From: a virus
Strand: one strand, 5' to 3'
IMG/VR virus record: IMGVR_UViG_3300040816_000165
Span: 1 to 30,616 of that record
DNA length: 30,616 nucleotides
The notes below the pieces were generated by a model that was not told the origin of the DNA, searched no databases, and worked only from the letters and a program-made list of their open reading frames with translations. Shown piece by piece: positions 1 through 30,616 of this stretch. The stretch's first letter is position 1; each line of letters starts with the position of its first letter. The position numbers and the translations under genes are program-made.

Positions 1-620
1 TTCACTCTTGCATGTCCCCATTGTTCAGGAGTTGTGCCTGGTCTATGTCCAGTCTTCCATGCGGCTACACCCCTGTTGTATACTTTTTTAAGAATACCAA
101 AAGGGATACCTGTTTTCTCTGCTTTCTTCTTGAGAGATGCATCTGCATTTTCTTCTATTTCAGTCGATTCTTCTTTAACGTCTTTAACGGGAATATAACT
201 TATTAATTTGTTAATCTGTTTAGGAGTTCCTTTTATTTCCAATTTCTCTGCAGAACCACTTCCAATTTTTTTAGGATTTAAACCTGCTTTCTTCGCCCAA
301 CCAAAAAGTTCCTTTCTAGTATCTTGCATAAAACCTCTCATGGGTAAAGATAGTTCTAATTCTTTAGCCTCTTCAACTTCTTCAGTTGATTCTTTGAGTT
401 TTACTTTAATCGCTTCGTTGTAAGGGAAACCTTTTAGAGGATTGTCAAACACTTGACTGAAGTGTTTCTTTTTCTTCTCTTTTGCTTCTTCGTGATATGC
501 TTTATTTCTATCCTCTATATATTTCTCTACTGATTGACCAGGCGTATCTTCTTGATATGCATTTCTGATTTCATCAGTTCCTACTTCGTGAACTCCGTTA
601 TCGTGTTTATTTCCTACCAT
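1..620 (-). CDS. DUF5824-like phage protein, partial (C-terminus beyond the window)
   Basis: An open frame begins at ATG 620 and runs off the left edge, so about 206 residues are visible. A purine-rich site AAAAGGGG lies about 10 nt upstream. The N-terminal two thirds is charged and rich in Lys and Glu. The last visible part (GIPFGILKKVYNRG, then GHRPGTTPEQWGHARV) resembles the short DUF5824-type segment found at the ends of many T4-like cyanophage and pelagiphage proteins; this is recognition from memory. The gene overlaps the stop of the upstream HNH-tailed gene by 14 bp, suggesting coupled translation. Function is unknown; a virion-associated or processing role is possible but not shown. 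Confidence 0.75.
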   Translation of the reverse strand, partial: MVGNKHDNGVHEVGTDEIRNAYQEDTPGQSVEKYIEDRNKAYHEEAKEKKKKHFSQVFDNPLKGFPYNEAIKVKLKESTEEVEEAKELELSLPMRGFMQDTRKELFGWAKKAGLNPKKIGSGSAEKLEIKGTPKQINKLISYIPVKDVKEESTEIEENADASLKKKAEKTGIPFGILKKVYNRGVAAWKTGHRPGTTPEQWGHARV

Positions 621-1725
621 TTGGTAATAACCCCTTTTCTTTTAGTTTTCTGAGTCTTGGTTCAGACCTATTATATTTTTGTGATACTATTGATAGGTTA
701 GACTTATCGTTGTTCATAGGGTTGTTATCCTTATGATGTACGTCTTTTCCTTTTATATCTTTTCTATCTTTTAAACTTCTACGTGCTTCATTTCTTTTTG
801 CACGTCTTTGTATTTGTTCGGGTTTAGAATGATAATCTGCATACTCTTTTTTATAATCCCTATCTTCCTCAACATCTTCTTTCTTATTTCTTTTATCATA
901 GTCTTTGATAGATTTTCTTGCAATTTTCATCATTGCCTTTTGATGTGCTTTCTGTTGAGACTTAGTTTTTTCTCTTTGTCTATCTGCAAATCTTTCTTCA
1001 ATAGTTTCTTCGGATTGTGATTCTCTTTTCTTCTCTGCAGATTTTCTATCTGCATCACGTTTTGACTGAATCTGTTTATCTTGTGTTTCTTTTTCTTTTT
1101 GACCTTCTACTCTTTTAGTTTCTCTATCGTGTCTATCTTTGAGTGCCTCTAATTCTTGTTCGTGATTTACCTTAAGTCTTTCCATCTCTTCTGCATGTTT
1201 TGCCTTAAGTTGAGCCGCATCAACAGCTGCATCTTCTTGAAGTTCGTCACCCATTCTTAAAAATAGTGTTCCTTTCTTTTGCATTTTATCTGATACAGTC
1301 ATTCCAACCATTTGTGCAAGTTGGTTAATAAGTTTTACACCATCAATTTGTCTTCTAGTATACAAGTCCTGCATTTTATTTTGTATCTCAACTGCAATTT
1401 TTTTGATAATTTGAGATGCTGGTGCAACTATTTTACCTTCTTCTAAATCTTCACCAAATACTTTCTTGAATTTTTTAGTGTGTTGTGAGGGTTTGGTTTC
1501 TGCAGACTTATCGCCTGGTGCAGGTTCGTATGCAGAAGGGTCATCATCGTCTTTTTTAGTTCCCTTCTCAAAGTGTCTTGCACGTGCTTGTTTAGTGGAC
1601 TTTGCCATATCATCACCCTCAGCGTCTTTTGCATAATACTTAGACGGTTGAGTTCCTTCTCGGTCTTTGATATCCTTATCTTGTGCGACCTTTTTCTTCT
1701 CTAATAATGTATTTAATAAGTCCAT
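607..1725 (-). CDS. Coiled-coil protein with C-terminal HNH-like motif
   Basis: 372 residues from ATG 1725. A TTG at 1758 would add 11 residues, but the ATG sits exactly 5 nt after a CCTAAATA late-promoter-like box, so it is preferred. The middle is a long, extremely charged helical stretch rich in Lys, Glu, Arg and Gln, probably coiled coil. The C-terminus carries GKDVHHKDNNPMNNDKSNL, which has the His-His-x-Asp-Asn...Asn pattern of HNH nuclease motifs. The rest of an HNH fold is not obvious, so this could be a small nuclease module on a structural or scaffold-like protein, or a degenerate remnant. It lies 13 nt after the NadR-like gene. Function is unknown. Confidence 0.7.
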   Translation of the reverse strand: MDLLNTLLEKKKVAQDKDIKDREGTQPSKYYAKDAEGDDMAKSTKQARARHFEKGTKKDDDDPSAYEPAPGDKSAETKPSQHTKKFKKVFGEDLEEGKIVAPASQIIKKIAVEIQNKMQDLYTRRQIDGVKLINQLAQMVGMTVSDKMQKKGTLFLRMGDELQEDAAVDAAQLKAKHAEEMERLKVNHEQELEALKDRHDRETKRVEGQKEKETQDKQIQSKRDADRKSAEKKRESQSEETIEERFADRQREKTKSQQKAHQKAMMKIARKSIKDYDKRNKKEDVEEDRDYKKEYADYHSKPEQIQRRAKRNEARRSLKDRKDIKGKDVHHKDNNPMNNDKSNLSIVSQKYNRSEPRLRKLKEKGLLPNGRK

Positions 1726-1730
1726 GATAC

Positions 1731-1738
1731 TATTTAGG
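1731..1738 (-). promoter_or_regulatory. Late-promoter-like box CCTAAATA, 5 nt before ATG
   Basis: CCTAAATA differs from the T4 late box TATAAATA at two positions. It is followed by GTATC and the ATG at 1725, the same N5 spacing seen at four perfect late boxes in this window. The same 8-mer recurs at 4364-4371. Activity is inferred. Confidence 0.45.
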
Positions 1739-3127
1739 TCAATTAATTCTTGTTGCAACTGTCTTCTTACCAGTCTTTCTGTTTTTGGTTATTTTTAAGT
1801 CTGACTTGAATGGACTTGGTTTATCGGGTGTTTTCACTGTATCTTTACCTTTACCTTTCATCTTCAGTTCGTAAGATTTCCATTTCATTGCAATTTTATT
1901 TTTGGGAAATGAAGTAGTCCACCCCATTAATTTTGCATAGAGACTATTCGCTTTCTTTTCTAATGATGCAAGGTCATCATCATTCTTAACTTCTACAAAA
2001 TTTCTACCAAAAATTTTCTTGAGGTCATTCATATTTTTTTGTGCAGTTTCCCAATCTTTTTGCACAATTTCTTTTGGTAGTTTTCTTGCTCTCATTTCAT
2101 TTCGTTTTTGTGCATTTTCTAAAGATGCATTTACGAATATCATTTTGTATTCGTATCCAATTCTTTCTAACATCTCCACGTATTTTTTCACTTTAGTGAG
2201 GTTTGCACTTGTAGTGTCAAATATCATACCGAGTCTACCCATAATATAGTCGTCCATATTTTTTGTAGTGATTTTCTTTGCCTTTGCACGAATAGGGTCT
2301 ATCTTATCAAAGTCTGCACCTCTAAGGTCAAGTGTAAGTCCTGCCTTTTTAAGTCCGTTCTCGAATGCTTTATCTGTATTGACAAGTTTAAGACCAAGTG
2401 CCTTTAAAGATAATTTATCTACGACTGTAGATTTACCTGAACCTGGCCCACCTGAGAAGAATACTGCTTTGAATATGCCAGGGTCATATACACCTTCTGT
2501 AATTAAATCTTCTACCATATAGTGTGGAAGTGTACCTTCTGCAATACCCATTCCTTTACGGATATCTTTATATAATAATTCTTTATCCCTCTTGTTTCTT
2601 GTAGGAACTCCTTGTGAGAAGTTTTCAAAATCTCCCTTCTCTGCATATGCTCTCATTTTACTTGCACTCATTCCACTTACGTCATCACTATTAGAATCTC
2701 TTTCTCCTGCAGATACAACTTCAATAGAATCAAACTTGTAGAATCCATGACGTGCTTTAACTCCGTTATATTTGTTCAATAACATGTCAAATTCTTTGAT
2801 ACGGTCTGAACCTACAACCATTCTTATTTTTTTATATCCTTTATAGTGTAGTTCATTTGCAACATCAAACACTGTTCTTGCATTTGCATCAACAACAATT
2901 CTTCCGAAAAATCTTCTTAGATATTTTATTTTGTCTTTGTGTGATAGTGGATTTTTTTGACGGTCATTTGAGTGTGAAGTGAATAATAGAACATCATCAC
3001 CTTTTGATTCTTTCTTCAATTTATCGACTAACTTTGCATGTCCAGTAGTTGGAGGATTAAATCTTCCGAAGCTAAACACTGCACCCTTGTCTTTTGCTTC
3101 TGTTAAAAATTTACCAAATGTTTTCAT
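1739..3127 (-). CDS. NadR-like bifunctional nucleotidyltransferase / P-loop kinase
   Basis: 462 residues. The N-terminal domain (about 15-175) has a cytidylyltransferase/NMN adenylyltransferase signature: FNPPTTGH at 23-30 matches the (H/T)xGH nucleotide-binding motif, and MSASKMR at 153-159 matches the ISxTxxR-type motif. The C-terminal domain has a P-loop, GGPGSGKS at 226-233, followed by a kinase-like fold with a basic tail. Nucleotidyltransferase plus kinase is the architecture of NadR (NMN adenylyltransferase plus ribosylnicotinamide kinase), so an NAD-salvage or nucleotide-repair role is plausible. The kinase could instead be zeta-toxin or polynucleotide-kinase like. Its start overlaps the upstream KWDG gene by one base (TAATG). 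Confidence 0.75.
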   Translation of the reverse strand: MKTFGKFLTEAKDKGAVFSFGRFNPPTTGHAKLVDKLKKESKGDDVLLFTSHSNDRQKNPLSHKDKIKYLRRFFGRIVVDANARTVFDVANELHYKGYKKIRMVVGSDRIKEFDMLLNKYNGVKARHGFYKFDSIEVVSAGERDSNSDDVSGMSASKMRAYAEKGDFENFSQGVPTRNKRDKELLYKDIRKGMGIAEGTLPHYMVEDLITEGVYDPGIFKAVFFSGGPGSGKSTVVDKLSLKALGLKLVNTDKAFENGLKKAGLTLDLRGADFDKIDPIRAKAKKITTKNMDDYIMGRLGMIFDTTSANLTKVKKYVEMLERIGYEYKMIFVNASLENAQKRNEMRARKLPKEIVQKDWETAQKNMNDLKKIFGRNFVEVKNDDDLASLEKKANSLYAKLMGWTTSFPKNKIAMKWKSYELKMKGKGKDTVKTPDKPSPFKSDLKITKNRKTGKKTVATRIN

Positions 3128-4326
3128 TACTTGTCCCAGTTCTTTTGTGCAGTAAAGTTATTGAATGCAAACTCCATTCTATCTACAAGTTTGACTGCAC
3201 TTCCTGATTTATCAATTGCAACATATCCCTCGGGATTTACAACTTCAAATCCTGTTGTTGTTTTCTTAAAGGTTCCTATACTCTTTACTCTATTTAGTCC
3301 CTCAATAATCAACTGTTTTGCAATTACTAAGTGTTCCATGAACTTAGTAAGATTGGTAATGAACTTATTTAAACTACGAAGTTCATTGTAAAGTTGTTCT
3401 CCAATCTCTGTTTTAATTTGTTTTGTTTTTTCCATTTTAACTTTTGCAACTACCTTATCTCTCCAGTAATTTTCAAAATGTTTCATGTATCCATTGTATG
3501 TTGGTTTGTATGAGCCACCTCTTATAAGTGTATTGCAATATGTTTTGTAAGTTGCACCTGCACCTTTCTTTGCGATAGTCTCCTGTATTTTTTGAAACTT
3601 AACTAAGTCTGTTTTTTTGATTCCATGGAATGCTTTACCGACTAGAGATAATTCTTGTGTAAGTTTAAGTGTTTCTTTTGCAGTAAGTGTTGAATTACCC
3701 GACACATCTTTATATGATGCATCATCTATCCAAACATCTGTACTACTTCCAAGATTGGATATATTTGCACCAAAACTTGCAGACAAGTCTTCTATTGTTC
3801 CACCAGTGTAAGTAGTGTGAAACACAATACCCATTTTAGAACTATCGATTGTCTTACCCAATTCAGAATCTTTATCTACAGCATATAAAATAGTGTTTGG
3901 TTGGAAAGTTATATATTCTTTACCATCTATAATTTTATTTGTTTTATCATCAGTATACATTAAATCACCTTGCATGATTGTATTCCAAGATAGTTTAGAT
4001 AAACACTGAAATGAAGTTAAGAATTTTTCTTGTAGTTGACCCGAAAGGTCTGAGTTTTTAATTTCGTGTTCTGAAGTATAGAACTTAGGTTCTTTATTAA
4101 ATAGAGATTTTTTTGCAACAAAGAACTGATTAGTTTCGGGGTGTTTACCACAAAAGATTGCAGGAGCTCCGTCCCATTTTACAGTCATATTTACAGAAGA
4201 TTTAGAATTACCCTTCATCATGTCTCTAAGACCTCTTAAGAAGTTTATCGCACCACGACCACCATCAATCCCCTGATTGATAATCTCGTCTTCTAAATGT
4301 TCAAGATGTAAGTTTTTTGCACCCAT
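3127..4326 (-). CDS. KWDG-motif phage protein, possible nucleotidyltransferase/ligase fold
   Basis: 399 residues. TVKWDGAPAIFCG around residues 48-60 resembles motif I (KxDG) of ATP-dependent DNA/RNA ligases and capping enzymes, where K50 would be the adenylylated lysine. A Lys-rich stretch with an AKKS segment follows. I recall this family as a conserved uncharacterised protein of T4-like cyanophages and pelagiphages (DUF6267-type). The other ligase motifs are not clear by eye, so enzymatic activity is inference. ATG 4326 has no Shine-Dalgarno site and lies 5 nt after TATAATTA. It is translated just before the NadR-like gene (1 bp overlap), suggesting a linked nucleotide or RNA-end function. 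Confidence 0.6.
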   Translation of the reverse strand: MGAKNLHLEHLEDEIINQGIDGGRGAINFLRGLRDMMKGNSKSSVNMTVKWDGAPAIFCGKHPETNQFFVAKKSLFNKEPKFYTSEHEIKNSDLSGQLQEKFLTSFQCLSKLSWNTIMQGDLMYTDDKTNKIIDGKEYITFQPNTILYAVDKDSELGKTIDSSKMGIVFHTTYTGGTIEDLSASFGANISNLGSSTDVWIDDASYKDVSGNSTLTAKETLKLTQELSLVGKAFHGIKKTDLVKFQKIQETIAKKGAGATYKTYCNTLIRGGSYKPTYNGYMKHFENYWRDKVVAKVKMEKTKQIKTEIGEQLYNELRSLNKFITNLTKFMEHLVIAKQLIIEGLNRVKSIGTFKKTTTGFEVVNPEGYVAIDKSGSAVKLVDRMEFAFNNFTAQKNWDK

Positions 4327-4331
4327 AGTAG

Positions 4332-4339
4332 TAATTATA
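4332..4339 (-). promoter_or_regulatory. Degenerate late-promoter-like box TATAATTA, 5 nt before ATG
   Basis: TATAATTA, then CTACT, then ATG 4326. It matches seven of eight positions of TATAAATA with the N5 spacing seen elsewhere. A second box, CCTAAATA, lies at 4364-4371. A 7-bp inverted repeat (ATAGTAG/CTACTAT) spans this leader and would pair across the start codon in a longer transcript. Confidence 0.4.
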
Positions 4340-4393
4340 CACTTTTTTTATGTGTTTGTCTACTATTTAGGTATTTTTAAAGGGTAGTATTGA

Positions 4394-4813
4394 TTATGCA
4401 GGGTCGGCTTGCATAGTTGCAAGAGTAGATTCTGCAGTTGCAAGTTCACTCTCTTTAGTTGAAATCCATGAAGTCCAATTACCGTTTTCATAACCCTCTG
4501 AACCAATCATTTCCCACTGCCACCAATCGTAGTTTACATCAGGAAGCATAGTTGTTCCACTATCGACATATGATTCGTTGAGAGTACCAGTCATTGAATT
4601 AGTTGCAGAATTGTATGTTTTACCACTCCAAGTTGCATTTGGATTGTTGGTTCTCCAATCTGCCCAAAATTGAGTTCTTGTTCCATTCCATACACGAAAA
4701 GGATTACCTTTTCCTACAAAATTGTATGAAACGTCTTTGACCCAGTTTATATCTTCTTTTAAACCATCAACTATGTCTTGTTGGTCTGCAATTTGTTGTG
4801 TTGTATAAGGCAT
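4394..4813 (-). CDS. Unknown 139-aa Trp-rich protein
   Basis: 139 residues with no family recognised. The two ends look helical: residues 1-25 are rich in Gln and Asp, and the last 25 are rich in Ala, Thr and Glu. The middle holds many Trp, Tyr and Asn (for example WADWRTNNPNATWSG and YDWWQWEMIG), suggesting a small beta or carbohydrate-facing module as in minor virion or tail-associated proteins. This is only composition-based. It has its own late promoter (TATAAATA at 4844-4851) and an ordinary leader of about 25 nt with GGAG 6 nt before ATG, so late expression is likely. Confidence 0.7.
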   Translation of the reverse strand: MPYTTQQIADQQDIVDGLKEDINWVKDVSYNFVGKGNPFRVWNGTRTQFWADWRTNNPNATWSGKTYNSATNSMTGTLNESYVDSGTTMLPDVNYDWWQWEMIGSEGYENGNWTSWISTKESELATAESTLATMQADPA

Positions 4814-4843
4814 ATGTACTCCGTAAGATAAATCTTATATCTT

Positions 4844-4851
4844 TATTTATA
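4844..4851 (-). promoter_or_regulatory. T4-type late promoter TATAAATA
   Basis: An exact TATAAATA box; +1 is predicted near 4838, leaving a leader of about 25 nt with the site CGGAG before ATG 4813. This is the conventional late-promoter-plus-RBS arrangement and contrasts with the leaderless sites elsewhere in the window. Confidence 0.75.
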
Positions 4852-4880
4852 CTTTTAAGTTCTTTGTTTAAGTAAAACTT

Positions 4881-5042
4881 TCATATTTTAGTAAGTGTAC
4901 TACTTTTTAACTGTTTATCTATTTTGGTAATTTGTTTTTTAAGAGATTCGTCTTCTTTGTTTTGCCTAAGTTTTTTCTTCAATTCAATTTTTTCTTGAAT
5001 CTTATTAATCACGTCATTAGGTTTTAATGTTTTTTTAACCAT
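4881..5042 (-). CDS. Small Lys-rich coiled-coil protein (53 aa)
   Basis: A short frame from ATG 5042 to TGA 4881 encodes 53 residues beginning MVKKTLKPNDVINKIQEKIE. It is strongly basic and probably one long helix or coiled coil. The start overlaps the stop of the 2OG-oxygenase-like gene by 8 bp (ATGGTTAA), the same overlap form used by several convincing gene pairs here, which supports it being real and translationally coupled. No family is recognised. DNA or RNA binding is possible from charge only. Confidence 0.6.
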   Translation of the reverse strand: MVKKTLKPNDVINKIQEKIELKKKLRQNKEDESLKKQITKIDKQLKSSTLTKI

Positions 5043-5841
5043 AATTTCTAAAACTTGGGGGTTTATATGCTTCCTCTCTCATACCAAATGGAACTGGAAC
5101 TACAGATAGATTTCCTGAAATTGTAATTCTATAGTCTTCAGAGGTATAAAAAGGATATACAGAATGAGTTGTTTCTGAAGGGAATATTAAACCCACCCCC
5201 TCATGTTTTTTTGATATTCTTATAGAATGGTCTGTTGTATTTTTTACATATGGGTCAATTCTATGTATATTAAAACAACTATTTACTCCTGATTTGTCAT
5301 TATAACAACTACTAAGGTCTGAAAAATGACTAAATTCATCTGTATCATATGGTATTTTCATAAAAACCACAAATGAATAATCACCACTATGTGTATGTGG
5401 AGGATTGAATTCATATCTTTTTTGATAATTTACCCACAAATTATCTAATTGTATTGCCCATTCGGTACCATTAGGAGTCATTTCTTTTATTTTTTGTTGA
5501 AAAGAAGGTTTAAAATTGTCACCATCTAAAATATCAGCAGATACTCCAGTGTATTCAGGTATAACTTTTCTAGTTGCTTTCGTATCAAATCCATAAGTGT
5601 CCTCATATTCATATACTAAAGATTCCAAAAATATACTAAATTTTTCCCATAGTTTTGGTTTAATATTTTGTAAAGAAAACTCACTTCGTAAATGACCTGC
5701 AAGGTTTGGAACCATAGTATCAGTAAGATTATCATTTGGTTCTGTGCCTATATATTCATTCATAATCTCTGAATATATGTCTGTTGGGAGTTTAAACTGT
5801 ACAACTCCACTTGTGGATAATTTCAATTCTCTTGTAATCAT
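5035..5841 (-). CDS. 2OG-Fe(II) oxygenase-like phage protein
   Basis: 268 residues. The C-terminal half looks like a double-stranded beta-helix dioxygenase: NPPHTHSGDYSF at 146-157 (candidate metal ligands H149, H151 or D154), a distal THSVYPF with H226, and RITISGN with R238 as the candidate 2-oxoglutarate-binding arginine. Proteins with this PPHxHxGDYSF signature are common in T4-like marine phages, by recollection, often annotated as 2OG-Fe(II) oxygenases of unknown substrate. Protein hydroxylation or nucleic-acid oxidation are both possible. It overlaps the gp41 stop by 4 bp (ATGA) and so is probably co-translated with the helicase. Confidence 0.65.
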   Translation of the reverse strand: MITRELKLSTSGVVQFKLPTDIYSEIMNEYIGTEPNDNLTDTMVPNLAGHLRSEFSLQNIKPKLWEKFSIFLESLVYEYEDTYGFDTKATRKVIPEYTGVSADILDGDNFKPSFQQKIKEMTPNGTEWAIQLDNLWVNYQKRYEFNPPHTHSGDYSFVVFMKIPYDTDEFSHFSDLSSCYNDKSGVNSCFNIHRIDPYVKNTTDHSIRISKKHEGVGLIFPSETTHSVYPFYTSEDYRITISGNLSVVPVPFGMREEAYKPPSFRNYG

Positions 5842-7208
5842 ATTTTAAAATCACTATATTTTGCATGACTCCCTTTATCAAATACTGGTGTATCATCTGA
5901 AGAGTCATATAACTCTTCTTGTGCTTCTTGTTCACAATCATAGAGTTTCATTCTACTTCTATCGATTCCAATGACAAATCTTTTGAAGACTGTAGGGTCA
6001 TTGTATCGATTCTTTAACTGTTTGACTACGAGTTGGTCTAGTTCTTCTAGTTCGTCACTAGTAATCAATGCAAACATAAAGTCTGCAGTTGCAGGTAGAC
6101 CAAAAGATTCTGAAGTATCAGTAAGTTCGATATCACTATTTCCATAACCACTTCTAGTAGTTTGAGTTGCACTCACTATGGGGACATCATACTCAACTGC
6201 AAGTCCTCTAAGTTCTTCTGCAATACTCTTTACAAGTGTGTAAGAGTTTGCACCTTGACCTGGCCTTACTCTATGTGATGCACATATATTTAGGTAATCT
6301 ATGAATATCATATCAGGACTGAAATCCTTTTTCAAAGAAAGTTCCTGTAGTAGGTGTCTGAAGTGTCCCACGTGTGCAGATGCAGTAGGATATTCTTTGA
6401 TAATCAGTTTACCTTTAGTTTTATCTCTTAGTTTATCAATCTTCTTATCATACATTTTCTTAGATAAGTCGGGAAGTTCTTTCATAGGAACGTTCATGAT
6501 GTTCGCATCAATACGTTCTGCGATTCTCTCTTCTGACATTTCAAGTGTAATGTATAGAATATTCTTGTTCATCATCAGAGCGGCACCTGCCATATGACAC
6601 ATGAATAATGATTTACCAACACCAGTTCCTGCAAGACAAATGTTTAGAGTCTTGTTAGGTAAACCACCCTTGGTAATCTTGTTGAAGTATTCTATATCAA
6701 ACGGAATCTTCTCTTCTTCCGTGTGATAGAACTCAAATCGTCTATCTGAATCTTCTATTTGGTCGTGTCCAATGTGTGTGTCAAAGGACACGGAAAGTGC
6801 ATCTTTCAATAGTTCGGGTATTTCACCTTTAGAACGTTTAGACTTTTCATCCAAGACTTCAATAGAGTCCATGACTGCAATATAGATTGCTCTATCTTTA
6901 CACCATTTCTCTGTTTCGTCTACTAACCACTCTTCAGCAGTTTCTTCGGATGTTCCCATGTTCTGTAGAATCGTTTTTGATGACTTCACAACATTATCGG
7001 ATAACGTTGTGTTGTTATCAAGGTTTATGAGAAGTGCCTCTACAGTTGGGGATTTGTTGTATTTGTCAAAGTAAGTTCTTACCTCTTTAAATACAGTCTG
7101 TTCGTCTAATTCGTTGAAATACTCTTCCTTAATGAAAGGAAGCACTTTTCGTGAAAAAGAATTACTCTGAATCAGATTCTTCAGTATTGTCGTTTCTAGT
7201 CTCACCAT
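5838..7208 (-). CDS. 41: Replicative DNA helicase, T4 gp41 / DnaB family
   Basis: 456 residues, close to T4 gp41. The N-terminal helical domain begins [13 protein letters not shown], and the RecA-like core follows with Walker A AGTGVGKS at 193-200, a LEMSEE segment and Walker [23 protein letters not shown] segment late in the core matches DnaB-type motif H3. It is the hexameric 5'-3' helicase that unwinds at the fork together with primase and loader, neither of which is in this window. An AGGA site lies about 10 nt before ATG 7208. The start overlaps the end of UvsX by 47 bp, so it depends on the uvsX transcript. The gene 43, uvsX, 41 order agrees with T4. Confidence 0.95.
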
Positions 7209-8211
7209 ACTTAAAATATTCCTGCGCTTTTTCCTCTAATGCATTCATTACATCTTCTGTAAAATACTTTTCGGGATTGTTATTGATTGTCTTACCAAAC
7301 TCTGTCTTACCGTTTGGAAGTTCCACTCTTGTAGACGATTTCTTAAAGATACCGAATGCAAGTGCCATATCGAGTAATCCGTAATATCTATCTAATCCTT
7401 TGTCATAGGATAGTCTTACATCAACTACTCTATTCTCTACGGTCAATCTTGACTTCGCATTTTTACAATGAATTATATTTCCAATTACTTCGGTTCCTTC
7501 CTTCTCTTTTTTCTTTGAAAGGTAAACAATAGAAGAGGCTGCATATTTCAATCCACTTCCACCACCCATTTCTTTTTGAGGGAACATAGAACCAATCACA
7601 TCATATGTGTGGTTAGTGACAATCATAGGAACTCCTGCACGACCAAGTTTTAGAGTTAAGACTCTGAATGCACCCTTTACTACTTGGGCACGTGTCATGT
7701 CTCTTGTCTCTTTACCGTCTGCAGTATCTTCGATTTCTTTGGTTGTTGATAACATACCAAGTGAATCAAGACACATCATCATTTTTGGTCTTTTTTCTTT
7801 AGGTGTTTCTAGATACTTATCTAGTATACTGATTGCTTGTGTTCTGAATTCTTGAACCGTGACAACTGGAATAATAACGAATCTTGAAGAATCAATTCCT
7901 CTTGACTCAATCATTTCTTTACTGATTGCAGATTCTGATTCAAAATACATTACTGCAGAATCAGGATTGTCTTCAAGAAACTGTTTACACATTCCTAGTG
8001 CAAAGAAAGTTTTACCTGTTGCAGACTCACCTGCGATTGCAGTGATTTTGTTTGAAGGTAGTCCACCGTGTAGTGAACCACTTAATAATGCGTTGAAGAT
8101 GTAGGAACCTGTATCAACAAAGTTATCTACGTCTCCAGCGGCAACTCCCTCAGAAACTATATTTGCATATTCGTTTCCACTGGACTTGACTAAATCTTTT
8201 ATAAATGACAT
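7162..8211 (-). CDS. uvsX: RecA-like recombinase UvsX
   Basis: 349 residues. A RecA/UvsX core with Walker A GESATGKT at 61-68, a MYFESESA segment, Walker [10 protein letters not shown], and an [10 protein letters not shown] segment characteristic of UvsX-type recombinases. It forms presynaptic filaments on ssDNA for strand exchange and recombination-dependent replication. Start: AGGAG lies 6 nt before ATG 8211, downstream of a near-consensus sigma70 promoter (8241-8269). Its 3' end overlaps gp41 by 47 bp. The C-terminus is acidic ([12 protein letters not shown]), as in many ssDNA-handling proteins that need charge-based regulation. Confidence 0.95.
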
Positions 8212-8240
8212 AAAACACTCCTCATAAATGTATACTTACT

Positions 8241-8280
8241 AGTATACTCTAGAGTCTAATGTCTGTAAAGGGGTTTTTTT
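8241..8280 (-). promoter_or_regulatory. Sigma70-type promoter of uvsX-41
   Basis: -35 TTTACA (8264-8269), 17-bp spacer, -10 TATACT (8241-8246); +1 near 8234, about 23 nt before ATG. Directly upstream of -35 is AAAAAAACCCC (8270-8280), shared with the promoters of the hsp20-like and peroxiredoxin genes. The spacer contains the palindrome CTCTAGAG, and the -10 lies in an inverted repeat TATAC/GTATA. Host RNA polymerase recognition is inferred, giving early or middle expression. Confidence 0.8.
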
Positions 8281-8431
8281 AATCTTTTTTGTTGTCTTCT
8301 ATGCAATCAAATTTGATGTGTTCTTCCATCATAGTTTTGATTTGTTTGATTTGCATTTCCATCATGATGATGAAACCAAAAATGGTTGCAATTGATATAA
8401 TGTAAAAACAATCTAAGGGAGATAATATCAT
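8279..8431 (-). CDS. Small single-pass membrane protein (50 aa)
   Basis: ATG 8431 to TAA 8279 encodes 50 residues. Residues 1-24 form one hydrophobic segment (MILSPLDCFYIISIATIFGF...), followed by a charged cytosolic-type tail with EMQIKQIKTMMEEHIKF. It overlaps the SNase-like gene stop by 4 bp (ATGA), the usual coupling signature. It would end just inside the A-tract of the uvsX promoter. No family is recognised. Confidence 0.6.
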   Translation of the reverse strand: MILSPLDCFYIISIATIFGFIIMMEMQIKQIKTMMEEHIKFDCIEDNKKD

Positions 8432-8868
8432 AATTCTACCTCACCTTTTTCTAGTAGAATTTCTCTATTTGCAAGGTGTTGTTCTTCTACTAAATCTTTG
8501 TTTTCACCACTATATTTTACTGCATGGTGGTCTTTAATCATTTGGTCGTTGATATTGATTTCTGTTTCGTATACAGGATGACCTTCTGCAAAATGAGCAA
8601 TAATTGTTCCAAGGATACGCCCAAACTTACCCTTATCGTGTGAAATTAAAGATAGACTTTCTGCACTTTCTAATAGTTTTTTAAGATGTTTTTTGGATGC
8701 TTTACCAAATTTCTTTTCGACTAAATCTCTTGTTCTAGATTCAGGTGTGTCAATTCCGACCATTCTGACTCTTTGTTTTTTTAAAACTGTAGAGAAACCT
8801 AAATCGATATCTACGTCAATTGTGTCACCATCTACCACTTTTACTACACTTACTTTATACTGATACAT
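8428..8868 (-). CDS. SNase-like thermonuclease
   Basis: 146 residues of the staphylococcal nuclease family. VKVVDGDTIDVDIDLGF gives the first strands and a metal Asp; RVRMVGIDTPESRT holds the catalytic Arg, Asp and Glu; GKFGRILGTI holds the second catalytic Arg. All classical residues appear present, so activity as a Ca-dependent nuclease is likely. No signal peptide is seen, so it would act in the cytoplasm, for example in host DNA breakdown. ATG 8868 lies exactly 5 nt after a perfect late box (8874-8881) with no Shine-Dalgarno site, predicting a leaderless late mRNA. Confidence 0.85.
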   Translation of the reverse strand: MYQYKVSVVKVVDGDTIDVDIDLGFSTVLKKQRVRMVGIDTPESRTRDLVEKKFGKASKKHLKKLLESAESLSLISHDKGKFGRILGTIIAHFAEGHPVYETEININDQMIKDHHAVKYSGENKDLVEEQHLANREILLEKGEVEL

Positions 8869-8873
8869 ATTGT

Positions 8874-8881
8874 TATTTATA
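8874..8881 (-). promoter_or_regulatory. Late promoter TATAAATA giving a leaderless SNase mRNA
   Basis: TATAAATA, ACAAT, then ATG 8868. T4 late boxes occupy about -13 to -6, so +1 falls on the A of the ATG. The box overlaps the stop codon of the upstream A-type Fe-S carrier gene. Confidence 0.7.
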
Positions 8882-9191
8882 CGGTTTTAAATTGCACTGA
8901 CACTCCACATCCACATACAGATTCTTCTTTGGGGTTATTGATTCTGAACATTTCATTTAATCCTTCTTGTACCCAATCGAGGGTAGAACCACTTAAATAT
9001 GGTTTTGACATTTCATCTACAACTACTTTAAATGCACCATAATCTACAAGTGTATCTGAATCTAATAAAGGTTCTCCCTGTTCTATAAAATATTCAAATC
9101 CTGCACAACCACCACCTGTGACACCAAGTCTAATGTATTCTACTTTTTTTTCAAGTAGTTTTTCTATTGCACTGTCTGATACTTCAATCAT
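8877..9191 (-). CDS. A-type Fe-S cluster carrier (IscA/ErpA/HesB family)
   Basis: 104 residues from ATG 9191. A longer frame from ATG 9242 exists, but MIEVSDSAIEKLL is the normal family start and lies 5 nt after a perfect late box. The three conserved cysteines are present: C29 in GGGCAGF, and C93 and C95 in VCGCGVS. The protein would carry and deliver [Fe-S] clusters in the cytoplasm. HesB/IscA-like proteins are known from marine T4-like phages. This phage also encodes the scaffold IscU at 19040-19438, so two assembly steps are represented. Confidence 0.92.
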   Translation of the reverse strand: MIEVSDSAIEKLLEKKVEYIRLGVTGGGCAGFEYFIEQGEPLLDSDTLVDYGAFKVVVDEMSKPYLSGSTLDWVQEGLNEMFRINNPKEESVCGCGVSVQFKTV

Positions 9192-9196
9192 GTAAT

Positions 9197-9204
9197 TATT
9201 TATA
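9197..9204 (-). promoter_or_regulatory. Late promoter TATAAATA giving a leaderless IscA mRNA
   Basis: TATAAATA, ATTAC, then ATG 9191; no Shine-Dalgarno site fits. It overlaps the stop of the upstream glycosyltransferase-like gene. Together with family length it decides the IscA start. Confidence 0.7.
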
Positions 9205-9940
9205 TCTTTATGTGGTCGTATCCTGTATCTTGACCTATCCATGCACGTGGATAATGTTTTTTTATAAACTCCTGTTTTTCTTTTTCATGTACAAAAAAAT
9301 AATCTTCGTATGGTGCATGAATTTGTGACTCGGGGTCAACTAAATCTTGAACTGTAGAGACACTTCTTTGTGCAGAGATTGGAAACGGTCTGTATTCTTG
9401 CAACCATGGATACTTTTCTTTTGTCATCCACAAATCATTAGGACTTAACACTGTAGTGTCACAATCTTCTACAAATATTTTTGCAGCTTCAGGTTTCATT
9501 GCATATGCATGATGACCTAAAAAGTTTTTATCCGTAAGAGTTTGAATACCATCTATTTTTGGTGTGTCAAAATCTATATATTGTGGTTGATAATATGTTG
9601 GTTCACCAAAAGTACAACACATATCAAAATCTATATCAGGAAATTCATCTATAAAAATTGCATCATGTTCAAGTATAAGAATAGGTTCGTTGAGTTCTAT
9701 ACACTTATTCCATAAAAGATAGTGTGATGCAAAACAACATGCAACTCTATCGGGTCTAGGATAATTATCAAAGATATTTGGTCTATCCCCTAGTATATCT
9801 TTACAACCTCTTTTAGGTGTAATTGCATCGAATATTTGAATTTCTTCTTTATAGGAATATAAATCTGCACTATGCAAACAATCTTTAGATTCTTTTTCAG
9901 ATACTGGATGGTCTTTAATTCTAATTAGAAATGTTTTCAT
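9200..9940 (-). CDS. Glycosyltransferase-like protein (GT25-like), copy 2
   Basis: 246 residues, paralogous to its upstream neighbour. Shared blocks are FNAITPK-like (here FDAITPKRG), RPDRVACCFASHYLLWNKC, LILEHDAIFI, and a late NFLGHHAYAMKPEAAKIF. The LEHDA segment resembles the acidic metal/sugar-nucleotide site (LEDDA) of GT25 LPS glycosyltransferases. The substrate is unknown: host LPS, virion protein or modified DNA bases are all possible. Its start lies inside the end of copy 1 (20 bp overlap) without a clear RBS, suggesting coupling. Confidence 0.65.
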   Translation of the reverse strand: MKTFLIRIKDHPVSEKESKDCLHSADLYSYKEEIQIFDAITPKRGCKDILGDRPNIFDNYPRPDRVACCFASHYLLWNKCIELNEPILILEHDAIFIDEFPDIDFDMCCTFGEPTYYQPQYIDFDTPKIDGIQTLTDKNFLGHHAYAMKPEAAKIFVEDCDTTVLSPNDLWMTKEKYPWLQEYRPFPISAQRSVSTVQDLVDPESQIHAPYEDYFFVHEKEKQEFIKKHYPRAWIGQDTGYDHIKI

Positions 9941-10634
9941 CGGGGTCTATTGTTTCATATGTCCACAAATCTATATTATTTTTTATATGAAGTGTATTTT
10001 GTTTTCCGTCTTCTCCTGAATCACCTTGTACCATAGAAAAAGTTTCTCTAACTACAAAAGGCCATGGATAATATTCTTCTAACCATGGGAATCGACTTTT
10101 ATTTAAATAAGTATCTGCAGGTTCTATTGAACCTCTAATTGCATCTTTAATAATCTCTCTTGCACCTTGAGGTTTCATTAAAACTGCATGATTACCTATA
10201 AAACATCTTGATGTAAGACTGTTTACACCTTGTTTAAATTTTTTATCTAAGACTTCTTTTCTATCTAGATGAGGGCCCCAACTTGGTCTTCCAAGTGTAA
10301 TACATCTATCAAACTCTATATCATGTGGAAAGGGTAATTCTAATACTGCATCATGTTCTAATATGAGATAAGGTTCTGTATCTTTTGAACACCTATCCCA
10401 CAATGTAAGTTGTGATGCAAAACAAGATGCAACTCTCTCAGGAAAAGGTTCCAAGTCTAATATCATTTGTCTTTGATTACCCGTAATATTTCTTATTATC
10501 TCTCTAGGATTATCTTTAGGTGTAATCGCATTAAACTTTTCTACATGCAGTCCTTGTTTTGCACAAGACTCTATACACCTATCTGCAATCTCATGAGATT
10601 TGGAGTGGTCAACTGTAATTACAAAACATTTCAT
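9921..10634 (-). CDS. Glycosyltransferase-like protein (GT25-like), copy 1
   Basis: 237 residues. It begins MKCFVITVDHSKSHEIADRC, the Rossmann-like first strand typical of GT25-type enzymes, and has PERVASCFASQLTLWDRC and YLILEHDAVLELPF with the EHDA site. It is clearly a tandem duplicate of the following gene. The start overlaps the gp43 stop by 4 bp (ATGA), so it lies in the same transcription unit as the polymerase. Sugar transfer to a phage or host surface target is inferred, and the acceptor cannot be told from sequence. Confidence 0.65.
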   Translation of the reverse strand: MKCFVITVDHSKSHEIADRCIESCAKQGLHVEKFNAITPKDNPREIIRNITGNQRQMILDLEPFPERVASCFASQLTLWDRCSKDTEPYLILEHDAVLELPFPHDIEFDRCITLGRPSWGPHLDRKEVLDKKFKQGVNSLTSRCFIGNHAVLMKPQGAREIIKDAIRGSIEPADTYLNKSRFPWLEEYYPWPFVVRETFSMVQGDSGEDGKQNTLHIKNNIDLWTYETIDPDENISN

Positions 10635-13144
10635 GCAAAAAAACTATCCAATGATGCAACTGGTTCTACGTTCCAGTTTATTTTCTCTACGATTACTTTC
10701 AGTGGTTCAACAAATGACTTATCAAACTGCATATCATAGTCTACAAATCTATGTAGGTCAAACTCACGAGGTAATATTGACTCAAACGAAATTACATTTT
10801 CATTGATTGGATTTGGTAGTGTAAGATAGGTAAAGTGTATCTTAGAACCATTCTTAATTAATTCGTATCTCATGTCTAAGTCTTTTTTCTTTAACTGATT
10901 ATTATATAGTAAAGAACCTCTGACGTGAATTGGTGTTCCTTTAGAATAAATTGTAGATGAGTCTGCATATTGAGCGAGGTTCTTACAACCTCTAGGGAAT
11001 GCAACCTCTTCTGCAGGAAGGTTTCTGAATTCCTTTCTTGCAGTTTCTACGAACTCCCATAACTCTTGTTCACTTTTTGTCATGACCACTTTGAGTGCTT
11101 CTTCTAGTTTCTTTCTGACCCATTGTGGAGTTGAAGACTTTGCAGTTTCAATACCCATCATTTTAAGTTTGGGTTCTGCAAGTCTTACACCTTCGTTATC
11201 GTAAACGTTTAGAATGTATCTTTTCTTTGCAGTCCAAATACCTTTGTCTGCAATCACCTCACGTCCCATTTCCATTTTCTGTTGGAATGCATTCGTGTAT
11301 TGTGCGAGGTTATCAAAACCTTTTTCCAATGCATCTTCGACTTGTTTTTCTGCTTTGGATAAGAAGTCAATTACCTTGTCCTTCGGTGTGTCTTCAGGAA
11401 ACACTTGTGACACTAGTTTGTCCATTGTAATGTAAACTGAATCGGTATCGATTGCAATCACATAATCCTCATCCGTCTTTAGAACTTTGTTTAGGTATTC
11501 GTTTACAACTTTTTCTGCATGTTGAATCACATACTGACCACTGAGTGTAATCGCTTCTGCGAGGTCTATACTAAAAAATGCAAAGTATTGATTTGCAAGA
11601 GCACCATAAGCAGAGTTCAATGCAATCTTACGAACCTGTTGATTGTTATATGCACGTTTAATAAGTGTATCAAGTTCTCTCTTACGTTTTACATCCGTGC
11701 AAGTTTCTTTTTCTTTCTGATACTCAATCATTCTCTTCTTCCACATCTTACGTTCATCGTAAAACTTTTCCATGAGTTCAGGAAGGAATCCTTGTTTATC
11801 ACGTTTGAACATGACTCCGTTAGGTGTCACGGTATTGTCGCACTGATACACATAAGATAAATCACACTCTTGATTGAGTAGACGTTTTACACTTGTATCT
11901 TGTCTTTGACCCATAATCATTTTCTCAGGTGAGATATTGAACTGCATAATCAAGTGTGGATACAGTGAGTTTAAGTCAAAAGACATCACCCAGTTGTGAC
12001 CACCAACTTGTGGTTCCTTAACAAATGCACCTGCAATAGGTTTCATCTTATCATTACCAGTCTTTAATCTTGGTGGTGGTGTTTGAATACCTTGGTCTTT
12101 TAAGAAGTTGTAGATAATAGTTTCCCAATACTTTACCATTCCAAACACATCAGAATAATTACACTTCGCATTGTATGCCATGGTCTGAGTTAGTTCGATG
12201 AATCCTAGTTTCTCTTCAAGTTGTTCTACAAGTAATACGTCTTTGACATTGTATTCTAGAAACTTTGCATAGTCTTGTTTGTAAAGTGTATGTAGATTAC
12301 CATATTCTGAATAATCTAATTTACCTGTTCCAAGTTCTACTTGTGCAATGTGTTCTAGTTTGTAGGATTCTTGGTTGACGAATGTATGTTTACGATAGAG
12401 TTGAAGATAGTCAAGAACATTTATACCATGTAAAGTATAAGTCATTTGTTTTGTCCCCCAACTAGAATGATAATCTCTAACATCTGACATATTCCATGGT
12501 GAAAGTTTCTTGTGTTCTCCTTCACCAAATAATCTATCAATACGATTGCAAAGATATGTGATATCAAATGAATCTACGTTCCAACCTGTAATAATATCGA
12601 AGTTAGACTTTCTCCAATAGTTTACAAACTCTGTAAGTAAGAATGCTTCGTCTTTACAGTTATGATATACAATATCAGTCTTACCATGTTCCCATGGGCC
12701 GACTCCAAAGACATGTGCATCTTCTCCATAAGGTTTAATACAAATTGCATTGACCTTTTCATTTGCAAGCATGGGTTCAGGGAACCCATCTTCACATTCA
12801 CACTCAATATCAAGTGTTGCAACCTTTACAACTTTGTTATCGAATTCTATGTCGCCTGGAAATTTATCTGCGATGTAAGTGTAAACCCATCGGTCATACC
12901 CATGGATTTCAAATCCTTCTACACCTGTATATCTCTCTTTGAATTTCTTTGCACCACCCATAGAATTGAGATTGACAATCTCTAGTGGTCTTCCATCTAA
13001 TGAACGATAAGGAGTGTCTCCTTTCTTTGATGGGATGTATAAGTTGGGTCTGTAAGAAACTGCGAGTTTCTTTTGTTTACCATTTTGATATCCTCTGACA
13101 AGGATTTTGTCTCGGGTACGAGTGACGTTTGTGTAGAAATCCAT
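10631..13144 (-). CDS. 43: DNA polymerase, T4 gp43 (family B)
   Basis: 837 residues. 3'-5' exonuclease motif I is LDIECE with D112 and E114; polymerase motif A is FDLNSLYPHLI (from D390); motif B is around KIALNSAYG (506-514); motif C is IDTDSVY (D566, D568). The C-terminus PVASLDSFFA looks like a sliding-clamp-binding peptide, as at the end of T4 gp43. It is the replicative polymerase that works with gp45/44/62. A TTGACA-17-TATCAT promoter lies so close that +1 coincides with ATG 13144, and there is no RBS, so T4-style control through an RNA operator upstream of the start is not possible on this transcript. Confidence 0.97.
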   Translation of the reverse strand: MDFYTNVTRTRDKILVRGYQNGKQKKLAVSYRPNLYIPSKKGDTPYRSLDGRPLEIVNLNSMGGAKKFKERYTGVEGFEIHGYDRWVYTYIADKFPGDIEFDNKVVKVATLDIECECEDGFPEPMLANEKVNAICIKPYGEDAHVFGVGPWEHGKTDIVYHNCKDEAFLLTEFVNYWRKSNFDIITGWNVDSFDITYLCNRIDRLFGEGEHKKLSPWNMSDVRDYHSSWGTKQMTYTLHGINVLDYLQLYRKHTFVNQESYKLEHIAQVELGTGKLDYSEYGNLHTLYKQDYAKFLEYNVKDVLLVEQLEEKLGFIELTQTMAYNAKCNYSDVFGMVKYWETIIYNFLKDQGIQTPPPRLKTGNDKMKPIAGAFVKEPQVGGHNWVMSFDLNSLYPHLIMQFNISPEKMIMGQRQDTSVKRLLNQECDLSYVYQCDNTVTPNGVMFKRDKQGFLPELMEKFYDERKMWKKRMIEYQKEKETCTDVKRKRELDTLIKRAYNNQQVRKIALNSAYGALANQYFAFFSIDLAEAITLSGQYVIQHAEKVVNEYLNKVLKTDEDYVIAIDTDSVYITMDKLVSQVFPEDTPKDKVIDFLSKAEKQVEDALEKGFDNLAQYTNAFQQKMEMGREVIADKGIWTAKKRYILNVYDNEGVRLAEPKLKMMGIETAKSSTPQWVRKKLEEALKVVMTKSEQELWEFVETARKEFRNLPAEEVAFPRGCKNLAQYADSSTIYSKGTPIHVRGSLLYNNQLKKKDLDMRYELIKNGSKIHFTYLTLPNPINENVISFESILPREFDLHRFVDYDMQFDKSFVEPLKVIVEKINWNVEPVASLDSFFA

Positions 13145-13150
13145 ACTGTA

Positions 13151-13179
13151 ATGATACTACAGTGAGACTATTCTGTCAA
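13151..13179 (-). promoter_or_regulatory. Sigma70-type promoter of gp43, predicted leaderless
   Basis: -35 TTGACA (13174-13179, overlapping the end of the upstream gene), 17-bp spacer, -10 TATCAT (13151-13156). Counting 7 nt from the -10 puts +1 at 13144, the A of the gp43 ATG. AAAAGACC precedes the -35. Confidence 0.65.
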
Positions 13180-13398
13180 GGTCTTTTGTGGTCTATTGTT
13201 TAATAAATCTTGGACTGCTTCGTATTTTTCTTTTGCGTTTGCATACTTTTCAATTTGAGTATCTAGTGCTTGTGCAACATCAGGATGTTCACCTATACCT
13301 GCAGGATTGTTTTGATATACATTAATATTTGCCATTGCAACATCCATTTCACCTTGATATTGACTCATTAGTGCTTTCAATAAACTTTCTCTACTCAT
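13168..13398 (-). CDS. Unknown 76-aa helical protein
   Basis: 76 residues, probably helical throughout, with SQYQGEMDVAMANINVYQNNP and a C-terminal helix KYANAKEKYEAVQDLLNN. No family is recognised. A good AGGAA site lies 6 nt before the ATG. The start overlaps the preceding stop by one base (TAATG), so it is co-translated with the 91-aa protein. Its last codons contain the -35 of the gp43 promoter. Confidence 0.7.
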   Translation of the reverse strand: MSRESLLKALMSQYQGEMDVAMANINVYQNNPAGIGEHPDVAQALDTQIEKYANAKEKYEAVQDLLNNRPQKTLTE

Positions 13399-13673
13399 TA
13401 TTTGTTTCCTGTATTCTTTTTATAATTTATTTCTAAGTTTGGTCTTACTTTAAAGATTGTAATAATCGAACTTTTATTGACTTCAAAATTATACTCCATT
13501 GCAAAAGGCAACCATGGTGCAAGTTCAACTTCCATTTTACCGTCAACTATTTGAACTAATAACTCTTGTGCTTCTTCAATTAAGATTTTATTACTTAGTT
13601 TCTTTTCAGTACAGAAACCCATAATAATTTCACCACCTATTAATTTGATGGCACGGATTTCTTTATTTAACAT
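13398..13673 (-). CDS. Small beta-rich protein, possibly Sm/Hfq-like
   Basis: 91 residues. The start IRAIKLIGGEIIMGF and later APWLPFAM and SSIITIFKVRPNLEINY follow the pattern of a widespread marine-phage family of about 90 residues that begins with a V/I-K-L-x-x-G-E strand and is predicted as an Sm-like small beta barrel. This assignment is from memory and low confidence; function is unknown, with RNA binding possible. Its start overlaps the lysozyme stop by 11 bp. Confidence 0.6.
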   Translation of the reverse strand: MLNKEIRAIKLIGGEIIMGFCTEKKLSNKILIEEAQELLVQIVDGKMEVELAPWLPFAMEYNFEVNKSSIITIFKVRPNLEINYKKNTGNK

Positions 13674-14121
13674 TTCTTACAATCTCTTGGAGTTCTATTG
13701 ACCTTCTACCTACTTGTTTGAACCAACGTGAATCTTCCATTTCAACTGCAACCTTTTCCCAATCATTTTCGATTACACCTTTCCACATATTATTGAACTT
13801 ACCAAATCTAGTTCCTCCTAGATTAAAAGTCATGTTTATGAGAACGTGTTGTATATCTTCAGGTAGACTGTAAAAGTCTTCTCCTCCTTTTGACTCAAAC
13901 AAGTGAACTGTTTCTTCTACGTGTTTTTCAAAATCGAGTTCATATACTTCGTCTACTCTTTCTTGTGATACTGGTGTTCCTGCAGGTTGACCAAACTCAG
14001 GGTCACCTTCTTTGACTAAATGTCCTACACCAAATGTTAAATATCCTAATGAGTCTTCATAAATTTCAAGAACTTCACCTTCGTGTCTTTTAATCTGTTC
14101 CTTCAATATCTCTTTGTTCAT
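13663..14121 (-). CDS. Endolysin, T4 lysozyme-like (GH24)
   Basis: 152 residues from ATG 14121. An in-frame ATG at 14142 adds seven residues, but AAAGGA just before 14121 and the family start (MNKEILKEQIKRHEG) favour the shorter form. The catalytic triad aligns exactly with T4 lysozyme: Glu in RHEGE, Asp in YEDSLG and Thr in YLTFGVGHL, corresponding to E11, D20 and T26. NMTFNLGG and RRSIELQEI match the C-terminal lobe. It cleaves peptidoglycan at lysis or infection. No signal peptide is seen, so a holin would be needed; candidates lie at 25759-25965 and 24870-25432. Confidence 0.9.
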   Translation of the reverse strand: MNKEILKEQIKRHEGEVLEIYEDSLGYLTFGVGHLVKEGDPEFGQPAGTPVSQERVDEVYELDFEKHVEETVHLFESKGGEDFYSLPEDIQHVLINMTFNLGGTRFGKFNNMWKGVIENDWEKVAVEMEDSRWFKQVGRRSIELQEIVRNVK

Positions 14122-14392
14122 TTTCTTTTTTCCTTTGTTCATCTATGAGTTCAACTAAGATGTCACCCATAATCTGTTCTAATTCTTCGTTAGTATTTAG
14201 TTCTTCTAAATCTCCACCTGATTCGGGAAGTCTTCTAATTGTTCGTTGAAAGTTTAAATGATTCTTACCCTCAACAAACTGAACCTTACCATACTGATAT
14301 ACTAATCCTTTGTAATCTCCTTCTAAGATTTCAATACCTGCATCAGACTCGTGTGGATTTTCCACTACTCTATATAGTGTTCCAAACAACAT
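14090..14392 (-). CDS. Unknown 100-aa acidic phage protein
   Basis: 100 residues. The N-terminal 60 residues look like a small beta barrel (MLFGTLYRVVENP, IEILEGDYKGLVYQYGKVQFV), and the C-terminal 35 are a highly acidic helix. No family is recognised. GAGGA lies about 10 nt upstream, and the start overlaps the methyltransferase stop by two bases (TAATG form). The 3' end overlaps the lysozyme by 32 bp. The tight packing suggests one transcript from methyltransferase to gp43. Confidence 0.7.
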   Translation of the reverse strand: MLFGTLYRVVENPHESDAGIEILEGDYKGLVYQYGKVQFVEGKNHLNFQRTIRRLPESGGDLEELNTNEELEQIMGDILVELIDEQRKKENEQRDIEGTD

Positions 14393-15762
14393 TAAAAGAA
14401 ATCCTCTAGTGTAGAAACTTTTACACTTTGAAACATATCAATAGTTTTGTCTTTACTAAAACACCAAACGTTTTCCATGTAAAGTTTATTCATAAATTCA
14501 TCCATTGCATCTTTATCAAAGTTTCCATCTTCATCTTTGAAGACTGCTTTACCTTGTGGTCTTTGCATGATTCTCATACCAACTTGACCTAAGAAATTAT
14601 CTTGTATCATATCTACAAGTTCGTCTCCTGACCTGTATCTTTTACCGTGTACTTTAGGGTCAAGAATGTTTATCAATAACACTCCACTATCACTCAACGA
14701 ATCAAATGACTTTTGTGATACAGGTAGATAGAAATCGTCTCTCCATGCATCGTATTCATTAAACTTTGACCATGATTGGTCTTCTGAATGTTCTCCACCT
14801 TCGTTATATCTCTCTGTTGAAAAATATGGTGGGGAAGTAAACGAACAATCTATTGGTGGTAAGGTTTCATATGGTAAATCCTCTGCACCACATCTATATA
14901 TCTCTACCTTTTTAGAACCAATACATGAGAAGTAATCTTCTCCTTCATATAAGTCGGGTTCTTTACCTGTAAGAATTTTTTCATATTCTATACACTGTTT
15001 TTTATATCTTTCAAATGTATTAGGATTTGGGTCACAACCTACATAATGACTTGCATTAGATGTATAGAAACCACATAGTCTATCTCCCCAACCACATGAA
15101 GTGTCAAGAACTGTATCTGCATTAGTCATTGCATAAATTGTTCTTGCAACGTTTGGTTTGAATTGTGTTGCAATATATGTTCCTAATCTAAATGCAGAGA
15201 TATAACTTTGTTCTGTAAGTTCTCCACCTCTTAATTCTTCTTTACCGTCAATTATTACTTTCTTTACTTCATTGATTCCTCTCCATATAGGGCCGAAACA
15301 ACTCCATATATTCTTTGCAGTTCCTTGTGTCCAAACTTCTACTGGTGATTTAAAACCATAACTCCCACATGCAAGTCTTAAGTCTTGGTGAAAGTAATTA
15401 GATGCATCATTGTATATGGAAGGTGCATCTATGAAACCTAATCCATATTCTTCAAAATTATATTTGTAATCGTCATATTTTTCTAACACTTCTTTTTGCA
15501 AATCTTTCTTTGCAGTCATAGTTTTGAATGGGTCTGAATCACGAAGTTTTAGAAATGTTTTTCTCATTTTTTCATGAGATATCTTTTTAAATGGGAATGG
15601 AGGTCTTTCAGTTGCGATATATTCTGATAAGACTTCACGGAAATGTTCTTTACCATATTCATTGGTCAAAGACTCAAAAGTGGGATTATCCAATATAGGT
15701 AATCCCACTTCATTTGAGTGTTCTTTAAGAACCGAATAGAGTTTAGATGTTTGCAAGGACAT
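14392..15762 (-). CDS. DNA methyltransferase-like protein (TSPPYF motif)
   Basis: 456 residues from ATG 15762; ATG 15783 is an alternative, and neither has a clear RBS. SAM motif I is VLDTSCGWGDRL, followed by VGCDPNPNTFERY; the catalytic motif IV is FTSPPYFSTERY. The S/TPPY form is typical of N4-cytosine and some N6-adenine amino-methyltransferases. A 200-residue N-terminal region of unknown fold precedes the SAM domain and may recognise the target. It could protect phage DNA or methylate another base. Its proximity to a Mom-like gene hints at a DNA-modification theme. It overlaps the peroxiredoxin end by 20 bp. Confidence 0.75.
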   Translation of the reverse strand: MSLQTSKLYSVLKEHSNEVGLPILDNPTFESLTNEYGKEHFREVLSEYIATERPPFPFKKISHEKMRKTFLKLRDSDPFKTMTAKKDLQKEVLEKYDDYKYNFEEYGLGFIDAPSIYNDASNYFHQDLRLACGSYGFKSPVEVWTQGTAKNIWSCFGPIWRGINEVKKVIIDGKEELRGGELTEQSYISAFRLGTYIATQFKPNVARTIYAMTNADTVLDTSCGWGDRLCGFYTSNASHYVGCDPNPNTFERYKKQCIEYEKILTGKEPDLYEGEDYFSCIGSKKVEIYRCGAEDLPYETLPPIDCSFTSPPYFSTERYNEGGEHSEDQSWSKFNEYDAWRDDFYLPVSQKSFDSLSDSGVLLINILDPKVHGKRYRSGDELVDMIQDNFLGQVGMRIMQRPQGKAVFKDEDGNFDKDAMDEFMNKLYMENVWCFSKDKTIDMFQSVKVSTLEDFF

Positions 15763-16240
15763 TTTCAGGTGATGATACTTCATAAGGGTCTGATTCTATA
15801 TTATCACCAAAACCTTCTTCTGCAAAGACCTTTTCTACAATATTATCGTTTACAACGATTGCATATCTCCAAGACCTAATTCCAAAACCGACATTTGCCT
15901 TTTGCACACTTGCACCAAGTAATTCAGTAAACTCACCATTACCATCAGGTAGTGGATAAACATTCTGAACATTTTGTGATTCAAACCATGCATTCATTAC
16001 GAATGTATCATTTACTGATAAACAGTAAACTTGTTCTACACCTTTTTCATTGAACTCTGAAAATTTCTCATCAAAGCCAGGTAATTGGTATGTTGAACAT
16101 GTTGGTGTGAATGCACCAGGCAGTGCAAATATCACTACTCTTTTTCCTGCGAATTGTTCGGTTGTGTTTAATGTTTTAAACTCTCCGTCAACTCTCACTG
16201 GTAAGTTAACACTCGGAAGTGTTTCTCCTACATTTATCAT
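15743..16240 (-). CDS. Peroxiredoxin (Prx5 type)
   Basis: 165 residues from ATG 16240, chosen because AAGGAG lies 6 nt before it and MINVGETLPS is the family start. The peroxidatic site GAFTPTCS places the catalytic cysteine at C48, and the conserved Arg region is FGIRSWRYAIVV. Prx5/AhpE-like enzymes reduce peroxides using glutathione or thioredoxin in the cytoplasm. A late segment FAEEGFGDN matches the family C-terminus. It has its own sigma70 promoter inside a large palindrome and follows hsp20, so a stress-protection pair is plausible, each with separate control. Confidence 0.92.
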   Translation of the reverse strand: MINVGETLPSVNLPVRVDGEFKTLNTTEQFAGKRVVIFALPGAFTPTCSTYQLPGFDEKFSEFNEKGVEQVYCLSVNDTFVMNAWFESQNVQNVYPLPDGNGEFTELLGASVQKANVGFGIRSWRYAIVVNDNIVEKVFAEEGFGDNIESDPYEVSSPENVLANI

Positions 16241-16260
16241 AATAATCTCCTTTATATAAA

Positions 16261-16308
16261 GATACACCCATTATACAATATAACGGGTGTATCGTAAAGA
16301 GGTTTTTT
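16261..16308 (-). promoter_or_regulatory. Sigma70-type promoter in a 33-nt palindrome (peroxiredoxin)
   Basis: -35 TTTACG (16293-16298), 17-bp spacer, -10 TATAAT (16270-16275), with AAAAAACCTC just upstream (16299-16308). Positions 16261-16293 form a 15-bp inverted repeat with a 3-nt centre (GATACACCC ... GGGTGTATC outer arms, one G-T mismatch). It covers the -10, the spacer and the last base of the -35, like an operator. It is not followed by a U-tract, so a terminator is less likely. Confidence 0.75.
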
Positions 16309-16717
16309 ATTTAATTTTAATTGATACTGGTTTATCCTCTTCAGGAATAACTCTAATCAATTTGACGTGTAGAATACCATCTACCATGTCTGCACCCTTG
16401 ACTTCAACATCGTCTGCAAGTGTAAAACTTCTTTTGAAGGCTCTAGATGCAAGTCCTTTGTGAACAAAATCTTTTGAGTCTTCGTCAATTTTACCTTCGA
16501 TAGTTAAGACATTTTTTTCTTTAGTGATATCAATATCTTTTTTACTGAATCCTGCAACTGCAAGTTCAATACAAAAGTTCTCTGCATCTTCCTTTACAAT
16601 GTTGTAAGGTGGGTAGTTAGTTTGTGTGTGACTGGATAGACGATTGAGTTCGTCAAAGTATCTATCAAATCCAATTGTGAGCGGTCTGAATTGACCAAAT
16701 ATATCTAAGTGAGTCAT
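16307..16717 (-). CDS. Small heat shock protein (Hsp20/IbpA type)
   Basis: 136 residues from ATG 16717, chosen for AAGGAG 5 nt upstream and the family start MTHLDIFGQFRPLTIGFDRYF. The alpha-crystallin domain includes YPPYNIVKEDAENF, ELAVAGFSKKDIDI, GLASRAFKRSFTLAD and VDGILHVKL; the C-terminal SIKIK has an I-x-I-type anchor. It is an ATP-independent holdase chaperone. Hsp20 proteins are recurrent in T4-like cyanophages and related marine myoviruses. A strong promoter and a leader of about 120 nt with repeated elements precede it, pointing to post-transcriptional or stress-linked control. Confidence 0.95.
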   Translation of the reverse strand: MTHLDIFGQFRPLTIGFDRYFDELNRLSSHTQTNYPPYNIVKEDAENFCIELAVAGFSKKDIDITKEKNVLTIEGKIDEDSKDFVHKGLASRAFKRSFTLADDVEVKGADMVDGILHVKLIRVIPEEDKPVSIKIK

Positions 16718-16782
16718 AATTTCTCCTTTATTAAGCAAGTTTATATTCCTAACCTCTTATGAGCATTAGGTGTAGTCGAGAA

Positions 16783-16824
16783 CCGAGCTCTTTTTAAGAT
16801 AGTATTTCATATCCGAGCTCTTTT
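16783..16824 (-). repeat. Two direct repeats in the hsp20 leader
   Basis: The 12-mer AAAAGAGCTCGG (minus strand) occurs at 16813-16824 and 16783-16794, spaced exactly 30 bp. Each contains the self-complementary GAGCTC. They are enclosed by a 6-bp inverted repeat GAGAAC (16828-16833) / GTTCTC (16778-16783). All lie between the predicted +1 and the RBS. Confidence 0.7.
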
Positions 16825-16843
16825 GAAGTTCTCTCCTACTATT

Positions 16844-16883
16844 ATTATATAGGGTCTTTTATGTTTTTTTCAAGGGGTTTTTT
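16844..16883 (-). promoter_or_regulatory. Sigma70-type promoter of hsp20
   Basis: -35 TTGAAA (16868-16873), 18-bp spacer, -10 TATAAT (16844-16849), +1 near 16837. AAAAAACCCC (16874-16883) abuts the -35, as at uvsX and, with one change, at the peroxiredoxin promoter. Confidence 0.8.
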
Positions 16884-16892
16884 AAAAAAAAG

Positions 16893-17333
16893 TTATCTTT
16901 TTTTACATCTATTTTTTGCTCTTTGAATTACGTTTAGATTATTACCAATAACCAATGTCATAAATTTATTAGTAGATTGAATAGATGCGGCGTTTAAATT
17001 ACCATGTTTTCTATCGTATTCTAGTGCTGGTGTTAATAATCCTACTTTGTAGAAAAATAACCTTTCAGGTGTTGGTTTCTCACCAAATAATGGATTTGAT
17101 TCTCTAACACAATCATATTCTAAACCTCGAATTGTTGTTAAAACATCTAGTAATTGTAATGTGGTGAAAACTACCCAATCACCTGTAGAAGGTGGGTCAA
17201 CTAGTTCCCATTGGGGTAAATATTCGAACTTTCTCTGATTTACCTTTAACCAGTATTCTGTCGACTTCAGTGAATGCTCTAGACGGACACTGTCGATATG
17301 TTTCTTCTGATAACAACACGTCCACCCCATCAT
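16893..17333 (-). CDS. DUF5658-like small membrane protein, start uncertain
   Basis: The convincing part is the last 95 or so residues: DWVVFTTLQLLDVLTTIRG, CVRESNPLFGEKPTPERL, then FYKVGLLTPALE and a basic tail. This matches the pattern of DUF5658-type membrane proteins (recollection). No ATG, GTG or TTG lies in frame after the upstream cyclase stop (17197) or shortly before it. The nearest ATG pair is at 17333, deep inside the cyclase gene, giving 146 residues with an odd N-terminus. A non-canonical start, a long overlap or frameshifting from the cyclase are alternatives. Two hydrophobic segments suggest inner-membrane location. Function is unknown. Confidence 0.55.
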   Translation of the reverse strand: MMGWTCCYQKKHIDSVRLEHSLKSTEYWLKVNQRKFEYLPQWELVDPPSTGDWVVFTTLQLLDVLTTIRGLEYDCVRESNPLFGEKPTPERLFFYKVGLLTPALEYDRKHGNLNAASIQSTNKFMTLVIGNNLNVIQRAKNRCKKR

Positions 17334-19047
17334 AATTTCTTGTTTGTCCCTCGAGTCTAGCACCGAGGTTGACGGCATCTCCAATGACGGAATAGTCAAA
17401 TCTAACTTCTGACCCCATGTTTCCAACGATGCACTCACCTGTAGAGATACCAATACCAACATTGATAGGAGGAAGGTTGAGGGGTTTGAGTTCTTCATTG
17501 AGTTTCTTGGTTGCATCTAATACTTCTATTGCAGATTTAACTGCTAGTTCAGCATGATTAGGACAATCTAAGGGGGCGTTCCAAAAACTCATAATACAAT
17601 CACCCATGTATTTGTCGATTGTTCCACTATTATTTAGGATTATCTTTGTTTGCATGTCAAGAAACTTGTTTATTAGTTCAACTAATCCTTCGGGGTCGTC
17701 ATTGTTTTTATAGTGTTCGCTGATTGGAGTGAATCCACATATGTCCATGAACATGAATGTCATTTCCTTTCTCTCTCCACCTAATCTCAATAGTTCAGGA
17801 TTTTCTGCGAGTTGGTCAACCATGTCGGGAGATAAATACTTTTGGAACTGTTTTCTAATTTGTTCCTTGAGTTGATAAGTCGTATAGTATTGATTAAATG
17901 ATGCGTGACCGAAAACTAATAAGGAGGATATCGATGAAAAGAAGGTATCGAAAAGAACGAGTTGCGAAATCCATACGTAATAACCCACCCCTACCTGTAT
18001 ACTTACAAACAATAGACTCACTATCGCCGCAAGAGCTGTGGGAAGTTTGTAGACCATCAGAAGTATCAATAAAAGAACTGACACAAGAAGAACAATCTCT
18101 AGCAATTCAAGATAGTAGGATTGTTGTATACGAACTTCTTGCAAGACGGTTTGGAGAATTGAGGCTTGAACTTCGTGGGGATACATTACACCCACTGGGG
18201 TTGAAACTGGATTATTCAATCCCTCTGCAGTCAAACCCCAAATCAGAATCTTATTATTAAGTTCTGATTGAGGTAAGTCCGATGCACTAATTCTATCGAA
18301 GTGGTGCCAGTAGGATATCATTACATCACTTGTTGGAGTGGTGACAATAGGTTTTTCTCTACCCATTCTAACCCATTCTATTCCTGTTTCAGGAGTCACA
18401 CGTGTTTGATAATTTGGTTGGTCATAATATGCACGAAGTGTTTCAAGTGCAAGAGACGGATAAACTTGTTCGTTTGCGTATACGAGTAATGGTGCAGAAC
18501 GAACTGTTCCATCAAAGTTTGGTGTTCCTGATACACTTGGTGTTGATACACTTACTCCAACACCGTAAGTATTGTTCTGTAATATATCGATTGGAGATGC
18601 AATACCTGAGAATTGCCATACTGAATCTTTGATATCTCCACCACCAAATACACTTGTCCTTACAAATGGAGCAGAACCTTTCTGCGTTTGCGTTGTAGGA
18701 GATGAAGATAAGATTGATAATCTATTGATGAGTCCTTCTGCGAATGATTCATCTCCACCAAATCTATCGGGTTCTGCAAATAGAATACTAAACACATGAG
18801 TGTTAGTGTAATCAGTGTTCAATAATAAATCACGATAGATATCTCTAGGCCATGGATACTGACCATAAGTCTCTAATGATTTTTCATCTATGTCTACTAA
18901 GACAATATCTTGAACATGAATCTGTTCTTGTTGTTGGTGTAGGAAATCAAACCAAGACCACTTGATGTTTTCTACAATATAAGGTGACCATATTTTGAGA
19001 CCGACTAGAACACCAATAGTGACTAGAACGGTTTTCCAGTTATACAC
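17197..19047 (-). CDS. CHASE2-domain class III adenylate cyclase
   Basis: 616 residues from a GTG start overlapping the IscU stop by 8 bp. TM1 is about 8-22, an extracytoplasmic CHASE2 sensor spans about 25-300 (DIVLVDIDEKSLE, YGQYPWPRDIY), three TM segments lie at about 312-385, and the catalytic domain is at about 425-600. Metal aspartates D435 (FMDICGFT) and D483 (GDCIM), adenine-site K479 and S553, and transition-state N560 and R564 are present; Lys plus Ser/Thr is the class IIIb adenylate cyclase pattern. It would make cAMP in the host inner membrane in response to a periplasmic signal. A cyclase in a lytic phage is unusual. FecR and CHASE2 genes are frequent neighbours in bacteria, as here four genes apart. 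Confidence 0.92.
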   Translation of the reverse strand: MYNWKTVLVTIGVLVGLKIWSPYIVENIKWSWFDFLHQQQEQIHVQDIVLVDIDEKSLETYGQYPWPRDIYRDLLLNTDYTNTHVFSILFAEPDRFGGDESFAEGLINRLSILSSSPTTQTQKGSAPFVRTSVFGGGDIKDSVWQFSGIASPIDILQNNTYGVGVSVSTPSVSGTPNFDGTVRSAPLLVYANEQVYPSLALETLRAYYDQPNYQTRVTPETGIEWVRMGREKPIVTTPTSDVMISYWHHFDRISASDLPQSELNNKILIWGLTAEGLNNPVSTPVGVMYPHEVQASILQTVLQEVRIQQSYYLELLEIVLLVSVLLLILLMVYKLPTALAAIVSLLFVSIQVGVGYYVWISQLVLFDTFFSSISSLLVFGHASFNQYYTTYQLKEQIRKQFQKYLSPDMVDQLAENPELLRLGGERKEMTFMFMDICGFTPISEHYKNNDDPEGLVELINKFLDMQTKIILNNSGTIDKYMGDCIMSFWNAPLDCPNHAELAVKSAIEVLDATKKLNEELKPLNLPPINVGIGISTGECIVGNMGSEVRFDYSVIGDAVNLGARLEGQTRNYDGVDVLLSEETYRQCPSRAFTEVDRILVKGKSEKVRIFTPMGTS

Positions 19048-19438
19048 GTTTTGATTCCCAATCCTCTATTGCTCTTTTAATTGAGTCTTCTGCGAGGACT
19101 GAACAATGTAATTTGATTGGAGGTAATTCAAGGATTTCTGCAATCTCTTTATCTTTAATTTGTTTTGCTTCTGTAATCGTTTTACCTTTGAGTAAATCAA
19201 CGAACAACGAACTACTTGCAATTGCACTTCCACATCCATAGGTTTTAAATTTGACATCTACTATCATCTCGTTTTCGTCAAGTTTGAGTTGCAGTTTCAT
19301 GACATCACCACATGCAGGCGCACCCGTCATTCCTGTTGCAACGTTTGGGTCGTTGGGGTCGAATCTACCAACTGAGAATTGTTCAGGTGCATTGAGAACA
19401 CCTTCGAATCTATCGATTACTTTTTTACTATATGCCAT
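19040..19438 (-). CDS. iscU: Fe-S cluster scaffold IscU
   Basis: 132 residues. Cluster ligands are all present: C43 and D45 (PACGDV), C69 (YGCGSA), H111 and C112. LPPIKLHCSVLAED keeps the LPPxK motif that the chaperone HscA recognises, so it could dock on the host Isc chaperones. The protein is a full-length IscU, slightly longer than the E. coli form at about 128 residues. It has no cysteine desulfurase beside it and must use the host's. ATG 19438 is 5 nt after a perfect late box, predicting a leaderless late mRNA. Iron-sulfur users encoded nearby include the radical SAM protein. Confidence 0.95.
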   Translation of the reverse strand: MAYSKKVIDRFEGVLNAPEQFSVGRFDPNDPNVATGMTGAPACGDVMKLQLKLDENEMIVDVKFKTYGCGSAIASSSLFVDLLKGKTITEAKQIKDKEIAEILELPPIKLHCSVLAEDSIKRAIEDWESKRV

Positions 19439-19439
19439 A

Positions 19440-20015
19440 CTAGTATTTATACACGTAAACGTTCTTCCCTTTTGTTTTATGGAAGTGTGCAGTTCCTTCT
19501 TCTAGTGCATTTTTAATCTTTTGTGCAAAGGGTTTTAGATTTCCGTGTGCATCTTTTGTTCTGATTGTTTTGTCGTGATATCTTTTACCATCGTGTATGA
19601 TTACTTTGTCATACTTTGTTATACCAACTTTCTCAAAGTTGGTTGCTTTGTAGATGATTCCTTCGTGTCCGTATTCGGTGTCTGCATAACTGACTACTGT
19701 TTTACCACCCCAATCTTTTTTAAGAAGTCTAAGGGAAGCACCAATAAAAAAACTTTCAGTGTTCTTTGGAGTGTCATCGATACAACATAATCTTCTGAGT
19801 TCGATTACGTCTTCTTTACACTCACCGTATTTCATCCACTGATTTACCATTGCAAATCTACCATAGAACATTGCACCTTTCATTTCATCACGATGATATA
19901 ATGCATAACAATAGTCTGCAATACATCCATTGATTGATTTTGAATAGTGGTGTGTTTCTATGAAGTCTTTAACGTCTGACCTTTCGACTCTTTTAACATA
20001 CCAATTATTAAACAT
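19440..20015 (-). CDS. Mom-like DNA modification protein (GNAT fold)
   Basis: 191 residues from ATG 20015, with a GTG one codon earlier. Blocks HHYSKS near residue 22, ELRRLCCIDDTPKNTESFFI, SLRLLKK and VVSYADTEYGHEGIIYKATNF match the phage Mu Mom family, a GNAT-like protein that converts adenines in phage DNA to a carbamoylmethyl-type derivative and blocks restriction. The length is in the normal range for the family. The RBS is weak. If active, virion DNA would carry hypermodified adenine. Its placement between a curlin gene and iscU, rather than with replication genes, is odd. A generic acetyltransferase cannot be excluded, but the block order is Mom-specific. Confidence 0.8.
   Translation of the reverse strand: MFNNWYVKRVERSDVKDFIETHHYSKSINGCIADYCYALYHRDEMKGAMFYGRFAMVNQWMKYGECKEDVIELRRLCCIDDTPKNTESFFIGASLRLLKKDWGGKTVVSYADTEYGHEGIIYKATNFEKVGITKYDKVIIHDGKRYHDKTIRTKDAHGNLKPFAQKIKNALEEGTAHFHKTKGKNVYVYKY
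19444..19451 (-). promoter_or_regulatory. Late promoter TATAAATA giving a leaderless iscU mRNA
   Basis: TATAAATA, CTAGT, then ATG 19438. The box overlaps the final codons of the Mom-like gene (VYKY). No Shine-Dalgarno site is present. Confidence 0.7.
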
Positions 20016-20032
20016 CACTAAATTTTTTTATT

Positions 20033-20749
20033 TTAATTTCCTTGTGTGACTGATACTGAACAACCACCCACTGTAGCACAGTTTTGTGAAAGTGAATATG
20101 ATTGTGTTGTAGTGCCTTGTTGTAATAGATTAAGTGTGGTTGGGTCGGTTCCTGATAATGTAATGTTTGCAACGTGAGTTGCCCATGAACCTTTTTGACG
20201 TAATGTGATATCATTACCATCATTGTATGTTGTTAGATTGATTGTCTTTGCACCGTTATATTGTTGTCTTACCCAAATATCATTATAATCACTAAAAATA
20301 AGACTTGTGAATGTGTGACCGCTGGTACTTCCTGCATTTGTTTGATGTCCTTGTAAATGATTGTAATCTCCGTGTACGTCTAATCTTGCATAATGTCCAC
20401 CACCCTCTTGACCGTCATAAGAGTAGGTACTACTTGTTGCATTGTCCCATGCAACACCTTGACCCCAACGGATAATATTATCTTGTCCTTCAAGATGCCA
20501 TAGTTCTATTTTGTTTATTGTTCCTGAATCATTGTATTGAACTAAGTTGAGTTCACCGCCAGGTAGGTTGGTGTAGCATGAAGATGTTTGATAACATTGA
20601 ATAGTGTTTGCGTATCCCACTTGATTAATTTTTATTTCAATATCATTACCCGAAACATTCGGAATGTTTATCTCGTTATCATCTGCATAGGTCATAGGGA
20701 TGCATAACACCCCTATGATTGTCAATTGTATTTTCTTTAAAATATCCAT
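20033..20749 (-). CDS. Secreted curlin-like (CsgA/B-type) protein 2
   Basis: 238 residues with a signal peptide (MDILKKIQLTIIGVL..., cleavage near YADD). It has a canonical curlin half-repeat IKINQVGYAN (Q43-N48), then looser repeats of about 20-25 residues ending in a hydrophobic strand and Gln-Gly, such as EGQDNIIRWGQG, NDGNDITLRQKG and TTLNLLQQG, and finishes SVSVTQGN, like the last strand of CsgA. Two Cys pairs (CYQTSSC, CATVGGC) could form disulfides. It is predicted to be a periplasmic or extracellular beta-solenoid and a probable CsgG substrate. Which curlin nucleates and which polymerises cannot be told. Confidence 0.7.
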   Translation of the reverse strand: MDILKKIQLTIIGVLCIPMTYADDNEINIPNVSGNDIEIKINQVGYANTIQCYQTSSCYTNLPGGELNLVQYNDSGTINKIELWHLEGQDNIIRWGQGVAWDNATSSTYSYDGQEGGGHYARLDVHGDYNHLQGHQTNAGSTSGHTFTSLIFSDYNDIWVRQQYNGAKTINLTTYNDGNDITLRQKGSWATHVANITLSGTDPTTLNLLQQGTTTQSYSLSQNCATVGGCSVSVTQGN

Positions 20750-20877
20750 TGTAATATTAACACTAATAAGACACCTTTACCAAAACCTATCCATGCGACT
20801 TCGTATGAATCCAGTTTTAGTATGTCTATCCATTTATACGAATAGTCACGGTGCCAGTTATATAGTTTATTTAACAT
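20737..20877 (-). CDS. Small membrane protein in the curli-like locus (46 aa)
   Basis: ATG 20877 to TAA 20737 encodes 46 residues beginning MLNKLYNWHRDYSYKWIDI. An aromatic, charged N-terminal half is followed by one TM segment (WIGFGKGVLLVLIL). A strong AGGAG lies 5 nt before the ATG, and the 3' end overlaps the curlin 2 start by 13 bp, so it is very probably translated. No family is recognised. Insertion between FecR and curlin 2 suggests an accessory role in secretion or membrane anchoring. Confidence 0.75.
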   Translation of the reverse strand: MLNKLYNWHRDYSYKWIDILKLDSYEVAWIGFGKGVLLVLILQWIF

Positions 20878-20889
20878 ATATTCTCCTAT

Positions 20890-22035
20890 TTAGTTCTGCT
20901 GGGTAATATAAATTTGAATACTTGGGTCACCATTACCAAACTCGATAACACCCTCGTATCCTTCAACAGCAGTCGAAACGAAACCACTTCCACCTTGTGC
21001 AATGATTATCTCAATCACTCCGTTTACGTTTCTGTAGAGATATAAATCTCCGTCTTGGACAAATACATTATATTGTGAATCTTTGTTAAATCCTATTGTT
21101 GCACCTTGAAGGTCGAAGTCTCCTGTTTCACCTTTCTTTTGTGCATCTCCAAATTTAACTGTTGTCCTTTCTAATTCCTCTACGACATCTAATAAGTCTA
21201 CAAGGAAATCTACATCTAATAAATCGATGTCTAACTCTGAAAACTCTAAGTCTTCAGTAGTGTCTGCAAGTGCATCACTTTCCAATTCGTTAAATTCTAA
21301 AAAGTCAACATCCAATATCCCTTGGTCTTGGTCGAGGTCATTCATCGCTTCTTCTTCCATTGCGATTTTCACCTCTTCGGGTGGATTGACAATAAACATA
21401 TTATCAATCATAGATGTTGTAATATTATTAATCACCACACTTTGTGTTGGTGGTGTCTCAACTGAGGATACCATAGTCGCCTCAAATGCTTTATTAAGTG
21501 TAATCTTTCCACCTTCGTTTTCGACATCTATTTCACCTGAAGGTGTCACTCCATCTTCATCAGGCAATAACACTACAAGTGTTCTACCCAGTTCATCGAT
21601 TGTGGTTGTAAAATCTGTTCCACGAATCGTAATTTGTGCAGTAGGTGTCTCTACGTTTATATTCGCTTTGTTTATTCTTGCACCTGTTCCTGATGCAAAT
21701 CTCGCTGTTCCACGTGCCATTCGTATCGACATTTTTGATAACGATGGGTCGGGGTCATAATATGCTTCGTCAATATAGACGATTGAGTGTTCGGTTAATG
21801 AAAGTTTTTCTTCATCTAAAAATTCGATGAGCATTCTACCGTTTCCAGTTCGTGCTTCATCGTAAAGAAGAACCTCACTTCCCGTTGAGATTTCAGTATC
21901 ACTATTTTCTCTTACAAGTGTTCCTATACCTGTAAATTCAGTGACATCACCTATGGGGTCGGCGTTAACCAACCCCACCAATGATATACTAAGAATCGTT
22001 AGCTGAATCTTTTTGATTAATTTGAATTGTTGCAT
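20890..22035 (-). CDS. Periplasmic FecR-domain protein
   Basis: 381 residues from ATG 22035 (ATG 22050 is also possible). A signal peptide (KLIKKIQLTILSISLVGLVNA, cleavage near residue 25) is followed by a FecR domain at about 35-145, with the typical TPTAQITIRGTDF near its end. Then come a long acidic region rich in Asp, Glu and Leu (about 215-290) and a beta-rich C-terminus ending IQIYITQQN, which resembles the last strands of the two curlins. It could be a CsgG substrate, a matrix protein or the periplasmic partner of the CHASE2 cyclase. Its first 47 bp overlap the end of curlin 1 out of frame, so both the last curlin strand and this signal peptide use the same DNA. Confidence 0.8.
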   Translation of the reverse strand: MQQFKLIKKIQLTILSISLVGLVNADPIGDVTEFTGIGTLVRENSDTEISTGSEVLLYDEARTGNGRMLIEFLDEEKLSLTEHSIVYIDEAYYDPDPSLSKMSIRMARGTARFASGTGARINKANINVETPTAQITIRGTDFTTTIDELGRTLVVLLPDEDGVTPSGEIDVENEGGKITLNKAFEATMVSSVETPPTQSVVINNITTSMIDNMFIVNPPEEVKIAMEEEAMNDLDQDQGILDVDFLEFNELESDALADTTEDLEFSELDIDLLDVDFLVDLLDVVEELERTTVKFGDAQKKGETGDFDLQGATIGFNKDSQYNVFVQDGDLYLYRNVNGVIEIIIAQGGSGFVSTAVEGYEGVIEFGNGDPSIQIYITQQN

Positions 22036-22723
22036 TGTCTGATGTGACATCTAACACAATAATACCTGCAGGACTTGAACATCCTGTAGCACCTGATGGA
22101 CAAGTACCTGATATTTGTGTGATATCTACGTCTGCACTATCACCAGTCAAATCAACTGTAAGTGAATGTGCTTCATCGTTTTGCAATGTGTTAATATTAT
22201 TTGAATCTCCAGTCACCTCGAAATTCCATACAATATCATCACTCTCCCAATCGATATCAAATACATTTGAATTACCAATTAGAATCAAATCTGCATCTAA
22301 TCTTTCTGCACTAAAAGCATAACCTTGGTCTAAATCAAAGGTGTTTGAATCACCAGTGACATCAAAGTTATAGTTTGAAGAATCCGAACTGCCGATATAA
22401 CCAATGTTCCAATCAATTGAGTTTGAATCACCAGTAAAGTCAAGTGTATAACTTGAACTATCTGCGATTACAGGCCCGAAAAGAACGTTGTTATTTCCAG
22501 TGAAATCTAAATCAAAAGTAAGTGAAGAACCAGTAATTGTCATGGAAGATAAACTTCCTGAACTACCATCATCACCACCTACCTTGTTTCCAAAACCAAT
22601 TTGGTCTATTGTCAAACTAAGTGTGTCACCAGTTTGAGTGATTTTAATTTCATTATCATCAGTGGATTGTGCGAAAACAAAAGCTGTCGACATTAGTAAT
22701 ACTAAAGAAAGTATTTTATTCAT
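21989..22723 (-). CDS. Secreted curlin-like (CsgA/B-type) protein 1
   Basis: 244 residues. The signal peptide ends near FVFAQS. It begins with a canonical curlin pair (IKITQTG ... LTIDQIGFGN, Q41-N46), then about seven repeats of 20-26 residues around TGDSN (GNNNVLFG, GDSNSIDW, GDSNTFDLDQG, GNSNVFDIDW, GDSNNINTLQ, GDSADVDITQ, SDNATIQINQ). Each reads as strand-turn-strand, as expected for a beta-solenoid. It is very acidic with little Lys/Arg, unlike CsgA. One Cys pair is present (CPSGATGC). AAGGA precedes the ATG, which overlaps csgG by 8 bp (ATGAATAA). Confidence 0.75.
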   Translation of the reverse strand: MNKILSLVLLMSTAFVFAQSTDDNEIKITQTGDTLSLTIDQIGFGNKVGGDDGSSGSLSSMTITGSSLTFDLDFTGNNNVLFGPVIADSSSYTLDFTGDSNSIDWNIGYIGSSDSSNYNFDVTGDSNTFDLDQGYAFSAERLDADLILIGNSNVFDIDWESDDIVWNFEVTGDSNNINTLQNDEAHSLTVDLTGDSADVDITQISGTCPSGATGCSSPAGIIVLDVTSDNATIQINQKDSANDS

Positions 22724-23636
22724 TTTCGTTTTTTCCTTCTATTTCCCAAAAACCTCTATCGTGTCCTTGGTTTATTAATTCCAGTACTGCAGCTTCAATC
22801 GCTGTTCGTACTGCGTATGTCACACTTTCATTATTTCCCACACCGTTCTCATATTCTATTAATTGAGTTCCTTGTTCTATAAATCGGAACACATCACCTG
22901 AAGACCCATAAGACAAAACAGTCTTACGTGTCTGAACGTTTAATAACACTTCACCTGTTAATACGGACACTGCTCTCATGGATACGGTGACGGAATCTTT
23001 TTGATATTGTCTTGCGTATCCTATACCAAGTGTTCTTGCGCCTATCCCACCTGTTTCCATATTAGTATCATAACCAATTACACCCCCTTCTATTATCATT
23101 CCTGCGAATAGTAGAGGTTGTAAACCTTGGGGAGTTTCTCCCGTTGACCTTGCATAGTCGTCTCTTGCGCTACGTATGATTTGTCTCTCACGGACTAGGT
23201 GGTCAATCCCATTCCTTTCTGCGACACGAAACCATGTTCCATTTCCTGCAGTCTTAAGTGCATCAACTACCATCTCAACTCCACCTTGTGTCACTGCAGT
23301 AGAGAAGTCTGCGATTCCTTCTCTTGATTTTCTTTGTCCAGTTTTATCTTGAAACTGATAAACTGCAACAATTGGTTTTTCTTTTGCAGGTGGTAATTGC
23401 ATAAGTTCAATGTATGATGGAAGTTGAACTACTTGAGGATTATCTACACAAACATAAGGCATTGCACGTTCAAACGTTCTTCCACCTGCTTTTGCATAGT
23501 TCCATAAATCATGATTATACTCTTCACCCCATGTTTCGGGATTACAATCTTTTGGATTGTCTGACCAACGTGGAACAGATGCACATCCTCCTAATAAGAT
23601 TGTAGATAATACTATTGATGAAATTAATTTATCCAT
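22716..23636 (-). CDS. csgG: CsgG-like outer-membrane curli secretion lipoprotein
   Basis: 306 residues from ATG 23636, chosen because it starts a lipoprotein signal with lipobox LGGC (C18) and overlaps csgF by 8 bp (ATGGATAA). Strong family blocks are VAVYQFQDKTGQRK, FSTAVTQGG, ERNGIDHLVRERQIIRSAR, AGMIIEGGVIGYDTN, GGIGARTLGIG, KTVLSYGSSGDVFRFIE and RGFWEI. CsgG forms a nonameric outer-membrane channel. Its E. coli constriction residues Y51/N55/F56 correspond here to about R, D and F with one extra residue, so the pore eyelet may be charged. Length is slightly above E. coli CsgG (277). CsgE is not seen. Confidence 0.95.
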   Translation of the reverse strand: MDKLISSIVLSTILLGGCASVPRWSDNPKDCNPETWGEEYNHDLWNYAKAGGRTFERAMPYVCVDNPQVVQLPSYIELMQLPPAKEKPIVAVYQFQDKTGQRKSREGIADFSTAVTQGGVEMVVDALKTAGNGTWFRVAERNGIDHLVRERQIIRSARDDYARSTGETPQGLQPLLFAGMIIEGGVIGYDTNMETGGIGARTLGIGYARQYQKDSVTVSMRAVSVLTGEVLLNVQTRKTVLSYGSSGDVFRFIEQGTQLIEYENGVGNNESVTYAVRTAIEAAVLELINQGHDRGFWEIEGKNENE

Positions 23637-24102
23637 CAGGGTCTTGTGCAAAGTTTCCAGTACCAACTGGAATAGTAATTTCTGTTGATGTTCCATCTTC
23701 TGCAACAACAATCAATCTTATAAATTCTGTACCTGATTCATCAGTGATTACTTCCCATGTGATTGTATTTCCTTCTAATACAAAGGAACCAAAACCTGCA
23801 GGAGTATCATTTGCAAACATTGATTCAACCAATTGTTTTGCAAATTGAGCATATATTCTGCTCTCTAAGTTTCTTATAAATTTTGCGAGGGTGGAATTTT
23901 CTTCTTCTCTTTGTGCGGCCTTTTCAGCGGCGTCCAATGCATCACGAATCGCTTTCTTCCTTGATGTCTCTTGGTTCTCAATTGTAAGGTAATGAGCACC
24001 AGTTCCGATTCCACTGAAGGATGGATTTTTGAATTTGTGTACTATGTCTGCGTTAGTCTGACCTATCGAGAATAGTAGTGTTGTCAATATTATTTTTTTC
24101 AT
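23629..24102 (-). CDS. csgF: CsgF-like curli assembly factor
   Basis: 157 residues with signal peptide MKKIILTTLLFSIGQTNA. The mature N-terminus DIVHKFKNPSFSG (FKNPSF at 24-29) matches the CsgF segment (FRNPNFGG) that inserts into the CsgG pore. A helix follows with RNLESRIYAQFAKQLVESMF, and the C-terminal strands TITWEV, IRLIVV and GTSTEITIPVG resemble the CsgF tail. An extra charged helix (about 48-72, DALDAAEKAAQREEEN) is longer than in E. coli (138 residues total). It overlaps the radical SAM gene by 50 bp and csgG by 8 bp. Confidence 0.88.
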   Translation of the reverse strand: MKKIILTTLLFSIGQTNADIVHKFKNPSFSGIGTGAHYLTIENQETSRKKAIRDALDAAEKAAQREEENSTLAKFIRNLESRIYAQFAKQLVESMFANDTPAGFGSFVLEGNTITWEVITDESGTEFIRLIVVAEDGTSTEITIPVGTGNFAQDPDG

Positions 24103-24898
24103 GTATGTTTACCGTCTTTATAATTTCTAAACCTTTTTTATAATTTTTTAAATCGGTCTTCCACATTTTACTAAACCACCGTTCTTGTCGTGCAGGCCAA
24201 TAACATGTTTTACACCTATCTAAAGGTTCATCACGATGCACATAATTAATAATGTCTTTATCATTAGACCAGTCTACACCCTCACTTCTCTCATTCATAA
24301 GAATGGTGCAACGGTATATCCCTTCTTTAGATAAAGATACACACTTATCTTTTTGGTAGCAATTATTCCAATTACTCCATTGGTCATACTCAACATTTTC
24401 CCATTTTTCACCGAAACGGACAAAGGTATCTTGTTGCCAAAAATCTACAGTAGAATTTTTTATCAGTTCTTTATACACATTTGAACGAGTTAATTCACTA
24501 TCAATTCTACCCAATTCTGTATAAACTGAAATAATGATTCGGTCATAACTTTTCATTATGTCGATTATGTTATTAGAAAAATTTAATCCATTTGTGACAA
24601 TAGATAATTTTTCATAACAATCATTATTTTCTACTAAGTACTCAGTAATTTCTCTGAGTTCTTTGTGTGTTGTAGGTTCTCCACCTAGAACTTTTAGTTC
24701 TTCAACACATAAATCTAATCTGTTGAAGTTTTCTATAATGTCTTTGACATCCTCTAACTTCAAATATGGTATAGTGATTTTACCTTTCTTATCGTAATCT
24801 CCACCATAATCAAGAACACTACAACCAGTGCAATGTAAATTACAAGCGTTAGTTATGTATAAATCATAACTACCTTTTAGTAGTTTTCTTTTTTTCAT
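24053..24898 (-). CDS. Radical SAM enzyme with extra C-terminal cysteines
   Basis: 281 residues from ATG 24898 (GTG 24904 is possible). The [4Fe-4S]/SAM site is NACNLHCTGC (C19, C23, C26), with LGGEPTTH as the GGEP motif. C-terminal cysteines (CYQKDKC, YRC, CKTC) suggest a SPASM/twitch-like auxiliary cluster, often seen in peptide-modifying enzymes. The substrate is unknown. Being directly before csgF makes a curlin or a small membrane protein a possible target, but a role in sugar or nucleotide modification is equally open. The phage-encoded IscU/IscA could supply its clusters. Confidence 0.85.
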   Translation of the reverse strand: MKKRKLLKGSYDLYITNACNLHCTGCSVLDYGGDYDKKGKITIPYLKLEDVKDIIENFNRLDLCVEELKVLGGEPTTHKELREITEYLVENNDCYEKLSIVTNGLNFSNNIIDIMKSYDRIIISVYTELGRIDSELTRSNVYKELIKNSTVDFWQQDTFVRFGEKWENVEYDQWSNWNNCYQKDKCVSLSKEGIYRCTILMNERSEGVDWSNDKDIINYVHRDEPLDRCKTCYWPARQERWFSKMWKTDLKNYKKGLEIIKTVNIHEKNNIDNTTILDRSD

Positions 24899-25136
24899 TT
24901 TCACGGTATTCTAGAACAACATCAACCTTTTCTTTTAATCGAATTAGGTCTTGGTCTAACATTCTAGTTTGGTCTATCACTCTTATCAATGCAAAGTGCA
25001 TCTTTTCAATTTCGGGGTCTATCTTTTCTCCAATAAACCACCACACATAATATACGAAGTATCCTAGTCCAACCATCATGACAACTGGAAATCCGTAATC
25101 GGTAATAAGTTGAACTATTGCAGAAGTATCTTCCAT
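24870..25136 (-). CDS. Small membrane protein B, paralogue of its upstream neighbour
   Basis: 88 residues. It has a short N-terminal helix (SAIVQLITDYGFP), one TM segment (VVMMVGLGYFVYYVWWFI), then a charged amphipathic coiled-coil tail rich in Asp, Glu and Lys. The layout equals that of the preceding gene, indicating tandem duplication. Topology is reminiscent of small BhlA/UviB-like holin-related proteins, but that is only suggestive. AAGGGA precedes ATG 25136; a one-base overlap (TAATG) couples the pair. Confidence 0.7.
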   Translation of the reverse strand: MEDTSAIVQLITDYGFPVVMMVGLGYFVYYVWWFIGEKIDPEIEKMHFALIRVIDQTRMLDQDLIRLKEKVDVVLEYRENEKKKTTKR

Positions 25137-25432
25137 TAGTCCCTTCTCACATCAAGTTTACCGTCTTCTATAAAGTTTTCTGCACGTGCAACTCTCTCTA
25201 TATCGGGTCTTAACTCTAATGCACTTGACACTAACATGTCTATCTTAATCATTTCGTTAGACATCGTTCTTGCACGATTCTCTAACGATTCACAAAACAT
25301 TGTAAGTGTTCTTATTGAGTCAACTATACCTTCAAATATTTGTTTGATTACCATAAAGATGAAGAATCCCATGACTAATGCCATTGCAATCGGAACCCCA
25401 ACTTCACCTATCAAATTAAATATTTCTTCCAT
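25136..25432 (-). CDS. Small membrane protein A, BhlA/UviB-like layout
   Basis: 98 residues. The N-terminal EEIFNLIGEVGVPIAMALVMGFFIFMVIKQIFEG is one amphipathic-then-TM element, followed by a helical tail (SLENRARTMSNEMIKIDML). It is paralogous to the next gene. The ATG is 5 nt after a perfect late box (25438-25445), and the 5-nt gap is GAGGT, so the only possible RBS would sit at the extreme 5' end of the mRNA. It is the first gene of the late unit leading into radical SAM-csgF-csgG. Holin or membrane-scaffold function is possible. Confidence 0.72.
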   Translation of the reverse strand: MEEIFNLIGEVGVPIAMALVMGFFIFMVIKQIFEGIVDSIRTLTMFCESLENRARTMSNEMIKIDMLVSSALELRPDIERVARAENFIEDGKLDVRRD

Positions 25433-25437
25433 ACCTC

Positions 25438-25445
25438 TATTTATA
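25438..25445 (-). promoter_or_regulatory. Late promoter TATAAATA at the head of the curli-like unit
   Basis: TATAAATA, GAGGT, then ATG 25432, with N5 spacing as at iscU, iscA and the SNase gene. It starts within the U-tract of the preceding terminator, so one unit ends exactly where the next begins. Confidence 0.75.
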
Positions 25446-25474
25446 TAAAAAAAGGGTGCATTTTAGCACCCTTT
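25446..25474 (-). terminator. Intrinsic terminator (minus strand)
   Basis: A perfect 9-bp stem AAAGGGTGC/GCACCCTTT with 6-nt loop TAAAAT, followed on the minus strand by a run of T. It follows the stop of the 83-aa gene (25492) by 17 nt. The plus-strand direction lacks a T-run, so termination is for minus-strand transcripts. Confidence 0.85.
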
Positions 25475-25491
25475 ACTTGACTAAGTTAAGT

Positions 25492-25743
25492 CTACTTTGC
25501 AGATGATATCTGTTTGATTACTTCTGCTTTAGTACCTGACTTTTTAACCTTAATAGATTTTTTGTCTGCAAGGTCGAACAATTGTTGTTTAGTTAACTTT
25601 TTCAACTGTGCAACACTTGGGACATCGCTTTTTGGTTGTGGAGCAGGTTTCTTATCTACAACTGGTACTTCTTTAGTATCGTTGAAGAGTTTGATGCCGA
25701 CTACTATTAGTACTATGACACCTAGAAATATCAAAAATTCCAT
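25492..25743 (-). CDS. Membrane-anchored protein with SAP/HeH-like C-terminus
   Basis: 83 residues. One N-terminal TM segment (MEFLIFLGVIVLIVVGIKLF), a Pro/Lys linker (KKPAPQPKSDVP), and a C-terminal helix-extended-helix pattern (VAQLKKLTKQQLFDLADKK ... TKAEVIKQI) resembling the SAP/HeH or Rho N-terminal fold that binds nucleic acid. It could tether DNA to the membrane, though protein binding is also possible. AGGAG lies 6 nt before the ATG. It ends at a strong terminator. A TATAAATA box inside the preceding gene (25823-25830) may drive it. Confidence 0.65.
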   Translation of the reverse strand: MEFLIFLGVIVLIVVGIKLFNDTKEVPVVDKKPAPQPKSDVPSVAQLKKLTKQQLFDLADKKSIKVKKSGTKAEVIKQISSAK

Positions 25744-25758
25744 AATATTCTCCTATAT

Positions 25759-25965
25759 TTACTTATCCAAAAGTGGATTTTTATCCTTTGCCTTACCTAT
25801 TGCAAGTGCAAGAACTTCTAAGTATTTATACACCTTTGCCCACAACTTATCGTCTGCAGGTGTTGGTGTTAATGCTACTATGACTGAACAAATTGATATT
25901 ACAACTGGTACAATCATTAATAGATTCCAAATTCCCATAACAAAGTCTATAATTCCTGAGAACAT
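25759..25965 (-). CDS. Small two-segment membrane protein, candidate holin
   Basis: 68 residues. A hydrophobic segment (IIDFVMGIWNLLMIVPVVISICSVIVAL) is long enough for a hairpin or one long TM. TPTPADDKLWAKVYKYLEVLALAIGKAKD follows, a C-terminal pattern I recall in a common phage family of small membrane proteins near lysis genes. GGAGG lies 6 nt before the ATG. A CATAAATA late-like box (25997-26004) precedes it with a leader of about 25 nt. It could be the holin paired with the lysozyme, but the genes are 12 kb apart. Confidence 0.6.
   Translation of the reverse strand: MFSGIIDFVMGIWNLLMIVPVVISICSVIVALTPTPADDKLWAKVYKYLEVLALAIGKAKDKNPLLDK
25823..25830 (-). promoter_or_regulatory. Possible internal late promoter TATAAATA
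   Basis: A perfect box inside the 68-aa gene, about 80 nt before the 83-aa gene. It may be real or chance, since coding for the Tyr-Lys-Tyr segment also produces it. Confidence 0.35.
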
Positions 25966-25996
25966 ATAGAACCTCCGTTTTTAGTTAATAACCCTA

Positions 25997-26004
25997 TATT
26001 TATG
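25997..26004 (-). promoter_or_regulatory. Late-promoter-like box CATAAATA
   Basis: One mismatch to TATAAATA; +1 near 25991, followed by a leader with GGAGG before ATG 25965. It lies just after the RegA stop, so it would separate the replication unit from the late membrane-protein unit. Confidence 0.55.
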
Positions 26005-26006
26005 GA

Positions 26007-26411
26007 TTATTGACTACCAATCGAGTATTTAGTGGTTAATTTCCACTCAGTTTTCTCTCTATATGGGATAATTTTTATCTGCGATAAAGGAACTTTTGGT
26101 TCCTCTATTTTAGATGGTTCTAATACTTTTAGAAGATTCCATTGTTGTAAAAGTCCACAAATAGTGTTTCTTCTACCTATATCACTCTCTTCTATAGTTG
26201 TAGGTTTACCATCTAATTGAAATAATTCTTTAAAGTGTACGATGTAGTATTTACCTCTTTTATGTAATATATGACATGATTGAAATAACTCTTGTTCACG
26301 TCTAGATGCAATACCGATTCTTGATAGGGTTTCTCTGATTTTTAGAAAGTCGTCACGTTCCTCGAAGGAAACTTCTACTAACTTTTCGACTAATTGGTCT
26401 TGTTCATACAT
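26007..26411 (-). CDS. regA: RegA translational repressor
   Basis: 134 residues from ATG 26411 (GTG 26423 is possible), with GTGGA upstream. Strong similarity to T4 RegA by eye: DDFLKIRETLSRIGIA, FQSCHILHKRGKYYIVHFKELFQLDG, RRNTICGLLQQWNLL and EWKLTTKYSIG. RegA binds around the start codons of early mRNAs, including gp45, gp44 and its own in T4, to switch off translation. It is about 12 residues longer than T4 RegA, at the N-terminus. The start overlaps gp62 by 8 bp (ATGTATGA), preserving the T4 order 45-44-62-regA. Confidence 0.95.
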   Translation of the reverse strand: MYEQDQLVEKLVEVSFEERDDFLKIRETLSRIGIASRREQELFQSCHILHKRGKYYIVHFKELFQLDGKPTTIEESDIGRRNTICGLLQQWNLLKVLEPSKIEEPKVPLSQIKIIPYREKTEWKLTTKYSIGSQ

Positions 26412-26796
26412 TATCTTTTCCACCAGTTTTCATTCTCTTTTTCATTTTACGAACATCGGAATCAGATAAGATACTCATATAATCTTTTGCTTGTTTTGTG
26501 CTTATCTGATAATATTCTCTTATGACATCAAGTTTCTTACTCACGTATGGTTTCTGCCATTGTGAAAACCTTTGTCTTTTCCTTAAAGTATTTAGGAAAA
26601 AAAGGTATTGAAGACGGTTGTCTAGACCGTGTCTGATGTTCATTTCATTAGAAAAAAAGACTGAATCTTGATGATAAGATAAAGCTTTATTTGTTAGAAA
26701 GGGTTGATAAGATTTCTCTTCGATATCATCAACCATGATATCTTTTTTGTCGTAAGAGACCGACTTTACAAAGTCAAAAGGATTTCGTTTAGACAT
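26404..26796 (-). CDS. 62: Clamp loader small subunit gp62
   Basis: 130 residues from ATG 26796, chosen because MSKRNPFDFVKSVSYDKKDI begins the recognisable homology and overlaps the upstream stop by 8 bp (ATGTCTAA). T4 gp62-like features: FLTNKALSYHQDSVFFSNEMN, LDNRLQYLFFLNTLRKRQRFSQW, and a C-terminal YYQISTKQAKDYMSILS helix pair. It completes the gp44 pentamer ring by acting as the non-ATPase subunit. Shorter than T4 gp62 (187), as is common in marine relatives. Position between gp44 and regA supports the call. Confidence 0.88.
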   Translation of the reverse strand: MSKRNPFDFVKSVSYDKKDIMVDDIEEKSYQPFLTNKALSYHQDSVFFSNEMNIRHGLDNRLQYLFFLNTLRKRQRFSQWQKPYVSKKLDVIREYYQISTKQAKDYMSILSDSDVRKMKKRMKTGGKDNV

Positions 26797-27058
26797 TTCT
26801 AAGATATTCGTAAACAAGTTCTTGACCTTTGAGTTCTTCTCCAAAGTAAAGTGTATGTCCGTCATGTGTTTCTCTTTTAATGAGTCCACTATTGTAAATT
26901 ACATCTAATACAGATTTTCCGTCTTCAGTATCTTGTGGTCTTGTGTCATACCACATAGAAGATAATGAATGTGCATGAATTGATTTAACAGTTTTTGACC
27001 ATTCCTCTGCTTTTAATAATTCCCTTTGATATTGAACTCTATCGTCATATTGTGTCAT
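26789..27058 (-). CDS. Unknown 89-aa protein in the clamp-loader operon
   Basis: 89 residues, no family recognised. It has a helical N-terminus (VQYQRELLKAEEWSKTVKSIH) and a C-terminal GLIKRETHDGHTLYFGEELKGQELVYEYLRNV that looks like two strands and a helix. GGAG lies 7 nt before the ATG, which overlaps the 41-aa ORF by 4 bp. Inserted between gp44 and gp62 relative to T4, so it may be replication-linked. Confidence 0.7.
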   Translation of the reverse strand: MTQYDDRVQYQRELLKAEEWSKTVKSIHAHSLSSMWYDTRPQDTEDGKSVLDVIYNSGLIKRETHDGHTLYFGEELKGQELVYEYLRNV

Positions 27059-27180
27059 GTGTTATCTCCGTCTGTAGTTTTGACTTTATGTTTCATAAAC
27101 AATCTGTCTGCCTGTCTTTGCATAGACCTTTCTACTTGTCTATCCAACCACTTAAAAAACCATTGTCTGAGTTTACCCAT
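27055..27180 (-). CDS. Small basic protein in the clamp-loader operon (41 aa)
   Basis: ATG 27180 to TGA 27055 encodes 41 residues beginning MGKLRQWFFKWLDRQVERSM. It is Arg/Lys-rich and amphipathic. The start overlaps gp44 by 8 bp (ATGGGTAA), and the stop overlaps the next ATG by 4 bp, so both ends use the local coupling style. No family is recognised. Nucleic-acid or membrane-surface binding is possible from charge. Confidence 0.6.
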   Translation of the reverse strand: MGKLRQWFFKWLDRQVERSMQRQADRLFMKHKVKTTDGDNT

Positions 27181-28120
27181 CTTTGAATTTACACTCCGAC
27201 ATAATTTCTGTTAGACATGCAATGAAGTTTATCTCACTATCCATTGCAAATGCAGACTTATATTGATAATCTGCAATCAATAATACACATGCAGGAATAG
27301 AACTAGGTTCCAATCTTCTCTCAAGTGTATCAAATAATTTTCTGTAAAGTGTATTAAAGTCGTTATCAGAATTTTGTCCAACCCACTTTCTTACACCACT
27401 CCAGTTTTTGTCTTGTATCATATCAACGAGTGGTGTGAGTTTCTCCTCGTTGAGAGTAGAGAGAAGTCCTGTATCAATCTCACCACCCACACCATATCTC
27501 TGAACTTCATTTAGACAACGTCTAAAGTCGGGAAAGAATTTAAGAATAAGTTCTACTAAAACTTTTTGGTCATATTTGATTCCTTCTAAGTCACAAATCT
27601 CCATAATTCTTGCAAGAAAAACACTTGCAAGTCTTTGTTTGTCATCAGGTGTCATTGTAAAGTCAATAACTGTTGTTCTAGAATGTAGAGGTGCAATGAT
27701 TCTATTCTTGTAATTACAAGTGAATATGAATCTACAGTTTGAAGAGAACTCTTCTATAAAGTTTCTTAATGCAGGTTGAACACTTTCTGCAGAAATATAA
27801 TCTGCTTCGTCAAGGATTACAACTTTAGAACCTCCACCAAGTGAAACTGTAGATGCAAAGTTTTTGATTTTGGTTCTAAGTGTATCAATCAATCTTCCTT
27901 CATCTGAACCATTGATGACAATGAAGTCTGCACCCATTTCATTACAAAGTGCTTTTGCAACTGTAGTTTTACCAATTCCTGCAGAACCACATAACATGAG
28001 ATTTGGAATCTCACCGTTCTTTACAAATTCTTGGAATGTAGTTTTGAGTCTTGCAGGAAGTATAGTATCCCCAATAGTTTGAGGTCTGTATTTCTCTACA
28101 TATAAAAATTCTTGTTTCAT
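27173..28120 (-). CDS. 44: Clamp loader large subunit gp44 (AAA+)
   Basis: 315 residues. Walker A GSAGIGKTT, Walker B VVILDEADYI, a sensor segment FIFTCNYKNRI, and the arginine-finger-like LHSRTTVIDF are visible, followed by the lid and collar helices. It loads the gp45 clamp with ATP hydrolysis. The N-terminus LYVEKYRPQTIGD is typical. The leader (28121-28231) has several inverted repeats, and GGGGGG is the only RBS-like element, 9 nt before ATG, so control by RegA or RNA structure is plausible. Confidence 0.96.
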   Translation of the reverse strand: MKQEFLYVEKYRPQTIGDTILPARLKTTFQEFVKNGEIPNLMLCGSAGIGKTTVAKALCNEMGADFIVINGSDEGRLIDTLRTKIKNFASTVSLGGGSKVVILDEADYISAESVQPALRNFIEEFSSNCRFIFTCNYKNRIIAPLHSRTTVIDFTMTPDDKQRLASVFLARIMEICDLEGIKYDQKVLVELILKFFPDFRRCLNEVQRYGVGGEIDTGLLSTLNEEKLTPLVDMIQDKNWSGVRKWVGQNSDNDFNTLYRKLFDTLERRLEPSSIPACVLLIADYQYKSAFAMDSEINFIACLTEIMSECKFKDG

Positions 28121-28231
28121 AAGAGTAAACCCCCCACCGAGTCTACAGTGTAATCCACCCTTTGATGAGTATGGACTACTCCCGTGTATATTGCAGAGAC
28201 TGGCACAATATTCACACTAAATGTATTTAGT
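28121..28231 (-). promoter_or_regulatory. Structured leader between gp45 and gp44
   Basis: Three inverted repeats: a 16-nt palindrome ACTAAAT/ATTTAGT (28216-28231) next to the gp45 stop; a 10-bp stem GTGT...ATATTG/CAATAT...ACAC with a 2-nt bulge (28184-28193 with 28206-28217), which shares two bases with the palindrome; and a GAGTA/TACTC hairpin (28167-28181). No clear promoter is seen. The role could be termination/attenuation, mRNA processing or RegA control. Confidence 0.55.
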
Positions 28232-28897
28232 CTAAACACCATACTTTGAATCAGGTTCCAATGCAATAAAGTATTCAAGGTCTATATCTTTGTTTTTGAA
28301 ATTTGAAATTCCTTTACTTGATACTGACACTGTATAGTTTCCGTCTAGAATTTTTAGATTCTCAATCTTAAAGTTCATTTGATAAGTGGTTCCGTCACCT
28401 GTTCCCACAATCCTTGAGAATGTATTAGATGTTGTGTTCTTCTTATCAGTCACTTCGAGTGTGATAGTAGAACCGTCTGACTTCAGAATTAAATCATTTA
28501 CACCTAGAACACTTGATGCTTTATTCAAGTCATTCAGAAGTGTAGACGATAGGTCAAATGTAATCTCTGCATCAGGCATAGTAATCATCTTATCGGGTGC
28601 AACAACCATACCTTCACTTGCAAAGAAATAGTTCATTGCAGAATTACTATCGGTAATAGACAACGATGTATCGTTGAATTGAAAGTCGGGGTCTTCTAAT
28701 AAAGAAGTCGCACCTAAGAATTCAGGCAGATTGTAGATACTGAAGTCTTGTGGAAAGTCTTCGGTTATCGTTGCAACTGCAAGAATGTTTTTCATGTTAG
28801 AGATTGTCTCCAACTTGTTTCCTGTTTTAACCCTAATTCCTTGGTTAATTGTTGAGAAATTTTTTAAGACATTTCTCGTGTCATTACTTATTTTCAT
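28232..28897 (-). CDS. 45: Sliding clamp gp45
   Basis: 221 residues from ATG 28897 (GTG immediately before is possible). MKISNDTRNVLKNFSTINQGI matches the start of T4 gp45 (228 residues), and the remainder alternates beta strands as expected of the trimeric clamp. It tethers gp43 to DNA; in T4 it is also the late-transcription coactivator with gp33 and gp55, relevant to the TATAAATA promoters here. The start overlaps the upstream stop (TGATG), and AGGAG lies 13 nt upstream. Confidence 0.94.
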   Translation of the reverse strand: MKISNDTRNVLKNFSTINQGIRVKTGNKLETISNMKNILAVATITEDFPQDFSIYNLPEFLGATSLLEDPDFQFNDTSLSITDSNSAMNYFFASEGMVVAPDKMITMPDAEITFDLSSTLLNDLNKASSVLGVNDLILKSDGSTITLEVTDKKNTTSNTFSRIVGTGDGTTYQMNFKIENLKILDGNYTVSVSSKGISNFKNKDIDLEYFIALEPDSKYGV

Positions 28898-29190
28898 CAC
28901 TTTTTAGTCTCCTGTTTATCGTGAACATGTAGCATGAATAGTGCATAGTGTAAAACCTTTAATAGGTCTGCTCTATTCTTACCACCTTTTTTACCGTATC
29001 GTTGTGCATATTTCATTATGTTCCCGATACAAAAACCTTCACCATGTCCACTGTCAATTATAAATTCAGTGGATTGGTATTTGTTTAAACTGTAATGTTG
29101 GTCATAGGTATTGTCGATATAAGAGGACAATTCCTTTAGGGACTTGTCCTCGTTATATTTGTAATCAATGGTTTTCTTTTTACCAAACAT
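28897..29190 (-). CDS. DUF3310-like phage protein
   Basis: 97 residues from ATG 29190 (ATG 29199 is possible). The C-terminal half GFCIGNIMKYAQRYGKKGG ... ADLLKVLHYALFML follows the DUF3310 pattern (CxGNxxKYxxRxxxKxG...DLxKxxxY), a phage family sometimes called nucleotide-kinase-like without biochemical proof. The N-terminal half is variable. It sits between a MoxR-like ATPase and gp45 with 1-2 nt gaps, so it belongs to the replication transcript. A TATAATGA 5 nt before the ATG is a weak late-box lookalike. Confidence 0.72.
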   Translation of the reverse strand: MFGKKKTIDYKYNEDKSLKELSSYIDNTYDQHYSLNKYQSTEFIIDSGHGEGFCIGNIMKYAQRYGKKGGKNRADLLKVLHYALFMLHVHDKQETKK

Positions 29191-29191
29191 A

Positions 29192-30430
29192 TTAATCATT
29201 ATACTCTGAAGACTCTGTTTCGTCAACAGGGTTTTCTGCATTTAGGTCAACCCCTGCATCTATCTTAGAATAGAGGTCAAGAATACTATTTCTAGTCTCT
29301 TCATCGAATCTAGAAATACACATTGTGATTGACTTGAGTTTGTCATTGAACATTCTGAATGCATTGACAATGTGAACAAGTCTTCTAGTAGTGACAACAT
29401 CATCAATCGCACCTTCATAGTAGGTTTTTCTGATTATGTCTGCCCAGTCTACTAGTTTGGTCACGAACTCTGAATCAACTGCACCAGTCAACTCCATTTC
29501 TTTCTCAAGAATTTTTCTTTCAGTAGTCACTGGTGGATATTCTTGTTGCATTGTAATTGCAAATCTCTCAAGCATTGCTTCATTCATGATTTGAGTTCCT
29601 ATGAACTTTCCATCTTCAGAACCTTGACCTTTAGTATTTGCAGTAGCAAGAATAGTGAAACCTTCTTTAGGTGACACCCACTCACCAGTTTTCTTGATTA
29701 GATAACCTTTACCTTCAAGAACTGATTGTAGACACATAAGTTTGTTAGAACCCAAGTCAACTTCGTCTAAGAGAAGGACAGCACCTTTTCTCATCGCTTT
29801 GATTACAGGGCCTTCCCTGTAGACTATGTTTCCATTGACTAGTGTGTGACCACCCATTAGGTCGTCCTCATCAGTCTCAATAGTGATGTTAACTCTGTAA
29901 AGTTCTCTCTTCAATTGAGCACATGTTTGTTCAATCATAAGAGTTTTACCATTACCACTAAGACCAGTCACAAACACTGGGAAAAATATCTTAGACTTGA
30001 TAATGTTTTTGATATCTTTAAAATGTCCGAAAGGAACATAGTTAGACATTTTCTCAGGAATGATTTTGACCTTTTCGTCAAGAACATTCACTGATTCAGT
30101 TGCAGCTGCAACTGGCATAGTTTGAACTGCGACTGGTGTTGCAGGAACTGGTTTTGCAATCGGAACTACATTCTCGGATTCATAACCACCGTTGTATCCA
30201 TTTATTACAGCAGTAAGATTAAAGATACCATTATCTTTAAAATTATATCTTGCAGATTTACACCAGTAAGGCATTCCACCTACTTTGTCTAAGTCTTCTT
30301 TAGTAAACGATGTTTTGTCTTTAAACATCGCAGTAAGGTTTGATAGAAACTCCTTCCTATCAGGTGTGAAGTGGAACGGTTTTCCTTCTATAGAAATCGA
30401 TTCACTTCTGTCATAACTTCTTTTATTCAT
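29192..30430 (-). CDS. MoxR/CobS-like AAA+ ATPase
   Basis: 412 residues. A variable N-terminal region with a Pro/Val/Ala linker (VPIAKPVPATPVAV, about 90-110) precedes an AAA+ core: Walker A GLSGNGKT, Walker B AVLLLDEVDL, sensor ILATANTKGQG and ERFAITM. This matches the AAA_5/MoxR-CobS ATPases often annotated cobS in T4-like cyanophages, although a cobaltochelatase role is doubtful without CobN/CobT. More likely it is a remodelling ATPase. AAGGAG 5 nt before ATG and a TTGACA promoter head the 45-44-62-regA unit. Confidence 0.85.
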   Translation of the reverse strand: MNKRSYDRSESISIEGKPFHFTPDRKEFLSNLTAMFKDKTSFTKEDLDKVGGMPYWCKSARYNFKDNGIFNLTAVINGYNGGYESENVVPIAKPVPATPVAVQTMPVAAATESVNVLDEKVKIIPEKMSNYVPFGHFKDIKNIIKSKIFFPVFVTGLSGNGKTLMIEQTCAQLKRELYRVNITIETDEDDLMGGHTLVNGNIVYREGPVIKAMRKGAVLLLDEVDLGSNKLMCLQSVLEGKGYLIKKTGEWVSPKEGFTILATANTKGQGSEDGKFIGTQIMNEAMLERFAITMQQEYPPVTTERKILEKEMELTGAVDSEFVTKLVDWADIIRKTYYEGAIDDVVTTRRLVHIVNAFRMFNDKLKSITMCISRFDEETRNSILDLYSKIDAGVDLNAENPVDETESSEYND

Positions 30431-30472
30431 ACAGTCTCCTTTTTAAAGTTAGTTAATTTTCTCATCTTTTAT

Positions 30473-30502
30473 AGTATACAAAAAAGTGCATAGCATTGTC
30501 AA
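30473..30502 (-). promoter_or_regulatory. Sigma70-type promoter of the AAA+ ATPase-45-44-62-regA unit
   Basis: -35 TTGACA (30497-30502), 18-bp spacer, -10 TATACT (30473-30478); +1 near 30466, leader about 36 nt. It begins just after the stop codon of the upstream partial gene. The AAAAAACCCC block found at other sigma70 promoters is absent. Confidence 0.75.
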
Positions 30503-30503
30503 C

Positions 30504-30616
30504 CTATTTTATTGGTTTTAATAACTTTTGCATTTCATGTTCGATAGAAATTTCTCTCTTAAGTTTTTTTCTATAGGTTGTGAATACACCTTCGTTTACC
30601 CAATACCTAAATGCCT
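30504..30616 (-). CDS. Unknown phage protein, partial (N-terminus beyond the window)
   Basis: Only the C-terminal 36 or so codons are visible, ending TAG at 30504-30506. The residues include FRYWVNEGVFTTYRKKLKRE and a helical tail EHEMQKLLKPIK. It is basic and helical; no family is recognised from so little sequence. Confidence 0.5.
   Translation of the reverse strand, partial: AFRYWVNEGVFTTYRKKLKREISIEHEMQKLLKPIK

Follow-up and report, generated by a model that had tools for sequence, protein, structure and literature searches.

The window investigated here is the whole analysed stretch of 30,616 nucleotides of DNA from a marine T4-like phage, and all genes of the module described below are encoded on its minus strand. 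In the direction of transcription, a terminator-like hairpin and the motif TATAAATA precede tmA and tmB, which are followed by the genes for a radical SAM protein, CsgF and CsgG. The second half consists of curlin 1, FecR, curlin 2, a Mom-like protein, an IscU-like protein and a CHASE2-adenylate cyclase (Table 1). Many neighbouring genes overlap or almost abut in an operon-like manner, and the ATG start of csgG overlaps the end of csgF. The start of the FecR gene may be located at 22035, where a conserved internal Met is found. A gene for a T4-type lysozyme was identified by eye near the module. The DNA polymerase of the window was nearest to those of cyanophages (~49%). The first-pass annotation had covered positions 20033-24102 only. 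CsgF, CsgG and both curlins are indeed encoded there, but the range is too short for the module: the CHASE2 adenylate cyclase, tmA/tmB and the late promoter all lie outside, and the FecR gene (20890-22050) between the curlins was overlooked inside it.

Table 1. Features of the curli-type module in the window, listed in the direction of transcription.
Feature	Position	Strand	Evidence or remark
Terminator-like hairpin before the operon	25451..25474	-	9-bp stem, then T run
T4-type late promoter TATAAATA	25438..25445	-	13 nt before tmA
tmA, small single-TM/coiled-coil protein	25136..25432	-	Paralogue pair with tmB, before csgF
tmB, tmA paralogue	24870..25136	-	Paralogue pair with tmA
Radical SAM protein, insertion after tmB and before csgF	24053..24904	-	Pfam Radical_SAM 2e-12
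CsgF	23629..24102	-	Pfam CsgF 4e-11; FKNPSF segment conserved
CsgG outer-membrane pore lipoprotein	22716..23636	-	Pfam CsgG 1e-51; PDB CsgG chains 2e-51
Curlin 1, acidic, CsgB-like	21989..22723	-	NCBIfam CsgB 3e-4
FecR-domain exported protein	20890..22050	-	Pfam FecR 3.7e-9; curlin half-repeat C-terminal strand
Curlin 2, variable	20033..20749	-	15/32 orthologues match Curlin_rpt; all-beta model
Mom-like DNA-modification protein, insertion in the window's sub-lineage	19440..20018	-	Pfam Mom 2e-32
IscU-like Fe-S scaffold	19040..19438	-	NCBIfam iscU 8e-51, under the model's own cut-off; own TATAAATA at -13
CHASE2-class III adenylate cyclase	17197..19047	-	Pfam CHASE2 6.5e-34; Guanylate_cyc 4.8e-18

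The core operon is already known from related ocean phages. Wittmers et al. (2022; PMC9599517) describe HK, CsgF, CsgG, CsgA/B, FecR, a second CsgA/B and AC, and report the module as ocean-wide and expressed in metatranscriptomes. The genes csgF and csgG were reported earlier for pelagimyophages, with a proposed role in sibling capture (Zaragoza-Solas et al., 2020; PMC7029224). The first-pass annotation had mentioned CsgG and CsgF as noted in some marine T4-like phages, which is right and understated, the whole module being published. The window is one more member of this module, with radical SAM, Mom-like and IscU-like genes inserted.

Judged by their sequences, CsgG and CsgF are members of the curli/type VIII secretion family. 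Both Pfam families were matched, the lipobox LLGGC was found in CsgG and the FKNPSF segment in CsgF, in full agreement with what had first been proposed for these two genes. A phmmer search with CsgF against PDB sequences gave no match. The reported lack of CsgE also held: no match was obtained in the window, in HTVC008M, in Melnitz and in three further phage contigs, apart from one sub-threshold match. In E. coli CsgE is accessory according to PMC7029224.

The two predicted substrates, curlin-like proteins with signal peptides, were both present as annotated, and the very acidic one was curlin 1 with a pI of 4.05. Its GxxN motifs are located at residues 43, 76, 98, 124, 150 and 172. Of the five intervals between them, four measure 22-26 residues, and an equal regularity was reached in 0 of 5000 shuffles. 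For curlin 2 the regularity of GxxN spacing was not significant (P = 0.14). The Pfam family Curlin_rpt was matched by 18 of 32 curlin 1 orthologues and 15 of 32 curlin 2 orthologues, while the window's own curlins stayed under the Pfam cut-off, and its curlin 2 showed no family match on its own. Curlin 2 was also less conserved, with a mean column identity of 25% versus 54% for curlin 1, and the HTVC008M copy carries a PA14 domain. Structure prediction yielded all-beta models for both proteins (pLDDT 79 each), with strands approximately every 12 residues in curlin 2. Using Foldseek against the PDB, no significant match was found for either model, and the nearest folds were mostly beta-helices; among viral models, the best fold matches of curlin 2 were curlin-associated or PA14 proteins. 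When the two curlins and FecR were used in profile searches of the PDB, nothing useful was obtained except for a weak match of curlin 2 to a CsgA chain (E 5.8). A beta-solenoid fold of the predicted curlins is likely, and only likely because neither model matches a solved structure significantly. The first proposal of a pore, an exit factor and two curlin-family substrates is thus backed by sequence, synteny and the all-beta models, but not by a significant match to a solved structure.

Some of the nearest curlin folds, again without significance, were tail fibres or spikes. Together with late expression (see below) this would fit curlins that serve as tail parts or decorations of the virion instead of fibres on the cell surface. 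We give this idea hardly any credence, as Sec signal peptides were recognized from sequence on the curlins, CsgF and FecR, the pore genes share the operon and the module lies outside the structural genes.

In order to compare relatives, viral contigs with CsgG were scanned. This yielded 71 loci, and 74 when the window, HTVC008M and Melnitz were included. CsgG and curlin 1 were found in all 74 loci, CsgF in 73, tmA/tmB in 72 and FecR in 69. The cyclase was present in 45 loci and curlin 2 in 55, to which the curlin 2 of HTVC008M is added; many of the contigs end within the module. Wherever the genes were present they kept one order, both in about 70 viral contigs of marine origin and in the cultured HTVC008M and Melnitz. 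Radical SAM insertions were observed in 8 of 74 and Mom-like insertions in 5 of 74 loci. Four apparent host loci from MAGs (L075-L077, L083) carried phage-like tmA/tmB and were excluded as phage DNA assigned to the wrong bin. Two Caulobacteraceae MAGs (L078, L079) contained a CsgE-free operon of the same module type on contigs with bacterial neighbours and no tmA/tmB; no CsgE match was found in either genome. A CsgG tree united all phage sequences with the two from Caulobacteraceae in one clade (100/99), with the ordinary alphaproteobacterial curli outside. The Caulobacteraceae were nested within this clade, with the HTVC008M/Melnitz group on one side and the window's group on the other (96/96). 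From this nesting we tentatively conclude that the module entered phages more than once or was passed from a phage to a bacterium; the branches are long.

The FecR protein ends in a strand of the curlin half-repeat type. The pattern [IVLT]x[IVLT]xQ with at most 3 residues after it was found in 47 of 47 full-length phage FecR sequences, most commonly as IxIxQxN; these are counts of related sequences (orthologues) and not of independent events, with identities ranging down to about 30-36%. The same type of strand terminates curlin 2 in 39 of 40 cases, and in curlin 1 it lies slightly further in (55 of 55, at most 8 residues after Q or N). Elsewhere the strict tail pattern was rare (1 of 460 other phage ORFs, 9 of 941 bacterial ORFs), and it was absent from the 14 FecR ORFs adjoining CHASE2 cyclases without curli. 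Both Caulobacteraceae FecRs terminate in INVTQD. As this tail is a conserved curlin half-repeat, we infer from the sequences that FecR probably binds to the curlins, or that the curlin path in turn engages FecR. The tail appears to be new; the accessible parts of Wittmers et al. (2022) and of the HTVC008M and Melnitz literature make no mention of it.

The cyclase contains the two metal-binding Asp residues D435 and D483, K479 for adenine recognition and the transition-state residues N560 and R564, and is predicted to be an active class III adenylate cyclase. D435, K479, D483 and R564 were invariant across 12 phages, and N560 is replaced by S in Melnitz. The catalytic domain was the best-kept part of the protein (62% conservation versus 42% for CHASE2). 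Pairs of FecR and CHASE2 proteins are not restricted to phages. Matches for both in Alphaproteobacteria were compared by eye and 16 adjoining cases fetched, giving 16 curli-free loci with FecR beside a CHASE2-cyclase, which were picked for adjacency and document existence, not frequency. Fusions of FecR to very large exported proteins were frequent among these pairs. A search of 385 genomes gave CsgF in 5, and the four CsgF loci outside the Caulobacteraceae showed no FecR-HMM or cyclase-HMM match in the 14 kb taken. A biofilm operon with FecR and CHASE2 is known from Burkholderia (BiofilmReg; PMC5192318), and in S. meliloti an outer-membrane barrel protein relays to a CHASE2-cyclase (PMC13001267).

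A FecR domain, in combination with the lack of a CsgE gate, might also indicate an uptake channel, with CsgG/CsgF importing nutrients such as iron chelates and FecR reporting iron as in FecA/FecR, an idea found in PMC9599517 and PMC7029224. Neither a TonB receptor nor a sigma factor was found among the module genes, FecR has the curlin strand end and pairs with CHASE2 and not with FecI, and two curlin genes would be left unexplained. We consider such a channel very unlikely.

Regarding the fate of cAMP, the genus to which a MAG labelled Candidatus Pelagibacter belongs was examined in 61 genomes, and class III cyclases were found in none of them. Domains for cNMP binding were found in 5 of these 61 genomes, where they lie in frames of 870 residues, and no phage-encoded cAMP receptor was found in 8 phage records. 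The signal would therefore be produced in a cell without a known receptor, which argues against the interpretation we prefer below. The Caulobacteraceae genomes encode several cNMP-binding domains. As a separate observation, cNMP matches were seen on some contigs of a ninth record, MAG G452, which contains the phage contig L075.

The operon is headed by a motif of conserved position. TATAAATA was located exactly at -13 of tmA in 39 of 71 loci and within 80 nt in 46 of 71, at a background of 0.03 per 80 nt; among distinct sequences upstream of tmA it was found in 26 of 44. Internal operon genes almost never carried it, with the exception of iscU. In HTVC008M the exact motif was absent before tmA. 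Over the whole window 6 copies were counted versus 3.2 expected, which is not significant alone, and only position-conserved copies were used for the promoter assignment. Sigma-70-like promoters in the region did not exceed shuffles. The late promoter also appears to be new, as judged from the accessible text of Wittmers et al. (2022) and the HTVC008M and Melnitz literature, where it is not mentioned. It bears on the proposal that the predicted fibres chiefly keep competing phages from superinfecting the cell. That cells can be shielded by curli layers is an idea contained in PMC9599517, and the fast divergence of curlin 2 would fit such a masking function; a late promoter, on the other hand, suggests expression after exclusion is most useful, and we regard masking as the chief role as rather unlikely.

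The leader genes tmA and tmB are paralogues of 81-115 amino acids (about 95). Both products have a single hydrophobic segment plus a charged helical tail. According to Wittmers et al. (PMC9599517), one or two short HKs occupy the upstream position. A Pfam kinase domain (HisKA/HATPase) was found in none of 18 tmA/tmB members, and we rejected the HK identity for these genes. From position and number, the published upstream "histidine kinase" is probably the tmA/tmB pair without a kinase domain. Among 50,697 phage records, relatives of tmA turned up in 6, and these are precisely the phages with curli genes. Small membrane proteins restricted to curli phages and expressed from a late promoter invite an explanation by lysis control, with the CsgG/CsgF pore and holin-like tmA/tmB depolarising or opening the envelope at a fixed moment. 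For Melnitz, a gated or pinholin-like lysis pore has been proposed (Buchholz et al., 2022; PMC9004378), and a holin PHROG was matched by 5 of 18 tmA/tmB members. These matches were weak (best 1e-4) and rest on short TM segments, CsgG is an outer-membrane protein, and the gene for a T4-type lysozyme lies close by. Two conserved repeat-bearing curlins, FecR and the cyclase would moreover have no role, and we hold lysis control to be improbable.

We favour, with slightly better than even confidence, a late-expressed phage operon by which the infected cell would receive a curli-type surface amyloid coupled to cAMP signalling. The outer-membrane pore would be formed by CsgG and CsgF, whose family membership is established. 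Judged from repeats and models, curlin 1 and the faster-evolving curlin 2 would be exported through this pore and polymerise, with curlin 1 as the base of the fibre and curlin 2 as its variable adhesive part. Periplasmic FecR may dock with its conserved C-terminal strand on curlin subunits or the growing fibre and inform the inner-membrane adenylate cyclase, through its CHASE2 domain, of export or assembly, a step proposed because FecR-CHASE2 pairs are general and the S. meliloti relay is published. The gain for the phage would most likely be adhesion or aggregation of infected cells, or an altered surface before lysis; this is speculative, and clumping was not seen in Melnitz-infected cultures (PMC9004378). 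A more specific version is doubtful in our view: FecR might act as a fibre-linked checkpoint, its tail being retained by periplasmic curlin subunits or by the nascent fibre and thereby setting the cAMP output of the CHASE2 cyclase, so that the phage senses its own amyloid assembly. The output would then act via a phage or host target in a cell without a known cAMP receptor.

If the amyloid interpretation holds, a full surface-amyloid system is carried by phages whose hosts are among the very abundant bacteria of the ocean, while a host genus seems to lack the means of reading cAMP. The curlin strand of FecR offers a concrete and testable link between fibre genes and signalling genes. FecR-CHASE2 receptors are common in Alphaproteobacteria and poorly understood, and the strand would suggest an input for them. 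Timing and mode of action of the operon are narrowed down by its late promoter and by the revised identity of tmA and tmB. The proposed fibre-sensor link, the late promoter and the probable misnaming of the leader genes seem not to have been described before.

Compared with known systems, the closest likeness is to the pelagiphage T8SS module (PMC9599517, PMC7029224 and PMC9004378), which shares the order CsgF-CsgG-CsgA/B-FecR-CsgA/B-cyclase and has no CsgE. The window differs by its radical SAM, Mom-like and IscU-like insertions, and its "HK" position appears to be occupied by two small TM/coiled-coil proteins. The E. coli csg operon shares CsgG and CsgF homologues and curlin-repeat substrates, whereas the phage module has no detected CsgE and no CsgD or CsgC, its curlins are longer and very acidic, and FecR and the CHASE2-cyclase are added. 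The Caulobacteraceae operon agrees in csgF, csgG, curlins, fecR with its tail, CHASE2 cyclase and lack of CsgE. It differs in that both curlins precede fecR, tmA/tmB are absent, the neighbours are of chromosomal type and the genome encodes several cNMP-binding proteins. For the CHASE2 systems of Burkholderia (PMC5192318) and S. meliloti (PMC13001267) neither a curlin strand nor curli genes were reported, and the Burkholderia receptor is a histidine kinase; the likeness lies in an exported FecR domain beside a CHASE2 receptor with a biofilm link in Burkholderia, and in CHASE2 receptors tied to surface or biofilm traits in S. meliloti.

The T4-type late promoter motif TATAAATA stands at position -13 of the iscU gene, which carries its own copy. 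Because the motif (8868-8881) is also found at -13 of a nuclease-like gene, this distance suggests a general late-promoter spacing in the phage. Together with the IscU-like gene, the A-type carrier-like gene would bring the putative Fe-S assembly genes on this one phage fragment to two.

Features of the window
Feature	Position	Remark
A-type Fe-S carrier-like protein	8877-9242	judged by eye from sequence
ORF, weak DUF5658 similarity	16893-17516	overlaps adenylate cyclase gene at the cyclase's 3' end
IscU-like gene	19040-19438	within curli operon of this sub-lineage
Mom-like DNA-modification gene	19440-20018	within curli operon of this sub-lineage
Radical SAM gene	24053-24904	between tmB and csgF

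The radical SAM protein could have a curlin as its modification target; the tmB/csgF interval holds such a gene in 8 of the 74 loci compared. The phage-type module, including tmA/tmB, was also observed on four contigs of bacterial MAGs (L075, L076, L077 and L083; labeled Sphingobacteriales, Flavobacteriales, Rhodobacteraceae and Pelagibacter), which are probably mis-binned phage DNA. In phage HTVC008M, curlin 2 (L001:10462-11787) contains a PA14 domain (2.7e-6), followed by the curlin repeats.
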